Positions 1 through 64,000 of a stretch of DNA of 64,000 nt are shown here, piece by piece. The notes under the pieces are model-generated. The model had not been told where the DNA came from. It did no database searches and was given only the letters and a program-made list of their open reading frames with translations. The first letter of the stretch is position 1; each line of letters begins with the position of its first letter. The DNA comes from Phycisphaerales bacterium PN19_bin_20 (lineage in GTDB: Bacteria > Planctomycetota > Phycisphaerae > Phycisphaerales > UBA1924): assembly GCA_021173225.1 (NCBI GenBank), contig JAJOLK010000004.1:62001-126000 (forward strand), written 5' to 3'. Made by a program: the position numbers and the translations under genes.

Positions 1-419
1 CAATACTCACCCGTAAACGCTCGCTCAGTGCCCCTTTGACGCAGCACGTAATACTCGTCCTTGCTCAGCTTGGCCTTCCACTGCTCCTCGGTCATCTCCA
101 GCGGCTTTACTTCCGCCACGCCTTCGATCGTCGCCGGCCGCCGCGGACCCTTGCTTTGTACGTCACCCATGTCGCCAACCTCCTTGCGTGTGCCGTCACC
201 CGTCGCAGCTGTCGTCGTTATTACCTTTGCCTCTTTCGCGCCCTGTTGGGCCGTGCCACTCCGCGCGTCACACCCCGCGCAGCCAACGCTTAGCAGCGCC
301 CCAATTAAGGCGACGCCCATGCTCACGCCCGAGCTCACGCCCGAGCGACCGCCCAGCGCCGCGATAATCCCGGTTCCAGTTTTCAACGCACCAGTCCGCG
401 CTTTCATCGACGTCTCCAT
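1..419 (-). CDS. msrB: Peptide-methionine (R)-S-oxide reductase MsrB, N-terminal part, probably lipoprotein
   Basis: The reverse strand encodes about 139 residues before leaving the window. The last visible part, EEQWKAKLSKDEYYVLRQRG followed by TERAFTGEYW, is the characteristic start of the MsrB fold, which reduces the R epimer of methionine sulfoxide; the catalytic cysteine lies beyond the window edge. Upstream is a roughly 80-residue extension with a basic start and a hydrophobic stretch ending ALLSVGC, a plausible lipobox, so an exported membrane-anchored enzyme is inferred. The start is ATG at 419, with alternatives at 407 and 320. An in-frame stop lies at 441-443. TrxB, the natural electron source for such repair through thioredoxin, is the next gene upstream. 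Confidence 0.85.
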   Translation of the reverse strand, partial: METSMKARTGALKTGTGIIAALGGRSGVSSGVSMGVALIGALLSVGCAGCDARSGTAQQGAKEAKVITTTAATGDGTRKEVGDMGDVQSKGPRRPATIEGVAEVKPLEMTEEQWKAKLSKDEYYVLRQRGTERAFTGEY

Positions 420-548
420 GCCGCAGGCCCCACGCGTGGTTTACTACGCACATGCCGCCAAACGGTTCAGGTTAGTCGCCAATGCCCGCTGCGCCATACG
501 CCATCCGTTGCAGCACTGGCCTTAGCGTCTACCGCGGCCTGCAAGACC

Positions 549-1583
549 TCAATCGATGCCCTGGGCCGCCAGCCAACGCTCCGCGTCTAGCGCCGCGACG
601 CAGCCCATCCCCGCCGCCGATACGGCCTGGCGGTAGTGCTCGTCCGCCACGTCGCCAGCCGCAAAGACCCCCGCCATGTTCGTCGCGCTGTTGCGCCCCC
701 GCAGCAGCACATACCCCTTGTCCGTCAGCTCAATCCCGCTGCCCGCCAGGCACTTCGTCGCCGGCGTATGGCCGATGGCCACGAACAACCCCTTCACATC
801 AAGCCTGCTCTGTTCGCCGGTGACGGTGTCCTTGAGCAACAGACCATCGATGTGCTCTGCTCCCAGCACATCCACCACCACCTTGTTCCACAGCACCTTC
901 GCGTTCGGGCGGCTCATGTACCGCTGCTGCATGATCTTGCTGGCACGCAGGCTCTCACGCCGGTGGATCACGTAGACCACCGACGCAAACTTGGTCAGGA
1001 ATGTTGCTTCTTCCATCGCCGTGTCACCGCCGCCAACCACCGCGAGCGCCTGCCCGCGGAACGCCGGCAGCGCGCCGTCGCAGACCGCGCACGCCGATAC
1101 GCCCCCGCCCTGCCGCGCAAGCCGCATCTCGTTCTCAAGCCCGATCCAGTTCGCCACCGCGCCGGTGCTGACAATCACCGCGTGTGCACGCACCGTTGTG
1201 CCGTCGCTGGTGTGCAGCACGTGCGGCGAGCGGACCGGGTCTTGGCTCAGGTCTAGCTTCGTGATGTCCGCGTCAACCACCTTGGTCCCGAACCGCTCGG
1301 CCTGCGCACGAAAATCTTCCATCATCTTCGGGCCGGTAATCCCCTGCGGAAAACCCGGGTAGTTCTCAACCTCCGTCGTCAGCATCAGCTGCCCGCCCGG
1401 AAGCACCGGCCCCGGATCGCTCTTGGGCACGCCCACAAAGACCGTCGGCTCAAGCTGGGCCCGCGCGGCATAGATAGCAGCCGTCCAGCCCGCCGGGCCA
1501 GACCCGATGATCACCAGCTTGTGCACGCCAGAGTCGCGGACGCCAGACTCTTGGACACCAGACGCCTGCTCGCTTGAAGTCAT
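549..1583 (-). CDS. trxB: Thioredoxin-disulfide reductase
   Basis: This 344-residue flavoprotein transfers electrons from NADPH to thioredoxin. The FAD-binding GSGPAG is near residue 27, the redox pair CAVC is at 165-168, the NADPH-binding GGGDTAMEEA follows at about 183, and the C-terminal AAGDVADEHYRQ FAD motif is present. The CAVC pair differs by one residue from the usual CATC. Length is typical apart from about 20 extra N-terminal residues built from a repeat (ESGVRDSGVHK, DNA around 1528-1565), one of many in-frame repeats in this window. An AAGGGA about 10 nt before the ATG could serve as ribosome binding site. Its neighbour is the exported MsrB. Confidence 0.95.
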   Translation of the reverse strand: MTSSEQASGVQESGVRDSGVHKLVIIGSGPAGWTAAIYAARAQLEPTVFVGVPKSDPGPVLPGGQLMLTTEVENYPGFPQGITGPKMMEDFRAQAERFGTKVVDADITKLDLSQDPVRSPHVLHTSDGTTVRAHAVIVSTGAVANWIGLENEMRLARQGGGVSACAVCDGALPAFRGQALAVVGGGDTAMEEATFLTKFASVVYVIHRRESLRASKIMQQRYMSRPNAKVLWNKVVVDVLGAEHIDGLLLKDTVTGEQSRLDVKGLFVAIGHTPATKCLAGSGIELTDKGYVLLRGRNSATNMAGVFAAGDVADEHYRQAVSAAGMGCVAALDAERWLAAQGID

Positions 1584-1700
1584 TGCCGCTCAATCCCTTC
1601 ACTGAATCACGCCCCAACTACGCTCGCCCCGACACGGTCGACCACACCCTCGCCCATGCGCTTAGGGTATGCGATCACGCCTCTGCGCGCCGCACGCCGC

Positions 1701-2888
1701 CTACTGCGCCGCGCCACTACCCAAGTCACTACCCGCGTCACTACCCGCGTCACTACCCGCGTCACTACCCGCGCTACCACCCAGCACCCCACCCAGCACA
1801 CCACTCAGCACACCACTCAGCACGCGCGCCCAATTGCCGAAGGCGAAGCCCGCGACCTCCTCATCGCTCCAGCCGCGCTCGCTGAGCGCTTCGGCCAGGC
1901 GATCAAGGTCCTCGGGCCCGTCAATGCCTTCGGGCAACCGCGCGGCCGAGAAACCGCCGTCCATATCGCTGCCAAGCCCGACGTGCCGGCGCGAACCCGC
2001 CAGCGCGCACACATGATCTACGTGCGAAACCGCGTCGGCGATGGTCGCCCGCCCGGCGCTGGCGCACGCAGAATTCAAGAACGCGCTGAAGAGGTTCAGC
2101 CCAATCACCCCGCCGCGCCGCGTGATCTCGACAATCTGCCCGTCGCTGAGGTGCCGCTGGTTCACGCCCGCCGCCCCGCCGCCCAGCAGCCTGCGGCAGT
2201 TGCTGTGGCTCGCGACAATCAGCCGATCCGTGCTCGCCGCGAGCTGCGCAAAGCTCAGGTCGCTCAGGTGCGATGCGTCGTGCACCAGCCGCAGCCGATC
2301 AATTTCCGGCACCAGCGCACGGCCCAGCGCAGTCAGCCCAAGCTGAGTGCTGTTACCGCCCGCATATCGCCCGGGCCCAACCCACGCCATGCTGACCATC
2401 ACTACGCCCAGCCCCGCCCAGCGCTCAAGCTCTGCGGGCTCGCGGACCGGGTCGGCACACTCAAGCAGCACGCCCGCGCACAGCGGGACCATCGGCCCGA
2501 TCGGGGCGCGACTGCCCGTCGGGTCCGCCGCCAAGGCTTTGCGCAGGTCCGTCAAGCGGCCGCCACGCCGGAGCTTCGCGTACCGCTCGATCTGCTTCAT
2601 GCCCGCGGCGTGCGCGCCGACGGCATCACCCTGCTCGTACATCTGCGCCTCGCGCGCCCGCGCGAGCCCCACCCCAGGCGACTCAGTCAGCGCGCCGGGC
2701 GCGACGGCTTCAGTAAACACCGTCGCCAGCGCGTGCGTCACGCCCCCGGTCGCCAGCGCTGGCAGTGTCACGCACGCCGGCGCGTGCGGGCTGGTGCCCT
2801 CGGCCTGCGCGGCTGAGAGCATCCTGCCCAGATCGCGCCCGTTTTCCGCTAGATACGCCAGGTCAAGGTGAGCGTCAAACCATCGCAT
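1701..2888 (-). CDS. Membrane dipeptidase (peptidase family M19)
   Basis: This 395-residue zinc-dependent dipeptidase is of the renal dipeptidase family. Metal-site signatures are visible in order: HLD in DAHLDLAYL near the start, VHDASHL and ASHSNCR in the middle, and GLGSDMDGGF in the last third. The ORF stays open upstream to 3254, but that stretch overlaps the opposite-strand zinc-ribbon gene and is not conserved in character, so ATG 2888 was chosen. A TACGCT box lies 6 nt before this ATG, suggesting a leaderless transcript. The C-terminus is an unusual low-complexity tail. No signal peptide is visible, so a cytoplasmic location is likely. Confidence 0.9.
   Translation of the reverse strand: MRWFDAHLDLAYLAENGRDLGRMLSAAQAEGTSPHAPACVTLPALATGGVTHALATVFTEAVAPGALTESPGVGLARAREAQMYEQGDAVGAHAAGMKQIERYAKLRRGGRLTDLRKALAADPTGSRAPIGPMVPLCAGVLLECADPVREPAELERWAGLGVVMVSMAWVGPGRYAGGNSTQLGLTALGRALVPEIDRLRLVHDASHLSDLSFAQLAASTDRLIVASHSNCRRLLGGGAAGVNQRHLSDGQIVEITRRGGVIGLNLFSAFLNSACASAGRATIADAVSHVDHVCALAGSRRHVGLGSDMDGGFSAARLPEGIDGPEDLDRLAEALSERGWSDEEVAGFAFGNWARVLSGVLSGVLGGVLGGSAGSDAGSDAGSDAGSDLGSGAAQ
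1714..1823. repeat. Tandem 12-bp repeats in the end of the dipeptidase gene
   Basis: Four to five copies of CACTACCCGCGT are followed by about three copies of CACCACTCAGCA. Read on the reverse strand they encode the LSGVLSGVLGG and GSDAGSDAGSD tail of the dipeptidase. The unit length is a multiple of three, so copy-number change would keep frame. Confidence 0.9.
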
Positions 2889-2894
2889 ATCGCC

Positions 2895-2933
2895 AGCGTA
2901 TCGCCCTTGGCTGGCGGGGGTGCTCGGTACACT
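2895..2933. promoter_or_regulatory. Divergent promoter pair with -10 boxes next to both start codons
   Basis: TACGCT on the reverse strand (2895-2900) is 6 nt before the dipeptidase ATG. TACACT on the forward strand (2928-2933) is 6 nt before the zinc-ribbon ATG. The whole intergenic space is 51 bp, so the two promoters overlap back to back. No good -35 box is evident; TTGGCT at 2907-2912 has a short 15-nt spacer. Confidence 0.5.
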
Positions 2934-2939
2934 TGCGGT

Positions 2940-3371
2940 ATGGCCATCAACCCCCACGCCGTGCCCAACAAGCCGGGCGACGACCGCCTTCGCTGCCCCA
3001 AGGACGGGACGCTCATGGAGAAGCTGACCATCGGCGGCACTAAAAAGCTCTTGGTCGAGCACTGCGCCCGCTGCGGGTGCTTGTGGTTTGATCCGTACGA
3101 GCTCGCCGAAACGCTGCAACGCCAGAACGCGGTCGAGGAGATCGACTACGGCATCGCCAAGAAGTACGACCAGGACGTCCACAACCCGCTGCCCAAGCAC
3201 TGCCCGCGCGACCAGGCCGAGCTGATCGCCCTGCCCGACCCGCGCCAGCCGCATGTGGTCATCGACGTCTGCCGCCAGTGTGGCGGCGTGCTGCTGGATG
3301 CCGGCGAGCTCAAGGACCTCTCTGAGTTCACCGTCGGCGAGCGCCTCAAGGCGTTCTTCAGTCGGCCATGA
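2940..3371 (+). CDS. Double TFIIB-type zinc-ribbon protein
   Basis: This 143-residue protein has two zf-TFIIB domains. The first has CPKDG and CARCGCLWFDPYELAE (residues about 18-60) and the second CPRDQ and CRQCGGVLLDAGELKDL (about 90-130). Each ribbon has its two Cys pairs. The family occurs widely in bacteria with no settled function, and nucleic-acid or protein binding is only presumed. ATG 2940 follows a TACACT box by 6 nt with no Shine-Dalgarno, suggesting a leaderless message divergent from the dipeptidase. The 231 bp to the next, convergent gene hold a GCGGGT/ACCCGC hairpin and no gene. Confidence 0.85.
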   Translation: MAINPHAVPNKPGDDRLRCPKDGTLMEKLTIGGTKKLLVEHCARCGCLWFDPYELAETLQRQNAVEEIDYGIAKKYDQDVHNPLPKHCPRDQAELIALPDPRQPHVVIDVCRQCGGVLLDAGELKDLSEFTVGERLKAFFSRP

Positions 3372-3602
3372 GCGCGATTGCGCGCCGGCAGAATGTTCGC
3401 TCGACCCCGCGGTTTACGCCAGAATCACCCGCGCGTGCTGCTGCGAACGCCGCGATGGTGCGCTCAAACCTGTATCTGCGTCAGGATCGCTGCCAAGGGT
3501 TGGAAGCTACCAGCGGGTGGGTCAACCCGCACGCGGCTGTAATGGCCTCTAATGCCCTTGGGCGCGGTCCGCCTTGAAAGTGGGTCGGCGCTGGGCGGCG
3601 GC

Positions 3603-4265
3603 TCAAACTACGACGGTCTCGAGCCGCTCGGCGCAGTCGAAGCTCGCCTCGGTCTTGGCCTTGATCTCTTCGAGCGTCACGCCCGGCGCAAGCTCAGTGA
3701 GCACGAAGCGCCCGCGGGCGCGGTCCATCACCAGCACGCACAGGTCGCTGATGACCATGTCTACGCAGGCCTGGCCCGTGAGCGGGAGTGAGCAGGCCTT
3801 GACGAGCTTGGCGGCGCCGTCCTTGGCGTTGTGCTCCATGACGACCACGACGCGTTTGACGCCAGCGACCAGGTCCATCGCGCCGCCCATGCCTTTGACC
3901 AGCTTGCCCGGGACCATCCAGTTGGCGATATCGCCGCGCTGTGAGACCTGCATGGCCCCGAGGATGGAGAGGTCTACGTGCCCGCCGCGGATCATGGCGA
4001 AGGAGTCGCTGGAGGAGAAGAACGCGCTGCCGGGCAGGGCGGTGATGGTCTGCTTGCCGGCGTTGATGAGGTCTGGGTCAACGTCGGCGTCGAGCGGGAA
4101 GGGGCCGATGCCCAGCAGGCCGTTCTCGCTCTGCAGCTTGACGTCAACGCCCTTGGGGATGAAGTTGGCAACCAGCGTGGGGATGCCGATGCCGAGGTTG
4201 ACGATGAACCCGTCGCGTAGCTCTCGTGCGGCGCGCTGGGCGAGTTGGTCGCGTGTCAGTGGCAT
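3603..4265 (-). CDS. scoB: 3-oxoacid CoA-transferase, beta subunit
   Basis: This 220-residue subunit B of an acetoacetate/succinyl-CoA transferase moves CoA between carboxylic acids. The [14 protein letters not shown] motif near residue 26 and [12 protein letters not shown], containing the catalytic Glu of this family, are visible, and length is normal. The start is ATG 4265, because upstream in-frame sequence lacks family similarity and a TACACT box lies at 4272-4277, 6 nt before it. The gene therefore may have its own promoter, although its partner scoA is 0.8 kb upstream on the same strand with three small membrane-protein genes in between. Confidence 0.93.
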
Positions 4266-4309
4266 GGGCAGAGTGTACGCGTGGGCGCGGGCGGTTTGGC
4301 GGCGTTGGG

Positions 4310-4627
4310 TTAATGCTCGGCCTGTTGTTGGGCCTGTTGTTGAGCCTGTTCTTGCGCGCGCTCGCGGGCCTTGCGACGACGAAAGAAGCCGACCGACGCG
4401 AGCCACCCGCCGACGCTGGCCAGCACCGCGCCAAGCAGCCCGATGACCGCGCTGTTAAGCGCGCTGGCGCTGACGGCCTTGCTGTCCACGTCTGGCCCGC
4501 GAGCGGCCATCGGGTCGCTCAAGGCCTGGCTGTAGATCGAGCCGATGGACGTAAGAGCCGCGACAAGCCCGTAAAGGGCGAGCGCCAGGCCGACGACCAA
4601 GAGCACGACGCCGAGCTTGAGCTTCAT
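4310..4627 (-). CDS. Small two-helix membrane protein with Gln/Ala tail
   Basis: This 105-residue protein has two strong hydrophobic segments, residues about 4-27 ([20 protein letters not shown]) and 57-80. They are followed by a basic RRRKARER stretch and a QA-rich tail ([12 protein letters not shown]) encoded by 12-bp repeats at 4319-4354. The ATG overlaps the stop of the upstream 56-residue gene in an ATGA, implying translational coupling. I do not recognise the family. It is the last of three small membrane proteins between the two CoA-transferase subunit genes. Confidence 0.7.
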
Positions 4628-4794
4628 GGTTTGGGCTCGGAGGAAGGGTTGGGGAAGCCGCCGATCCGGAGCGGGCGAACCAGCACACCGATGGCGACGG
4701 CGGCGGTCAGAGTCAGCGCCGCGTACGAGACGAAGATGAGTGCTGCGTCCGTGGAAAGTACTAGGCGGGTTTGGTCGAAGCTCTCGGGGTTCAT
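4624..4794 (-). CDS. 56-residue single-pass membrane protein
   Basis: The ATG at 4794 overlaps the stop of the upstream gene (ATGA), and its own TGA overlaps the next ATG the same way, so it sits tightly inside a translationally coupled trio. It begins MNPESFDQTRLVLS, has one hydrophobic segment at about residues 17-40 (ALIFVSYAALTLTAAVAIGV), and ends with a short Pro-rich tail. No family is recognised. The double overlap is the main argument that it is real. Confidence 0.65.
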   Translation of the reverse strand: MNPESFDQTRLVLSTDAALIFVSYAALTLTAAVAIGVLVRPLRIGGFPNPSSEPKP

Positions 4795-5045
4795 GCAAGG
4801 CTCGCGGATGGCGTGGCGTTGCCGGGGGCCGGACGCTTGGCCTGATCTGGGTAATCAAGCTCAAGCCGTCGTAGTGAGATCGCGGCCTCACGCTCAACAT
4901 GCTTCGCGCGTAAGCGCTGGGCGCTGGCGATGCGCCAGAGTGCGATGGCGGCCACGCCCGTGCACGCGAGCGTGAAGGCGGTCACGAACACATAGCCAAT
5001 GGCGAGGGACTGGGCCCAGGATGCGGCCGAATCGCTGGGGTACAT
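4791..5045 (-). CDS. 84-residue single-pass membrane protein
   Basis: It begins 15 nt after the stop of the CoA-transferase alpha subunit and ends in an ATGA overlap with the next gene. There is one hydrophobic segment at about residues 15-38 (IGYVFVTAFTLACTGVAAIA), then a basic, charged region (RLRAKHVEREAAISLRRLEL) that would lie in the cytoplasm. The family is not recognised. It is the first of three consecutive small membrane proteins placed between the two CoA-transferase subunit genes. Confidence 0.7.
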   Translation of the reverse strand: MYPSDSAASWAQSLAIGYVFVTAFTLACTGVAAIALWRIASAQRLRAKHVEREAAISLRRLELDYPDQAKRPAPGNATPSASLA

Positions 5046-5060
5046 AGCGTGTTCCCTTGC

Positions 5061-5885
5061 TCAGGCCTTGCGGACGGTGCGTTGCTCGATGCGTTTTTCG
5101 CTGGTGGTCTGGATGACGCGGTCTATGTAGTTGCCGGGAGTGTGGACGTGGTCGGGGTCAAGGTTGCCAGCGAGGACAAGGTGCTCACACTCGGCAATAA
5201 CAAAGTTGGCGGCAGAGGCCATCATAGGATTGAAGTTGCGTGCGGTCTTGCGATAGATGAGATTGCCGTGAGTGTCGGCGGTATGGGCCTTGATGAGAGC
5301 GAGGTCGGCGAAGAGGCCGGTTTCGAGTACGTAATCGCGGGTGCCGGCGGGTTTGAAGTCAGGCCCCCCAGAGCTTGCGGGTTGAGAAGTTGCCCTTTCA
5401 GAGGCTGCGTCCGGCGTGCGGTTCATGTTCTTGGTGTCTTCGAAGGGGCGTTTGAATGCGCGGGTCTGCTTGCCCTCGGCAACGGGCGTGCCGACGCCGG
5501 TAGCGGTGTAGAAGGCGGGGATGCCTGCGCCGCCTGCGCGGATTCGTTCGGCGAGTGTGCCCTGCGGGTTGAACTCGATGGCCAGCTCGCCGCTGAGATA
5601 CTGGCGTTCAAACTCGGCGTTCTCGCCGACGTAGGACGAGATCATCTTTTTGATCTGGCGGGTTTTGAGCAGGAGGCCGAGGCCCCAGTTGTCAACGCCG
5701 GCGTTGTTGGAGATGCAGGTGAGGTCTTTGACGCCTGAGTCGCGCAGGGCGAGGATGAGCTGCTCGGGGATGCCGCAGAGCCCAAAGCCCCCGACCATGA
5801 CGGTCATGCCGTCGTGGAGGATGCCGCGGGCTTTGAGGTCGGCGAAGGCGTCGTCGGTGGATCGGAAGACTTTGTTCTGGGCCAT
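5061..5885 (-). CDS. scoA: 3-oxoacid CoA-transferase, alpha subunit
   Basis: This 274-residue subunit A has the glycine-rich CoA-binding VGGFGLCGIPE near residue 33, then ISNNAGVDNWGLG and FNPQGTLAERIRAGGAGIPAFYT. About 25 extra residues rich in Ser, Ala and Pro are inserted at around residues 165-190, before KPAGTRDYVLETGLFADLAL. ATG 5885 was chosen by homology, and a TACCCT box lies 9 nt upstream. Downstream come the three small membrane genes, then scoB. The usual arrangement for this enzyme is adjacent A and B genes, so the separation is noteworthy. Confidence 0.93.
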   Translation of the reverse strand: MAQNKVFRSTDDAFADLKARGILHDGMTVMVGGFGLCGIPEQLILALRDSGVKDLTCISNNAGVDNWGLGLLLKTRQIKKMISSYVGENAEFERQYLSGELAIEFNPQGTLAERIRAGGAGIPAFYTATGVGTPVAEGKQTRAFKRPFEDTKNMNRTPDAASERATSQPASSGGPDFKPAGTRDYVLETGLFADLALIKAHTADTHGNLIYRKTARNFNPMMASAANFVIAECEHLVLAGNLDPDHVHTPGNYIDRVIQTTSEKRIEQRTVRKA

Positions 5886-6224
5886 GGTGGGTTGAGGGTA
5901 GCGGCGGGGTTGGGTTGGGTGGGGCAGGGGTGCGCAGGAGGAGGCGGACCGCAGAGGGGAGGAGGTTCGCGGCGGGCGCGGACGTGGAAGAACGCGACGC
6001 AGAAGCGGGGGGGACTCGAAGGTCACCAAGATCGCGAAGGGGAGAGGGAACAGCGGATGGGCGCTAAGGGTTAGGCCGTTGGCCCGATGGCGCATTGAAA
6101 ATGCGGCGCCTCAGAAGGTAAAGAGGCAGGATGGAGCCCTGCTCCGCGCGACGCAAATGCAAAGAGGCGGGTTGGAACCCGCCCCGCGGAAGACAGCAAG
6201 CAAAGAGCGGATGCAGCGGCGCGG
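5886..6224. other. Gene-free spacer between murA and scoA
   Basis: No supported gene was seen in these 339 bases. They contain the two-copy hairpin repeat at 6120-6189. On the reverse strand both copies end in CTCTTT and could help stop murA transcription. The scoA -10 box TACCCT is at 5895-5900. Confidence 0.6.
6120..6189. repeat. Two direct copies of a 29-bp hairpin repeat
   Basis: The copies are at 6120-6148 and 6161-6189, with shared core AAAGAGGC.GG.TGGA.CCC. The second copy contains a perfect GGCGGGTT/AACCCGCC hairpin and the first an imperfect GCAGG/CCTGC one. A third, diverged copy lies on the opposite strand at 49796-49821, so the element is dispersed rather than a local duplication. 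Confidence 0.65.
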
Positions 6225-7577
6225 TCAGGCGCTGATTGCGGGCTCTTTCTCGTTGACGCGTTCGATGTTGGCGCCCAGGGCGCGGAGGCGGTCTTCCATG
6301 CGTTCGTAGCCGCGGTCAAGGTGGTAGACGCGGTTGACCACGGTGGTGCCCTCTGCGGCGAGGCCCGCGAGGACCAGACAGGCGCTGGCGCGCAGATCAC
6401 TGGCCATGACGGGCGCGCCGACGAGCCGGCGGACGCCCGAGACGATGACGGTGGGGCCTTGGCGGAAGAGGTTCGCGCCCATGCGTGAGAGCTCAGCGAC
6501 ATGGAGGAAGCGCTCGGTGAAGATGCGCTCGGTGATGACCGAGTTGCCGTCGGCCAGTGTGAGCACGGCCATGAGCTGGGCCTGGAGGTCTGTGGGGAAG
6601 CCCGGGTGCGGCTGAGTAGTGACCTCAATAGGCTGGATGCCGCGGGTGCCCGCGCCCTGGCAGCGGACGGTGGTGCGCATGGGGTCTTTCTTGTCGTCGG
6701 TCTCGAAGTGTCCGCCGGCGTGTGTGAGGCGGTCCATGTGGGCCATGAGTGCGTCGGCGGGGCAGTTGTCGAGGGTGATGTCGCCGTTGGTGATCAGCGC
6801 GGCGCACATGTAGGTGCCGGCCTCGATGCGGTCGGGGATGACGGTGTGGTCGGCGCCGCGGAGGCGTTCTACGCCGTGGATAGTGATGCGTGGCGAGCCT
6901 GCGCCGGTGATGCGTGCGCCCATGGCGATGAGCAAGTTGGCGACGTCAACGACCTCGGGCTCGCAGGCGGCGGACTCGATGACGGTGGTGCCTTCAGCGA
7001 GTGCGGCGGCGCACATGACGTTGGCGGTGCCCAGGACGGTGGAGCCGAAGGGCCCGCCGAGGAAGATGCGTGCGCCGCGGAGGCGGCCGGCCTTGCCGTG
7101 GGCCTTGGGGACGCGAGCGATGATGTCGCCCGAGTCGAGGGTGATGTCAGCGCCGAGGGCTTGCAGGCCGCGGAGGTGGAGGTCAACTGGTCGCTCACCG
7201 ATGGAGCAGCCGCCCGGGAGCGAGATGCGTGCGTAGCCGCGCTTGGCGAGCATGGGCCCGAGTGCGGAGATACTGGCGCGCATTGTGCGGACGATCTCGT
7301 AGCGTGCGTGGCTGACGGTGGGGTCAGTCACATGGAGGCGGACGGAGCCGCCGGGTGAGTCTGTGTCTGTGGCGGGGGAGGAGTCAACCTGGCAGCCAAG
7401 CTCGCCGAGGAGGCGGAGCATGTTGCGGATGTCGGCGAGGTCTGGGACGTGGCGGAAGGTGACGGGCTCGTCGGTGAGGAGTGTGGCGGCCAGGAGCGGG
7501 AGCGCGGCGTTTTTGCTGCCCTTGACGGAGAGGCGTCCGGCGAGCCGAGTTCCGCCGCGGATGTCGAAGCGATCCAT
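6225..7577 (-). CDS. murA: UDP-N-acetylglucosamine 1-carboxyvinyltransferase
   Basis: This 450-residue enzyme catalyses the first committed step of peptidoglycan synthesis, transferring enolpyruvate from PEP to UDP-GlcNAc in the cytoplasm. KGSKNAALPLLAA at residues 19-31 is the conserved Lys-Asn site. SLPGGCSIGERPVDLHL carries the PEP-binding Cys at 124, so the fosfomycin target residue is retained. Length is 25-30 residues above the usual, mostly as short inserts. The start at ATG 7577 is supported by AGGAAGGA upstream. Its presence fits the view that planctomycetes make peptidoglycan. Confidence 0.96.
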   Translation of the reverse strand: MDRFDIRGGTRLAGRLSVKGSKNAALPLLAATLLTDEPVTFRHVPDLADIRNMLRLLGELGCQVDSSPATDTDSPGGSVRLHVTDPTVSHARYEIVRTMRASISALGPMLAKRGYARISLPGGCSIGERPVDLHLRGLQALGADITLDSGDIIARVPKAHGKAGRLRGARIFLGGPFGSTVLGTANVMCAAALAEGTTVIESAACEPEVVDVANLLIAMGARITGAGSPRITIHGVERLRGADHTVIPDRIEAGTYMCAALITNGDITLDNCPADALMAHMDRLTHAGGHFETDDKKDPMRTTVRCQGAGTRGIQPIEVTTQPHPGFPTDLQAQLMAVLTLADGNSVITERIFTERFLHVAELSRMGANLFRQGPTVIVSGVRRLVGAPVMASDLRASACLVLAGLAAEGTTVVNRVYHLDRGYERMEDRLRALGANIERVNEKEPAISA

Positions 7578-8001
7578 CGCAGGTCCTTCCTGAGTTTGCC
7601 GGCCGTGGCCTGGTAGTGGTGTGGCGTTGGCGGCGAGGGTGGTGGGGGTGAGTCTGTGCTGGGCGCGGCTGGCGTCCGTGCCGTGGCCCGCGCGCGACCC
7701 AGCATATCTCGGACGCTGGGCCCCAACGGGTGCAAAACAAGTGGGCGTTGCAGGCGTCAAGGGTTGCCCGGTCCGCGCCGTCGGCATGTGGTGGGGGCTT
7801 TGGGGGTCAGTTGCGGTGGCGGGGCGTTGGGTGAAATGGAGAATGTGTGTGCCTGTGTCGGCGTGTGAGCGAGTGCCGGCGCGGGTTGGGTGGATCGGAA
7901 TGTGCTGGGCGGAGTTTGTGACGGTGCGGGTTGGCCCGCGGGCCCGGCGAGTGGAGCCGGAGGCGTAGTTCTGGGTGTGGCCTCAGCTCAAGGAGCCTTC
8001 G
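7578..8001. other. Gene-free GT-rich spacer between murA and fibro-slime genes
   Basis: This is the 424-base divergent region between murA and the first fibro-slime gene. The forward strand is unusually rich in GTG and GGT (7795-7960). Open frames here show no protein character. The Shine-Dalgarno AAGGAG of the next gene is at 7990-7995. No convincing promoter is visible. Confidence 0.5.
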
Positions 8002-8988
8002 ATGCGGACGATGAAGGATTTTTTCAAGGTCAAGCCTGTTGTCAAGGTCAAGCCTGGTTTCAAGTGGATGGTGGCGCTGGGTTGTGTGGGCTTGGCGGCG
8101 CTGGCTGGGACGAGCTCTGCGCTGAGCAGCGGGACGGGTCAGGCGACCGAGAGCCTGCCGCAGGCGGTGCAATTGACGGGGATTGTGCGTGACTTCCGCG
8201 AGCGGACGGTGTCGGGAGGTCACGCTGACTTTGAGCGTCAGCCGACGCGTGGTTTCGGGCACTATGTGGGCCAGGTCAAGGCGGTGCTTGACGACAACGG
8301 CAAGCCGGTGTTTGCGAGCACGGGGTACAAGGTCAAGAGCCAGAAGAGGGACAGCGCGGGTCGGCAGGTGATGCCGCAGAGCGGTGACGCGACGGCGCAG
8401 CGTGCGGCGCTGCAGAACGGGCTGGTGGCTTGGGACGCGTCGTTCGTAGAGACGACTCTGGGCGGCGCGATGACCACCGAGACGAACTTCAATCAGTGGT
8501 TCAACGACGTGCCGGGGACGAACTTCTCCAAGCCGGTGCCGATCACGCTGCGGAAGCAGGCGGGGAGCAACATCTATACGTTCGACGACAAGAGCGACTC
8601 GACGTACACCGGTCGCGGCGGGTTCTTCCCGATCAACGGCGATTGCTTCGGCAACTCGGCGGGCAACGACCGGAACTTTCACTTCACGTACGAGGTGGCG
8701 ACGAACTTCACGTTCCGGCGCAGCTCGGGGCAGGTGTTCACGTTCACGGGTGACGACGACGTGTGGGTCTTCATCGGCGGCCGGCTGGTGATCGACCTGG
8801 GCGGTGTGCACGGGGCGATCAGTCAGTCTGTGAACCTTGACCAGCTGGCGTGGCTTGAGGACGGGGAGGACTACGAGCTGAAGCTGTTCTTTGCTGAGCG
8901 GCACCGGACGCAGTCAAACATGCGGATCGACACGACGCTGGAGCTGCGGCCAACTGAGCTGCCGACGGCGATGAGCCTGTTCGATTGA
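8002..8988 (+). CDS. Fibro-slime domain protein, copy 1
   Basis: This 328-residue secreted protein begins with a basic, repetitive N-terminus (FKVKPVVKVKPGFKW) and a hydrophobic signal segment ending near SSALSS. The rest is one fibro-slime domain: IVRDFRERTVSGGHADFERQ at the front, then FNQWFNDVPGTN, GGFFPINGDCFGNS, RNFHFTYEVATNF, the hallmark FTFTGDDDVWVFIGG, VIDLGGVHGAISQSVNLD and FFAERHRTQSNMRID. The domain is related to PA14 beta-barrels and probably acts in extracellular carbohydrate or matrix binding. Start ATG 8002 follows AAGGAG by 6 nt. It is first of three tandem paralogues; a strong terminator follows. Confidence 0.88.
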   Translation: MRTMKDFFKVKPVVKVKPGFKWMVALGCVGLAALAGTSSALSSGTGQATESLPQAVQLTGIVRDFRERTVSGGHADFERQPTRGFGHYVGQVKAVLDDNGKPVFASTGYKVKSQKRDSAGRQVMPQSGDATAQRAALQNGLVAWDASFVETTLGGAMTTETNFNQWFNDVPGTNFSKPVPITLRKQAGSNIYTFDDKSDSTYTGRGGFFPINGDCFGNSAGNDRNFHFTYEVATNFTFRRSSGQVFTFTGDDDVWVFIGGRLVIDLGGVHGAISQSVNLDQLAWLEDGEDYELKLFFAERHRTQSNMRIDTTLELRPTELPTAMSLFD

Positions 8989-9113
8989 GCCCGAGGCGGC
9001 GTGGCCCGCGCGGGGCGTGGGGGTAACTGAGGCGGCGTGTGCGGTGGGGTGGGGTCTGGTTTTGGGACCATCCCAGGGCGTATGGGCGTCGCGGGTGTTG
9101 TGGTCGGCCTGTG

Positions 9114-9161
9114 AACGCCGCGCTTCGGGGCCCGAGTGGTTGCCCCGAGGCGCGGCGTTTT
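9114..9161 (+). terminator. Rho-independent terminator after fibro-slime copy 1
   Basis: An 18-bp stem with one G-U pair (arms 9114-9131 and 9142-9159; loop CCGAGTGGTT) ends in TTTT. It separates copy 1 from copy 2, so the paralogues are not simply one operon. Confidence 0.85.
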
Positions 9162-9234
9162 CGATGATGTGTGTGGACGGCGTGGTGTGCTAGGGCGTTG
9201 GCCTTGGCCGAAGTCCGTTCGCTGGAGTGAACCG

Positions 9235-10311
9235 ATGGCCCTCTCGAACAGCGTTGGTGTGGCGATGGGATTGATCTTGGCGGCGAGTGCCGGCGGTATG
9301 GCGTGGGGTCAGACAGCGACGACGGCGACGCCGACGAACAACGCGGCGGTGCTTCCTGAGACGATCGTGCTGCACGGGATTGCGCGTGACTTTCGTGAGC
9401 GGACAGTCAGCGGCGGGCACCCGGACTTTGAGCGTCAGCCGACATCGGGGTTTGGGTTTTATGTTGGGCAGGTTCAGCCTCGGCTGAGCGCGGCGGGCAA
9501 GCCGGTATTTGCGGGGACGGGGCTGCGGGTGAGTGGCGACAAGCGTGACGCGCAGGGGCGTGCCGTGATGCCTGTGGCGAGCGGGTTTGCGATCGGGTCG
9601 ATGGTTGAGGATGACGGAGGCAAGGGGAAGGACAAGGACGACGGAAAGAGCGGGAAGGGGAGCTCGGGAGCCGCGGACACGTCGCTAAGCGCGTCGGAGT
9701 CGGGCGAGATGGACTTGGGGGTAGGTTCCGGCGGCATGCCCGCGCCGATCAAGTGGGACGCCTCGTTTGTGAGCTCGAACCAGGGCGGCTCGCTGACGAC
9801 GGCTGAGAACTTTGGGCAGTGGTTCACGGATGTGCCGGGCGTGAACGTCTCGATCCCGGTGAGCATCACGCTGCGGAAGCAGGGCAGCGGCAACCTGTAC
9901 ACGTTCGACGACAAGACCGATCCGGCGTTCAGCAGGCTCGGCGGGTTCTTCCCGATCAACAGCCAGGGGTTCGGGAACTCAGCGGGCAACAACCGGAACT
10001 TCCACTTTACCTTCGAGGTGGCGACGAAGTTCACGTACCGCAAGGGGACGGGGCAGGTCTTCACGTTCACGGGCGATGACGATGTGTACGTGTTCGTGGG
10101 CGGGGTGCTGGTGATCGACCTGGGCGGCGTGCATTCGGCGATCAGCCAGAGCGTGTCGCTGGACACGCTTGCGTATCTGCAGGACGGCAAGGACTACGAC
10201 CTGCGGCTGTTCTTTGCCGAGCGGCACCGGACGCAGTCGAACATGCGGATCGACACGACAATTGAGCTTAAGAACGCGGAGCTGCCGCAGAGCAACAGCA
10301 TGTTTGATTGA
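9235..10311 (+). CDS. Fibro-slime domain protein, copy 2, with charged insert
   Basis: This 358-residue secreted paralogue of copy 1 has a signal peptide at residues 1-24 (SVGVAMGLILAASAGGMAWG). It carries the same domain landmarks: RDFRERTVSGGHPDFERQ, GQWFTDVPGVN, GGFFPINSQGFGNSAGN, FTFTGDDDVYVFVGG, LGGVHSAISQSVSLD and FFAERHRTQSNMRID. A Gly/Lys/Asp/Ser-rich insert of about 45 residues (KGKDKDDGKSGKGSSG and following) sits between the first segment and the WDASF segment and is absent from copy 1. The start is ATG 9235 with GGAG just upstream. The C-terminal ending (LPQSNSMFD) is shared with the other copies. Confidence 0.88.
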   Translation: MALSNSVGVAMGLILAASAGGMAWGQTATTATPTNNAAVLPETIVLHGIARDFRERTVSGGHPDFERQPTSGFGFYVGQVQPRLSAAGKPVFAGTGLRVSGDKRDAQGRAVMPVASGFAIGSMVEDDGGKGKDKDDGKSGKGSSGAADTSLSASESGEMDLGVGSGGMPAPIKWDASFVSSNQGGSLTTAENFGQWFTDVPGVNVSIPVSITLRKQGSGNLYTFDDKTDPAFSRLGGFFPINSQGFGNSAGNNRNFHFTFEVATKFTYRKGTGQVFTFTGDDDVYVFVGGVLVIDLGGVHSAISQSVSLDTLAYLQDGKDYDLRLFFAERHRTQSNMRIDTTIELKNAELPQSNSMFD

Positions 10312-10434
10312 GGCCGCCAATGGGCACATCTAAGGGGACGAAGGGTGTGCGTGGGCTGTGGCGGTAAGGGATGTGAGACGTGAGTGTTGGTGAGGCGGGT
10401 ACGAATCAATGGAGCGGGCACAGGAGTAGCGGAC

Positions 10435-11490
10435 ATGATCAAGTGCAATCGTGCAGGTAGTCGGGCGGCGTTGATGGGGCTCGTGCTGGTGGCTGGCGCG
10501 GCGGCGGTGGCGATGGGCCACGGGCGTTCGCAGACCCAGGCGGTGTCGGGCGCCGCCGGGCAGGGCGTGAGCGGTGACCCGTGGGCGGGTGTGCTGCAGA
10601 ACTCGATCGTGCTGCCGGCGGTGATCCGTGACTTCAAAGCGGCGGGCGAGCGCGGTCACGCTGACTTTCAGGCGTATGGCAATCCGGTAATCACAACGGG
10701 TTTGGTGGAGGACCGGCTGGACCGCAACGGCAAGCCGGTGTTCAAGGGTCGCAGGGGCCAGCAGATCGACCGCGAGTTCAGGAACCAGGCGGGGCAGCCG
10801 ATCCACCCGATGTTCTTTGGGGTTGGGCTGCGGAACCGCCCGGCGGATGCGAACCAAGCTGCGGCGCAGGTGGGCCAGGGGCGCAGTGATGCCGGTGGTA
10901 GCGTTGCGGTGTCGGAGCAGCGGACGGCCGTGAGCGACTCGCGTGGTTCGATGAGCCAGTCGAGCAACCAGCTGACGAGCGCGGAGCGGTTTGCGGAGTG
11001 GTATGCGGACGTGCCGGGCGTGAACGTGTCATCGCTGGTGAACCTCACGTTCAACCGCGTAGCGGGGACGAACCGGTACGTGTTTGACTCGGCGGCAGAC
11101 GAGCCGTGGCGGTCGCGCGGCGGGTTCTTCCCGATCAACGGGATGGGCTTTGGCAACTACGGGTCTTGGGGGAAGAACTTCCACTTTACCACCGAGCTGA
11201 TGACGGAGTTTGTGTACGACCAGGGGTCGCGGCAGTCGTTTACCTTTAGCGGTGATGACGACGTGTGGGTGTTCATCGACGGGCGGCTGCTGATGGATCT
11301 GGGCGGCTTGCACCCGCGGCGCGAGCAGACCCTTGAGCTTGACCGGGTGGATTTTCTTGAGCACGGCAAGAGCCACAAGCTGACGGTGTTCCACGCCGAG
11401 CGCGCGACGAACGAGTCGAACTTCCGGATCGAGACGACCATTACGCTGCGGCGTGCGGACCTGCCGAACGTCACGGGCATGTTCGATTGA
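10435..11490 (+). CDS. Fibro-slime domain protein, copy 3, most diverged
   Basis: This 351-residue secreted protein has a signal peptide at residues 1-28 (AALMGLVLVAGAAAVAMG). The domain is the same but more diverged: VIRDFKAAGERGHADFQAYG, RFAEWYADVPGVNVSS, GGFFPINGMGFGN, FTFSGDDDVWVFIDG, MDLGGLHPRREQTLELD and FHAERATNESNFRIET. The middle has a Gln/Ala/Ser-rich linker. AGGAG 8 nt before ATG 10435 fixes the start. It ends LPNVTGMFD like its neighbours. Three different linkers on one conserved domain suggest surface proteins diverging after duplication. Confidence 0.86.
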   Translation: MIKCNRAGSRAALMGLVLVAGAAAVAMGHGRSQTQAVSGAAGQGVSGDPWAGVLQNSIVLPAVIRDFKAAGERGHADFQAYGNPVITTGLVEDRLDRNGKPVFKGRRGQQIDREFRNQAGQPIHPMFFGVGLRNRPADANQAAAQVGQGRSDAGGSVAVSEQRTAVSDSRGSMSQSSNQLTSAERFAEWYADVPGVNVSSLVNLTFNRVAGTNRYVFDSAADEPWRSRGGFFPINGMGFGNYGSWGKNFHFTTELMTEFVYDQGSRQSFTFSGDDDVWVFIDGRLLMDLGGLHPRREQTLELDRVDFLEHGKSHKLTVFHAERATNESNFRIETTITLRRADLPNVTGMFD

Positions 11491-11518
11491 GGGTTGGCGA
11501 GTGCGTGATTGACTCACC

Positions 11519-11560
11519 CACGCCCGTGGCGGCCGCGATGCGGAGGCCTCGGGCGTGTTT
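11519..11560 (+). terminator. Possible terminator after fibro-slime copy 3
   Basis: CACGCCCG (11519-11526) pairs with CGGGCGTG (11550-11557), followed by TTT. The 23-nt loop and short T-run make this weaker than the terminator after copy 1. Confidence 0.4.
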
Positions 11561-11615
11561 GTGCGCGCTGGACGCTATCCTCGCCGGTGGCGGCTGTTGG
11601 GGTGGTTGTGGCGGC

Positions 11616-12479
11616 ATGGAGGCGGCGCAAGTGAGCGGTCAATCGCACGGCGACTACACGGTCTCGCTCGAGGCGTTCCAGGGGCCTTTGGACCTGCTGC
11701 TGTACCTCATCAGGCGCGCGGAGGTGGACCTGCACGCGATCCCGATCGCGGAGATTACGCGGCAGTACATGGGGTACCTTGGGCAGATACACACGATTGA
11801 CATCGAGCAGGCGGGGGAGTTTTTGGTGATGGCCGCGACGCTGATGGAGATCAAGTCGAGGATGCTTGCGCCGCGGGTGGAGGCGGGTGACGAGGGCGCG
11901 GCGGACGAGCCGGTGGCGGCGGTCGATCCGCGGACCGAGCTGGTCCAGGAGCTTGTGGCGTACAAGCGGTACCGCGACGCGGCGAGCGCGCTGGAGGCGC
12001 GGATGTCGGCGTGGGAAGGGCGGCACGGCGCGGGTGCCGCGGCGCTACCGACGCGGGCGGCGCCGAAGGATGGTGTAGAAGATGGCGAGGCGGGCGGGCT
12101 GGACCTTGGCGATCTGGACCTGGTCGACTTGGTGCAGGCGTTCGGGCGGATCATTGAGACCATTGACCTGACGCGCGTGGGCGATCTGCGCGTGGTGGAC
12201 GATGAGACGCCCATTGAAGTACACTCGGCGGACCTGCTGGACCGGCTGGCCAGGGACGGGCGCGAGCTGGCTGAGTTTGGGACCGACGCGGCGGGCGGCG
12301 AGTTGCCGTTTGCGCGGCGCGGGCTGCGGCTGGCTGAGCTGCTGGGTGGGCGGACCAAGGCCGAGGCGATCGGGCTGTTCCTGGCGATGCTGGAGTTGAT
12401 CCGCCAGCGGAAGGTGGCGGTGCGGCTCGATGCGCAGCGCGAGGTGCTGGTGGGGCTGCGGGCCGAGGACGCGGCGTAG
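11616..12479 (+). CDS. scpA: Segregation and condensation protein A
   Basis: This 287-residue kleisin subunit of the bacterial SMC-ScpAB condensin begins with the family signature LEAFQGPLDLLLYLIRRAEV, then DLHAIPIAEITRQYM and the FLVMAATLMEIKSRMLAPR helix. The C-terminal winged-helix part contains LLGGRTKAEAIGLFLAMLEL. The middle carries an acidic Ala/Gly linker. ATG 11616 was chosen because the family homology begins right after it. ScpB, often the next gene, is absent here; the next gene converges. Confidence 0.9.
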   Translation: MEAAQVSGQSHGDYTVSLEAFQGPLDLLLYLIRRAEVDLHAIPIAEITRQYMGYLGQIHTIDIEQAGEFLVMAATLMEIKSRMLAPRVEAGDEGAADEPVAAVDPRTELVQELVAYKRYRDAASALEARMSAWEGRHGAGAAALPTRAAPKDGVEDGEAGGLDLGDLDLVDLVQAFGRIIETIDLTRVGDLRVVDDETPIEVHSADLLDRLARDGRELAEFGTDAAGGELPFARRGLRLAELLGGRTKAEAIGLFLAMLELIRQRKVAVRLDAQREVLVGLRAEDAA

Positions 12480-12688
12480 GACGGGGGATAGGGCGCGGCA
12501 TATGGCGGGGCGTGCGGGTTTGCTGGGCGCGTCATTTGCCTGCTAATTCGTTGCGGGTTTGATGCGGCGGACTAAACCTCGCTTCGCGGCTGCGCCTGGC
12601 TCTGCCCCTGCCTTCGGAGGCGGGGTTCTGAACATAAACCACGGAGCGTGGGTGTTCACAGATGCAAGACCGTAAGTAAGAATCTGAC

Positions 12689-14164
12689 TTAGACCAGCAG
12701 TGTTGCGGGGCGTTCGAGCATCTGCTTGACGGTGCCGAGGAACTGGGCGGCCATGGCGCCGTCGATGAGGCGGTGGTCGCTGGACATGGTCATGGCCATA
12801 ACGTGCCCGACGCCGATGGACTTTTTTCCACTAGCGTCGGTGTCAACGACTGGTTGCTCGAGGGCTGCGCCGACGGCGAGGATGGCGGTGTTGGGCGGGT
12901 TGATGATGGCGGTGAAGTGGTCAACGCCGAACATGCCCAGGTTGCTGATGGTGAAGGTGGAGTCGGCCATTTCGTCGAGGGTGAGGCCCTTGGTACGGGC
13001 CTTCTCGGCGAGGGCCTTGGACTCGTTGCTGATAAGGCGGAGGCCCTTTGCGTCGGCTTGGCGAAGGGTGGCGACGACCAGGCCGCCGCCGCGGTCTTCG
13101 GGGAGGCTGATGGCGATGCCGACGTTGACCTGGTCGAGCAGCTCGATGGACTCTGCGCCCTTGGCGGGGTTCCAGCGGCTGTTAACGCCGGGGTGCGCGT
13201 GCATGGAAAGTGCGCAGGCGCGGACGATGAAGTCATTGACGCTGAGCTTGACGCCCTGGCTGCCGAGCTGGTCGTTAAGCTGCTTGCGGAGGTCAAGCAG
13301 CGCGTCCATGCGGACGCTGACTGTGACCTGGTAGTGGGGGATGGTCTGCTTGCTCTCAACCAGGCGGGCCGCGATGGTGCGGCGCATGTTGCTGAGCGGG
13401 ATGCTGCGTTTGGCCAGCGCGCTGGCGATGCTGGGCATCATCAGCGCGGCGATGGGGGGCACGCTGGTGGCGGCGGCGGCGGGGGTCTTTGCGCCAGTCT
13501 CGGGCAGGGGCTTGGGCCTGAAGATAGGGGCGGAATCGGTGATGGTGCCGCCGTGGCGGGCGAGGGCGGCGATCGGGTCGGCGATGTTGGGGGCGGCGTA
13601 GTGCGCAGTAGGGGAGGTGGCGCTCGCGGCGAGGGCGGCTTCGACGTCTTTGCGGATGATGCGGCCTGAGGGGCCCGAGCCCTCGATGTCCGCGAGCTCA
13701 AGCCCATTGTCGGCGGCGATCTTTCGTGCCAGCGGCGAGGCGAAGACGCGTTTGCGCGGGACGGCTGGCTCAGCGAGCGCGGTAGAACTGTGGACGCCGT
13801 TGGAAGCGTTGGCCGCGGCGGAGTTGGTAGCGGCGGAGTTGGTAGCGGCAGAGTTGGTAGCGGTGTCGCTGGTCGTGGTGTCGGTGGTGTTGGTGCTTGC
13901 ACGCTTGGCGGGGGCGGCGGCGCTATCGCCGCCTTCCCACTTGAGGATGGTCTGGCCAACGGGGCAGGACTTGCCCTCGGCGATGGTGAGCTCGCCAACG
14001 ACGCCGTCGTCGAAGGTTTGCAGCTCCATGGTGGCCTTGTCGGTCTCGATATCAGCGATGGATTGGCCGGACTTGACCTTCTGGCCGGGCTTGACGTGCC
14101 ACTTGACGATGGTGCCGACTTCCATGGTGTCGGAGAGGCGCGGCATGGACATGTTCTTGGGCAT
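12689..14164 (-). CDS. pdhC: Dihydrolipoamide acetyltransferase, pyruvate dehydrogenase E2
   Basis: This 491-residue E2 component has three parts. A lipoyl domain at residues 1-78 has the lipoylated Lys in DIETDKATME. A peripheral subunit-binding domain follows at about 135-172 (FASPLARKIAADNGLELADI). The C-terminal catalytic acyltransferase domain ends with the HxxxDG motif in SSDHRLIDGAMAAQFLG. The linker after the lipoyl domain is Thr/Asn/Ser/Ala-rich with a 15-bp repeat. E1 and E3 genes are not adjacent, so the complex is encoded at scattered sites. The N-terminus MPKNMSMPRLSDTMEVGT is typical for pyruvate-type E2. Confidence 0.94.
   Translation of the reverse strand: MPKNMSMPRLSDTMEVGTIVKWHVKPGQKVKSGQSIADIETDKATMELQTFDDGVVGELTIAEGKSCPVGQTILKWEGGDSAAAPAKRASTNTTDTTTSDTATNSAATNSAATNSAAANASNGVHSSTALAEPAVPRKRVFASPLARKIAADNGLELADIEGSGPSGRIIRKDVEAALAASATSPTAHYAAPNIADPIAALARHGGTITDSAPIFRPKPLPETGAKTPAAAATSVPPIAALMMPSIASALAKRSIPLSNMRRTIAARLVESKQTIPHYQVTVSVRMDALLDLRKQLNDQLGSQGVKLSVNDFIVRACALSMHAHPGVNSRWNPAKGAESIELLDQVNVGIAISLPEDRGGGLVVATLRQADAKGLRLISNESKALAEKARTKGLTLDEMADSTFTISNLGMFGVDHFTAIINPPNTAILAVGAALEQPVVDTDASGKKSIGVGHVMAMTMSSDHRLIDGAMAAQFLGTVKQMLERPATLLV
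13815..13866. repeat. 15-bp repeat in the E2 linker
   Basis: Three full copies of GCGGCGGAGTTGGTA-like units encode TNSAA repeats on the reverse strand, in the flexible linker after the lipoyl domain. Change in copy number would alter linker length without shifting frame. Confidence 0.9.
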
Positions 14165-14344
14165 GGACGCTTCCAGGTCTTCTTTTTCGCGAGGTCGCGG
14201 GTGGTGGCTAGAGGGTGGTGAGGATGGGTTCTGGGCGGGCCGAATCAGATGATAGGAGAGCGGGTCGGCGAAGTCGTTTAGCTGCGGGCCCGCGGGGTCA
14301 GGAGCGGGCGGTTGGTTCGTTGAATCGTGCGGAGCGGTGGCGGT

Positions 14345-14827
14345 TTAGTGGTGGCGATCTGGCTTGCGGACGATGGTGCTCTTGCCGCCCTCGGTGATCT
14401 TGCGAACGACGGCCAGTGCGCTGGCGCGGTCTGCGGGAATGGCGAGGCTGAGCATGATGGTGGTGTCGCCGGCGCGGAGCTCGTCGTCTTCGGTGAGTGT
14501 GGACTCTGAGAGCGTTGGCTCGGTGCCGTGCGCGTCGAGGGCGGCGGCGGATGGGTCGGCGGGTGGCGGGCCCACGAGGGCGCGGCCGTTGAAGAAGGTG
14601 CCGTTGGCGCTGCCGAGGTCTGCGACCAGGAAGCGGTTGGTGTCTGGATCAAAGCGAGCGGCGAGGTGGCGGCGACTGGCGGCGGGATCGAGCAGTTGGA
14701 TGCCGGTGCCCGAGCCGGGCTCGCGCCCGACGATGACGGGGTTGCCGCTGGCACCGATGGGCGCGAAGGTGCCTGCCTGCGGGCCCGAGACGATGATGAG
14801 GCAGCCGGGTGCGTGCGGAGTGGCCAT
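14345..14827 (-). CDS. FHA domain protein
   Basis: This 160-residue single forkhead-associated domain protein would bind phosphothreonine peptides. The hallmarks VGREPGSGTGIQL, SRRHLAARF and LGSANGTFFNGR correspond to the conserved Gly-Arg, Ser-x-x-His and Asn-Gly sites. The last 35 residues are a basic tail. ATG 14827 is 6 nt downstream of a TACCCT box (14834-14839), another leaderless candidate. No kinase is adjacent, so its phosphorylated partner is unknown. Confidence 0.85.
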   Translation of the reverse strand: MATPHAPGCLIIVSGPQAGTFAPIGASGNPVIVGREPGSGTGIQLLDPAASRRHLAARFDPDTNRFLVADLGSANGTFFNGRALVGPPPADPSAAALDAHGTEPTLSESTLTEDDELRAGDTTIMLSLAIPADRASALAVVRKITEGGKSTIVRKPDRHH

Positions 14828-14900
14828 GGTCAGAGGGTATGGGGGTGTGGGGGAGGGGTGTGGAGGAGGGGTGGTGGGGGAGGGCTGTGGGGGGTCGAAG

Positions 14901-15200
14901 GTGCTTGCGGCGGCGAAACAGTTGCACATCGACCGCGACTTGCCGATTGGGATTTCCTAGGCGGAGATCGTCGCTTTGAGCGAGGGTCGCGGGCTCGCGC
15001 GGCTATCTTTGTTTGGCAGCGTGCTAGACGAGGACTTCACGCCAGAGAGTGGCGCGACTGTGCTTGTGGAGTTTTTGCTGGCGCGCACGCCCGGGCTGGC
15101 GTTCTTTGCGATGTGCGACGAGTTGTCAGCCGTCCGTGGGCGGGGGCGCGAGCTTGGGACTCGCGTCGAGCATCCCAGTTGCTTGTGCGAGCAGGGCGCG
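14901..15200 (+). pseudogene. Decayed MNT-type nucleotidyltransferase (solo antitoxin-like)
   Basis: Translated from a possible GTG at 14901, the frame reads KQLHIDRDL, hits TAG at 14958, and continues in the same frame as GLARLSLFGSVLDEDFTPES, TVLVEF, TPGLAFFAMCDELSAVRGRG. This order matches small MNT nucleotidyltransferases (minimal antitoxin partners of HEPN toxins). The family's SDVDVLVEF metal site reads SGATVLVEF here, so the Asp pair is lost, and the conserved end dissolves after about 15160. The in-frame stop, loss of the metal-binding Asp residues and absent HEPN gene all indicate a dead remnant. It stays out of the FHA and DUF971 genes on either side. Confidence 0.6.
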
Positions 15201-15246
15201 GGCGTAGGGGTGTTGCGTCTAGGGCGCGGCGCGGGGTTGGCCCGAG

Positions 15247-15576
15247 CTAGGTCTGGGCGGGCGGGTCGATCTCGCGAAGGTACTGCCAGGAGTAGATGCC
15301 GGTGTCGTGCCCGTCGGAGAAGCGGATGCGGAGGGCGTAGTTGCCGACGAGCTCGGCTTCGAGGGCGGTGAGTGGGCCGTTGCTGGCGCGGGCAGCGGAG
15401 GCGGGCAGGACGGTGAGGGGGTTTTTAGCTTGCTGGGCGCGGAGCTCTCTCATGTCGGCGCTGGGTGACATGCGTCTGAGGTAGTTGATGGAGTAGTAGC
15501 TGGTGGTGCCGTCAGCCCACTGAACGCTGAGCCCGCGGTCTTTCTTGAGGTCGAGGGCGATGGGGGGCGGTTCCAC
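15247..15576 (-). CDS. DUF971 (GBBH-like N-terminal domain) protein
   Basis: This 109-residue protein is made of one DUF971 domain, the fold also found at the N-terminus of gamma-butyrobetaine hydroxylases. LSVQWADGTTSYYSINYLRR opens it and RIRFSDGHDTGIYSWQYLRE closes it. Stand-alone members are often linked to iron-sulfur or Mrp-type proteins, but nothing here confirms that. GTG 15576 was preferred because longer starts at 15645 overlap pyrF, which diverges. It would leave a 67-bp shared promoter region. Confidence 0.8.
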   Translation of the reverse strand: MEPPPIALDLKKDRGLSVQWADGTTSYYSINYLRRMSPSADMRELRAQQAKNPLTVLPASAARASNGPLTALEAELVGNYALRIRFSDGHDTGIYSWQYLREIDPPAQT

Positions 15577-15643
15577 GCTGGGATGGTAGAGACGGGCCAG
15601 TGAAGTAGCCGGGGCGGTGGCGGGGCTTGGCGTACGCTCGCGC

Positions 15644-16621
15644 ATGAGCACCGGCGAGCACTTTGCTGACCGATTGTCTGCGGCGATTGGCCGCTGCAAC
15701 AGCGTTGCGTGCGTGGGGCTTGATCCGGTATTTGAGAAGCTGCCGGCGGCGGTTCGCGCGGCGCATGGCGAGCCGGTGGAGGCGATCGGCGCGTTTGCGG
15801 CGGGCGTGTTGCGGGCGGTGGCGGGGCTGGTGCCGGCGGTGAAGTTTCAGTCGGCGTGCTACGAGCGTTACGGGTGGCAGGGCGTGCGTGAGCTTGAGCG
15901 CGGGATTGCACTGGCCAAGACGCTGGGCCTGGTGGTGATTCTGGACGCGAAGCGCGGCGACATTGGTGTTTCGGCTGAGCACTATGCGTTCGCGGCGTTT
16001 GCGCGGATGGGGGCTGATGCGCTGACGGTGAGCCCTTACATGGGGCCGGACACGATCGAACCGTTTTTAGCGCAGGTGGGAACAAACGCGGGGACGGGCG
16101 TGTTTGTATTGGCGCGGACGAGCAACCTGCAGAGCGATGCGCTGCAGAGCTTGAGCGTTGCTGCCGCGGGTGCTGATCGGGGTGTTGAGTGTGGCGAAGG
16201 GCGAGAGCAAACGCTGGCGACGCACGTGGGGCAGATGATCGCGCGGCTGGGCGCGGGGCGTCTTGGTGCGTGCGGGCTCAGTGATGTGGGGGCGGTGGTG
16301 GCGGCGACCAAGCCCGGCGACGCGGCGGCGATGCGCGCGTCAATGCCCGACCAGGTCTTCCTGATCCCGGGGTATGGGGCGCAGGGCGGAGCCGCGCAGG
16401 ATGTGCGCGACTTATGCCGCGCGGGTCAGGGTGGGCCCGAGGATGTGGCCCGAGCGGGCGTGCTGGTGACAGCAAGCCGCTCAGTGATTTACCCGAGTGC
16501 GGTCGGGTGGGGCGTCGGGATCGGGGTCGGGACAGGGGCCGACGCTTGGACAGCGTCTGTGCGATCTGCGGCGGAAAGGCTTGTGAGTGAGCTTCGCGGG
16601 GTGTTTGAAGTCCGAACATAG
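15644..16621 (+). CDS. pyrF: Orotidine 5'-phosphate decarboxylase, type 2
   Basis: This 325-residue enzyme forms UMP from OMP in the last step of pyrimidine synthesis. ACVGLDPVFEKLP lies near residue 22. The catalytic LDAKRGDIG at 100-108 supplies the Asp-Lys-x-x-Asp set, and the phosphate-binding end ITASRSVIYP appears as VTASRSVIYP. The length puts it in the longer PyrF subfamily common in planctomycetes and actinobacteria. TACGCT lies 5 nt before ATG 15644 and no Shine-Dalgarno is seen, so translation may be leaderless. Confidence 0.93.
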   Translation: MSTGEHFADRLSAAIGRCNSVACVGLDPVFEKLPAAVRAAHGEPVEAIGAFAAGVLRAVAGLVPAVKFQSACYERYGWQGVRELERGIALAKTLGLVVILDAKRGDIGVSAEHYAFAAFARMGADALTVSPYMGPDTIEPFLAQVGTNAGTGVFVLARTSNLQSDALQSLSVAAAGADRGVECGEGREQTLATHVGQMIARLGAGRLGACGLSDVGAVVAATKPGDAAAMRASMPDQVFLIPGYGAQGGAAQDVRDLCRAGQGGPEDVARAGVLVTASRSVIYPSAVGWGVGIGVGTGADAWTASVRSAAERLVSELRGVFEVRT

Positions 16622-16981
16622 ACCGATTGTCGGACGTCTATGCGGCGATCGGGGAGTAATCGGGCCCGAATCACGTGGTTACAGTGGCAAACTGGGCCAA
16701 AGTGCCGTGGGTATCGGCCTTTGCGGAAACTTCACCTACGAGTTCCCGCGCGGATTCCTTGCCTGAGGCGCAAATGGGATGTATGTTCATGCGTCGCGTC
16801 GTTTAGGGAAGGGGTATGCCCATTCTTTGAACGATCTTAAGCCCCTTTCGGGGCCGGTGGTGGCTTTATGCCACCAGGGACCCGCTGGAAGCGTCGTCCA
16901 GCGGTGATCGTCGCGTCGTCTGCCAAAGGTGGGAGCCTTGGGTGGAGCCTCACACGGGCAAGAGTGGAAGGAGTGGTCATT
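16622..16981. other. Long, hairpin-rich leader of the sorting-tail protein gene
   Basis: No gene was seen in 360 bases. Three perfect hairpins follow each other within 63 nt: GCCCC/GGGGC (16841-16854), TGGTGGC/GCCACCA (16858-16876) and CGCTGG/CCAGCG (16883-16903). Further upstream GGCA/TGCC around 16690-16710 may form another. No known riboswitch core could be matched by eye. The Shine-Dalgarno GGAAGGAG is at 16966-16973. Confidence 0.5.
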
Positions 16982-17620
16982 ATGAAGATTGCTATGGGTC
17001 TTTTGGCGTTGGCTGCGGCCGCCGGAACGGCGAGCGCGAGCCTGTACGTTGAGCAGGAGTCTAACAACTCCTCCGGCACCGCGAACAACCTGAACGTGGT
17101 CAATGGGAACCTCCCGTTCACGCTTCCGGGCGGGTCGATCCTGGTCGACGGGTCGCTCACCGGCGGCGGTCAGAACGTCGCGGGCGACGTTGACTGGTTC
17201 CGCTTCACTATCGCCAACACGGCGAGCAACCTGGTCATGAGCATCTTCTCGCTCAACAACACCAGCGCTGACAGCGAGATTTACCTGATCGGTGCCGACG
17301 GCACGACGATCATCGCGTTCAACGATGACGGCAACCCCGGCGGCGGCTCGGGCTTCATGAGCTCGCTGATCACCGCCAACCTGTCGGCTGGCACCTACTT
17401 CCTCGTCATCACCGGCGACAACGACTCGGGCACTACCGTCGGCGTCCCCGCGCTTCCCGACGGCTTCAACGGCGGCCCGGCCCCCGTTACCGGCCAGGGC
17501 GTTGGTCACGGCGAGAACTTCGACTACAAGTTCCTGATCGGCTTCAACCTCATCCCGACCCCGGGCGCCGCGGCGCTGCTGGGCCTGGGCGCGCTGGCCT
17601 TCGGCCGTCGTCGCCGCTAA
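16982..17620 (+). CDS. Secreted protein with PPC-like domain and PEP-CTERM-type sorting tail
   Basis: This 212-residue protein has a signal peptide at 1-20 (LLALAAAAGTASA). A beta-rich body follows with Asn-rich ESNNSSGTANNL and GDVDWFRFTI, typical of pre-peptidase C-terminal-type domains. The C-terminal tail is PTPGAAALLGLGALAF followed by Gly and a run of Arg. This tail (short motif, hydrophobic helix, Arg cluster) is the Phycisphaerae version of exosortase-sorting signals, so removal and surface attachment by an exosortase are inferred; no exosortase gene is in view. ATG 16982 follows AAGGAG. The lower GC wobble and strong Shine-Dalgarno suggest high expression. Confidence 0.88.
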   Translation: MKIAMGLLALAAAAGTASASLYVEQESNNSSGTANNLNVVNGNLPFTLPGGSILVDGSLTGGGQNVAGDVDWFRFTIANTASNLVMSIFSLNNTSADSEIYLIGADGTTIIAFNDDGNPGGGSGFMSSLITANLSAGTYFLVITGDNDSGTTVGVPALPDGFNGGPAPVTGQGVGHGENFDYKFLIGFNLIPTPGAAALLGLGALAFGRRRR

Positions 17621-17784
17621 GGCGAGATGTTGGTTGACGGATGGGGCATGGGCCCCCGCTTGAGGCGTCATGGAACAGGCTGGTTTCTCGGGTCCGCGGC
17701 GTGAAGAACCTCGACCCCACACCAGACAGCCCGCTCATGGCAGTGAAGAAGCCTTAAGATCGGTATCGAGATCTAAAGGATGAG

Positions 17785-17817
17785 CGCCCCTGCGTGATAG
17801 CACGCGGGGGCGTTTTT
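17785..17817 (+). terminator. Rho-independent terminator of the sorting-tail protein gene
   Basis: A 12-bp stem (17785-17796 with 17801-17812, one G-U pair), ATAG loop and TTTTT run. It ends the unit before nuoH. The 160 bases between the gene and the terminator hold no convincing ORF beyond an 18-codon GTG frame. Confidence 0.92.
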
Positions 17818-17993
17818 CGTTTAGTTGGGAAGACGCTGGGAAGAGATTGAGGGATCAAGGTAGCGAGCGAGCGGGGGGGCAAGGTATCGAGGGGAGCAGG
17901 CGACGGCAATTGCGTGGCCGTCTCCTTGCCAATCCCGGCTGCCCATCCGCGTTCCGCTTGCCTCCGGGGGTTGAGGCTCGAACACTTCGCGCA

Positions 17994-19373
17994 ATGGACA
18001 TCCCCAAGCCGGACTTTCTGACTGCGCAGTTTTTGGTCAACACCGTGACGCTGGTGCTGGTGGTGCACATCATCCTGGGGTTCGTGGGCATCGCGCTGTA
18101 CCTTGAGCGGAAGATCTCGGCGTGGATGCAGGACCGGATCGGTCCTAACCGCGTGGGCTTCAACCTGGGTCTGCCGGCGCTGAAAGCGCTGGGCGAGCAG
18201 CCGGGGCGCGTGGGTGACAAGCAGACCAATCCGGGGCTGCGCGGCTTCTTTGGGCTTGGTCAGTCGCTGGCGGACGGGATCAAGATGTTCCTCAAGGAGG
18301 ACTTCACGCCCAAGGGTGTGGACAAGGTGATGCACTTCATCGCGCCGGGGTTGGCGGTGATCCCTGCGTTGATCGGGTTTGCGGTGATCCCTTGGGGCGG
18401 GGCGTGGTCGGTGCCGCAGTTCACGATCCCGCTTCTGAACTGGATCGTCCCGGCGCAGGACGTGATCGTGGCTGGGGCGAACATCTCGATCGGGATTGTG
18501 TACGGCCTGGCGGTGGCGTCTTTGGGTGTATACGGGCTGACACTGGGCGCGTGGGCGAGCAACAACAAGTACTCGTTCCTGGGCGGCCTGCGTGCGGCCA
18601 GCCAGATGCTGGCGTACGAGATCCCGATGGGGCTGATGCTGCTGGTGGTGCTGCTGACGGTCGGGAGCCTGCTGCCGATGGAAATCGTTCGGTACCAGAA
18701 CGCGCACGGGTGGCTGATCTTGGCGCAGCCGCTGCCGGCGCTGATCCTGTTTGTCGCGATCATGGCCGAGTGCAACCGTGCGCCGTTCGACAACGCGGAG
18801 TGCGAGAACGAGCTGGTGGGCGGGTACCACACCGAGTTCAGCAGCATGCACTTCGGGCTGTTCTTCCTGGCTGAGTACGCGCACCTGATCACCGGGTGTG
18901 CGCTGTTTAGCGTGCTGTTCCTGGGCGGCGGGCAGCTGCTGCCGTTTGTTGACTGGCCGGGGACGGCGGCGGCGAGCAGCTTTTGGATGGTGCTGGTGAG
19001 CTTCGGGATCCTGTTCGGCAAGACGTCGCTGCTGGTGTGCCTGATGATCGCGATCCGCTGGACGCTGCCGCGGTTTCGGTTCGATCAGGTCATGTACCTT
19101 GGGTGGCAGGGGCTGATCCCGCTGTCGATCGTGCTGATGCTGGTGACGACGATGATGGTGTTCTACGGGGTGACGGCGTGGTGGCAACTGCTGATCGCCA
19201 ACGCCGTTGTGACGGCGGGGCTGCTGCTGGTGCAGCCGTTCCTGCCCAAGGCGGACGTGAACCGCAGGCTGGCGCTGGCGGGCTCGCGGTTTAGCCCGCT
19301 GGAGGACGAGGGGTTTGTCGAAACGCGCCCGACGCTACCGGCGGCGCTGAGCGATCGTCCGCAGGCGTTCTGA
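17994..19373 (+). CDS. nuoH: NADH-quinone oxidoreductase subunit H
   Basis: This 459-residue membrane subunit of respiratory complex I has about eight to nine hydrophobic segments. It is recognisable from [20 protein letters not shown] near residue 38, the quinone-site stretches [15 protein letters not shown] and [20 protein letters not shown], then [20 protein letters not shown]. It links the hydrophilic arm to the proton-pumping arm. It is longer than typical NuoH (325-350 residues) through loops and a C-terminal tail. No other nuo gene is adjacent, although nuoH normally sits in a nuoA-N operon. The leader is about 175 nt after the upstream terminator. Confidence 0.95.
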
Positions 19374-19387
19374 GCGGCGGTTGCGGG

Positions 19388-22300
19388 CTACTTCAGCAGG
19401 TCTTTGAGGCGGCGAAGCTCGTCGAAGGCCTGCATTGGTGAGAGCCCTTCGAGCTTGAGCTTGGCCAGTGCGCTGACGGCGGCGTGCGGCGCGGCGTGCG
19501 ACTCAAACAGCGAGGGCTGGGCGGCGATCAGGCGGTCAAGGCGTGGGCCGCGCGGGCGGCGTGCGGCGGGCTGGCCGGTCGAGGCCGGTTCGTTTAAGCC
19601 GCTGGGGCCGGGGGTGTTGGCGCTGCCGTGGCCCAAACCAGCGTGCTGAACGCTGAGGTTTTCGAGGACTTCTTTAGCCAGCTCTATGGTGCGGGCCGGG
19701 ACGCCTGCGAGGCGGGCAACCTGGATGCCAAAGGACTTCTCGGCACGCCCGGGCATGATGCGGTGCAGAAAGACGATCTGGTCGTTGAACTCACGGACGG
19801 CGACGTGCAGGTTGACGACGCGCCCGGGCAAAACCTCCGGCAGCTGCGTGAGCTCGTGATAGTGGGTGGCAAAGAGCGTGCGCGGGCCGGGGCTTGGTGC
19901 GCTGGGCAGCGAGTCTTCGATGGCTGAGGGCGCGGTTGGTTCGGTGGCGGGGTGGGAGTTTAAGCTTGGCTGGACGAAGGCTTGCGCGAGGGTTTGGGCG
20001 ATGGCCCAGGCCAGGCTCAGCCCGTCAAGGGTGCTAGTTCCGCGGCCGATCTCGTCAAGGATCACCAGCGACGCGGGCGTGGCGTGGTGCAGGATGCTGG
20101 CGGTCTCGGTCATCTCGACCATGAAGGTGGACTGCCCGGCGAAGAGCGCATCGTCGGCGCCGACGCGAGTGAAGATGCGGTCGGTCAAGCCGATGGTCGC
20201 GGCCTCGGCGGGCACGAAGCTGCCGGTGTGGGCGAGCAGGACGATCAGAGCCGTCTGGCGGATGAAGGTGCTCTTGCCGGCCATGTTGGGCCCGGTGATC
20301 AGCGCGAGAGTGGCGGTTTCGTCGGGCGTGCCGAGGGTCAGGTCGTTGGGCACAAAGTCGCGCTCGGCCCGCGTGTCAAGCACCGGGTGGCGGCCTTGGA
20401 TGATCCGCAGCAGCGGCTCGGGGACGAGTGTCGGGCGCGTCCATCGTGAGGCCGCGGCTTTGTCGGCGAAGGCGCTCAGCACGTCGAGCTCGGCGGCGAG
20501 CTCACCAAAGCGGTTGATCGGGGCGATCAGGGTGGCGGCCTGTTCACACAGCGCGTCGAAGAGGGCCTGCTCGCGCGAGACTGCGCGGGCCTGGGCGTGA
20601 GTGACCTTGTCCTCAAAGTCTTTGAGCTCGGGGGTGATGTACCGCTCGGCCCCGGTGAGGGTCTGGCGGCGCGAGAACGCCGCGGGCGCGCGGGCGGCCT
20701 GGGCCTTGGGCAGCTCGATGAAGTAGCCGAAGACTCTGTTGAAGCCGACCTTGAGGTTGGGCAGGTCGTGCTGTGCGACCAGTGCGGCCTGGTACTGGGC
20801 CATCCAGTGTGAGGCGTCGGTGGTCAGCGTGCGCTGACGATCAAGCTCGGGGTCGACCCCGTCGCGTATGAGCCCGCCCTCTCGGAGGTGGGCCGGCGCG
20901 TCGTCCTTGCACAGGCGGGCGATCTGCTCGCTCAGCGGCGCGAGCTCGGCGGCGAGCTGCGCAAGCTGGGCCTGGTGGGCCCGCAGCGCGGGGGTGCGGT
21001 CGGCACGCTCACTGAGCTGCGCGCAGCGGGCCAGCGAGCGGCCCAAAGCGACGACATCACGCGGGGTGGCGCGGCGCAGCGCGACGCGGGCGGCAATGCG
21101 GGCGACGTCTTGGATGTGGTCAAGCTCGGTTGCGAGCTCAAGGGCGAGACGGCGGTCTTGGGCCAGGGCCGCGACGCACGCCTGGCGCGCGATGATCTTG
21201 TCAAGGTCTCGCAGCGGACGGACGAGCCACGCGCGGAGCAGGCGCCGCCCCATGGGCGTGCGGCAAAGGTGACGCCCGGTGTGCGAGAGGAACGTGCCGA
21301 TGAGTGAGCCGGCGGTGCCGTCGGTCCCAGAGATCGCGCTCATGGCGCCGCCGGCGCGGATTGCGCGGTCGACCTCGAGTGCGCGGAGGCTGACGGCGTC
21401 GATGATGAGGAACTCGCCTGCGTCAGCGCGCTTGGGCGGGGCCAGGTGGGCCAGTGCCGCGCCGCTGCGCGAGTAACCCCCGCTGCCGGCGGGTGAGACG
21501 TCGCCGGCGGGGAGCTGGGTGCTGGTCAGGTAGCGGACCAGCGCGCCGCAGGGCAGGATCAGCGGGTCGCCGTCCGGCAGCCCGAAGCCGGCGAGGTTCT
21601 GGACGCGGTAGAGCTCGCAAAGACTTTGGCGGGCCTCGTGCGGGCGGAAGTGCCAGCCCGGGAGCGCGGCGGTCGAGATGCCCAGGGCGCGGGCGATTTG
21701 ATCGATACGCGGGGGCGTCTTGCCGTCGGCGGTTTCGGGGTAGAGCAGCTCTCGGACGCGGGCCCGCGCAAGCTCATCAGCGAGCTGCGCGGCGGGTACG
21801 AGCGTGACTGTCAGCGCGCCGGTCGAGAGCTCGGCAATGGCGACGGCGGCGAGCTGGGCGCTCAGCGAGGGCGCGCTGCCGCGGGTGGTGGGGGCCTCTG
21901 GCGGGAAGCAGACGGCGGCGAGGACGTTGGGCTGGTCGTCGTCGAGGAGGTTCTCATCTACGAGCGTGCCGGGGGTGATCACGCGCGTCACGGCGCGCTC
22001 GATGATGCCCTTGGCCTCACGAGGGTCTTGGATCTGATCGCAGACGGCGATGCGGAAGCCCGCGGCGATGAGCTTGCGGACGTAGACGTCGATCTGGTGA
22101 AACGGGACGCCGGCCATCGGGATCCCGCTGGTTCGCTGCGTGAGGGTCAGGCCGATGGCCTTGGCGGCGCTGACGGCGTCGTCGTCGAACATCTCGTAAA
22201 AGTCGCCCATCCGGAACAGCAGCAGGCACTCTGGGTGAAGCTTTTTGAAGCGTGCGTACTGGCGCATCGCCGGGGTGTCGCGCGGGTCCTTGCCGGGGGG

Positions 22301-22411
22301 CGGCGTGGATGGGGCGGGAGCGGTGGGGGCCGCGACGGCATGCGCGGCAACAGCCGTGGGAGCCGCGCCGGTGGCTGGGTTCTCGGGCGGGATTGATCCC
22401 TGGGGGGGCAT
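19388..22411 (-). CDS. mutS: DNA mismatch repair protein MutS
   Basis: This protein of about 1007 residues recognises mismatches and recruits MutL. The mismatch-binding domain has MGDFYEMF. The ATPase has the Walker A GPNMAGKSTFIRQ, ILDEIGRGTSTLDG and LFATHYHELTQLPEVL. Two expansions explain the extra length over the usual 850-900: an Ala/Pro/Thr-rich N-terminus of about 50 residues, and inserts in the ATPase (after LAWAIAQTLAQAF) and near the C-terminus. ATG 22411 is preceded by TAGACT at 22419-22424 with a 7-nt gap. MutL lies 41 kb away at the window end. Confidence 0.95.
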   Translation of the reverse strand: MPPQGSIPPENPATGAAPTAVAAHAVAAPTAPAPSTPPPGKDPRDTPAMRQYARFKKLHPECLLLFRMGDFYEMFDDDAVSAAKAIGLTLTQRTSGIPMAGVPFHQIDVYVRKLIAAGFRIAVCDQIQDPREAKGIIERAVTRVITPGTLVDENLLDDDQPNVLAAVCFPPEAPTTRGSAPSLSAQLAAVAIAELSTGALTVTLVPAAQLADELARARVRELLYPETADGKTPPRIDQIARALGISTAALPGWHFRPHEARQSLCELYRVQNLAGFGLPDGDPLILPCGALVRYLTSTQLPAGDVSPAGSGGYSRSGAALAHLAPPKRADAGEFLIIDAVSLRALEVDRAIRAGGAMSAISGTDGTAGSLIGTFLSHTGRHLCRTPMGRRLLRAWLVRPLRDLDKIIARQACVAALAQDRRLALELATELDHIQDVARIAARVALRRATPRDVVALGRSLARCAQLSERADRTPALRAHQAQLAQLAAELAPLSEQIARLCKDDAPAHLREGGLIRDGVDPELDRQRTLTTDASHWMAQYQAALVAQHDLPNLKVGFNRVFGYFIELPKAQAARAPAAFSRRQTLTGAERYITPELKDFEDKVTHAQARAVSREQALFDALCEQAATLIAPINRFGELAAELDVLSAFADKAAASRWTRPTLVPEPLLRIIQGRHPVLDTRAERDFVPNDLTLGTPDETATLALITGPNMAGKSTFIRQTALIVLLAHTGSFVPAEAATIGLTDRIFTRVGADDALFAGQSTFMVEMTETASILHHATPASLVILDEIGRGTSTLDGLSLAWAIAQTLAQAFVQPSLNSHPATEPTAPSAIEDSLPSAPSPGPRTLFATHYHELTQLPEVLPGRVVNLHVAVREFNDQIVFLHRIMPGRAEKSFGIQVARLAGVPARTIELAKEVLENLSVQHAGLGHGSANTPGPSGLNEPASTGQPAARRPRGPRLDRLIAAQPSLFESHAAPHAAVSALAKLKLEGLSPMQAFDELRRLKDLLK

Positions 22412-22642
22412 GGGGCCAAGTCTACGGCGAGGCCGACGAAATATGCGAGCAAAGTGCGAACAAGGGTTGCAAAGCTCGGCAGGCGTGGCAGAGTTTAAAG
22501 TCTCGGACTCGGGTTGTCTATCGCCGGGAGTGATGTTTCTGGCGCGCGTGTACCGATGCCATGATTCCGAGCCTTGTGAAGGAAAGACCCCGGCCTTGCC
22601 GCGGCCCAACCCGCCCTTGCGGAGCGGAGAGTTTGATCTGGA

Positions 22643-22897
22643 GTGTCAGACTTGGACAATGCACCCATTCCGTTCCCGAAGGATCCTGAGGCGGTATTGG
22701 CTCAGTACGGCGAGGTGTGGATGCGCACCCCAGGAGTCAAGGGCGTGGCTCTACTGCGTCGCGCAGGAGTTATCAAGTTTGTGGTGATGACCAACGACCC
22801 GCACGTCGGCGCCCTAGTGCCTGACACCATCGGCGGCTTCCCGACGAGTGTCGAGGACGTCAAACAGCCCGCGCGGGCCGCGCTTCGAAGGGCCTGA
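22643..22897 (+). CDS. Small protein resembling the N-terminal domain of Nal1-like proteases
   Basis: An 84-residue frame starts at GTG 22643. Its middle, VWMRTPGVKGVALLRR, VIKFVVMTNDPHV, LVPDTIGGFPTSVEDV, follows the pattern of the small domain that precedes the protease domain in Nal1-like trypsin-fold proteins (a 'GV.GVG...' strand, an 'IVV' strand, then 'P..I.G.P..V'). Here it is a separate gene, convergent with a gene encoding a protease-like domain 20 bp away. The assignment rests on pattern only. It might be an independent small protein. Confidence 0.5.
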   Translation: MSDLDNAPIPFPKDPEAVLAQYGEVWMRTPGVKGVALLRRAGVIKFVVMTNDPHVGALVPDTIGGFPTSVEDVKQPARAALRRA

Positions 22898-22916
22898 GTC
22901 CCGCTGCCGATGCGGA

Positions 22917-23669
22917 CTAGTGCTGATTGGAACAGACGATCTTCGCGTTGAAGTGCGTGAGCACGCGACCGATCGGTATCGCGTACCCAGTGTGCATGTT
23001 GGTCATGCTCACCAGCAGCCCGACGGCGCGGCGTGGCGAGCGGCTGGCCTCCCAGAGCACTGAGCCCGAGTCGCCCTCATCGCAGAGGAAAGGATGTTGG
23101 GGGTCGGCCTCGATAACCAGCACATCGACGCGATAGGGGTGGGGGGTCAACTCATCGATGGTCACTTTCGCGAAGCCCATAACCGTCCCTGCGCGGTCAC
23201 CGCTCTTGGCACCGAAGTAGGTGACGCGGAACTCCCCCTCACAGGCCTGCTCGAGGGAGACCAGCTCGGCGCTGACAGGCCCGAGCTTGTGCGGCTCAGG
23301 TGCCGAACGGCGCGGCCTGCGCAGGGCGATCAGGGCGGCATCCATCGACGAATGGGCGCGCGTGAAATCGATCCCGCCGATCTCGTTGACCGTCCCGAGT
23401 GCAGAGGCTCGCTGTTTCGTAGCCGAGGGGTCGCTTGACCGCGTTCGCACATCGAGCCCGGCGCTCAACGGCCGGGTGGGGCTGGCCACCATGAGCTCGC
23501 AGGAGAGCGCGTATATGTGACCATTTCGTTCAACAAGCGCACCGAGAGTTCCGAGCTTCTTTTGGCCGGAAGCACCGTCGGGCCGGGTAATGATCTGGTC
23601 TCCGGGGCGGAGCTTCGGGCGACAACCGAGCGAGCAGAGAGCGCGGAACAGGCGGTCTCGAAGCTTCAA
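22917..23669 (-). CDS. Trypsin-fold protease-like protein lacking the catalytic His
   Basis: This 250-residue protein carries GTLGALVERNGHIYALS, a central MDAALIAL (position of the Asp) and CDEGDSGSVLWE, a typical GDSGS nucleophile motif. Where active relatives have a His in LSNNHV, this one reads LSCELMV, so the triad is incomplete and enzyme activity is doubtful. Start TTG 23669 was chosen because GGAGG lies 7 nt before it; longer starts would run into tRNA-Ala. The C-terminal half repeats protease-fold features (GYAIPIGRVLTHF). See the small convergent neighbour for the likely missing N-terminal domain. Confidence 0.6.
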   Translation of the reverse strand: MKLRDRLFRALCSLGCRPKLRPGDQIITRPDGASGQKKLGTLGALVERNGHIYALSCELMVASPTRPLSAGLDVRTRSSDPSATKQRASALGTVNEIGGIDFTRAHSSMDAALIALRRPRRSAPEPHKLGPVSAELVSLEQACEGEFRVTYFGAKSGDRAGTVMGFAKVTIDELTPHPYRVDVLVIEADPQHPFLCDEGDSGSVLWEASRSPRRAVGLLVSMTNMHTGYAIPIGRVLTHFNAKIVCSNQH

Positions 23670-23747
23670 CGAGATGCCTCCACGAGCGGGGCACCCCAAA
23701 GGTGGCAGCTCAGGGTCGTGCCAATGGGCACGCCGAAAGATGCAGAA

Positions 23748-23820
23748 TGGAGCGGAGGAGGGTCGAACTCCCGACCTCGTCATTGCGAACGACGCGCTCT
23801 ACCAACTGAGCTACCGCCCC
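23748..23820 (-). tRNA. tRNA-Ala, anticodon CGC
   Basis: The 73 bases fold as a full cloverleaf on the reverse strand: acceptor GGGGCGG/CCGCTCC, D-arm GCTC/GAGC, anticodon stem CGTCG/TGACG with loop TTCGCAA, and T-arm GGGAG/CTCCT with TTCGACC. The loop gives anticodon CGC (reads GCG). The G3-U70 pair, the main alanine identity element, is present. CCA is not encoded; the following bases are TTC. Confidence 0.93.
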
Positions 23821-24064
23821 GATTGCCGCGTTTCGGCGGTTGGGAGGGGAGTATAGCCGGGGGCCGCGTGCTCGCCAAGCGAGCCGTGCCGTCTTACGGG
23901 CGCGTCCGTGTCGGGCTGGCCTATCGGGCAGGCCTGTCGGGCTGGGGAGGGCGGGGCCAGGGTCTGGCCGCGCTCCGCGTAGATCACATGCAACCGGATT
24001 GCAGGTGGGCTAGAGTTACACCGAGCGATCCACGCCAGGCAGACCACCTTACAGGCCCGTGAGC

Positions 24065-25153
24065 ATGATGACCACACCAACATACACCCGAAGGTTTGTC
24101 AGCCGCGCCGCGTGGCTGATGCTGCTCACGCTGCTGACGACGGCAAGCTCAATTACAGTCCCGCAGGCTTCGGCGGCGATCGCTCCGCCCGAGTTGGCGG
24201 TCACACCCCTTGCGGCCGTCGCGCCTTCCGCGGCACTCACGCCTCTAAACGTGGTGGTCAGCATTCCGCCGCTGCGCGGGCTGATTGAGCCGCTGCTCCC
24301 GCCGGGCAGTCGCGTTGAGGTGCTGATCCCACCGGGCGTCAGCGAGCACGGCTTTGAGATTCCGCCCGCCTTGCTGGCCGCGGTCGTCAAGGCCGACCTT
24401 GTCGTGCAAGTTGGCCTGGGCCTTGAGCCGGGGCTGGAGAAGTTTCTGCGCTCAAGCCCCGCGCCCGCGCGCGTGGTGGTGGTCTTTGCGCAGGTCATGG
24501 GACACGCTTCTGACGGCGGCGACCACGCCACGCACAGCCACGACAAGGACGGCAACTGCATCGTTTCCACTGGCAGTGACCCGCACCTGTGGCTTGACCC
24601 CATCGCGGCCAAGAGCCTGGTGCGTGAGGTAAGCTCGCGGATTATCGAGCTGCGGCCGCTGGCGGGTGTCGAGCTGCGTGACCACCCGACTCGCAAGGCC
24701 GCGCGGGCCCAGATGGCGGCGCTGGATCAGCTTGACGCGGAGTACAAGGGCGTGGTCGCGCGGGCCAGCACGCGAATGTTGGTGGTGGGGCATGATGCGT
24801 ACCGCTTGCTGGCGGCGCGGTACGGGCTTGAGACCGTGGCGATCGCGGGCCTTAGCGCGGGAGAGCCCAAGCCCGCAGACCTGGCGCGGGCGATCGCGGC
24901 GGTGCGTGACAACAAGCTCCCGGCGGTCTTTATTGAGCCGCAGATCTCGCCCCGCGCGGCCCAGCGCGTCGCGGAGGCCACGGGCGCGAAGGTTCTGACG
25001 CTTGACCCACTGGGCGCGGGCGACTACTTCGCAACTATGCGGCAGAACCTCGCGGCGATCGCCCAAGGACTCGGCGTACGCGCAGACGACGCCGGCGGAG
25101 GGAGTGGTGGCGGTGGTAGTGGTGGGGCTGGCGGGGTTCCCGAGCGGCGTTGA
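24065..25153 (+). CDS. znuA: Zinc/manganese ABC transporter substrate-binding protein
   Basis: This protein of about 362 residues is exported, with a signal peptide at residues 1-40. The mature part starts with LNVVVSIPPLRGLIEPLLP, followed by GVSEHGFEIPP with a metal-binding His. A His-rich loop comes next (GHASDGGDHATHSHDKDGN, about residue 150) and then SDPHLWLDP. The later metal ligands lie in LVVGHDAYRLLAARYGL and the DPLGAGDYFATM end. The His loop is typical of zinc-binding members. ATG 24065 is one of three close starts (GTG 24059, ATG 24068). A Gly-rich tail follows the domain. It precedes znuC and znuB. Confidence 0.93.
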   Translation: MMTTPTYTRRFVSRAAWLMLLTLLTTASSITVPQASAAIAPPELAVTPLAAVAPSAALTPLNVVVSIPPLRGLIEPLLPPGSRVEVLIPPGVSEHGFEIPPALLAAVVKADLVVQVGLGLEPGLEKFLRSSPAPARVVVVFAQVMGHASDGGDHATHSHDKDGNCIVSTGSDPHLWLDPIAAKSLVREVSSRIIELRPLAGVELRDHPTRKAARAQMAALDQLDAEYKGVVARASTRMLVVGHDAYRLLAARYGLETVAIAGLSAGEPKPADLARAIAAVRDNKLPAVFIEPQISPRAAQRVAEATGAKVLTLDPLGAGDYFATMRQNLAAIAQGLGVRADDAGGGSGGGGSGGAGGVPERR

Positions 25154-25181
25154 GGTGACGCAGGCAAAGGGGCGCAGTAAA

Positions 25182-25225
25182 AGCGCGAAGTGAGCGCGAA
25201 GTGAGGTCGAAGTGAGCGCGAAGTC
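25182..25225. repeat. 11-bp tandem repeat between znuA and znuC
   Basis: Four copies of AGCGCGAAGTG (third copy AGGTCGAAGTG, fourth ends TC) occupy the spacer. Unlike the coding repeats here, the unit is not a multiple of three and lies outside any gene. Confidence 0.85.
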
Positions 25226-25258
25226 AGGGCGCGCGGTAAGCGTGCGCAGGTCGTTACC

Positions 25259-26332
25259 ATGCACGGCGTGACCAGCAGCGATGCCAGCGAACTGATCGAA
25301 TCGGCGGTCGAGCTCGACGCCGTCAGCTTTACGTATGCCGGCGCGGCGACGCCCGCAGTACAAAGTGTCTCACTGCGCGTCCAAATCGGCGAGCGGCTGG
25401 GCATCCTCGGGCCCAACGGCGGGGGCAAAACGACGCTGCTGAAGCTGATCATGGGCCTGCAGCGCGCCCAGCAGGGGCGCGTGCGTGTGATGGGGCTCGA
25501 CCCTGTCGAGGCGCGCCATCGCGGGCTGATCGGCTACGTGCCGCAGCGGGCCGAGGCGGAGCTCGGCTTTCCGCTCAGCGTGCGTCAGGTAGTGGCGCTT
25601 GGTGCAACATGGCGGCTGTGGCCCTGGCAGGGCGCGGGCGGGGCGATTGCTGATCGAGTCACGCGGGCGCTGGCGCTGGTTGGTGCTGAGTCGTTCGCCG
25701 AGAAGCCCATCGGCGCGCTCTCGGGCGGGCAGTTGCAACGAGCGCTGATCGCCCGCGCGCTGGCGGGGCTGCGGCCGCAGGGCGCGGGGGCGGATCGCCA
25801 GTGGTCGGGGCTGCTGGTGCTTGATGAGCCGACGGTGGGGATTGACGCCGCCGGTCAGCAGCAGTTTGCCGAACTGCTCAAGAGCGTTCACGAACGTGCG
25901 GGCCGGAACGGAACGGGCCGATCTGGAGCGGGCCAGAACGGATCTGGCCTGACGACGCTGATTGTCAGCCATGACATCCGTGCGGTCGCGGCGGGCTCTG
26001 ACCGTGTGGCGTGCCTCTCGCGAACGCTGCACTACCACGACTCACCAAGTGGGCTGACCCCGCAGGTGTTGGCCGAGGTTTTTAGCCATGATGTTGCTGG
26101 GCTGGCGGGCTTTGCGGCCGCGGGCCCGCTGGCGGGGATGCACGTACACGCGCACGGCCCGGGTGAGGCGTGCCCTCACGAGCACGCTTCTGAGCACGCT
26201 TCTAAGCACGATGCTGGGCACGCTGCTGGGCAAGCGTCATCGCACGCTCATGAACACCAGCGTGAGCACGCGCACGAGCACCCCCACGCGCCGCCCCGCC
26301 CGACACTGCGCCCGCCGGAGGGCCCGCGGTGA
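25259..26332 (+). CDS. znuC: Zinc/manganese ABC transporter ATP-binding protein with His-rich tail
   Basis: This 357-residue ATPase has Walker A ILGPNGGGKTTLLKL (about 55-69), the ABC signature LSGGQLQRALIARAL, Walker B LLVLDEPTVGID and the switch IVSHDIR. Typical members are about 250 residues. Here roughly 65 residues at the C-terminus are rich in His, Glu and Ala (HVHAHGPGEACPHEHASEHA, then further HAHEHQREHAHEHPHA), encoded partly by 12-bp repeats. Such a tail could bind zinc and sense or buffer it, but this is inference. The last codon overlaps the GTG of the permease gene (GTGA). Confidence 0.94.
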   Translation: MHGVTSSDASELIESAVELDAVSFTYAGAATPAVQSVSLRVQIGERLGILGPNGGGKTTLLKLIMGLQRAQQGRVRVMGLDPVEARHRGLIGYVPQRAEAELGFPLSVRQVVALGATWRLWPWQGAGGAIADRVTRALALVGAESFAEKPIGALSGGQLQRALIARALAGLRPQGAGADRQWSGLLVLDEPTVGIDAAGQQQFAELLKSVHERAGRNGTGRSGAGQNGSGLTTLIVSHDIRAVAAGSDRVACLSRTLHYHDSPSGLTPQVLAEVFSHDVAGLAGFAAAGPLAGMHVHAHGPGEACPHEHASEHASKHDAGHAAGQASSHAHEHQREHAHEHPHAPPRPTLRPPEGPR

Positions 26333-27243
26333 ACATGGCCGACTATCTCGCTGATACGGCGTTGGCCTGGCCGCTGGTCTGGCGGCCGCTGCTGGTCGCC
26401 GCCGCGCTGGTGCTGATGTCCAGCGTGCTCTCGGTGCTGGTGGTGCTCAAGCGGCTGAGCTTCGCGGGCCAGGGCATCAGCCACAGCGCCTTTGGCGGGG
26501 TTGGCGTCGCAGCGGTGCTGGGCGTGCTGCTAGGTGGCGTGGGCGGCGTTCTCGCGCCGGGCATCGAATTCCTGATCGTGCTGGGCTTTTGCACAAGCTG
26601 CGCGCTGCTGATGGCGCACATCAGCGACCGACGACGCGTGCAGATGGATACAGGTATTGGGCTGCTGCTGGTGGCCGCGATGGCCCTGGGCGGGGTGCTG
26701 GTGGATGTCGCCCGTCACGCCGCGGAGCTGCGCGGCGTCGCGGCACCGGCGCGGTCGTGGGAGAGCGTGCTGTTTGGCTCGATCCAGGTCGTTGGCCCAA
26801 TTGATGTGGTGACTTCATGGAGCGTGTGCGCGGGAGTCCTGGCAACGCTGTGGCTGGTCCGCAGGCCGCTGCTGTTTTGGGCCGTAGATGAGCCGGCGGC
26901 GGAGGCCTTCGGTGTGCCTGTGCGGCGCGTCCGTGCGGTGCTGATGGTGCTGCTGTCACTGGCGGTGGTCACGAGCATGAAGCTCGCGGGCGTGGTGCCG
27001 GCGACGGCGCTGCTGGTGCTGCCTGGGGCTATTGCGCTGCGGCTGGCCGATCGGCTCTGGCTTGTGCTGGCGCTCGCGGTGGGGGCGGCGCTGCTGGGGC
27101 TGGTGCTGGCGATGGCGCTGGCGCTGCAGTTCAACGTGCAGGCCGGGCCGAGTTTGGTGCTGGTGCTGACGGGGGTTTTCTTCATGACCTACCTGGTGCC
27201 GGGCAAGGCGCGTGCTGGCGCGGGCGCTAAAGTCACGGCATGA
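26329..27243 (+). CDS. znuB: Zinc/manganese ABC transporter permease
   Basis: This 304-residue membrane permease of the ABC-3 family has about eight hydrophobic helices. The conserved SFAGQGISHSAFGGVGVAAV is near residue 45, and VTSMKLAGVVPATALLVLPG is present in the later half. GTG 26329 overlaps the znuC stop, and its own stop overlaps the next ATG (ATGA), so the three genes and the following small gene are translationally coupled. Confidence 0.94.
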   Translation: MNMADYLADTALAWPLVWRPLLVAAALVLMSSVLSVLVVLKRLSFAGQGISHSAFGGVGVAAVLGVLLGGVGGVLAPGIEFLIVLGFCTSCALLMAHISDRRRVQMDTGIGLLLVAAMALGGVLVDVARHAAELRGVAAPARSWESVLFGSIQVVGPIDVVTSWSVCAGVLATLWLVRRPLLFWAVDEPAAEAFGVPVRRVRAVLMVLLSLAVVTSMKLAGVVPATALLVLPGAIALRLADRLWLVLALAVGAALLGLVLAMALALQFNVQAGPSLVLVLTGVFFMTYLVPGKARAGAGAKVTA

Positions 27244-27428
27244 AAGCTGAGCGCCTGATCGCCGAGCTCGACCGTCTGCGTAAGGACGCCCCCAAGGACA
27301 CCAGCGACCTTGAGTGGCTGACACTGCACCATATTTTTTGCTTTGTCAGCTACAAGATGACGGAATTCAGAAAGTACGTGGCTGAGCAGGAAGCGCTAGG
27401 CGCGTTCAAGGATGCAGAGGAGTCCTGA
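27240..27428 (+). CDS. Small hypothetical protein coupled to znuB
   Basis: This 62-residue acidic, mostly helical protein (ERLIAELDRLRKDAPKDTSD, then EWLTLHHIFCFVSYKMTEFR) has a start that overlaps the znuB stop. One possible metal-ligand cluster, HHIFC, is visible. No family is recognised. The coupling suggests a role with the zinc transporter or in the same growth condition. Confidence 0.7.
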   Translation: MKAERLIAELDRLRKDAPKDTSDLEWLTLHHIFCFVSYKMTEFRKYVAEQEALGAFKDAEES

Positions 27429-27879
27429 CCGCCCGCCCTAAGGGTGAATCTGGCGAATCTTGGCGAGGCCGGCTTCAGCCGTCAAACGATCTTGACCCGG
27501 ATTGTCCACAATCAGCGAACCCGGGGGCATGTGATCGCCGAATAGATATGTTGAACACGGCTTGCGTGGCCTGCGGCGGACACACACGAACCCGCCCCGC
27601 GCCAGTGCAAGCCATGACGGTGCCCTGAGCGTGTTTTGGTGGCGAGTTGGTCTGAATGTGAACGCATTGGCCTTGGGTTTGGGCGTTGGGATCAGTGGCT
27701 CCGGACGACCAGGTGTGAGGCGAGCGAAGAGCCGCCAAGCATCGGAGCGTGCCAGGGCTAAGTGCCGCGGGCGACGGCCTGCGGAAAATCGTCGGGCGGT
27801 CGGGCGATCCCCCGGCGGCGGCTCGGCTAGGCCCGCTGGCCTGCGATGAGCAGGCGAGCATCGCAAAGGAGGTGATCAA

Positions 27880-27936
27880 GTGCAGATTTCCTACGGATCG
27901 AAGATGGGGCAGTACCTTGGAGCCCGCAAGGGCTGA
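27880..27936 (+). CDS. 18-residue mini-ORF behind a perfect Shine-Dalgarno
   Basis: GTG 27880 opens MQISYGSKMGQYLGARKG then TGA. AAAGGAGGTGATC at 27865-27877 matches the complement of the 16S 3' end over about 13 bases, with 7 nt from GGAGG to GTG, better than any other start in this window. The peptide is basic and not hydrophobic, unlike type I toxins. It may be a real micropeptide, a regulatory leader peptide, or chance. Confidence 0.4.
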   Translation: MQISYGSKMGQYLGARKG

Positions 27937-28036
27937 GGTCGCTCGACGGAGCTGCCCTCCGTGGCACGCCCGGCCTGCGCTCGCGCAGTGCCCGGAACCG
28001 CCCGCCAAGGCACCAGCCCCGATGGCATATAAGCCG

Positions 28037-28068
28037 ACGCCCGCGAGTACACGCTTGCGGGCGTTTTT
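28037..28068 (+). terminator. Rho-independent terminator downstream of the mini-ORF
   Basis: ACGCCCGC (28037-28044) pairs with GCGGGCGT (28057-28064), the stem extends inward with weaker pairs, and TTTTT follows. The nearest upstream ORF on this strand is the mini-ORF. Confidence 0.85.
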
Positions 28069-28094
28069 CATTCTTGCGCGCGCTGCGGAGCGGG

Positions 28095-29015
28095 CTACCT
28101 GCCGCCGAAGGACGCTTGGCTCGGGCCCGGTAGGTGCGCGGGCAGAGTCACCAGGCTCAGTGCGCGATCGACCAGCCCGGTTTCATCAGCCCTGACTAGC
28201 AGCAGGTTTCTTGCCACGCGCGCGATGAAGACGTAGCCCGCGGGCTCAACCAGCGCGCGGATCGCGTCATCTTGCTGGTTGATGCTCTCGATCACCAGCA
28301 CCAATGGGCGGTAGACATTCAGGCTGAAGCCCTTAAGCACGTCGAGCTCGGCCCCTTCAACGTCCAGCACCAGCACATCAACGTGGGTAGTCAGCGGGGC
28401 TAGCAGCGCGTCCATCGTGGTGCAGGGCACCTGGACGCTGCCAAGCGTGAAGCCTTTGCTATCGAGGGCGCGCTGGTCGTCAACGCTCGCCAGCGAGGCC
28501 ATAAGCCCGGCGGACTCTTCGCCCCCGCTGACGGTCCGGAACGTGACCTGTGTCGGCCCACCGGGCGCGCTACACGCGGTGTGCGCCACCGTCGAGCCCG
28601 GGCGGTTGACCCTTGCGCGCTGGGCCCACGCCTGCTGGGGCTCGATCAGCAGCCCGCGCCAGCCTGCGGCCTCGAGCACATACGTCACCGAGTTGATCAG
28701 CCCGTCGGCGGCGCCGCACTCGATATAGAACCCGGGCGCGCGGTCGCCTAGCAGGTCCCACAGCAGTCGGTCCTCGCCGTCCTCGCTGAGGAATCGCATC
28801 GGCAGCGCGACGCTGCGACCGGCCCGAGCCAACTGAACTTTGGCCCGCGTGGTGTACAGCGTGCGCCAGTGTTCTGAAGCCTCAAGGGCGCGCCGACGCT
28901 CGGCACGGCGCCACGATTGCATCAGCCTGAGCTGGCGGCGCAGGCGTGCGGCCTGCACCGCGAGCGCCAAAAGCCCCACTGCGCACATCAGCAGCCCGAC
29001 CAGCATCAGCACCAT
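28095..29015 (-). CDS. Membrane-anchored FkbM family methyltransferase
   Basis: This 306-residue protein starts with a hydrophobic anchor (MVLMLVGLLMCAVGLLALAV) and a basic, coiled-coil-like linker. The FkbM-type SAM methyltransferase domain follows, with FYIECGAADGLINSVTYVLE (SAM motif I), GLLIEPQQAWAQ, and VDVLVLDVEGAELDVLKGF in the middle. Such enzymes often O-methylate sugars. It faces a run of glycosyltransferases on the other strand, so a role in surface glycan modification is likely. An N-terminal anchor is not usual for the family. The long in-frame extension to 29213 is rejected because it overlaps the divergent glycosyltransferase. Confidence 0.82.
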   Translation of the reverse strand: MVLMLVGLLMCAVGLLALAVQAARLRRQLRLMQSWRRAERRRALEASEHWRTLYTTRAKVQLARAGRSVALPMRFLSEDGEDRLLWDLLGDRAPGFYIECGAADGLINSVTYVLEAAGWRGLLIEPQQAWAQRARVNRPGSTVAHTACSAPGGPTQVTFRTVSGGEESAGLMASLASVDDQRALDSKGFTLGSVQVPCTTMDALLAPLTTHVDVLVLDVEGAELDVLKGFSLNVYRPLVLVIESINQQDDAIRALVEPAGYVFIARVARNLLLVRADETGLVDRALSLVTLPAHLPGPSQASFGGR

Positions 29016-29084
29016 GAATGTGTCGTTCAAGGACGGTTTGCTCCGGTGCGGCCAGTGACGAAGGGGCGGAGTATAACATGCCCC

Positions 29085-30002
29085 ATGGCTCCGCGCGTAC
29101 CGGTGGTCATCATGGCGTTTGCCCGGCCCAAGAGCACGGCGATGGTCTTGGACGCCGTCAAGGCCGCGCGCCCGGCGCGGGTCATCGCGGTCCTCGACGG
29201 CCCGCGCCCGCACAAGCCCGGCGAGGATGCGTTGTGCGCCGAGGTGGCCGCGCAGTTCGCGCAGAGCGCCTGGCCCTGCCCGGTGGAGGTCATCGCCTCG
29301 CCGGTCAACATGGGGCTCAGGGCTCGCATCAGCACGGGGCTCAGTGAGGTCTTCTCACGGCACGACCGCGCGATCATCATCGAGGACGACTGCGTGCCGC
29401 ACCCGAGCTTCTTCCCGTTCTGCGAGGAGCTTCTGGAGCGATACGCGGACAACCCGCGCGTCTCGGCGATCTCGGGCAACAATTTCGCTGGCACCCTCGG
29501 CGGTATTCACCGCGACGCGAGCTATCACTTCACGCCCTTCCCGCACATCTGGGGCTGGGCGACCTGGGCGCGCGTCTGGCAGTCTTTCGACGCCGACATG
29601 CGCTGGTGGCGTGGGCGGCGCGAGCTGTTCTGGCTCTGGCGTTGCTTTGGCGACCTTGGCCTGGCGCTGAGCTGGTACCACACGATCCGGAACGTGCGCA
29701 ACGGGAAGATCAAGAGCTGGGCGCTGCCGTTTACCGTTGAGCAGCTAAGGGCGGGCACGATGGCGGTCGGGCCCGAGCAGAACCTGGTGACCAACGTGGG
29801 CTTTGGCGACGGGGCCACCAATACCACCGAGGCCACGCACCCGCGATCCAACATTCCCGCTGAGGCAGTGGTCTTTCCGCTGAAGCACCCCGACCAGGTC
29901 GCGCCTGATCAGCAGATCACGCGCTGGACGCAGCGCGAGGTCTTTCACGCCCAGCGCCCGGTAACCTTCGGTGGTGTGCGGCGTTGGCTGCGGGGCCGCT
30001 GA
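29085..30002 (+). CDS. GT2-like glycosyltransferase (HlpA-related)
   Basis: This 305-residue protein begins with PVVIMAFARPKSTAMVLDAV and has RAIIIEDDCVPHPSFFPFCE, the acidic motif for nucleotide-sugar and metal, then FPHIWGWATWARVW with its aromatic cluster. This set is found in glycosyltransferases annotated as hemolysin-related HlpA or DUF-type family 2. Donor and acceptor are not predictable. TATAAC at 29072-29077 lies 7 nt before ATG 29085, a good -10 box for a leaderless message. It is the first of four glycosyltransferases on this strand. Confidence 0.8.
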   Translation: MAPRVPVVIMAFARPKSTAMVLDAVKAARPARVIAVLDGPRPHKPGEDALCAEVAAQFAQSAWPCPVEVIASPVNMGLRARISTGLSEVFSRHDRAIIIEDDCVPHPSFFPFCEELLERYADNPRVSAISGNNFAGTLGGIHRDASYHFTPFPHIWGWATWARVWQSFDADMRWWRGRRELFWLWRCFGDLGLALSWYHTIRNVRNGKIKSWALPFTVEQLRAGTMAVGPEQNLVTNVGFGDGATNTTEATHPRSNIPAEAVVFPLKHPDQVAPDQQITRWTQREVFHAQRPVTFGGVRRWLRGR

Positions 30003-30173
30003 CGGGCCCCAACCCGCGTAGCGTCCGAGCGAGCCCGCTGGCGCAGCGTTCGTCCCGTTGGCCCTGGCTCTTGCAAGCCCCCGGCCACGCCGCTAATCTC
30101 GGTGCAGCCGCCGTGGGCATTACGCTCTGCTGACTGGGTCTTGCCGCCCGTGCGGCGCAGACGAGCACCACCG

Positions 30174-31445
30174 ATGAAGATCCTTGTCGTCTCGGATTAT
30201 GAGCGCCGCGGCGGGGCCGCCCTTGCCACCAGCCTGCTGTGCGAGCAGCTCGTCGTCGACGGGCACGAGGTCCACCACGTTCACTGCCGCCCCTCTGGTG
30301 CGCAAGAGCCCTGGAGCGCCACGATCTTGCACTGGCGCAGGGCCCGCGGCAGCGGCTCGAAGCTGCTGCGCAAGCTCACTCCCAGGTCACGGCGTCGCAC
30401 TGGCGACCAGCGCGCGGTGCTTGCGGCCTTTGCGCAGACGATTGACCGCGTGCGGCCCGACGTGGTCAATTTCGCCAATATCCACGGCGTGCTCGACGCG
30501 GGCTGGAGTGACCGCATGCTTGCGCTCGCGGCCGCGACCACCGCGGCGTGCTTCACGATGCACGACATGTGGTGGCTCACCGGGCGGTGTGCATACTCGC
30601 ACGAGTGCCGGAAGTTTGAGACCGGCTGCGATGCCCAGTGTCCAACGCCTACTGAGTACCCCGCGCTGGCCCCGGAGCTGATCCACCCCGCGTGGCTGAC
30701 GCGCAAGCTGATCGCCCAGGCACACCCGAACATTGGCGTGGTGCCTGCATCGGCGTGGATCGGTCGCGAGGCCGCGGCGAGCGTGTGGGGTCAGCACCCA
30801 ACCCGCGTGATCAACTACGGGATCAAGAGCGACCAGTACCCCGCGCTTGACCGCGCCGAGAGTCGGCGCGAGCTGGGCATCAACGGTGACGCGCCGGTGC
30901 TGCTGAGCGTGGCGGTGGACTGGGGCTCACCGCACAAGGGCGGCGCGCTGCTGGCCGCCGCGCTGGCGGAACTCGAACCCATCAAGCCCACGCTGCTGCT
31001 GCTTGGCTCCGGCAACGTGCCTCCGGGCCTCGCATCAGACCGCGTGCGGGCGCTGGGCTACAACGCAAACCCGCGCTTCAAGGCCGCCGCCATGGCCGCC
31101 GCCGACTGCCTGGTTCACCCCGCGACGGCGGAAAACTTCAGCAACGTGCTGATGGAAGCGGGCGTGTGCGGGCTGCCCGTGGCGTGCTTTGAGATCGGCG
31201 GCAACCCTGAGATCGTGACCGAGGGCGTCTCGGGCCGCCTCTCGCGCGAAGTTACCGGCGCGGGCCTTGCAGCAGCAACCAGAGCATCGCTCGACTTGGG
31301 TGGCGGCACGCAGGCGCAGCGCGATGAGCTTCGCCGTCACATCCGCCAGCAGGCCCGCGAGCGTTTCAGCATGAAGCTGCAGGCCCAGCACTATGTTGAG
31401 TTCTACCAGCGGCTTATCGACCTACGCAACCCGGGATCACGCTGA
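30174..31445 (+). CDS. Glycosyltransferase, GT4 type
   Basis: This 423-residue GT-B fold enzyme has an N-terminal Rossmann-like start, MKILVVSDYERRGGAALATS, DVVNFANIHG and a DMWWLTGRCAYSH segment common to GT4 members acting on cell-surface polysaccharides. The C-terminal donor domain reads LLSVAVDWGSPHKGGALL, LLLLGSGNVP, and ADCLVHPATAENFSNVLMEA with the conserved E-x7-E region. The next gene's ATG shares a base with its stop (TGATG), so the two are coupled. Confidence 0.88.
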   Translation: MKILVVSDYERRGGAALATSLLCEQLVVDGHEVHHVHCRPSGAQEPWSATILHWRRARGSGSKLLRKLTPRSRRRTGDQRAVLAAFAQTIDRVRPDVVNFANIHGVLDAGWSDRMLALAAATTAACFTMHDMWWLTGRCAYSHECRKFETGCDAQCPTPTEYPALAPELIHPAWLTRKLIAQAHPNIGVVPASAWIGREAAASVWGQHPTRVINYGIKSDQYPALDRAESRRELGINGDAPVLLSVAVDWGSPHKGGALLAAALAELEPIKPTLLLLGSGNVPPGLASDRVRALGYNANPRFKAAAMAAADCLVHPATAENFSNVLMEAGVCGLPVACFEIGGNPEIVTEGVSGRLSREVTGAGLAAATRASLDLGGGTQAQRDELRRHIRQQARERFSMKLQAQHYVEFYQRLIDLRNPGSR

Positions 31446-32356
31446 TGGCCACGCTGCCGACGCTCAGCGTGATCGTCCCGTGCTTCAACGCGAGCGCCAC
31501 GCTGGCGCGAACGCTCGACAGCCTCTGCTCGCAGCAGGCCGGGGGCGTTGAGCTGCTGGTGATCGACGGCGGCTCAACCGACGCAACGGCGCAGGTGCTC
31601 GCGCGGTTTGCAGCACACCTGACCCGCTGCGTCAGCGAGCCCGACCGAGGCCAGTCGCACGCGATCAACAAGGGCTTCGCGCTCTCAACCGGGCGGGTCG
31701 TGGCGTGGCTAAATGCTGACGACGTGTACGAGCCGGGCGCGATCGCCGTTGCGCGTGAGGTTCTCGACGAAGCCGCGCACGCCGATCGGCCTGTGGTGCT
31801 CGCCGGCGCATGCCGGATGGTGCACGAGGATGTTGCGGGCACCGACTACACGTGGACGCCGCGCAGCAAGGATCTTGAGGTGATGCACTGCCGCGCGCCG
31901 TTCGCGCAGCCCGCGGCGTTCATGACGCGTGCCGCGGCCCGCGCCGCCGCCGAACGATTCAGCCTCCCGCCCGGGCAGCTTGTGCGAGAAGAACTGCACT
32001 TTGCGATGGATCAGGACCTTTGGTGCCGGGCCAGGGCCGCGGGTGCTGGCTTCACGCTCTCGCATCGCGTGCTGGCGACCTTCAGCGTCGGGGCCGCGGC
32101 CAAGAGCACCGTCGGTGGACGCAAGATCGCGGCCGAGATGGAGCGGGTTTATCGCGAGCATGCGCCGGCGAGCCAGCGCTCACTACCGGGCTGGTACCGG
32201 CGCACCCGTCTGCCCGCCCAACTCGCGGCTCGGGGCCTGCCCGCGCCGCTGCGAAAGCTCTGGACCCGTACGGGCGACGCGGTGCTGGTGGCGGCGCTTG
32301 CCGCGCGGTTCGGCCGCCGAAACGTCAAGGCCATGGACTGGACCTGGTGCCTGTGA
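31445..32356 (+). CDS. Glycosyltransferase family 2
   Basis: This 303-residue GT-A enzyme has LSVIVPCFNASATLARTLDS and LLVIDGGSTDATAQVL at the N-terminus, then EPDRGQSHAINKGFALSTGR and WLNADDVYEPGAI with the DxD-like site. The C-terminal half has no membrane helix, so it is soluble or peripheral. It overlaps the preceding GT4 stop by one base, and the next gene may start at an overlapping GTG. Confidence 0.9.
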   Translation: MATLPTLSVIVPCFNASATLARTLDSLCSQQAGGVELLVIDGGSTDATAQVLARFAAHLTRCVSEPDRGQSHAINKGFALSTGRVVAWLNADDVYEPGAIAVAREVLDEAAHADRPVVLAGACRMVHEDVAGTDYTWTPRSKDLEVMHCRAPFAQPAAFMTRAAARAAAERFSLPPGQLVREELHFAMDQDLWCRARAAGAGFTLSHRVLATFSVGAAAKSTVGGRKIAAEMERVYREHAPASQRSLPGWYRRTRLPAQLAARGLPAPLRKLWTRTGDAVLVAALAARFGRRNVKAMDWTWCL

Positions 32357-32382
32357 ACCGAAGCGCCACGCAGCAAGGCAAC

Positions 32383-33456
32383 ATGCACGAGATGCTCCTC
32401 TCGGTGGTCATTCCTAGCTACAACCGTGCCGCGCTGCTGACGCACGCGGTTGACTCCGTGCTTGCGCAGGCCGACGCGTTCGCGGACCGCATCGAGGTCA
32501 TCGTTGTTGACGACGGCTCGACCGACGCCTCGGCCCACGTGCTACGCGAGCACCTGCGCCAGCACTACCCGGCGACGATCATCGCGCCAAGAAAGGGGTA
32601 CGAACTGGGCACCGAGCACGAACCTCGACCAGCACTTGGTCAAGAGCCCAAATCAACACCGGGCCTGCTGGCCCGCATCATCGAGCAGCCCAACGCCGGT
32701 GCGGGCGCGGCACGCAACACCGGCACGCGCGCGGCCGCGGGAACCTACGTGCTCTTCCTTGACGGCGACGACACGCTTCTGCCCGGCGCGCTCGCCTCCG
32801 TCAGCGCCGCGTTGCACCTGGCGCCCACTTCACCCCCGACCACCGTCGTCGCTCGCCCACTGATGGTCAACCACGACCCCGAAGACCCCGCGATGCGCCG
32901 CGCGGCTCAACAGACCAAACCCGCCGCCAACACACCCGAGCTGCGCACCTGGCCAACATGGCTCGAGGCCTACGCCCACGCCGGGGCGTTCCTCGGCGCT
33001 GGCGGGCTGTGCGTGCGCCGTGACGCGCTGCTGACCGCCGGCGGCTTCCCCGAGCACAGGATCAACTCAGAGGACATCCATCTGCAACTGCGCCTCGGGC
33101 GGCTCGGCCCGTGCGTCACCATCGATCAGCCTTCGCTCTTTGCCTACCGCCAACTCCCGGGCTCGGCCAGCCGCGCCAACCAGCGCACACTTGACGGCTG
33201 GCGGTACATCGTTCGACAGCACGCGATGAGCGCTTACGGCCCGCACAACGACGCGCTCGATCGCATCGTCATCCGCCTCATGGCCCAGCAAATGCGGGCG
33301 CACGCACGGCGTTTCTTACGCGAGGGCGATCATGCGCTGGCCTGGGCGATGTACCGTCTCGGCGCGGGCTGCTCGTGGCGCGCCGGCCGCAAAGGTTGGG
33401 TGCTGCGCTACCCCGCCAGCTGGCTGATGCGACGCATCACAAACCGCGGAAGCTAG
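32383..33456 (+). CDS. Glycosyltransferase family 2
   Basis: This protein of about 357 residues has LSVVIPSYNRAALLTHAVDS, VIVVDDGSTDAS, QPNAGAGAARNTGTRAAAGT and YVLFLDGDDTLLPGAL, the full GT2 set. An insert of about 25 residues separates the first two beta strands from the NAGAGAARN part. The C-terminal region carries EDIHLQLRLG, with the catalytic-base-like Glu-Asp. A GTG at 32353 would overlap the previous stop (GTGA); ATG 32383 is used because AAGG lies 5 nt upstream. It is last gene of the glycan cluster. Confidence 0.88.
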   Translation: MHEMLLSVVIPSYNRAALLTHAVDSVLAQADAFADRIEVIVVDDGSTDASAHVLREHLRQHYPATIIAPRKGYELGTEHEPRPALGQEPKSTPGLLARIIEQPNAGAGAARNTGTRAAAGTYVLFLDGDDTLLPGALASVSAALHLAPTSPPTTVVARPLMVNHDPEDPAMRRAAQQTKPAANTPELRTWPTWLEAYAHAGAFLGAGGLCVRRDALLTAGGFPEHRINSEDIHLQLRLGRLGPCVTIDQPSLFAYRQLPGSASRANQRTLDGWRYIVRQHAMSAYGPHNDALDRIVIRLMAQQMRAHARRFLREGDHALAWAMYRLGAGCSWRAGRKGWVLRYPASWLMRRITNRGS

Positions 33457-33464
33457 CAGCACGC

Positions 33465-33986
33465 TCATGCAAAGTCGCGCCCGTGCCGCACGATCCATTT
33501 AAGCGCCACGCCCGGATAGCCCTCCGGCGGCTCGGCGTCCAGCAGCTCATCCTCCAGATCCTCAAACGCCTCAAGGTCAGGCTCGCCCAGAGACTCAAGC
33601 CACGCCTCCGCGTCTTCGTCCTTGCAGGTCTCGCTCAGCAGGTTCGGCGGCACCATCTCTACGCCGCGCTCCAGCACGTCCAGCGCGCCCGCGAGCTTCA
33701 GTTCCGCGCACGCCTCGCGCATCGCGGGTAGCAGGTTCCACCCGTTTAGCAGCGTGAAGGCCAGCCCCTCGGTGCTCACGCCGATGTGCAGCTCGCAGAG
33801 CCCCAGCAGCAATCGGCGCGGACGGCTGAGTGCCTCAAGCCCCTGGCTCTGCGCCTGCTCGAGCACGTCAGCCAGCGCCCGCTCAACCAGATCGACCGCT
33901 TCGTCTGATGGGCCCGTGTCATCAGCGCTGGCCTGCTTGACCAGCACCTCGGCCCGCGTGAGTTCTTGCCGTGTAAGGCGTGCCAT
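33465..33986 (-). CDS. DMP19/DUF4375-like protein
   Basis: This 173-residue acidic protein has LCELHIGVSTEGLAFTLLNG followed by PAMREACAELKLAGALDVLE and an acidic end, FEDLEDELLDAE, the pattern seen in DUF4375 (DMP19, a DNA-mimic-related fold). Similarity is weak, so this family call is tentative. The start ATG 33986 has AGGAG at 7 nt; a GTG at 34031 would overlap the glnS stop, and an ATG at 33992 is also possible. Confidence 0.5.
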   Translation of the reverse strand: MARLTRQELTRAEVLVKQASADDTGPSDEAVDLVERALADVLEQAQSQGLEALSRPRRLLLGLCELHIGVSTEGLAFTLLNGWNLLPAMREACAELKLAGALDVLERGVEMVPPNLLSETCKDEDAEAWLESLGEPDLEAFEDLEDELLDAEPPEGYPGVALKWIVRHGRDFA

Positions 33987-34027
33987 CGACATGCTCCTGC
34001 GTAGACGGCGCACTGCCGCCCGCTCAA

Positions 34028-36166
34028 TCACCGACCCGTCACGTGCTTGCGGACCTTGTCAAACTCGGCCTGCGTGAGCTTCTCTGGCGCCGCGGCCATG
34101 CCCAGCGAGACCAGCACCTCGCCCAAACGCTCTTTGCTGAGCTTGAGCGTGTGGGCCGTCTGCCCAAAGCTGTAAGTCTTGCCCGAGGGCCCGGCCCCGC
34201 TGGCCGGCTTCGTACTCGCGAGAGCACCGGCCGCGCCCTTGGCCCCGTCCTTGAGCGTCACCGCGCGGTTCAGCACAAGCTTGCGTGCTGCTACGTCGCG
34301 CGCCGGCCCGCTGTCGGGGTCAACGCAAAAGTACCCCAGCCGCTCGAGCTGGAACGTCGCGCCGACCTCGCCCTGCGTCAGCAACGGCTCGACCACCGCG
34401 CTGACAACCTCAAGCGAGCTTGGGGCCAGATCATCCATCCAGTTCCCGGTCGCCTGCCCCGGAAACTCCGCCGCGAACAGCCGCTCATAAAGCCTGACCT
34501 CCGCCGGCACGCCATGCGCGGCGCTGATCCAGTGCACCGTACCGCGAACTTTGCGGACCGGCTTTCCGTCGGGCCCGTGCGGCGCATCGCCGCCGCGCGT
34601 CGCGGGGTCATAGGTGCAGATCACGCGCGTGACTGCGCCGCTCGCGTCCTTGTCTACGCGGGTGGGTGTGACGAAGTACGCCCAGCGCAGCCGCACTTCT
34701 TGCCCGATCGCCAGGCGAAAGAAGTCGGCCCCTGCCGTCTCCATGAAGTCGTCACGCTCGATCAGCAGCCGCCCGTCAAAGGGCACCTTGCGCGTGCCCG
34801 CGCCGGGCCGCTCGGGGTTGACCACAAAGTCCAGCATGTCCACCACGGGCTTGCCGTCGGGGCTTACAGGCCAGTTCTCAACCAGCAGCTCTAGCGGGCG
34901 CAGCACGCCCATGGCCCGCGGCGCTGCGCGGTTCAGGTCGTCGCGCAGCGCGTTCTCAAGGCGCACAAGGTCGATCACCGAATCAACCTTCGTCACGCCC
35001 ACGTCCTCGCACAGCGCGCGGATTGCCCCGGGCGTGTACCCGCGCCGACGCATCCCCGAGAGCGTCGGCATCCGCGGGTCGTCCCAGCCGCGCACGATCC
35101 CTGAGCTGACCATCTTGAGCATGTTGCGCTTGCTCAAGACCGTGTACGTCAGCTGCAGCTTGGCGAACTCGATCTGCTGGCTGTGCCAGACCTCAGCGCT
35201 CGGCGGCCAGTCCGCGCCGGTGCTCGTCGGTGCCGCGCTCTGGCCCGAGCGGTCCGCCAGCGCCCCGCCCTCGCTCGTGCGCAAGACGCCCGCCCTCCGC
35301 CCCTGGTTCACCGCGCGCACGAACCAGTCGTACAGCGGGCGGTGGTTCTCAAACTCAAGCGTGCATACCGAGTGCGTCACGCGCTCAAGGCTGTCCTCAA
35401 GCCCGTGCGCCCAGTCGTACATCGGGTAGATGCACCAAGCCCCGCCCGTGTTGTGGTGGTGCTCGCGCACGATCCGGTACATCACCGGATCACGCAGGTT
35501 GAAGTTCGGGCTCTCAAGGTCGATTCGCGCGCGAAGCGTCATCCGTCCGTCGGCGTGCTCGCCGCGGCGCATCTCGTCAAACAGCTTGAGTGACTCCGCC
35601 GGCGGCCGGTCGCGAAACGGGCTGGTCGCGGGCACGCCCACCGACCCGCGCCGCTCGCCTACCTCCGCCGCCGAGAGCTCGCAGACGTACGCCAGGCCCT
35701 TGCCGATCAGGTCGCACGCGCACGCGTACATGAAACCAAAGTAATCACTGGCAAAGTACAGGCCCCCCGCGTGCGGCCCGCTGTCAAAGCTTCCGCCAAA
35801 GGCGCTGGTCAGCCACCGCATGTCACGCACGATGCTGTCGACGTACTCCTGCTCTTCCTTCGCGGGGTTGGTGTCGTCAAAGCGCAGGTTGAACCGCCCG
35901 CCATACTTCATCGCCAGCGCGTAGTTCAGGCAGATGCTCTTGGCGTGCCCAACGTGCAAGTACCCGTTGGGCTCTGGCGGAAAACGCGTCCGCATGCACG
36001 TGCCGCCGGCGCTCTCCGCGCGCCCCAAGTCCCAGCGCCCCGCGGCGATGTCCGCCTCCACGATCTGCTCGACAAAGTGCGGAGGGCGCGTAGCCGCAGG
36101 CACTGACCGCTCACCACCGGCAGCGTCGTTCGGACCAGGCCCAGCGTTCGCAGCTTCAGCACCCAT
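34028..36166 (-). CDS. glnS: Glutaminyl-tRNA synthetase with C-terminal extension
   Basis: This 712-residue enzyme charges tRNA-Gln directly. PPEPNGYLHVGHAKS near residue 62 contains the HIGH-type motif, DDTNPAKEEQEYVDSI follows, and VLSKRNMLKM is the KMSKS equivalent. Two additions set it apart from the usual 555 residues: a Ser/Ala/Gly-rich insert of about 35 residues before WHSQQIEFAKLQ, and a C-terminal extension of about 100 residues ending LGMAAAPEKLTQAEFDKVRK. TATGAT lies 8 nt before ATG 36166, a candidate leaderless promoter. Possession of GlnS means the amidotransferase route is not needed for Gln-tRNA. Confidence 0.94.
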   Translation of the reverse strand: MGAEAANAGPGPNDAAGGERSVPAATRPPHFVEQIVEADIAAGRWDLGRAESAGGTCMRTRFPPEPNGYLHVGHAKSICLNYALAMKYGGRFNLRFDDTNPAKEEQEYVDSIVRDMRWLTSAFGGSFDSGPHAGGLYFASDYFGFMYACACDLIGKGLAYVCELSAAEVGERRGSVGVPATSPFRDRPPAESLKLFDEMRRGEHADGRMTLRARIDLESPNFNLRDPVMYRIVREHHHNTGGAWCIYPMYDWAHGLEDSLERVTHSVCTLEFENHRPLYDWFVRAVNQGRRAGVLRTSEGGALADRSGQSAAPTSTGADWPPSAEVWHSQQIEFAKLQLTYTVLSKRNMLKMVSSGIVRGWDDPRMPTLSGMRRRGYTPGAIRALCEDVGVTKVDSVIDLVRLENALRDDLNRAAPRAMGVLRPLELLVENWPVSPDGKPVVDMLDFVVNPERPGAGTRKVPFDGRLLIERDDFMETAGADFFRLAIGQEVRLRWAYFVTPTRVDKDASGAVTRVICTYDPATRGGDAPHGPDGKPVRKVRGTVHWISAAHGVPAEVRLYERLFAAEFPGQATGNWMDDLAPSSLEVVSAVVEPLLTQGEVGATFQLERLGYFCVDPDSGPARDVAARKLVLNRAVTLKDGAKGAAGALASTKPASGAGPSGKTYSFGQTAHTLKLSKERLGEVLVSLGMAAAPEKLTQAEFDKVRKHVTGR

Positions 36167-36287
36167 AGGGGCCCATCATAGATCCGCACCCCGGCACCAC
36201 CTCAGCACCGCCCCAGCGCCGACTAAACCCTACCCAGCACCGCTTTAACCCCGGCCCGTGCCGAAATCGCCCCAAAAACAACCCCGT

Positions 36288-37169
36288 TCACCGGCGCGCG
36301 ACCACCAGCGCCGCCCAGTCTGCAGGCAGCTCATCATCCTCTGCACTCTCGCCCGCGCTCTGGCCTCCGCTCTCGCCCGGCACCAACGTACCAGCCGGTC
36401 CGCCAAGCCCCGCAATCACCCGCGTGCTGGCAAACCCCGCCTCGATCATCGCCTCGCGCAGCTCCGCCAGGCCCCACAGGCGCCAGCGATAGATAAACGC
36501 CTCGGGCAACTCCGCCGTCACCTCGCCGCGCTCGATCACGCGGAACGACAGGCTGTTGACCACCCGCGCCGTCCGCGGGTCCGCGGCGTCATGCCGCCAC
36601 ACGCACCGCACCACGCGCCCCTCGCCCGCATCAATTACCCGCGTCGTCGCGCCGGTGGCAAACGCCGTGGCCCCGCCGTAAAGGTCGCACGCCAGCACGC
36701 CCCCGGGTGCGAGCCGCGCGTGCGCGCCGCGCAGATAATTCATTAGCTCGGTCCTGGTCTCCAGGTACCCAATCGAAAAGTTCCCGGCAAAGACCACCTC
36801 TGCCATCTTCCCTGCGGGCCCCAACGCCCCGGCGCTGACCACCTCACGCCAAGCAACACCGGCCGGATCCGTCAGCGCGTGCCAGTTGCGTACATCGCCC
36901 TCGCGCAGCACAAGCCGCCCGATGCCCGGCTCTGAAACCAACGCCGCACGCTGCGCCCGAACGCGGGCCTCGCGCACGCACGGGCCGTCAATGTCAGTAC
37001 CCACCGCGACCCGCGTTGCACTCTGGCCGACCCACCAACGGCTCAGCGCCGCGCTGCCGCAAAAATCCTCGTGCAGCACCACCGGCGCGGCACCGTGAAC
37101 ACTCTCCAGCAGCCGCCCAAGCACCGGGACCGACTGCACGCACAGCTCATAGAGGTCGTAGCGGTCCAT
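36288..37169 (-). CDS. Class I SAM-dependent methyltransferase
   Basis: This 293-residue protein starts MDRYDLYELCVQSVPVL. VLHEDFCGSAALSRWW supplies SAM motif I, AVGTDIDGPCV motif II, and FAGNFSIGYLETRTELMNYL the post-motif region. DFCGTAA-type methyltransferases of this kind are common in planctomycetes and their substrate is unknown. The C-terminal tail is acidic. It lies between glnS and gltX on the same strand. Confidence 0.75.
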   Translation of the reverse strand: MDRYDLYELCVQSVPVLGRLLESVHGAAPVVLHEDFCGSAALSRWWVGQSATRVAVGTDIDGPCVREARVRAQRAALVSEPGIGRLVLREGDVRNWHALTDPAGVAWREVVSAGALGPAGKMAEVVFAGNFSIGYLETRTELMNYLRGAHARLAPGGVLACDLYGGATAFATGATTRVIDAGEGRVVRCVWRHDAADPRTARVVNSLSFRVIERGEVTAELPEAFIYRWRLWGLAELREAMIEAGFASTRVIAGLGGPAGTLVPGESGGQSAGESAEDDELPADWAALVVARR

Positions 37170-37275
37170 TTACTAGGCCCACCTCGGCGCCGGCTCGACG
37201 CTCATCACACAACTTCAACACGCCCCGCCTCAACCCTTCCCATGCCCTGCGCCACCCGCGCTCGGCACGTCAACC

Positions 37276-39360
37276 TCAGCCATCGAACTCCTTCAAGCAT
37301 CGCGCAACGCGGGCCAGCGCGCGGGCCGGGCCCAAAATCGCCAGGCAGTGGCCAAGCCCCGGGCTGACCGTCGAGCCGCACAGCGCCACCCGCAGCGGCT
37401 GCGCCACGCCGCCGATCGCCAGGCCCTCACGCTGAGCCAGCCCCGCAATCAGCGAGTCCAACCCAGCAGGCAACCCAGCAGGCAACCCAGCAGGCAAGCT
37501 AACCGACACTCCGGCAGGCAAGCTAACCGGCAATCCGGCAGGCCCAACAGGTAATGAACCCATCTCGATCAGCTCGGACTTCCAGTGCCCGGATTGGTCG
37601 GGGCTTTGCGCGCCGCGAAGTTCGGCCGCAGCCAGCCGCAGCACGTCAAGCCCGGTCCGCCCGCTCGGCGCCGCGTCCTTGCTGGCCGGTGCCGACGCCC
37701 CGCGCAGCACCTTGGCCACCGCGCCAACATCAAACACCACCGCGCCGTCATCCACCAGCGCAAAGCCGATCGCACGCTGCCCGTCCGCCAGCGTCTTGGC
37801 CCGCGGCTTGACCGCCTGCACCAACCACAGCAACTGCTCGTGCGTGAACGGCGTGCTCGCACTGCCCCCGCCCGCACCCCCGTCCTTACCCCCGCCCGCA
37901 CGGTCAGCGCCCACCAGCCCGCGGTGCACCGACGGCTCATGCACCGCCAGCCAGCGCAACCAAGTCCGCAAGAACTCCTCATCAGGCATCTTGCCCAGCA
38001 CGTCGGCGTTGAACGCCAGCAGCTTCGCGCGGTCAAACCGCGCCTCCTTCTTGCCGATCCGCTCGACGCTGAAGTTCGCCGCAATGAACCCAAGCTCAAA
38101 CCGATCAACATCCGTCCCGTCGGCGTTCTTCTGCCCCGTGCTCCACCCCAGCAGCGACAGGTAGTTCATCACCACGCCGGGCAAGTACCCGCTGGCCCGA
38201 TAGTCCCAAACGTCAATCTCCGGCAGGCTCAGCCCGTACGCGCCCGCCACCGCCGTCGCGACCTCCACCGCGTCGATCTCGCCAGCGACAAAGTCCGCGA
38301 CCATCTTCTCATCCAGCTTGATCTTCGCCGCGACCGCCGCCGCCGTCAGCCCAGCGTCCTTGCCCATCTGGTCCTTAAGGAACTTGCGGGCCGCCTTGGC
38401 CTTGTCGCGCTTGCTCATCTTGCTGCCGTCGGGGTTGCAGATCAGCGGCAGGTGCCCGTACACCGGCGTGGTAAACCGCACGCCAGTGCTGCCCTTGCTC
38501 GCGTCCGCGTCATCGATCAGCCGCGTCAGCCCCGCCTGCAGCGCCACGTGCTTGGGCGTGTTGATCAGGTGCTCCTGCGCGCGCAGCACGTGAGTCACGC
38601 CCATCAGCTCATCGTCGATCACCACCGCAAAGTGGTACGTTGGAAACCCGTCGGCCTTGCGAACCACAAAGTCGTCCAGCTCGCCCGCCGCGATCCGCAC
38701 ATCGCCCAGCACCGAATCTTTCACCAGCACCTCGCCCGCGGGGCTCACAAACCGCACCACGTGCGACTCACCTGCGCGGGCCCGCGCCCAGCGCGCCTCG
38801 CTCACCACCCCCGGCACAATGTCCGCCGGGCGCTGATAGCGGTACGTCTGCTTGAGCGCCACCACCGCCTTGCGGCGCGCCTCAAGCTCGGCCCCGCTCT
38901 CAAACGCCGGATAAGCCAGACCCGCACCCACCAGGTGCTCGATGTACGCGTTGTAGATTGCCAGCCGCTGGGCCTGAAAATACGGCCCGACCGCGCGCGA
39001 GCCAGCCCCGATAGCCTCCGCCTCTCCGCCCGCGCCCGTCCGCTTCAGCACCGGCCCGTCGTCCCAGCTCAGGCCCAGCCATGCCAGGTCCTCCAAGATT
39101 CCCCGCGCAGATTCGTCGCTGCTGCGGGCCTGATCGGTGTCCTCTATGCGGATCATGAACCGCCCGCCGAGCCGGCGCGCAAACGCCCAGCAGAACAGCG
39201 CCGTCCGCGCCCCGCCAACGTGCAGATGCCCCGTAGGGCTGGGCGCAAACCGCGTAACTATCGGCCGCACGGCACCCCCCCCAGCGTCCATCGCCGCGCC
39301 CTCCACACCCGCCGCTGGCTGCTCACCACCAAGGCCCGTCCGCTTTGAGTCCGTGTTCAT
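37276..39360 (-). CDS. gltX: Glutamyl-tRNA synthetase with internal expansions
   Basis: This 694-residue enzyme charges tRNA-Glu. It is recognised from RFAPSPTGHLHVGGARTALF (HIGH motif), IRIEDTDQARS, FPTYHFAVVIDDELMGVTHV, and KMSKRDKAKAARKF (KMSKS motif). Typical GltX has about 470-500 residues. The excess is a stretch of about 75 residues between the KMSKS loop and SGYLPGVVMNYLSLLGWS, and a C-terminal insert with LPAG repeats. TATCCT lies 9 nt before ATG 39360. The insert after KMSKR may affect the anticodon domain. Divergent from a glycosyltransferase. Confidence 0.94.
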   Translation of the reverse strand: MNTDSKRTGLGGEQPAAGVEGAAMDAGGGAVRPIVTRFAPSPTGHLHVGGARTALFCWAFARRLGGRFMIRIEDTDQARSSDESARGILEDLAWLGLSWDDGPVLKRTGAGGEAEAIGAGSRAVGPYFQAQRLAIYNAYIEHLVGAGLAYPAFESGAELEARRKAVVALKQTYRYQRPADIVPGVVSEARWARARAGESHVVRFVSPAGEVLVKDSVLGDVRIAAGELDDFVVRKADGFPTYHFAVVIDDELMGVTHVLRAQEHLINTPKHVALQAGLTRLIDDADASKGSTGVRFTTPVYGHLPLICNPDGSKMSKRDKAKAARKFLKDQMGKDAGLTAAAVAAKIKLDEKMVADFVAGEIDAVEVATAVAGAYGLSLPEIDVWDYRASGYLPGVVMNYLSLLGWSTGQKNADGTDVDRFELGFIAANFSVERIGKKEARFDRAKLLAFNADVLGKMPDEEFLRTWLRWLAVHEPSVHRGLVGADRAGGGKDGGAGGGSASTPFTHEQLLWLVQAVKPRAKTLADGQRAIGFALVDDGAVVFDVGAVAKVLRGASAPASKDAAPSGRTGLDVLRLAAAELRGAQSPDQSGHWKSELIEMGSLPVGPAGLPVSLPAGVSVSLPAGLPAGLPAGLDSLIAGLAQREGLAIGGVAQPLRVALCGSTVSPGLGHCLAILGPARALARVARCLKEFDG
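37459..37542. repeat. 12-bp and 24-bp repeats in gltX
   Basis: Three copies of CAACCCAGCAGG (37459-37494) are followed by two copies of a 24-bp unit (37495-37542). They encode LPAG repeats on the reverse strand in a non-conserved insert, and both unit lengths preserve frame. Confidence 0.9.
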
Positions 39361-39474
39361 GCTTCACTCAGGATAGTTCCGCCAACGGGCCAACCTTTGA
39401 CCGCAATCGAACCGTCGGGCCACATCCCGCGTACGGTTTCGTCCCCACCTGCGCCTCGATTCAAGGGCCAGACC

Positions 39475-40320
39475 ATGCGCACCCTCATCGCCATCCCGGT
39501 CTTCAACGAGGCGCGTTACCTCACAAGCGTCCTCCGCGCCGTCCGCACCCAGCTTGACGCGTTCACCCGGGCCCACCCCGCCGCCAGCGCCGACATCGTG
39601 GTTGTAGACGACGGCTCAACCGACGCCACACCCGCGCTCCTGACCGCCGCCGCACGCGAGCACCCGCTGGCGATCCTCCGCCACGACCACAACCGCGGCT
39701 ACGGCGCCAGCCTCATCGCCGCCTTCGCCTACGCAAGCCGCCACGAATACGACTGGGCCTTGACCATGGACTGCGACGAGCAGCACGAGCCGCGCCGCTT
39801 GCCGCTGTTCTTTGATCGCCAGCTCGCCGCCGATGCAAGCGGGGCCGACATCATCTCGGGCACGCGCTACGCCGCGAGCTCAAACTACTCTGGCGTAGCA
39901 CACTTTGGCGACGTGAACGCCACGCTCACGCCGCCCTCAGTCCCGCCGGCCGACCGCCGCGCAATCAATCTTGCCGTCACCGCCGAGGTCAACGAGCGCC
40001 TGGGCTTCGAGCCGCCGCTGACCGACACGTTCTGCGGCTACAAGTCGCACCGCGTCAGCGCCCTTGCGCAGCTCGACCTGACCGAGACCGGTTACGCCTT
40101 CCCCATGCAGCTTTGGGCCCAGGTTGCGGCCATGAACCTGCGCGTTGAAGAGCTCTCGGTCGACCTGATCTACAAGGACCTCTCACGCACCTTCGGCCCG
40201 GCACTGAGCGACCCCGCCGCCCGCCTTAAGCACTACCGCTGCGTGCTGCACCGCGAGATCGCCCGCCTTCGCCACCGCCTGCCCGCGCACGCCTCCGCCG
40301 TGCTCGGCGCGTGCGACTAA
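39475..40320 (+). CDS. GT2 glycosyltransferase, polyprenyl-phosphate mannosyltransferase-like
   Basis: This 281-residue protein has TLIAIPVFNEARYLTSVLRA, DIVVVDDGSTDATPALL, GYGASLIAAFAYA and WALTMDCDEQHEPRRLPLFF with the DxD-type site. It has the DPM1-like pattern, where sugar is moved to a polyprenyl phosphate, but no C-terminal membrane segments, so the acceptor is unsure. Start ATG 39475 has AAGGG upstream. It diverges from gltX. Confidence 0.85.
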   Translation: MRTLIAIPVFNEARYLTSVLRAVRTQLDAFTRAHPAASADIVVVDDGSTDATPALLTAAAREHPLAILRHDHNRGYGASLIAAFAYASRHEYDWALTMDCDEQHEPRRLPLFFDRQLAADASGADIISGTRYAASSNYSGVAHFGDVNATLTPPSVPPADRRAINLAVTAEVNERLGFEPPLTDTFCGYKSHRVSALAQLDLTETGYAFPMQLWAQVAAMNLRVEELSVDLIYKDLSRTFGPALSDPAARLKHYRCVLHREIARLRHRLPAHASAVLGACD

Positions 40321-40416
40321 CGCAGATTCTTGCTGGGTCTGGCTGCCCCACGCTTCGCGCGTACTGGCTATTTAGCCGTTGGCTCACGTCGCGACCTCAA
40401 GGCTAAGCGAGAGTCC

Positions 40417-41592
40417 CTATCCCCCGTGCGGCAGCCGACGCGCCTCGCCCAAGAACCACTCAAGCTGCCCGCGCACCTCGTGCAGGCTGTCGCCCCCGAA
40501 CTTCTCGCGCAGGGCTCGCGCAACCTCAAACGCCACCACGCTCTCGACCACCACGCTCGCCGCCGAGACCGCGCACACGTCGCTGCGCTCATAGGCGCTG
40601 GGCGCCGCCTGCTTGGTGTTGAGGTCAACGCTGGGCATCCCGCGCAGCAGCGTGGCGATCGGCTTCATCGCCGCCCGCACTACCAGCGGTGCCCCGTTGC
40701 TCATGCCACCCTCGGTCCCGCCCGCGTTGTTGCTGCCGCGCGTAAATCCGAGCGTTCGCCCCGCGCGGTGCGCAGGGTCAAACCCGATCGCATCGTGAAC
40801 CTCGTGCCCGAACCGCTCCGCGCACCCAAAGCCCAGCCCCATCTCAACGCCCTTGATCGCCTGAACGCCCATCACCGCCAGCGCCACGCGGGCGTCGAGC
40901 TTCTCAAACCAGTTCATCGTGCTGCCCACGCCCGGCGGCAGCCCGAAGACGTGCGCCTCCACCAGCCCGCCCACCGTCGTCTTCTCGACCTTCGCCAGAT
41001 GGATCGCCTCCTCCTGCTTGGCCGTCGCCGACGCGTCGGGGCAGTATGTCGCGCTCGCGTCGCGCAGGGCGAGCATCTCGCGCCAGTTCGCCTCCGTCAC
41101 CTCAACCTCGCTCCGCGCGCGGTGCACCGACCGCACGAAACCAAAGACCTCAACGCCCAGCTCACGCAGCAGGCACCGCGCCAGCGCGCCAGCCGCCACG
41201 CGCGCCGCCGTCTCTCGCGCGCTGGCACGCTCGAGCGTCTCGCGGCAGTCGGTCGTCAAGTACTTGATGCTCCCGGCCATGTCCGCGTGCCCAGGCCGCG
41301 GCGTGTGCACCGGCGGCGTGCGGGCCGCGTCATCAAGCCTCGAGTCCTTGTTGGGTACTAGCAGCGCCACGGGCGAGCCGATGGTCTTGCCCTGCCGCAC
41401 GCCCGAGAGCACCTGCGCCGCGTCCGTCTCGATGCGTTGCCGCCCCCCGCGCCCGTACCCACCCTGGCGACGACGAAGCTCGCCGTCGATCACGCCCATG
41501 TCCACCGTCACGCCCGCGGGCAGACCGCTGACCAGCGCCAGCAGCCCCGGCCCGTGCGATTCACCCGCCGTCTGATAGCTCAGGCTCGCCAT
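40417..41592 (-). CDS. aroC: Chorismate synthase
   Basis: This 391-residue enzyme carries out the last shikimate-pathway step, EPSP to chorismate, and needs reduced FMN. It begins SYQTAGESHGPGLLALVSGL. GRGGRQRIETDAAQVLSGVR and KTIGSPVALLVPNKDSR follow, then CSATYCPDASATAK-type text and the end motif GGMSNGAPLVVRAAMKPIAT. AAAGGA lies upstream of ATG 41592. Length is normal. Confidence 0.96.
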   Translation of the reverse strand: MASLSYQTAGESHGPGLLALVSGLPAGVTVDMGVIDGELRRRQGGYGRGGRQRIETDAAQVLSGVRQGKTIGSPVALLVPNKDSRLDDAARTPPVHTPRPGHADMAGSIKYLTTDCRETLERASARETAARVAAGALARCLLRELGVEVFGFVRSVHRARSEVEVTEANWREMLALRDASATYCPDASATAKQEEAIHLAKVEKTTVGGLVEAHVFGLPPGVGSTMNWFEKLDARVALAVMGVQAIKGVEMGLGFGCAERFGHEVHDAIGFDPAHRAGRTLGFTRGSNNAGGTEGGMSNGAPLVVRAAMKPIATLLRGMPSVDLNTKQAAPSAYERSDVCAVSAASVVVESVVAFEVARALREKFGGDSLHEVRGQLEWFLGEARRLPHGG

Positions 41593-41622
41593 CCACGCCG
41601 TCCTTTCAGCTCATTGGCCCAC

Positions 41623-42972
41623 TCAAGGCTCAAGCACCTTCATCGGCACGGCAAAGAACCACACGCGCGTTGGTTGCTCGGGCAGCAGGTCGTTATCGGA
41701 GGCGACCGCCAGCACGCGCCGCCCATCGCGCATCGTCGGCCCCCAGCACAGCCCCTCGATCTTCTCCGGAAAGTTCGCCCCTGCCAGCCTGAAGCGGTCA
41801 TCCAGCAGATCGATCAGCACGCGCGTCCGCGCGGGCACGACCATCCCCGGCAGGCTCCGCCTGGGCAGCGCGCTCAGACCGCTCACATCACTGCACCCGC
41901 GCGTGTCGGCCAGCATGATCGCCTTGAAGCCCGCGCGCTTCCCGACCTGCCCGTCACGCTCGATAGTCAGCAGCCGGTGCTCATCAAGCCACAGCCCCTC
42001 GCTGAGCACGTAGTTGCTGTCGCCCAGCGGATAGACAATCTGCGTGCTCGCGCCGGTGCCAAGTTCGAGCCTCAGCAGCCGCACAAACCGCCCCATCTTG
42101 CCGCCATCTTGCAGCAGCGGCGACTGCGGGACCGCCACCGCCAGCCGCCCGTCGGGCGAGAGCGCCAGGCCCTCAAAGCCCCGGTTGGCCACGCGACCGG
42201 CGGCGTTCATCGCGTCTTCATTGACCGGGTTCGCGTCCGCGCGAGCAATCGCGTACAGCTCGGGGATCGGTAAGGCCTTGATCTGCACGCCCTGTTCGTC
42301 AAACAGCCGCACGCTCGGGGCATACTCATCGCTCAGCAGCACCCGCAGGGCGGCACCCTCGCCCGCTGTGCCGGGCAGCACGCGAACACCCTCGGGGTCA
42401 AGCCGGCGCGAACGCGCCATTGCGGCCCGATTAAACCGCGCGGCCAGACCCGTGAACGCCCCGTCAGGACCGCTCAAGATCGTGGTGTTCACGACCTTCC
42501 AGGCAACTGTCGGCACAGTCGCGGAGCTCGGCTCGCCGCTGGTCGCGGGCAGCGTGAACTCAAGCACATGCCAGCGGCACGGGTAATCGACGCCGCCGTC
42601 GAGCGGGCCGCGGTCGCTGGCCATGAGCCACCGGTTGCTGGCGCCCGGGCCCATCCAATCAATGGCGCCCCCCATCGAGCCGAGACGGCTGGCGGGAATC
42701 GGCCCGCCGGCGGACGGCATCTCGCCGGTCAGCCCGCTCAGGTCGCTCGCGACGGCGGGGATGGTCGCCTCACCGATCAGCTCGATGCGCTCGGTGGGCG
42801 ATTGGTGCTGTGCGGCTGGCGTGGGGGCGGGCGTGGGGGCGGGCGTGGGGGCGGGCGTGGGGGCGGGCGTGGGGGCGGGAGTGACTGGCTGTGCTGGCGG
42901 CCGGGCGATCGCCAGCGCGGCCAACAACCCGAAGCCAAAGCCAGTGACAATGATGGCGGCCGCGGCGCTCAT
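41623..42972 (-). CDS. Phytase-like (esterase-like) beta-propeller protein
   Basis: This 449-residue exported protein starts with a hydrophobic segment (AAAIIVTGFGFGLLAALAI) and a PTPA repeat linker. The domain resembles the 'esterase-like activity of phytase' family, with LSGLTGEMPSAGGPIPASRL, the RGFEGLALSPDGRLAVAVPQ propeller blade and FPEKIEGLCWGP. Function in these proteins is uncharacterised. The gene starts in a 4-bp ATGA overlap with rmuC, so it is coupled to it. No catalytic set is obvious. Confidence 0.72.
   Translation of the reverse strand: MSAAAAIIVTGFGFGLLAALAIARPPAQPVTPAPTPAPTPAPTPAPTPAPTPAAQHQSPTERIELIGEATIPAVASDLSGLTGEMPSAGGPIPASRLGSMGGAIDWMGPGASNRWLMASDRGPLDGGVDYPCRWHVLEFTLPATSGEPSSATVPTVAWKVVNTTILSGPDGAFTGLAARFNRAAMARSRRLDPEGVRVLPGTAGEGAALRVLLSDEYAPSVRLFDEQGVQIKALPIPELYAIARADANPVNEDAMNAAGRVANRGFEGLALSPDGRLAVAVPQSPLLQDGGKMGRFVRLLRLELGTGASTQIVYPLGDSNYVLSEGLWLDEHRLLTIERDGQVGKRAGFKAIMLADTRGCSDVSGLSALPRRSLPGMVVPARTRVLIDLLDDRFRLAGANFPEKIEGLCWGPTMRDGRRVLAVASDNDLLPEQPTRVWFFAVPMKVLEP
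42821..42880. repeat. 12-bp repeat in the phytase-like gene
   Basis: Five copies of GTGGGGGCGGGC encode repeated PTPA on the reverse strand, directly after the signal segment. Confidence 0.92.
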
Positions 42973-44567
42973 TGCTCCACCTTTAGACTCGCACCCGGGC
43001 CGGGCGGGGCGGGCGCGTCATCACCTGACGAAGGGAACAACCCGCTGACCCGGGGCGTGGTGTCCAGCGGCTTGATCTCCGGCATCGGTCGGTCTTCGGT
43101 GGGCGAGGTGTCGGCCAGGCGGTTGACCTGCGGGAGCAGGCGCTTCTCATAGCTGCCGACAAACTCGTTGTAGCTGGCAACGGCGCGGCCGAGGTTCTCA
43201 CCGACCTTGTGCACGTGGGTGAGCGTGACGCCGAGCTGCTCGCGAAGCTTGCGGACAAGCTGGCCGACCTCGCGCGCGGTCTCGCTGAGCTTCTGCTCCT
43301 GAAAGCCCACGGAGACGGCCCGCAGCATGGCGATGAGCGTGCCGGGGCTTGCGAGCATGACGCGGTGCTGGGCCAGCACATCCAGCAGGTCGTGTCGGTG
43401 CGAGAGGGCGACATCAACGAACTGCTCGCCGGGCATGAACATGACGACAAAGTCGGGCGAGCCCTTGTAGGAGCGCCAATAGTCTTTGGCGGCGAGCTTT
43501 TTGGCCTGCTCAACAATCCCGTCGGCGAAGGCGCCCAGGTGCCGCTGGCGCTCTTCCTCGGTACTCGCCTCCATCGCGTCAAGGTAGGGCTTGAGGTTGG
43601 CCTTGGCGTCCACCACCAGCTCGCGTTTGTTGGGCAGGCGGACGATCATGTCGGGTCGCTGGACGGTCCCGTCATCGTCGCGTTTCGAGTCTTGCTCGAC
43701 AAAGTCGCAGTATGGGCGCATGCCCGCGAGCTCTGCGACACGGCGCAGCTGCATCTCCCCGTAGCGTCCGCGGACCTGCGGCTCGCGCAGGGCCTTGACG
43801 AGCTTGCCGGTCTCATCGCGCAGACGGTTGCTGGCCTCGTGCACGCCTCGGAGGCGTGCGTCGATGGCCCCATGCTGGGCGATCACGCTTTTGTCGAGGT
43901 TCTCAAGGCGTGTGCCGGTTTCCTTTAAGCGCGTCTCGAGCGCGCGGGCCAGCTCGGCGAAGGTCGCGTGCTTGGTCTGGAACTCTTGGCTACTCAGCTC
44001 GCGCTGGTGCGCGAAGCTGGCACCGGCATGTTCGAGCAGTTGACTCGTCGCCCCGCGCAGCGCGTCGGAGGCCAGCGAGGCGAAGACGGCCTTGAGCTCG
44101 GTCTGGGCCTGGGCCAAAGTATCGCGAGCTGCCGCCGCGACGCGGTTGGCGGCCTGGACCTTCTCATCGGCCAGGCTGGTGGCCCCGCGCAGCTCAAGTG
44201 CGTGCTGATCGGCGAGTGCGTGGATTTGCTGGCCGTGCAGGCGCTGGAGGTGCGCGACATCTTCTTGTCGGCGCAGCTCGAGCCCATCGAGGCGGGCCCT
44301 GCACTCGCTGGCCTCCATCGCCAGTTTGTTGAGCTCATCGTTGAGGCGGCGGAGCTCGTCTTTATCTCCCTCGGTGCGGCGGGCTGCCTCGGCGCGGTCA
44401 ACGAGAGTTTGGGCGAGGGCTTGATTGAGGGCCGTTTCTACGCTGGCCTTGGCGGCCTCAGCGCTGGCGACGCGCGCGAGAAGATGGCCGCGCTGGATCA
44501 GCAGCCACAGCGCGACGCAGATCACGAGCAAGAGCAGCCCGGCGATGATGGATTCGAAGGCACCCAT
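42969..44567 (-). CDS. rmuC: DNA recombination protein RmuC
   Basis: This 532-residue protein limits recombination between inverted repeats. An N-terminal membrane segment (IIAGLLLLVICVALWLLIQ) is followed by a long coiled coil rich in Ala, Glu, Arg and Leu (about 30-230). The nuclease-like RmuC domain has RGRYGEMQLRRVAELAGM, QRPDMIVRLPNKRELVVDAK, VVMFMPGEQFVDVAL and QEQKLSETAREVGQLV. TAGACT lies 7 nt before ATG 44567, so the gene and the coupled phytase-like gene may have a leaderless promoter. Confidence 0.92.
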   Translation of the reverse strand: MGAFESIIAGLLLLVICVALWLLIQRGHLLARVASAEAAKASVETALNQALAQTLVDRAEAARRTEGDKDELRRLNDELNKLAMEASECRARLDGLELRRQEDVAHLQRLHGQQIHALADQHALELRGATSLADEKVQAANRVAAAARDTLAQAQTELKAVFASLASDALRGATSQLLEHAGASFAHQRELSSQEFQTKHATFAELARALETRLKETGTRLENLDKSVIAQHGAIDARLRGVHEASNRLRDETGKLVKALREPQVRGRYGEMQLRRVAELAGMRPYCDFVEQDSKRDDDGTVQRPDMIVRLPNKRELVVDAKANLKPYLDAMEASTEEERQRHLGAFADGIVEQAKKLAAKDYWRSYKGSPDFVVMFMPGEQFVDVALSHRHDLLDVLAQHRVMLASPGTLIAMLRAVSVGFQEQKLSETAREVGQLVRKLREQLGVTLTHVHKVGENLGRAVASYNEFVGSYEKRLLPQVNRLADTSPTEDRPMPEIKPLDTTPRVSGLFPSSGDDAPAPPGPGASLKVEQ

Positions 44568-44899
44568 GACCGGGAGTCTAGCGTGTGGGCGGGGCGATAC
44601 AAGGGCTTTGTTTGGTAGCCGCGCGAGATTGCGCAAGGCCACGGCGTTCTCACTTGAGATGGGCTGTGCAAAGGCGGTGGGTGACTGTCACTTTGGCACC
44701 TTGGGCGGGGCGGTGGAGAGTTTGGCGGCAGGCCGGGGGCTCTATCGCCGGGAGGCTGGCTGGGGCGGCGCGCGGGAAAAGTCCTGGAAGTTGCTGGACT
44801 CAGGGGGGAGGGGCGGGGCGTGAGGGGGCTTGGGCGGGGGCGTGGGCGGGGCGGATGCGGGAGATTGAGTGGCACCGCCGTTGCCTAGGGGTCTGGCGG
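44568..44899. other. Gene-free spacer between rmuC and the receiver-like gene
   Basis: In 332 bases only the rmuC -10 box (44575-44580) is recognisable. The forward strand stays open but codes for Gly/Trp/Arg-rich text without domain features. Confidence 0.5.
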
Positions 44900-45559
44900 A
44901 TGCAGTACGTCCCCCGACAGCATGACCATCAGGGCGACCCCGCGGGGGGTGGCGGTGGCGTTGCCGGTGGCGATGGGGGGAGTGAGAGTGGTGGAGGGGG
45001 CGGCGGATTGGTGAGTGATGCGGCGGGTTTTCGTCGTGGCGGGCGGTTGAATCTGCTGCTGTCGACGGCGCCGTGGCGTCCTGATCCGTGGGCCGAGGCG
45101 CTGCCACGGGTGCTTGAGCCGATGGGCGTGTCGTCATTTAGAGCGAGCAACGCGCGTGAGGCCGAGCGTGTGATACGTTCGACGGCCGTACACGTGGCGG
45201 TGGTGGACCTGACGCTGCCGATGGACGAGCATGGCGCGAGCAGTGACGAGAGCGGCGAGGCGGGCGGGCGTGTGCTTGAGCTGCTGAGCCGTCTTGAGCA
45301 AGCGCCGCCGACGCTTGTGCTCAAGGGCCCGAGCGTGGCGCGTCAAGAGCATCGGCACATGCAGGTGGCGCTGCGGTGCAAGGCGTTTGCGGTGGTCGAT
45401 CGGACCGGCGCGGACCTTGAGATGATGCTGCAACTGATGCAGCGCGTGCTGGCGCGGCATTATCATGGGCGCTGGCCTGGGCAAGGGCGATGGCCTGGGC
45501 AGGGCCGGCCTCACGGTAGTGGGCCGGGGCAGAGTTTAGATGCTGGCGGGCTTGTTTGA
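44900..45559 (+). CDS. Receiver-domain-like protein
   Basis: This 219-residue protein opens with a Gly-rich stretch of about 45 residues. The rest follows the response-regulator receiver plan: first strand LNLLLSTAPWRP, a helix, VHVAVVDLTLPM with the phosphorylatable Asp, LLSRLEQAPPTLVLKGPSVA with a Lys where the switch Lys is expected, and a final helix EMMLQLMQRVLARHYH. The acidic pair usually found after the first strand is not visible, so phosphorylation is unsure. It ends in a WPGQGRWPGQGRP repeat. No kinase is adjacent. ATG 44900 was chosen as the closest good start. Confidence 0.5.
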   Translation: MQYVPRQHDHQGDPAGGGGGVAGGDGGSESGGGGGGLVSDAAGFRRGGRLNLLLSTAPWRPDPWAEALPRVLEPMGVSSFRASNAREAERVIRSTAVHVAVVDLTLPMDEHGASSDESGEAGGRVLELLSRLEQAPPTLVLKGPSVARQEHRHMQVALRCKAFAVVDRTGADLEMMLQLMQRVLARHYHGRWPGQGRWPGQGRPHGSGPGQSLDAGGLV

Positions 45560-45642
45560 CCGCTGGTACAAAGTGATTGACCTGCCCGCCGTCGTGCGCG
45601 GGCGTGAGACGGTGGTTGGAACGAGTTACGAAAGGGAGCGTT

Positions 45643-45963
45643 ATGCCGAAGAAGAGCGTTGAGAATGGTTCGGGCTTCCGTCCGCTGCACGACAAGGTGC
45701 TGGTCAAGCGTGATACGGCGGAAGGCAAGACGGCGTCGGGGATCTTCCTGCCCGAGCGGGCCAAGGACGCGCCGAAGACCGGCGTGGTCGAGGCCGTGGG
45801 TACCGGGACGCTGAACCACGAGACTGGCGAGCTGATCCCGCTGAGCCTGAAGAAGGGCGACCGCGTGGTGTTCAGCAGCTACTCGGGCACCGAGGTCAAG
45901 CTCGACGGGGTGGAGATGCTGGTGATGAGCGAGAGCGAAGTGCTGGCGGTGATTGAGGGGTAG
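45643..45963 (+). CDS. groS: Co-chaperonin GroES
   Basis: This 106-residue protein has the family's FRPLHDKVLVKRDTAEGKTA, SGIFLPERAKDAPKTGVVEA, LKKGDRVVFSSYSGTEVKLD and EMLVMSESEVLAVIEG end. It caps GroEL. The 8-residue N-terminal extension MPKKSVEN is short and polar. GAAAGGGAG provides the Shine-Dalgarno. No CIRCE inverted repeat was seen in the 80 bp upstream, so HrcA-type heat control is not evident here. Confidence 0.96.
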   Translation: MPKKSVENGSGFRPLHDKVLVKRDTAEGKTASGIFLPERAKDAPKTGVVEAVGTGTLNHETGELIPLSLKKGDRVVFSSYSGTEVKLDGVEMLVMSESEVLAVIEG

Positions 45964-46140
45964 GTGGCGAGTGAAGAGCGACGGGCGACGAGCTGGCGGC
46001 GGGTTCGCGGCGCCTGTGATATTCGTAGTGATATTGATGGCGATGGTGATGGTGGGTTTCGTGGGTAGTGTCCGGCGGGTCGCGCGTGAGGCGGCTTTGC
46101 GGGCTGAGCAAGCAATCAACTTCCGAGAGGACGACAAGTC

Positions 46141-47778
<1,638 letters not shown>

Positions 47779-47832
47779 GGACCTTCGGGCAAGCCGGAGC
47801 TGCCGCGCGGGTGAGTGATTAGACGCAATGAG

Positions 47833-47860
47833 CCCACGGGTTACGGCCCGTGGGTTTTTT
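47833..47860 (+). terminator. Rho-independent terminator of groESL
   Basis: A perfect 8-bp CCCACGGG/CCCGTGGG stem (47833-47840 with 47847-47854), TTACGG loop and six T. Confidence 0.93.
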
Positions 47861-47920
47861 GTTGGCGGCGTACGCCGCGGCGATCGTCGGTGGGCGGTTT
47901 ATTTGTTGCGAAAGTGTGTG

Positions 47921-48670
47921 ATGGGTGGTGACTTCAGCGAGGACGACGCGTTGGTTCAGGCGGCGGTTGGACTGGCGATCACGCACATGCACAAGGGCAC
48001 GTCGCTGGAGCAGGCATGGGCCGAGGTTGTAGCGCTGGAGAGCAAGGAGCTGCGGCCGGGACGCGGTGGAGCGGGCGCGAGAGATCGGCGTGCTGGCGTG
48101 GGCTGACGAGGCGATCGAGCACGTGACGATGCTGCTGGAACGCGATAAGGCGGGGGCGAACATCAACGAGCTGTATCTCGGGATCGATGAGCTGCTGGTG
48201 CCAAGTGCCGATGCTCATGCGGATTGGGGTGCGGACGCGGGCGGGAGCAAAGGTAAGTTAGCCGACGCCGGTGAGGGCGATGAGGTACCGTTGCAGGTGC
48301 TTTATATTGCGGGGCAAGACCACTTCGGCGAGCAGGACTGTGATTGGCCGGTGGGCCCGGCGTGGAACGCCGAGGACTGCTATATCCCGTGCGTGGCGGT
48401 GGATGAGCATTCGGCCCTGTACGGCGGCGTAGAGAGTGAGGGGGACCAAGATGGTGGCGAGCGTGAAGATGACGGCGGGGTCGAGTCGTGATTCATTGAC
48501 TGCGCGTTGATTGAGCCGCTGGCGATCCTGCTGATCGGCGAAGTGTTGCGACGTGTGCCGCGGGCTTTGACGCTGACGACCTGCGGGCGTTAGTGGCGCT
48601 GGCCGAGGACGGGATGCTGCCGATGAGCCGATGGCGGTGGTTGGGCGTGGGGGCTGCTGGGGAGCGGTGA
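47921..48670 (+). pseudogene. Frameshifted gene of unknown function
   Basis: Three reading segments continue each other. From ATG 47921 the frame reads GGDFSEDDALVQAAVGLAIT, then TSLEQAWAEVVALESKELRPG. A shift at about 48062 leads to DAVERAREIGVLAWADEAIE, DKAGANINELYLGIDELLVP and VLYIAGQDHFGEQDCDWPVG. This frame meets TGA at 48489 yet continues FIDCALIEPLAILLIGEVLR, and a second shift near 48553 gives GFDADDLRALVALAEDGMLP then TGA 48668. Coding-like text in all three segments and their order support one original protein of about 245 residues. Family is unknown. Confidence 0.6.
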
Positions 48671-48781
48671 TTGCTATGGTGATGCGAACGTCCGAGAGCG
48701 CGTGGGCGTATGTGAAGGGTGTGCCGCGGGTTGAAGGTCCGTGGCATGCGACTCGATATTGATTGCCGGAGGGCACACGAC

Positions 48782-49210
48782 ATGTCAGTGAAGAACCTGG
48801 TGCTGGGCTTGGTGTTGATTGGCGCGGGCGCGTCGCTGTACTTTGGGCTTATGGGCGGCAAGGCGCATGGGCTGCCAGCGGTCTTTGACCAGCGCGGCTT
48901 GCAGGAGGTGGTCAATGCCTCGGGGAGCAAGCTGGTGCTGGTGAACGCGTCGGCGAGCTGGTGCCCGCCGTGCAAGATGATGAAGGAGCAGACCTGGCCT
49001 GACGCGAGCGTCGAGGCGTGGGTCAAGCAGAACGCGACGGCGGTGTATGTGGACGTCGATGCGGACAAGGCGATGGGCGCGCAGCTGAACGTGCGGAGCA
49101 TCCCGACGATCATCGCGATGCGCAGCGGGGTTGAGGTGGCGCGGACGGGCGGGTTTTTGGCGCCGGCGGAGCTTATCGCCTGGATGGAAGAGGCCAAGAG
49201 AGCGCGCTGA
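48782..49210 (+). CDS. Membrane-anchored thioredoxin-fold protein
   Basis: This 142-residue protein has an N-terminal helix (LVLGLVLIGAGASLYFGLM) and a thioredoxin fold with SASWCPPCKMMK, a WCPPC redox centre typical of periplasmic or TlpA/DsbD-gamma-like proteins, and SIPTIIAMRSGVEVARTGGF with the conserved cis-Pro. It probably acts on thiols outside the cytoplasm. GGAGG-like sequence upstream supports ATG 48782. It is independent of TrxB at the other end of the window. Confidence 0.85.
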   Translation: MSVKNLVLGLVLIGAGASLYFGLMGGKAHGLPAVFDQRGLQEVVNASGSKLVLVNASASWCPPCKMMKEQTWPDASVEAWVKQNATAVYVDVDADKAMGAQLNVRSIPTIIAMRSGVEVARTGGFLAPAELIAWMEEAKRAR

Positions 49211-49227
49211 GGCGGGCGCGCGGTGAT

Positions 49228-49734
49228 TCACGATCGCTCGGTCAGCCACTCGGGCAGCGCTTGTGGCACGCCCTGGCGGTCAACGCAGGCCAAAGTGGTG
49301 GTCGCCACCAGCAGCACCGGGGCATCGTCGCCAGTGGTGGGGGGCTGGCTCATGGGTGCGGCGGCTGAGCGCAGCAGCGCGATCTGGTAGCTGTGCTCAA
49401 GCTTGACGCGCGATGAGCCGGTGAGCTTGGTGCGGACCTCCAGCAGGTCGTCGTAGCGCGCTGGGCGGCGGTACTTGACGTCGAGCTTGACGATCACCAG
49501 CAGCACGCCCTGGGCTTCAAGCTGGGCGTAGCTCAGCCCGCCGTCACGGAGCAGCTCGGTGCGGCCCATTTCGAGCCAGGGGATGTAGCTGGCGTGGTGG
49601 ACGACGCCCATGGGGTCGCACTCGCAGTAGCGGGGGCGGAGGGTGAGCGAGCCATGGGTTGGCAGAGGGCGCGTGGGTGTTGTGGGGGCGGTGTTGGGGG
49701 CGGTTGTGGTCGGCTGGCTGGTCGGCTGGCTCAT
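49228..49734 (-). CDS. Acyl-CoA thioesterase, 4HBT hotdog-fold
   Basis: This 168-residue hotdog-fold protein has RYCECDPMGVVHHASYIPWL, the FxETDxxGxVHHxxYxxW signature of YbgC-like thioesterases, with the catalytic Asp at DPMG. The C-terminal half has VKYRRPARYDDLLEVRTKL. About 30 N-terminal residues are Thr/Pro/Gln-rich (QPTSQPTTTAPNTAPTTPTR). TACCAT at 49741-49746 is 6 nt before ATG 49734, a leaderless candidate. Confidence 0.85.
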   Translation of the reverse strand: MSQPTSQPTTTAPNTAPTTPTRPLPTHGSLTLRPRYCECDPMGVVHHASYIPWLEMGRTELLRDGGLSYAQLEAQGVLLVIVKLDVKYRRPARYDDLLEVRTKLTGSSRVKLEHSYQIALLRSAAAPMSQPPTTGDDAPVLLVATTTLACVDRQGVPQALPEWLTERS

Positions 49735-49795
49735 GGGGTGATGGTACTTGCGGGCCGCGGGCGTGGGTGAGAAAGTGGTGATAGAGAGGTGGCGT

Positions 49796-49821
49796 GCGGC
49801 CGGGCTTCATCCTGCGTCTTT
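49796..49821 (-). repeat. Third copy of the dispersed hairpin repeat
   Basis: The reverse strand reads AAAGACGCAGGATGAAGCCC then GGCCGC, matching the two copies at 6120-6189 in most of its first 20 bases. The stem is less perfect here. Confidence 0.5.
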
Positions 49822-49919
49822 GCCCGCCGGGGAAGGGGCCTTTGCAGCCCGTCTCCTTCTGCGCCGACGTTCTCGGGTGGTGGGGCCGATGCCGGGGCGG
49901 TTTGGCATACTGTTGGCCC

Positions 49920-50519
49920 GTGAGCGGCGTGGTGCCCCGACAGCTCGAGCCCGGCACCGACGCGCGGGGTGTGGTTGTCCGCGTGATTTCCCCGCGCGAC
50001 TCAATTACTGAGCTGACCGCCCTGCTGCACCGGGCCTATGCCCGACAGGTAGAGCTTGGGCTTCGCCCGCTGGCGGCCCGCCAAGATGACGCAACAACCC
50101 AGCGGCGCGTATCGAGCGGCGAGTGCTTTGTCGCGGAGCTGCGTCCCGGCGGGGCGGGCGTTGGGTCTATGCCCGGCCTTGGGCGGCTGGTGGGGGTCAT
50201 CATCCTCAACGAGCGCGAGCCGGACGCGGGACCGGCGTGGTTTACGCGGGCTGGGGTCTGCAGCTTCAGCCAGTTCGCGGTTGATCCCGGCGAGCAGCGC
50301 CTGGGCGTAGGTCGGCGGCTTCTAGAGAAGGTGGAGCAGCGGGCCGCCCAGCAAGGCAATGCCGAGCTGGCGCTGAGCATGGCCGAGCCTGACCATCAAC
50401 TGCGCGACTACTACGTGAAACGCGGGTTCCGGATCGTCGGGACCTGGCAGTGGCTCTACACCAATTACGTCAGCCTGATTATGAGTAAGCGGCTGGCGGC
50501 TGGCGAAGGCGCGGGCTGA
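49920..50519 (+). CDS. GNAT family N-acetyltransferase
   Basis: This protein of about 199 residues has the acetyl-CoA-binding fold late in the chain: SFSQFAVDPGEQRLGVGRRL, with RLGVGR as the Q/RxxGxG/A loop, then DYYVKRGFRIVGTWQW. The substrate is unknown. GTG 49920 was chosen because homology starts soon after and TACTGT (49908-49913) lies 6 nt upstream, which also makes it a leaderless candidate. A longer ATG at 49794 would overlap the dispersed repeat. Confidence 0.78.
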   Translation: MSGVVPRQLEPGTDARGVVVRVISPRDSITELTALLHRAYARQVELGLRPLAARQDDATTQRRVSSGECFVAELRPGGAGVGSMPGLGRLVGVIILNEREPDAGPAWFTRAGVCSFSQFAVDPGEQRLGVGRRLLEKVEQRAAQQGNAELALSMAEPDHQLRDYYVKRGFRIVGTWQWLYTNYVSLIMSKRLAAGEGAG

Positions 50520-50678
50520 GCCCGAGGGCAGATCGGACCGATGAGGGTGAAGCGGCTGGAGCGGGCCAAGCCGCTGGTTCAGCCCGGCCCGGGGTGTTGT
50601 TCGGTGGCGGGCGTGCCCAGGCAGGCCGGGTAAGAGGGGGACGGGGTATTGTTGACGGTGTCAGGAGCCATCGACCCC

Positions 50679-51419
50679 ATGAGCCAGAGCGAAGCGCTGG
50701 TCAAGCTTGAGCTGCTCTCGAACCCGCTGCTGAACAGCGGGGCGCGTGAGATGCTGGCTTCGGTGGCGCGCCGCCTGGGCTTTGGCGACGAGGCCGCGGG
50801 CCATATTGCGCTGGCGATTGACGAGGCGCTGTGCAACATCGAGAACCATGGTTACGCGCGCGATCCCGGGCGGCCGATCTGGATCAGCGTCTTTGCGATG
50901 GGGGGCCTGGCGAGCAACGGGGCGGACTCCTCGCCGACAAGCGCGCTGAAGATCGTGATTGAGGATGAGGCCAAGCAGGTTGACCCGGCGACGATCCGCA
51001 GCCGCCCGCTGGATGAGGTGCGGCCCGGTGGCTTGGGGGTGCACATCATCCGCCAGGTGATGGACCAGGTGATCTACGAGCGTCGCAGCGGGCGCGGGAT
51101 GCGCCTGACGCTGGTGAAGTTCCGCCCCGGTAGTGGCCCGGGTAGTGGCGCGGGCAGTCACGCGGGTGGTGTTCCCGGAAGTGGCCCCGGCAGTGGTCCC
51201 GTTAGTGGCCCCGGCAGTGGCCCCGGCAGTGGTCCCAGCAGTGGCCCGGGTAGTGGCGCGGGTAGTGGCCCAACAATTCGACCAGGCAACGGGCAGGGCT
51301 CTGGTGCAGGCGGAGGAAGCCAATCGGGCGGGGGCCAATCGGGCGGAAGCCAATCGGGCGGTGGCCAATCGGGCGGTGGCCAATCGGACGGTGGTCAGAT
51401 CGGGGGAGCGCACGGATGA
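50679..51419 (+). CDS. RsbW-like anti-sigma kinase with long repeat tail
   Basis: This 246-residue protein has a HATPase_c domain of the RsbW/SpoIIAB type. HIALAIDEALCNIENHGYA is the N-box with the Mg-binding Asn, KIVIEDEAKQ is the ATP-lid region, and GGLGVHIIRQVMDQVIYE is the G-box. After about residue 155 there is only low-complexity text, GSGPGSG repeats then GGQSGG repeats. AGGAG upstream supports ATG 50679. The stop overlaps the start of a STAS protein, its expected partner, in ATGA, implying equal translation of kinase and substrate. Confidence 0.85.
   Translation: MSQSEALVKLELLSNPLLNSGAREMLASVARRLGFGDEAAGHIALAIDEALCNIENHGYARDPGRPIWISVFAMGGLASNGADSSPTSALKIVIEDEAKQVDPATIRSRPLDEVRPGGLGVHIIRQVMDQVIYERRSGRGMRLTLVKFRPGSGPGSGAGSHAGGVPGSGPGSGPVSGPGSGPGSGPSSGPGSGAGSGPTIRPGNGQGSGAGGGSQSGGGQSGGSQSGGGQSGGGQSDGGQIGGAHG
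51127..51394. repeat. Repeat array encoding the tail of the RsbW-like protein
   Basis: The segment at 51127-51274 encodes GSGPGSG text with imperfect 12- and 6-bp units. At 51320-51394 there are five 15-bp units of CCAATCGGGCGGTGG type, encoding QSGGG-like repeats. All preserve frame. Confidence 0.9.
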
Positions 51420-51772
51420 GCACATCAATGTTGGAAGTCAGCAGTGCGAATCAGGGCGGCGCGTGGGTTGTGTCGGCCCGCGGCGAGGTTGACCTGATGG
51501 GCACGCCCACGCTCAAGGCCGAGCTTCGCGCGGTGCAGGCCAAGGCCCCTAAGCGGATCGTCGTTGACCTGTCGGGCGTGGCGTATATGGATAGCTCTGG
51601 CCTGGCGACGCTGGTGGAGTGCATGCAGGCGGCCCGCAAGCAAGGCTTTTCGCTGGTGCTGTGCGGGTTGCAGCCGCGGGTCAAGGCGATCTTTGATATC
51701 GCGAAGCTGACGCTTGTGTTCACGATTGTGCCGACGTTGGCGGCCGCGCTGGGGAATGACTTGGCGAGCTGA
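51416..51772 (+). CDS. STAS domain protein (anti-anti-sigma factor)
   Basis: This 118-residue single STAS domain has VSARGEVDLMGTPTLKAELR and VVDLSGVAYMDSSGLATLVE, where the Ser in DSSG is the conserved phosphorylation site. With the coupled RsbW-like kinase this makes a partner-switching pair: the kinase phosphorylates the STAS protein, and unphosphorylated STAS captures the kinase. No sigma factor is adjacent. MlaE follows after 84 bp. STAS proteins of the MlaB type also pair with MlaE permeases, so a role there is possible. Confidence 0.88.
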   Translation: MSTSMLEVSSANQGGAWVVSARGEVDLMGTPTLKAELRAVQAKAPKRIVVDLSGVAYMDSSGLATLVECMQAARKQGFSLVLCGLQPRVKAIFDIAKLTLVFTIVPTLAAALGNDLAS

Positions 51773-51821
51773 CTTGGCGGACTGAATTGGCGGCCTGACT
51801 TGGCGGACTATGTTGGCGGGA
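51757..51821. repeat. 13-bp tandem repeat across the end of the STAS gene
   Basis: Five copies of TGACTTGGCGGAC-like units start inside the last codons of the STAS gene and run into the spacer before mlaE. The stop codon TGA is part of the unit, so the repeat offers successive stop codons in shifted frames. Confidence 0.85.
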
Positions 51822-51856
51822 GCTGTTGCCGGTTTCGGGCGGGCTACGTTTGCTGC

Positions 51857-52723
51857 ATGGAGCCGCTCTCTCGCTGGCTGGCGCGCTGGGGTCTGACTTC
51901 TTTCAGGCCGCTCACGGCGCTGCGCACGTGGGTAGAGCTAATCGGTCAGCGTGCCCTCGAAGCCGTGGAGCAGACCGGGGCGGTAGCGAACCTGCTGCGT
52001 GAGGTCATCCGCTGGATCTGGCGTTCGATCGTGCGTCCGAAGGTGCGGATCGGCCGCCCGAATGTGATCGCCCAGTTGGTGCGCGTCGGCGTGCGAAGTG
52101 TGTTTATCGTCTCGCTGGTCTCGGGGTGCGTGGGGCTGATTTTGGTGCTGCAGATGGCGCCCCCGCTGGATGACTTTGGGCGAAAGGACCTCGCGGCCAA
52201 CATCTTGGGTGTCGCCGTGCTGCGCGAGCTTGGTCCGCTGATCGCGGCGATCGTGCTGACGGGCTTTGCCGGGGCGGCGATCGCGGCCGAGCTTGGCACG
52301 ATGGTGGTGGGAGAGGAGATCGAGGCGCTCGAAGCGCAGGCGCTCAACCCGGTGCGGTTCCTGGTGGTGCCGCGCGTGCTGGCAACGATCCTCGGCTTGA
52401 TCGTGCTGAGCGTCATCAGCAACGTGGTGGCGCTCGCTGCGGGCTACGGGATCGCCATCACGGTGGTGGGCATCCCGGGGCAGACGTTCGTAGACAACCT
52501 GCTGGAGCAGGCCAAGCCGGTGGACTTCATCACCGGCATGCTCAAGAGCGTGGTCTTCGGGCTGCTGATCGGGCTGATCGCGTGCACCAACGGTCTGCGC
52601 GTGACCGGCGGTGCCGCGGGCGTCGGGCAGGCGACGACCAAGACGGTCGTGCAGTCGATTGTGTGCATCGTGATCGCGGACCTGATTTTCACCGTCGTGT
52701 TCTTTGCGCTGCGGCTGAACTGA
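51857..52723 (+). CDS. mlaE: MlaE family lipid-transport permease
   Basis: This 288-residue permease has four to six hydrophobic segments and the family set SLVSGCVGLILVLQMAPPLDD, LRELGPLIAAIVLTGFAGAA and EEIEALEAQALNPVRFLVVP with the conserved E-E-I-A-L region and NP, then CTNGLRVTGGAAGVGQATT. The family moves phospholipids between membranes with MlaF ATPase and an MCE protein. Neither is adjacent here. The N-terminus is long by about 40 residues. TACGTT lies 6 nt before ATG 51857, so a separate leaderless message is likely. Confidence 0.9.
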   Translation: MEPLSRWLARWGLTSFRPLTALRTWVELIGQRALEAVEQTGAVANLLREVIRWIWRSIVRPKVRIGRPNVIAQLVRVGVRSVFIVSLVSGCVGLILVLQMAPPLDDFGRKDLAANILGVAVLRELGPLIAAIVLTGFAGAAIAAELGTMVVGEEIEALEAQALNPVRFLVVPRVLATILGLIVLSVISNVVALAAGYGIAITVVGIPGQTFVDNLLEQAKPVDFITGMLKSVVFGLLIGLIACTNGLRVTGGAAGVGQATTKTVVQSIVCIVIADLIFTVVFFALRLN

Positions 52724-52930
52724 AGGTGGCGGCGTCGGCCGCCAGAAGGTGGCGGCCCAGCTAGCTTAAGTGGGACAGGTTCTTGCTCGCACTTGTGCCC
52801 GCGAGTGGGACCGAAGGCGATACAGCCCGACACACGAGCCAGACCCCCGCGGAGCGCATGGGGAACTCGGCCAAGATCCGCGCGGAGCGTGGGGATTGCT
52901 TAGACCCGCGAGCTCAGTTCAGAGTCCGTA

Positions 52931-53821
52931 TTACCCGTTGGGCAGCGCGTCGGGCGTCAGTGCGTGCCCGCAGCGTCCACGTGCGAAGGCGACCAGCTCG
53001 CTCATGCTGCGAGCGATGGTCGCGCCGCCAGCCTGGGCCGGGGTCATTGCGCCCACCGCGCTTCCGCCGACAACCAGGCTCGCGCCGTGCTGGGCGCACA
53101 CCTGGGCGAGTGTCACCAGCGCGGCCTCAAGCTTGCGCGGCTCGGTGGCGTGGCTGATTGACCACCAAACAATCTGCGGCTTGTAGTGCTCCACCGCGTT
53201 GGCCAGCGTCTTGCCGGGCGTAAGCGGGCCGAGATTCACCTCGTTGAAGCCTGCCTCAGCCAGCGCGACGGCCGCGGCTAGCGAGGGGATCATGTACGGG
53301 TCGTGCTCGCCCGCGCCGCCGATGGCGGTCGGGGCGTTCTCGCGCCGGGGCGGGAGCATCGAGCGCAGGTGGTTGAGCGTCTGCAAGCACACATCGGTGG
53401 CGCGGTGCTCAACGACGATGCCCCACTCGGCGTGCTGCCAGAGCGTGCCGATGCGGGCCAGCGCCGAGCGGATCGGCCCGTCGGCAATCGCGGCGGCGGA
53501 CCAGCCGGCCAGGAACAGGTTCTGGATCAAGGCGCGGGCGGCGTTGAGGTCGCCTTGCTCAAGAGCGGCGTGGAAGTGCTCGTTGACCAGCGCGGGGTCG
53601 GCAAAGTCGGTGAGTGTGGCGGGCCCGTCGGCCAGGCCGATCTCGCCGGGGGCGGTGATCTTTATGCCCATGTGCCGCACGAAGCGGACGGCCTCGGGCA
53701 GCGGGATGCGCCGGTGCCCGCCAGCGGTCCGGACAAATGAGAGCAGGCCCTCGTCGGCCCAGCGCTTCAGCGAGGACTCACTGACGCCTATGGCGACCGC
53801 GAGCTGTTTGGGCGAGACCAT
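52931..53821 (-). CDS. litR: MerR-type regulator with B12-binding domain, CarH/LitR-like light sensor
   Basis: This 296-residue protein has a MerR-type helix-turn-helix at 1-50 (VSESSLKRWADEGL, TAGGHRRI). A four-helix B12-capping domain follows with a Wx9EH motif (W128, E138, H139; LWQHAEWGIVVEH). The Rossmann-like B12 domain follows, with EHDPY giving a His at about 173. In CarH these are the W, E, H and lower axial His that hold adenosylcobalamin, at almost the same residue numbers. The usual DxHxxG motif is altered (GEHDPY), so binding mode may differ. It diverges from folE. The start could be TTG 53827. Confidence 0.78.
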   Translation of the reverse strand: MVSPKQLAVAIGVSESSLKRWADEGLLSFVRTAGGHRRIPLPEAVRFVRHMGIKITAPGEIGLADGPATLTDFADPALVNEHFHAALEQGDLNAARALIQNLFLAGWSAAAIADGPIRSALARIGTLWQHAEWGIVVEHRATDVCLQTLNHLRSMLPPRRENAPTAIGGAGEHDPYMIPSLAAAVALAEAGFNEVNLGPLTPGKTLANAVEHYKPQIVWWSISHATEPRKLEAALVTLAQVCAQHGASLVVGGSAVGAMTPAQAGGATIARSMSELVAFARGRCGHALTPDALPNG

Positions 53822-54263
53822 CCTCAAGGGGTACTCCGAGGCGCGAAGGGTGCCTAGACCGGCGATTACATTTGCCCAGAGACCGGGCCAGCAACCTACT
53901 ACGTGGCGGCGAACGGGGCGGTTCCGGCGCTTAACAGCCTGAACGATTTTACGAGACGATCGGGCAAAGTACCACCATTCCGGCTCGGGGCGATCGAAGT
54001 AGCAGGGTGATTCCTAGCCGACCGCTATGGACCCAGAAATGCGGGGATTCGAGGTCAAAAACGCGAGAAGTTCAGAGTCAGCATAGTTTCGAAAATAATT
54101 GAACACGCCCTTGACGGGCCGCGTATCTGATGTACACTTTGGACGAATTGAACGTTTTCACTTCCGTAGGTTTGGGCGCTGCTTGAACCTGTGAAGTCTG
54201 CCCCAAGGTGCCCTGTCTGCTGCGTGCGAATTGTTGCCCTGCAGTTGGTAGAAAGGCCTCCCG
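53822..54263. other. Divergent regulatory region between litR-like gene and folE
   Basis: These 442 bases are less GC-rich than the rest, most clearly at 54060-54160. There is no gene. It holds the promoter described at 54097-54153 and a third TTGAAC at 54183-54188. Confidence 0.7.
54097..54153 (+). promoter_or_regulatory. folE promoter flanked by two AATTGAAC direct repeats
   Basis: TTGACG (54111-54116), 16-nt spacer and TACACT (54133-54138) form the best promoter in this window. AATTGAAC occurs just before the -35 box (54097-54104) and again after the -10 box (54146-54153), exactly flanking it, 49 bp apart. These are candidate operators for the divergent B12 regulator. The leader would be about 120 nt. 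Confidence 0.6.
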
Positions 54264-54956
54264 ATGGTCAGCCCAATAAAAGTTTCGAGCTGCTGTGAAG
54301 TCGACCACGAAGTGATGAACGGCTCGCAAGGCTGCGGCGGCGGTGAGAGTGCTGATGTGGATCATGTTGGGCGGTTGCCCGGGATCGACCAGCCGCGGAT
54401 TGAGCGGGCGGTGCGTGAGATTCTGATAGCTATCGGTGAGGATCCTGATCGGAAGGGTCTGCTGGATACGCCGCTACGGGTTGCCCGGGCGTACGCACAG
54501 CTGTTTGGGGGCTTGCACCAGCACGCGGGCACGCACCTGAGCCGGGTCTTTGAGCAAGAGGGTCCGGGCGAGGTGGTAATCTGCCGCGGGATCGAGTTCC
54601 ACTCTATGTGTGAGCACCACTTGCTTCCGTTCAGCGGGATGGTGCACGTGGCGTATGTGCCCAACGGGCGTGACATCGTGGGTTTGAGCAAGCTTGCGCG
54701 GACGGTGGATGTGTTTGCGCGTCGTCCGCAGGTGCAAGAGCGGCTGACCAACCAGATCGCCGACGCGATCGAGGAGCACCTGCAGGCCGCCGGGGTGCTG
54801 GTGGTGATTAGTAGCGAGCACCTGTGCATGAAGATGCGCGGGGTGAGCAAGCAGCAGGCGTCGATGGTGACGACCGCCGGGCGCGGGACGCTGTGCCAGG
54901 GCGGGGCGTCACGCAGCGAGGTCATGTCGCTGCTGATGGGCAGCGGCGTGAGCTGA
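54264..54956 (+). CDS. folE: GTP cyclohydrolase I
   Basis: This 230-residue enzyme makes dihydroneopterin triphosphate, first step of pterin and folate synthesis. [20 protein letters not shown] carries the zinc ligands Cys and His. [20 protein letters not shown] and [12 protein letters not shown] complete the site with the second Cys. The N-terminus has about 40 extra residues with Cys pairs (SSCCE, GCGGG). AAAGG is 7 nt before ATG 54264. Placement next to photolyase suggests that folate antenna supply is its local role, though general folate synthesis is equally possible. Confidence 0.95.
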
Positions 54957-55118
54957 AAGCGGGTTTGATTTCTGCATGAGGGTTTGCGGACGGAGGCTGA
55001 GGGACGAACCGGGACGAACTAGAAACGAAAATCACGGAAAAGGGCGGCTTGGGTTCCACGGGTGTGTTGCCCGAGGATTAGGTGGACGAGGTGGGTCACC
55101 GAAGCGAGCCGCTCCCCA

Positions 55119-55166
55119 AAACGAGCCTATCGAGCTTTGTGCGGCCGATGGGCTCGTTTCTTTTTT
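55119..55166 (+). terminator. Terminator or attenuator between folE and photolyase
   Basis: AAACGAGCC (55119-55127) pairs with GGCTCGTTT (55151-55159), then C and TTTTTT. It lies in the 256-bp gap, only 47 bp before the photolyase start, so read-through would be needed for one transcript to cover both genes. Confidence 0.8.
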
Positions 55167-55212
55167 GACGCCACCTGCGTGTGCGGCGCACGCGGGCGGC
55201 AGAGAGTTCATC

Positions 55213-56646
55213 ATGCGAGCGATGGTCTGGTTCAGGGTTGATCTGCGGGTCAGCGACAACACGGCGCTCTGTACGGCGGCGGCGCTGGCCACGCGCGGCG
55301 TCGTCGGGTTGTTCGTGGTTGACCCCACCAACTGGCGCCGGCACGACTGGGCGCCGGTGAAGGTGGACTTTGTTCTGCGCAGCGTGACGGCCCTGCGTGA
55401 TGAGCTGGCCCGCCTGAAGATCCCGCTGCTGGTGCGGACCGCGGCGCACCACCGCGACGCGCCCGGCGTGGTGCTGGCTGCGGCGCGCGACGCCGGGTGC
55501 GATGCGGTGGTGTTTGGGCGCGAGTACGAGCTGCACGAGACGGCCCGTGACGAGCGGGTCGAGACGCTGTGCGCCGAGGCGCGAGTCCTGTGCCGGCGGG
55601 TACACGATGTGTGCGCGGTGAACCCCGGTGAGGTGCTGACGCAGAGCGAGACGCCTTACACGGTGTTCACGCCGTTTAAGCGGCAGTGGATCAGCGAGGT
55701 TGAGCGGCGTGGTGGCGTTGTGCTGCACGCCACGCCGGCGGTGCAGGCCGAGACGGGCGTCGCGTCCGAGCCGTTGCCGACGGCCGCGGACGTGGGGTTT
55801 GCTTCAAGCGTGCCCGCGGCGTTGTGGCCCGCGGGTGAGCGCGCGGCGCAGTCGCGGTTGGCGGAATTTTGCCGGGCGGCGATCGCGGGGTATAAGGAGC
55901 GGCGCAACTTCCCCGGTGAGGCGGGGACCAGCAAGCTCAGCCCGCACCTGGCGGTCGGCACGATCTCACCGCGGCAGTGCGTGCTGGCGGCGCAGGCGGC
56001 CAACGGCGGCGCGCTGGCGAGCACGCGCGAGGGTCCGACGCACTGGATCAGCGAGGTGGTCTGGCGTGAGTTCTACAAGCACATTTTGTTCCACTTTCCG
56101 CGGGTTTGCCGGGGGCGGGCGTTCAAGCCCGCGACAGAGGCGATTGCGTGGAGCGATGACGCCGGGGCGTTTGAAGCATGGAAGGCGGGGCGGACGGGCG
56201 TGCCGATTGTTGACGCCGCGATGCGGGCGCTGGTGGTTGAGGGCTGGATGCACAACCGCCTGCGGATGATCACGGCGATGTACCTGACCAAGGACCTGCT
56301 GATCGACTGGCGGCTTGGCGAGCGGTGGTTCATGCAGAACCTGATTGACGGCGACCTCTCGCAGAACAACGGTGGTTGGCAGTGGTCGGCCAGCACGGGT
56401 ACCGACGCGGCGCCGTACTTTCGGATCTTCAACCCCGTAACGCAGAGTGAGCGGTTCGATCCGAACGGCGTGTTCATTCGGCGCTGGGTGCCTGAGCTTG
56501 CGGACCTGCACGATGAGCACGTGCATGACCCGTCAACGCTGCCGGGCTTGTTGCGCAGCGTGGTGAACTACCCGCACCCGATCGTGGACCGCGCGGGGGT
56601 GAAGGACCGCGTGCTGGCGGCGTTTAAGGGCCTCGGGGGCGGATGA
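55213..56646 (+). CDS. phr: Deoxyribodipyrimidine photolyase
   Basis: This 477-residue photolyase repairs UV-made cyclobutane dimers using blue light and FADH. It starts MVWFRVDLRVSDNTALCTAA. The FAD domain has SKLSPHLAVGTISPRQCV, WISEVVWREFYKHILFHFP, MHNRLRMITAMYLTKDLLID and SQNNGGWQWSASTGTDAAPY. These features match class I CPD photolyases with a folate antenna. ATG 55213 was chosen by homology, and the open frame upstream to 54976 crosses the terminator and is not coding. Light control by the nearby B12 regulator is proposed. Confidence 0.95.
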   Translation: MRAMVWFRVDLRVSDNTALCTAAALATRGVVGLFVVDPTNWRRHDWAPVKVDFVLRSVTALRDELARLKIPLLVRTAAHHRDAPGVVLAAARDAGCDAVVFGREYELHETARDERVETLCAEARVLCRRVHDVCAVNPGEVLTQSETPYTVFTPFKRQWISEVERRGGVVLHATPAVQAETGVASEPLPTAADVGFASSVPAALWPAGERAAQSRLAEFCRAAIAGYKERRNFPGEAGTSKLSPHLAVGTISPRQCVLAAQAANGGALASTREGPTHWISEVVWREFYKHILFHFPRVCRGRAFKPATEAIAWSDDAGAFEAWKAGRTGVPIVDAAMRALVVEGWMHNRLRMITAMYLTKDLLIDWRLGERWFMQNLIDGDLSQNNGGWQWSASTGTDAAPYFRIFNPVTQSERFDPNGVFIRRWVPELADLHDEHVHDPSTLPGLLRSVVNYPHPIVDRAGVKDRVLAAFKGLGGG

Positions 56647-56689
56647 GCGCCGCAGGGCGAAGGGGTGCCGGGGCGAGATGCCGGGGCGC

Positions 56690-57499
56690 TCAGGCGGTTG
56701 GCGGGGGCGTGGCGGGCGTAGTAGGCATGGTCGGCATGGTCGGCATGGTCGGCGTGGTCGGCGTGGTGGGCGTGACAGGCATGGTGGGCGTGGCTGGCGG
56801 CTGGGCGTCGCGTTTGGCCTCGTGGCGGACGATTGTCCCACTGGAGAGGTAGATCAGGTCCTCGGCGATGTTCTTCATCAGATCGCCCACGCGCTCAAGC
56901 TCACGCCCGCAGCGGTGCAGGATCAGGCAGCCGGCCTTGGAGTTGCGGTCGTTGGTCATCAGCGCCACGCACTCTTCAAAGAGCTTCTTCTCAAGGCTGT
57001 CGATGAACTTGTCCTTGGCGACCAGCTCGCGCGCGAGCACGGCGTCGTCGGTGTTCATCGCGCTGAGCATGCCGTGGCACATCAGCGGGACGCGCTGGGC
57101 CAGCTCGACCAGCGGCGTCGGGAGCCCGCGCATGCCCAGGGCGCTGAGCTTGATGGTCTGCTTGGCGATGCCTGTGGCGTGGTCGGCCACGCGCTCTACA
57201 TCGCTGTTGACCTTGATCAGCGTGGTGATCTCTCGAAAGTCGCGCGCGTACGGGTGGAAGAGCGCCATGACGCGGAAGCACTCTTCTTCGATGCGGACCT
57301 CGTTACGGTCGACCTCGTCGTCACGAGCAATCACCGCCCGCGCGCTGACATCGTCGTGGTTGACCAGCGCCTCGCAGGCCTGCTCGATCATCCCCACGGC
57401 GGTCGCGGCCTCGGCCATGACCATGTCGCGCAGCAGGCGGATCTCACGGGCGATGGTCCCTTCGTGCGGTGGACGCGGGGATTGGTCGTTGCTGGGCAT
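56690..57499 (-). CDS. phoU: PhoU-type phosphate regulator with repeat tail
   Basis: This 269-residue protein has two PhoU helical bundles. VIARDDEVDRNEVRIEEECF is the first metal-site stretch and HPYARDFREITTLIKVNSDV then ERVADHATGIA follow. The second repeat ends GRELERVGDLMKNIAEDLIY. It modulates PhoR kinase and the Pst transporter, but neither is adjacent. About 35 C-terminal residues are TPTMPTTP repeats (DNA 56724-56795). ATG 57499 has GGAGG upstream; ATG 57517 is an alternative. Confidence 0.9.
   Translation of the reverse strand: MPSNDQSPRPPHEGTIAREIRLLRDMVMAEAATAVGMIEQACEALVNHDDVSARAVIARDDEVDRNEVRIEEECFRVMALFHPYARDFREITTLIKVNSDVERVADHATGIAKQTIKLSALGMRGLPTPLVELAQRVPLMCHGMLSAMNTDDAVLARELVAKDKFIDSLEKKLFEECVALMTNDRNSKAGCLILHRCGRELERVGDLMKNIAEDLIYLSSGTIVRHEAKRDAQPPATPTMPVTPTTPTTPTMPTMPTMPTTPATPPPTA
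56724..56795. repeat. 9-bp repeat encoding the PhoU tail
   Basis: Eight copies of GGCATGGTC or close variants give repeated Thr-Met/Thr-Pro text on the reverse strand. Confidence 0.9.
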
Positions 57500-57749
57500 G
57501 AGTCCGGAGGCCTCCATTGCGGCGATGGGGTAATGCGCAAGACAAGCGGGGCATGGCCCTCGCCATCGCGTGACCCGCGCTGTTGGCTCGGTCTCGGCCC
57601 GACTTCGGCAAAGTCTGCCGGTGGATCGTCCGTGGTCAACCCGTCGCGTGAACGCTATTCGCGGTTTGGTTGGGAGGCGATGCACTTAGGCGAGGATTCT
57701 TTGTGCCCCTGGGCGTGCACATCCCGATGCCATCGGGTATGGTGGAGCG

Positions 57750-58109
57750 ATGACCATCGACCCTCGGTCAAACCCGGTTCGCGCCCAGCCGCAGGCCAGC
57801 GCCCTTGGCCGTGTCTACGGGATCAGCCAGTCTGTGAACGCCGCGAGCGTGGTCGGCCGCGTTGGCCCCAAGCCCGAAGTTGAGCCCGCGGCCCAGCCTG
57901 TATCCAGAGCGCAGCGATCGGTCAGCGCGCAGTCTGTGCGCTCTTTGGAGCTAGACAAGATTGTTGCGGGCATCGTGCCGGGATCGGTGGGCTTTGAGGG
58001 CGACCAGCCTCAACCTGAGGCCCGCCTGGCCTTCTACAAGCGCCCGACGGACCGCAACGAGGTCGCCACCGTGCTTAGCCTGGGCAAGCGGCTTGACGTG
58101 ACGGGCTAA
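57750..58109 (+). CDS. Hypothetical protein
   Basis: This 119-residue protein has a disordered-looking N-terminal half (Pro, Gln, Val, Ser rich) and a more ordered end, LDKIVAGIVPGSVGFEGDQP then YKRPTDRNEVATVLSLGKRL. I cannot assign a family. TATGGT at 57738-57743 lies 6 nt before ATG 57750, supporting a real leaderless gene. Confidence 0.65.
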   Translation: MTIDPRSNPVRAQPQASALGRVYGISQSVNAASVVGRVGPKPEVEPAAQPVSRAQRSVSAQSVRSLELDKIVAGIVPGSVGFEGDQPQPEARLAFYKRPTDRNEVATVLSLGKRLDVTG

Positions 58110-58136
58110 ACCCCATCAGCCTGGCTATGTTCGCGC

Positions 58137-59453
58137 ATGAACGCACCTGCCAGCTCACCCGCGCACCTGCCGGCTTACGGCCCGCTGATTGAGCACTTCC
58201 TGATCGATCGTGGGCTGGTCTTCCTGAACCACGGGAGCTTTGGCGCTACGCCACGCGGGGTGCTCGATGCTCAGCAGCGGCTGAGAGTTCGCGTCGAGGC
58301 CGACCCCGTCGCGTGGTTCGGGCGAGACCTTGAGCCGCAGATGGACGCGGCCCGCGCGCAGGTCGCGGCATTTATTGATGCGCCCGAGGATCAGATCGTG
58401 CCGGTCGTCAACGCGACCCACGCCGTCAGCACGATCGTGGCGTCGCTGGGCTTACGCGCGGGCGACGAGCTGCTGACAACCACGCACGAGTACAACGCCT
58501 GCAACAACGCGCTGCGGCAGGCCGAGGCGCGTTGGGGCGCGAAGGTGGTTGCGGTGCCGTTCCCCTGGCCGCTTAGACGCACCGCCGAGGTGACGGCGGC
58601 TTTGGTTGCTGGCGTTACGCCACGCACACGCTTGGTGCTGGTCAGCTACATCACCAGTGCTTCGGGCATCGCGCTGCCAGCGGCCGAGATGACCCGTTCG
58701 CTGCTGACGCGGGCGGCAGAGGTCGGCAACACGCAGCTCGCGGTGCTGATTGACGGCGCGCACGCGCCGGGCTATTTGGACCTGAGCGTGCGCGAGCTGG
58801 CGGCGGCGGGCGCGAGCTACTTCACGGGCAATCTGCATAAGTGGGCTTGCGGGCCCAAGGGCAGCGCGGTGCTTTGGGTGAAGCCTGATCTGCACGACCG
58901 CACGCCGCCGCTGGTGGTCAGCCACGGGTTCAACGCGGGGCGGACGGATCGACCAAGGTTCCGCATGATGCACGACTATGTGGGCAGCACGGACTACACG
59001 CCGTGGCTCTGCGCACCGGCGGCGATTGCGCAGGTCGGGGCGATGGCTGGCTCATGGGTGAGGGTGCGGGCGAGGTGTGGTGAAATGATCGATGGTGCAC
59101 TGGGCGTGCTGAAGGATCGGCTGGGTGAACTGGGCGAGGGTGTTGGTGAGATTGCGTGCCCGCGCCGAGCGGTGGGGCAGATGGCGGCGGTCGTGCTGCC
59201 CAACCGCGCGTCGCCGGCCCCGTTTGACCCTACAAGCCCCTTTGATCCGCTCTATCACGCGCTGTACAACCGCTGGAAGATCCAGGTGCCGGTCTATGGC
59301 ATCCTGCGGCCCGATGGCACGCGCGGGCGGGTCGTGCGAATCAGCGCGGCGCTCTACAACGCACCGGAACAGTACGAGTACTTGGCGGGGGCTCTACACG
59401 CTGAGCTGGTGGCAGAACTAAAGGCGGAGCGGCTGGCCGAACGGGGGGCTTAA
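58137..59453 (+). CDS. Aminotransferase class V, isopenicillin-N epimerase-like
   Basis: This 438-residue PLP enzyme has FLNHGSFGATPRGVLDAQQR, VNATHAVSTIVASLGLRAGD, DGAHAPGYLDLSVREL and the PLP Lys in FTGNLHKWACGPKGSAVLWV. The closest named type is isopenicillin-N epimerase/cysteine desulfurase-like class V enzymes; a beta-lactam role is very unlikely here. Substrate is unknown. TATGTT lies 5 nt before ATG 58137. Cysteine dioxygenase, the next gene, hints at sulfur amino acid chemistry. Confidence 0.88.
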   Translation: MNAPASSPAHLPAYGPLIEHFLIDRGLVFLNHGSFGATPRGVLDAQQRLRVRVEADPVAWFGRDLEPQMDAARAQVAAFIDAPEDQIVPVVNATHAVSTIVASLGLRAGDELLTTTHEYNACNNALRQAEARWGAKVVAVPFPWPLRRTAEVTAALVAGVTPRTRLVLVSYITSASGIALPAAEMTRSLLTRAAEVGNTQLAVLIDGAHAPGYLDLSVRELAAAGASYFTGNLHKWACGPKGSAVLWVKPDLHDRTPPLVVSHGFNAGRTDRPRFRMMHDYVGSTDYTPWLCAPAAIAQVGAMAGSWVRVRARCGEMIDGALGVLKDRLGELGEGVGEIACPRRAVGQMAAVVLPNRASPAPFDPTSPFDPLYHALYNRWKIQVPVYGILRPDGTRGRVVRISAALYNAPEQYEYLAGALHAELVAELKAERLAERGA

Positions 59454-59616
59454 CGCGGCGGCTGAGGGTGAAGGGGCGAAGGGGCTTGGGCCGTCAACCA
59501 GCACGCTCAAAGGGCCCGCAAAGACCGCTTAATGCGCGGCCTGGGAGGCAGGGAAGGGTCGATTTGGCCCGATCTTGAGGTACACTCTTGTCGTCGGCGT
59601 ATCGGAGACCACCCCC

Positions 59617-60297
59617 ATGCCCAGCAGCGCAACCCGAGTTCGTTCCAGCCGCGAGGGCGTGGTCCGCGCTAGCCGACTGGTCGCCAAGCCGCGGGCGCGT
59701 TCTGCTGAGGGTGCTGGCGGGGCTGCTGGTACGGCTTCGCACGCTGGCCCGCAGGCGTGCTTCCCGAAACTCGCGCCGCTGATCGCGTACCTGCAGGGGC
59801 TCAAGGGCCGTGCTGATCTCAAGGTCCTCGACGGCATGCTCAAGGGCCTGAAGCTCACGCGCGCGGACATTGAAAAGGCGTGCGTCTTTGGCGTGAGCGG
59901 CTATCGGCGCAACACGATTGCCTCCAACGCACACTTTGAGCTTTTGGCCCTGACGTGGCGCAGCGGGCACTGCACGCCGATCCATGACCATACGGGCGTG
60001 AGCTGCGCGTTCAGGGTCGTTGAGGGTACCGGCACCGAGGTGCGGTTCGTCAAGACCCCGTGCGGGCTGGCCTGCCCGGTCGGCAGCACGCCGATGCCCC
60101 CCGGCTACGTCTGCTCGGCCGAGGAGAACGACATCCACCAGGTCGCCAACCATCAGGGCCCGGGCAAAGACCTGGTCACGCTGCACATCTACTCGCCGCG
60201 GATCAAGAAGATGAAAACCTACGAGTTTCGCGTAAGCCTGGGTGCCGAGGGTTGCGACAGCTACAGGCGCAACGGCAAGCCCGGCAAGGGTCGCTGA
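59617..60297 (+). CDS. Cysteine dioxygenase
   Basis: This 226-residue cupin oxidises cysteine to cysteine sulfinate with iron and oxygen. GHCTPIHDHTGVSCAFRVVE gives iron ligands H123 and H125, and ENDIHQVAN gives H174. The Cys next to the site that can crosslink to Tyr in mammalian enzymes is uncertain. About 45 N-terminal residues (basic, Ala/Gly-rich) precede the fold. A TACACT box at 59580-59585 suggests a short leader of about 25 nt. Confidence 0.9.
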   Translation: MPSSATRVRSSREGVVRASRLVAKPRARSAEGAGGAAGTASHAGPQACFPKLAPLIAYLQGLKGRADLKVLDGMLKGLKLTRADIEKACVFGVSGYRRNTIASNAHFELLALTWRSGHCTPIHDHTGVSCAFRVVEGTGTEVRFVKTPCGLACPVGSTPMPPGYVCSAEENDIHQVANHQGPGKDLVTLHIYSPRIKKMKTYEFRVSLGAEGCDSYRRNGKPGKGR

Positions 60298-60312
60298 GCG
60301 TCACGCCCAAGG

Positions 60313-61662
60313 CTACTTCAGCGCCACGCGGTAAATCTTTCCGCCCGCGCCGGTGATCAGGAGTGTGCGGCCGTTGGCTTTTGCGGCCTTGACGTCTTCT
60401 TTCCTAACGTCGCCTTGCGCGGGACTAGTCGGGGGGCTCATCGCTGGCCCCAATGCGATGTTCGTCGCGGCAACGTCCAGCCTGGCAATAGCCCTCTCGC
60501 CCTCGGGGCGGGCCGGGTCGATGATCCATACCCCGCCCGGGCCGGTGGTGTAGAGGATGCCGCGGTCGTCGCACCGCAAGCCGTCGTTGTTGCCGTTCGG
60601 CTTGATGCTGCGGCGCGCGCACTCGGCGCGGAGGTCGATGACCAGCGCCGGGGTGCCAAGCGTGACCTGCGCAGGCTCGCCGGGCTTGGTGCTGGCAACT
60701 CGGGTGATGGCCATAGCCATGACGCGCCCGGCTCTAAAGTCGTTGACGTACAGGGTCTTGGCATCGGGCGAGAGGGCCACGCCGTTGGGCACGGCGATGG
60801 CGCGGGTGGCCAAGGTTGTGGTGCCGGTCTCGTCGATGCGGTAGACGCCGTTGTACCCGATGGTGAGCTGGTCCGGCGGCGTGAAGAAGGCCGGGTCGGT
60901 GAACCAGACCTCGCCGCCCGGGCCGACGACCAGGTCGTTGGTCGCGTTGAGCCGCCGCGGGGGATTGGCGACTGCGAGATTCTCGTTCTTGATCTTGTCG
61001 CCGTTGCTCTGGTTGGGGTCGGTCTTGCTGGGGCCGGTCTGGTTGGGGTCGGTCTGGTTGGGGTCGGTCTGGTCGTCAGGCTTTTTGTCGGCGGTGCGTT
61101 CGACAGTAACGGTGCCGACGCTCTGGCTGCGGGCCCAGGTCGTGCCGTCGAAAGAGAGTTTGATGATGGCCCGCTGCTCAACGCTGCAGGCAAGCAGTGT
61201 GCCGGGCCCGGCGAGGGCCAGCCCGATGATGCGGGCCGAGTCTTTGATGAGGGCGACGGGCTTGCTCTCGATCGCAAGCTTGCCCTCGGCGGCCGGCGCA
61301 GGCCAGCGATAGATTGTGCTGCCCTCGCGGGCCAGCGAGCAGAAAGCGAAGTATCCGCCGCCGTCAGGGAAGCCGGGCCCGGGGCTGGCGGCGCTGTTGG
61401 CGGGGATCCAGACCGGCCCCTCCACAAATCCGAGCCCCTCACCGACGAGGACCAGTTCGCCGTCGATGACGGCGGCGTTATCGAGCGCAGGCGCAGGCGC
61501 GGGCGGGGGCGGGGGCACGGCCGTGGCCTCGGCGGATTCCTTCGCTCCCGACTCTGGTGAGGGGCTCTCGGGCGTAAGCTCAAGAGCCGTGGCGAGGCTG
61601 AGCGTGAGGGCGGCCGACGCCACAAAGGTGGCGGACCCAAAACAACTGGCACGAGTGTTCAT
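60313..61662 (-). CDS. SMP-30/gluconolactonase-like exported beta-propeller protein
   Basis: This 449-residue protein has a signal peptide (ATFVASAALTLSLATALEL) and a Pro/Ala linker, then a propeller of SMP-30 type: GEGLGFVEGPVWIPANS, LNATNDLVVGPGGEVWFTDP, AVPNGVALSPDAKTLYVNDF and NNDGLRCDDRGILYTTGPGG. The E-G-P, N-D and N-D-G sites are the metal-binding pattern of lactonases. An insert of DPNQT repeats (61006-61077) sits in one blade loop. TAGAGT is 5 nt before ATG 61662. Confidence 0.85.
   Translation of the reverse strand: MNTRASCFGSATFVASAALTLSLATALELTPESPSPESGAKESAEATAVPPPPPAPAPALDNAAVIDGELVLVGEGLGFVEGPVWIPANSAASPGPGFPDGGGYFAFCSLAREGSTIYRWPAPAAEGKLAIESKPVALIKDSARIIGLALAGPGTLLACSVEQRAIIKLSFDGTTWARSQSVGTVTVERTADKKPDDQTDPNQTDPNQTGPSKTDPNQSNGDKIKNENLAVANPPRRLNATNDLVVGPGGEVWFTDPAFFTPPDQLTIGYNGVYRIDETGTTTLATRAIAVPNGVALSPDAKTLYVNDFRAGRVMAMAITRVASTKPGEPAQVTLGTPALVIDLRAECARRSIKPNGNNDGLRCDDRGILYTTGPGGVWIIDPARPEGERAIARLDVAATNIALGPAMSPPTSPAQGDVRKEDVKAAKANGRTLLITGAGGKIYRVALK
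61006..61077. repeat. 15-bp repeat in the SMP-30-like gene
   Basis: About five units of GGTCTGGTTGGGGTC type encode TDPNQ repeats on the reverse strand, in a surface loop of the propeller. Confidence 0.9.
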
Positions 61663-61799
61663 TCAGGACTCTATTGTCGTATCTGGTGGATTGACAACCA
61701 GCATTGCTCACTTCCACCCCTAGGGGGGATCGTTCTGGTTCTTTCGAGAAGCCGGCCGGTACTCTGCAAAGATAGATGTTCGCACAAACAGGAGGTTGT

Positions 61800-62036
61800 A
61801 TGCCCCGCATGGTCCGATTGACGTCGCTGGCACCGCACAAGATTGAGGCAAAGGACATCCCCGAGGGCAAGGCCTTGTTCGTTTGCACGTGCGGGCTCTC
61901 ACAGACGCTGCCTTGGTGCGACGGGAGCCACAAAGCGGCGCGGGTGCACGAGCAGCCCGGGTCCTTGTACATCTACGACCATGCGCGGCGCGCGATCGTG
62001 GAGCAGCGCCCGGACGCGGAGCTGCCGGCGCCGTGA
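61800..62036 (+). CDS. CDGSH iron-sulfur protein
   Basis: This 78-residue protein has CTCGLSQTLPWCDGSH, the complete CxCx2(S/T)x3PxCDGSH signature that holds a 2Fe-2S cluster through three Cys and one His. The rest, including ALFVCTCGLS, is a stand-alone CDGSH fold with no membrane anchor. ATG 61800 has AGGAGG just upstream; ATG 61776 is less likely. The stop lies 1 bp from the end of the convergent top6A. Confidence 0.93.
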   Translation: MPRMVRLTSLAPHKIEAKDIPEGKALFVCTCGLSQTLPWCDGSHKAARVHEQPGSLYIYDHARRAIVEQRPDAELPAP

Positions 62037-62037
62037 G

Positions 62038-63264
62038 CTAGTCAAGCCAGTCCTTGTCCTTGAGGCGCTGGGGAACGTACGTCTCGGTGACGTACGAGAT
62101 GTCCTTGGCGATCAGGCTCTCGACTTCCATTTTGAAGCCGTTGCGCAGCAGCAGCTCGATCTCTTTACGCCAGCGTTTGTCGTCGGCAAACCAGGGGTAC
62201 GCGGCAATCTCTTTGGCGCGCTTGATGTCTTTGTCGGTCAGCGCAATCTGGACGGCGGGGGGCAGGTCGCAGGCCTCGTAATCCTTTGAGCGGATGCCCA
62301 GGAACTTGGCCTCGGGGATCGCCAGGCGTGAGCTCTCGAAGGCCAGGCTGATCGAGCCCTGCTTGATGACGCTGTAGATGTAGTGGCCCCAGGGGTCGCA
62401 GTCGAGCACGCAGATGATCGGAAGCTTGAGCTCACGGTTGAAGCGTTGCAGCAGGCGGCGCACGCCACGCGGCGGCTGGCCCGACCCGTGTGTGAGGATG
62501 CAGTTGTTGTTCTCCCAGAAGCGGTCCTCGTTGAAGCGCTGCCAGACGGTGCCCTTTTCTACGTGCAGGACGAAGTCGGCCTCGCACTTCTTGAACTCGA
62601 TCACGTCGGGCTCGACGATGCTGGGGATCTGGTACCCGCCCGTGCCCATCCGCCGGCAGTTGATCTCATCGCCCTTGTCGATGACGGTGATGTTGCCGAC
62701 CATCGAACCGCGCGGCTCGGCGAAGACGTGCAGCTCTTCGCGCAGCGAGCCGAGCGAGACCTCCAGGTCTTCAAGGATCGGATCGCTCTCGTCCTGAGTC
62801 TCGAAGGTGTTCTCTTTGGTGCCGGCGACGGTGTGCTTGGCCTTGTAGAAGACCCCGCGCAGGCTGCTGGTCTTCTGGGCCGCGATCAGGTCTTTGATGG
62901 TGCTGGCGTGCAGCAGCGTCTGCATGAACTGCTTGGCCTGATTGAGGTTGAACAGCTCACGGTCGGAGGCGGCACCGCCCATCTGCAAGATGCCTTTCTT
63001 GCGGTCCCAGATGGTGTTGCCCTTGGTCCGCAGCGGGATCTCGATGGTCGGCTCTTTGCCGCCTCGGGCCGTGCTGCTGACGCCGGTGGCGAGTTTGGTC
63101 AGCCGCCCGAGCGTCTGCGCGTCACGTGCCGCTAGGCGAGCGGCGACCTGCGCGCTCTGGCCGCGCGCGGGCTGGGCGGCTGCCTGAGCCTTGCCACCTG
63201 ATACGCCGGTTGGACCCGTGCCTGAAACTCCGCTTGAGGCCTTCTTGGGTGTCCGCTTGGCCAT
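62038..63264 (-). CDS. top6A: DNA topoisomerase VI subunit A (Spo11 family)
   Basis: This 408-residue type IIB topoisomerase A subunit has the catalytic Tyr in SSLRGVFYKAKH (about 140) and a TOPRIM domain with PIICVLDCDPWGHYIYSVIK, whose DCD holds Mg. GDEINCRRMGTGGYQIPSIV lies between them. The family is mainly archaeal and plant, with scattered bacterial members. The first 80 residues are an Ala/Gly/Thr-rich extension. ATG 63264 has GGAG 8 nt upstream. The B subunit, needed for ATP-driven strand passage, is not in view. Confidence 0.92.
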   Translation of the reverse strand: MAKRTPKKASSGVSGTGPTGVSGGKAQAAAQPARGQSAQVAARLAARDAQTLGRLTKLATGVSSTARGGKEPTIEIPLRTKGNTIWDRKKGILQMGGAASDRELFNLNQAKQFMQTLLHASTIKDLIAAQKTSSLRGVFYKAKHTVAGTKENTFETQDESDPILEDLEVSLGSLREELHVFAEPRGSMVGNITVIDKGDEINCRRMGTGGYQIPSIVEPDVIEFKKCEADFVLHVEKGTVWQRFNEDRFWENNNCILTHGSGQPPRGVRRLLQRFNRELKLPIICVLDCDPWGHYIYSVIKQGSISLAFESSRLAIPEAKFLGIRSKDYEACDLPPAVQIALTDKDIKRAKEIAAYPWFADDKRWRKEIELLLRNGFKMEVESLIAKDISYVTETYVPQRLKDKDWLD

Positions 63265-63403
63265 CCATGCCACTCCTGATTTCGATCTACCGCTGTTTGT
63301 TTATTGCGTTCCGACTATTGCCTATCGATCTCGGACTGTCGGCTCTTGCTCGCTCAGCTCGCTGACTCGCGCCGATTTCCGATTTCCGATTTCCTCTTCC
63401 AAC

Positions 63404-64000
63404 CTACGCCCTGTGAAAGAGTTTTTCCAGGTCGCGGATCGTCAGGCGGACGCTGGTAGGCCTGCCATGCGGGCACGCGCTGGAGCGTTCGACGTTTGCG
63501 CGGGCTTCGAGCAGGGCCATGACCTCAAGCTCGCTGAGCGCATCACCGGCCTTCACCGCCGCTTTGCAGGCCATCATGTCCAGCGCATCAGCCAGCGCAG
63601 CCTCGACCATCAAGTCACGCTCGCCTTGGCCACTTTGACCGCCATAGCTGCCTTGACCTGAAGCGCCGACAGCACTACTAACACTCGCGCGCGGGCCGCT
63701 GAGAGCCGCACTGTTCCAGCCGTCGGCGTGTAGCTTGTCGAGCAGCTCGGCGACAAACGGTCCGGCCTCGACGCCACGATCAAAGAGGAAGGTTGGGAAG
63801 GCCTGGACCCCGATTGCCGCAGGCCCGATGGGCGCGGCTTCAATGCCCAGACGCTCGAGCAGCGCCCCGGCGGCTTCGAGCGTCTCGATCCGGCGTGCGT
63901 CGGCTTGAACGACCGCCGGGACCAGCAAAAGCTGGCTCTCAAGGCGTCCTTGGCTCGCGGGCTGTTCCTGTTCAGTCGGTCCGCTTGTTTGGTGCTGCGC
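63404..64000 (-). CDS. mutL: DNA mismatch repair protein MutL, C-terminal part
   Basis: This is the last 198 residues of MutL; the 5' end is outside the window. The C-terminal dimerisation fold shows QLLLVPAVVQADARRIETLE, IGVQAFPTFLFDRGV, and the end MACKAAVKAGDALSELEVMA then SACPHGRPTSVRLTIRDLEK. The DQHA(x)2E(x)4E endonuclease motif would lie just before this part and cannot be checked. The middle has a Gly/Gln/Ser-rich insert. Downstream on the same strand comes top6A after 139 bp. Confidence 0.93.
   Translation of the reverse strand, partial: AQHQTSGPTEQEQPASQGRLESQLLLVPAVVQADARRIETLEAAGALLERLGIEAAPIGPAAIGVQAFPTFLFDRGVEAGPFVAELLDKLHADGWNSAALSGPRASVSSAVGASGQGSYGGQSGQGERDLMVEAALADALDMMACKAAVKAGDALSELEVMALLEARANVERSSACPHGRPTSVRLTIRDLEKLFHRA

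Follow-up and report, generated by a model that had tools for sequence, protein, structure and literature searches.

Positions 27555–28069 on the plus strand of the window, the 64,000-nucleotide stretch of Phycisphaerales bacterium PN19_bin_20 DNA analyzed here, are on comparative grounds a divergent member of a planctomycete RNA family. The family, unrecognized before, is by its sequence matches a mostly single-copy RNA that occurs across many Planctomycetota. What speaks against a chance origin is conservation, not folding energy. The features of the window copy and its surroundings are:

24059–27243, plus strand: genes of a ZnuA-type binding protein, an ATPase and an ABC-3 permease (metal-transporter operon), upstream of the RNA
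27240–27428, plus strand: conserved 62-codon gene, an upstream neighbor and not part of the RNA; in 58 of the 91 family loci the same gene lies upstream in the same orientation
27555–28069, plus strand: predicted whole RNA gene, based on homology to covariance model R1 at 27751–27964, the 3′ terminator and, for the 5′ end, analogy with the family (uncertain by tens of bases)
27765–27784, plus strand: helix P2, CCGCGGGC - loop GACG - GCCTGCGG, from the R1 alignment
27805–27810, plus strand: P4 loop CGATCC, putative pseudoknot strand pairing with GGATCG at 27895–27900; the loop covaries in the family
27865–27877, plus strand: Shine-Dalgarno (SD) sequence AAAGGAGGTGATC, complementary to the 3′ end of 16S rRNA
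27880–27936, plus strand: mini-ORF MQISYGSKMGQYLGARKG, with GTG start, 18 codons and TGA
27895–27900, plus strand: GGATCG within the ORF, pseudoknot partner of 27805–27810 by complementarity
27906–27912, plus strand: 5′ strand of P5, GGGGCAG, within the ORF, from the R1 alignment
27942–27951, plus strand: helix P6, CTC-GACG-GAG, 3′ of the stop codon, from sequence and family alignment
27952–27957, plus strand: 3′ strand of P5, CTGCCC, from the R1 alignment
28036–28069, plus strand: intrinsic terminator, a 13-pair stem (28036–28065) followed by a T tail

The 16S rRNA of the host genome ends in ...CTGGATCACCTCCTT, which pairs with 12 or more of the 13 bases of the SD sequence in the window. Compared with AAAGGAGGTGATCC, this site has a single mismatch over 14 positions and is the best in the window; the three other matches to AAAGGAGGTGATCC carry three mismatches each, about the level of shuffled sequence. 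An earlier, sequence-only reading of this DNA had described the window's best ribosome site, with a match of about 13 bases to the 16S 3′ end, an 18-codon reading frame behind it and an intrinsic terminator downstream. All three were borne out: the frame runs from GTG at 27880 to TGA at 27936, and the terminator stem with its T tail lies where the feature list places it. The coordinates it gave, 27550–28068, take in almost all of the predicted gene. Its picture of one long upstream hairpin needs correction, since the conserved upstream part of the family consensus consists of several short helices instead of a single hairpin.

Folded as a whole, the 521-nt strand surpassed all of 100 shuffled sequences (z = −2.75; reverse strand, z = −1.52). 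Folding of the 204-nt core of the window copy was not exceptional (z = −1.53; 15 of 200 shuffles were equally good), as would be expected of an ordinary intergenic stretch that happens to carry a strong SD sequence. The probability of such an accident is nevertheless vanishingly small, being refuted by covariation in 54 family members and 41 distant matches, by the recovery of the 91 family loci with R1 and by the match of R1 to the window copy itself, which scored 44 bits in a search of the 64-kb window (27751–27964; E = 1.8e-10). A second R1 match in the window, at 47819–47914 on the plus strand (15.2 bits, E = 0.0062), lacks most of the model and is probably due to chance.

When 61 genomes were searched at the DNA level, three further members of the genus and one other genus gave short matches. 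The aligned close relatives have helix P2, the SD sequence, the start and stop codons, a GACG-loop hairpin and the terminator in common; in genome G022 the element sits on the other strand of the locus. The pattern AGGAGGTGRTCNNRTG was matched in 116 of 163 genomes of the family, mostly once per genome. From all the places listed, 95 loci were fetched and four dropped (L013–L015, which are 321-codon genes, and L097, a 3-codon ORF without the other features), leaving 91 family members. Alignment A2 comprises 54 of them, picked for ORFs of 10–14 codons and hence biased for frame counts. Model R1 was built from 54 of the 91 loci and recovers all 91 with E values of 1.7e-6 or better.

Six helices emerge from A2: P2 with its GACG loop, P3 in two parts that enclose P4, and P5 together with P6, which is again closed by GACG. 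Pairing is found in 95.2% of 1533 cells, and 21 of 29 pairs show changes on both sides. The cells with both-side changes number 148, compared with 45.2 in shuffles, and none of 500 shuffles reached any of the five measures; in a control in which partners were slid by one column, pairing fell below 50%. Helix P2 is paired in 98.1% of cells across the 54 relatives, with six of its eight pairs changed on both sides, and the corresponding values for P5 and P6 are 95.1% and 96.2%. Among the 41 distant matches, aligned on the model and thus leaning towards structure, compensatory changes were seen in all 29 pairs (265 cells versus 85.7 in shuffles; 0 of 500). Kinship among the sequences inflates both these shuffle tests and the permutation tests given below. 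Covariation across these alignments demonstrates the predicted pairing. The sequence-only reading had named a lack of conservation in both peptide and pairing as evidence against it, and the pairing is conserved.

The GACG loops vary little: across the 54 members that of P6 is invariant and that of P2 invariant or nearly so. In distant members, the P5 sequence GGCTGC/GCAGCC recurs beyond what pairing would need. Together with the stand-alone character of the gene described below, these observations favor a dual-function or protein-binding small RNA, in which the GACG-loop structure or an antisense seed, for example the 3′ strand of P5, would do the work and translation would tune stability or turnover. 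Because this explanation does not account for the strictness of the SD sequence, the frame and the stop after 6–14 codons, we consider it possible but somewhat unlikely.

Within the family the P4 loop usually reads GUACAG and is complementary to ORF codons 6–7, usually CUGUAC. Where the loop deviates, the ORF often changes along with it, as in GGACA/TGTCC (L030), TCACAC/GTGTGA (L050), GACAA/TTGTC (L056), ACAGA/TCTGT (L078) and CGAACTT/AAGTTCG (L089). Paired with its own ORF, the loop scored 13.4 over the 54 members versus 11.6 ± 0.30 for permuted combinations, and 12.1 versus 9.7 ± 0.41 in the 30 members without GTACA, values that none of 1000 permutations reached in either set. Seven of the 54 members have weak partners with a score of 10 or less (L011, L042, L044, L063, L077, L080 and L091), that of L011 resulting from a misaligned loop. 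The four close relatives of the window copy are divided between two with GATCC/GGATC and two with weaker partners. A pseudoknot of this kind would account for the presence of CGGATC, translated as Gly-Ser, throughout the genus of the window.

The mini-ORF is kept throughout the 91 members. Its start codon is GTG in 90 and ATG in one, its stop TAA in 40, TGA in 34 and TAG in 17, and its length 10–14 codons in 78 and within 10–23 in all. GGAGGTG[AG]TC, the pattern by which the members were chosen, is present in 91 of 91. Among the distant model matches, 48 of 59 fit 11–12 of the 12 SD bases, a conservation that is partly by construction because the R1 and R2 models take in the SD sequence and part of the ORF. 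Start codons lie at SD spacing in 58 of these 59 (GTG 40, TTG 10, ATG 8), and a stop follows after 6–14 codons in 55 of the 58; L268 was mis-set on a false SD sequence. Two members from order f6 (L137 and L165) have Cys-rich ORFs of 32–33 codons, and by eye these grown mini-ORFs look metallothionein-like.

The spacer between the start codon and P5 is a multiple of three in 76 of the 80 members with a placeable P5, and in all 54 of A2, a set whose choice biases this count; three further spacers within these RNAs show every residue modulo 3. In the remaining 11 of the 91 members no place for P5 was found, and the frame is broken in four of the 80, namely L017 and, from one genus, L057, L058 and L061, so that these clades may be built differently. 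Genus g24 (L057–L062) has ORFs of 18–19 codons and a differently built 3′ part, with the modelled P5 off-frame in three members or unplaceable.

The encoded peptide is free to vary. MQGDKR, MVGLIGLLL, MGSPNRRPSS and MSIGSNQGWLH (start read as M) have nothing in common, and across families there is no common sequence beyond that imposed by P5. The micropeptide that the sequence-only reading had also considered, here taken as the functional product of a structured mRNA, could draw on the kept frame, on the xDCTKGLRR-like peptides of many family members and on the Cys-rich peptides of 32–33 residues in order f6. The CT codons of the former, however, change with the P4 loop, and the distant peptides are unrelated: beyond close relatives the peptide varies freely, and where it is kept it follows the RNA pairing. 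We therefore regard a micropeptide as improbable. By comparison of the loci, what is conserved is not the peptide but the SD sequence, the frame, the length and the overlap of the predicted ORF with the structure.

The 62-codon gene upstream, with the consensus MKAE..LAEL.RLRKD...DLEW..LHH.FCF.SYKM..F..Y, has no match in Pfam or NCBIfam. About half of the family loci have a ZnuABC-like syntenic block ahead of the RNA; the permease gene is present there in 47. As functional partners, the operon and the 62-codon gene were rejected because nothing comparable recurs in distant loci; we treat both as a probable inherited neighborhood and not as a sign of function. Downstream, the window copy is followed by a convergent FkbM methyltransferase gene on the opposite strand, and in 16 of the 91 family loci there is a same-strand gene of one kind that by eye resembles threonine dehydratase. 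A constant neighbor was sought in 44 distant loci, where none recurs in more than three.

A terminator lies no more than 200 nt after the stop codon in all 89 family members with enough sequence, compared with 7 of 210 control stretches. The upstream consensus of 54 loci reads TTGc, ∼16–17 nt, GATAnT, ∼6 nt, ATCGCG, and a strict promoter-like (−10-like) motif is present in 40 of 90 members versus 5 of 197 controls; no promoter was recognized at the window copy. From the terminators and the lack of a constant downstream neighbor we conclude that the RNA is, as predicted from these loci, encoded by a stand-alone gene. A 5′ leader or attenuator, in which a leader peptide and a conditional terminator would precede a regulated gene, would likewise have an ORF overlapping a hairpin and then a terminator, and the 16 loci with the threonine dehydratase-like gene would suit it. 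Because downstream genes vary, the window copy faces a convergent gene and no neighbor is seen more than three times among the 44 loci outside the family, such a leader is very unlikely. The varying downstream genes and the same count of neighbors outside the family leave the earlier suggestion of a leader whose gene was lost without support. The remaining suggestion, an RNA of putative regulatory role that is translated in part, finds support in the kept pairing, the kept mini-ORF and the terminators in 89 of 89 members.

At gathering scores, Rfam 15 gave no match in the window, in 12 family loci or in 20 distant loci. The best sub-threshold match in 27440–28120 had 18.9 bits against a cut-off of 45, and a riboswitch or other Rfam family was rejected since nothing lay above threshold. 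6S RNA (RF00013) was rejected as well, its model matching neither at the locus nor anywhere in genome G000. tmRNA is a single-copy RNA of 350–400 nt in which the end of a short ORF lies within a helix. The predicted RNA resembles it in these respects, but differs in that neither Rfam nor ARAGORN finds a match at its locus. Identity with tmRNA (RF00023) was rejected: neither the covariance model nor ARAGORN matched in the window, and the canonical tmRNA of the host lies elsewhere (G000:C32:14149-14497, 161 bits). All 26 genomes searched for tmRNA had one, in 25 of them above the cut-off.

Dual-function small RNAs such as SgrS/SgrT, RNAIII/delta-hemolysin and SR1/SR1P encode conserved and active peptides. 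The planctomycete RNA is like them in being a predicted stand-alone unit with a terminator, structure and a short ORF that bears comparative signs of translation; unlike them, it keeps translation signals and length while the peptide is not conserved. In leader-peptide attenuators (trpL, ermCL), hairpins formed by a short ORF are in competition with the ribosome that reads it. A comparable overlap is found here, where the 5′ strand of P5 and the pseudoknot partner lie inside the ORF, but there is neither a constant regulated same-strand gene downstream nor a set of conserved sensing codons. Unlike type I toxin mRNAs, which encode short, hydrophobic and membrane-active peptides, the family has unconserved peptides that by inspection are mostly hydrophilic. 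The cyanobacterial Downstream-peptide RNA and yfr6 have a structured RNA followed by a short ORF, with yfr6 measuring ∼250 nt and indels keeping the frame; according to PMC2864571, their conserved motif is confined to the 5′ UTR and the peptides have 17–100 residues. The planctomycete RNA differs in that ORF and structure interlock, most ORFs have 6–14 codons and there is no Rfam match. No published description of this RNA was found in the literature as far as it was searched, including passages of PMC2864571 and PMC4833913.

Of the genomes sampled from the class, 109 of 347 gave a match to R1, as did 40 of 246 from the phylum; R2 was matched in 91 of 248 genomes and in 57 of 294 genomes of the phylum, the R1 and R2 samples overlapping; nearly all positive genomes had a single match. 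About two thirds of the sampled genomes of the class and four fifths of those of the phylum were without a match, which is not the same as absence because only ∼10 candidates were scored per genome. Searching named genomes for the pattern returned 80 loci. R1 matches 67 of them (at least 29.9 bits), which lie on contigs titled Phycisphaerales, Phycisphaeraceae, Phycisphaerae or Planctomycetota, one Gemmataceae and three of other phyla. The last three (L183, L193 and L246, titled Deltaproteobacteria, Cyanobacteria and Leptolyngbya) are strong members with 137–171 bits and are probably misnamed planctomycete MAGs. The other 13 pattern loci, from Pseudonocardia, Streptomyces, Acetobacteraceae and Asaia, Lachnospiraceae, Clostridia, Desulfobacterales and one cyanobacterium-titled MAG, were set aside as chance or other genes.

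Comparison among loci establishes, within the reach of sequence, the pairings, the kept frame, the non-conserved peptide, the terminator and the lack of a constant downstream gene. We propose, with about even confidence for and against, that the RNA is a ribosome-gated stand-alone RNA that would act in trans, the ease of initiation deciding which of two states, loaded or folded, it adopts. The near-complete complement of 16S rRNA would load ribosomes onto the mini-ORF, whose start region is flanked in the predicted structure by P3/P4 on one side and the pseudoknot partner on the other. An initiating ribosome, reading 6–14 codons, would have to unfold both the pseudoknot and the 5′ strand of P5 and would terminate beside P6, the stop codon lying just before that helix; with no ribosome aboard, the RNA would refold. 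Since the pseudoknot partner and one P5 strand lie inside the ORF, translating and folding would exclude each other. The simplest reading of a free peptide combined with a kept SD sequence, frame, length and overlap is that ribosome occupancy sets the state of the RNA. Candidate outputs are the freed 3′ strand of P5, a protein that the GACG loops would bind, or titration of ribosomes. We infer that the RNA is transcribed and translated, that its two states are relevant and that its output is of this nature. Points that weigh against the ribosome-gated RNA are the unrecognized promoter at the window copy and a family motif in only 40 of 90 members, the members with an unplaceable or off-frame P5 or a weak pseudoknot, and the many sampled genomes in which no match was scored among the ∼10 candidates. 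Alternatively, the RNA could be a sponge or an antisense RNA whose translation controls stability only.

A further possibility is that the RNA uses AAGGAGGTGATCCAG and a second complementary stretch, CCTACGG, to clamp the 16S 3′ end, either for the maturation of rRNA or for ribosome hibernation, the ORF being incidental. CCTACGG is complementary to CCGTAGG of 16S rRNA, which in the family reads CCGTAGGAG or CCGTAGGGG at that place and adjoins helix 45. A CCTACGG-like motif occurs after the ORF in 48 of 91 members, inside it in 10 and in both places in none, a mutual exclusiveness that may reflect the history of one clade. The motif is found in neither position in 33 of 91, and by eye its CTCC part pairs locally in many members; these two observations weaken CCTACGG as a second 16S complement. 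Moreover, the kept frame and stops would favor real translation. For a clamp, the likelihood is slight indeed.

To our knowledge, few regulatory RNAs have been described in Planctomycetota. An RNA that is kept, mostly as a single copy, across many planctomycete families is likely to be important, and this family is compact and provided with covariance models. Tentatively, and with less confidence than in the gating itself, we suggest that it is a phylum-wide, trans-acting sensor of ribosome occupancy in which the act of translation, not its product, would be the conserved function and the supply of initiating ribosomes would switch the RNA from one state to the other. If translation itself is the input, the RNA would be a natural reporter of ribosome availability and would represent a new mode of small-RNA control.
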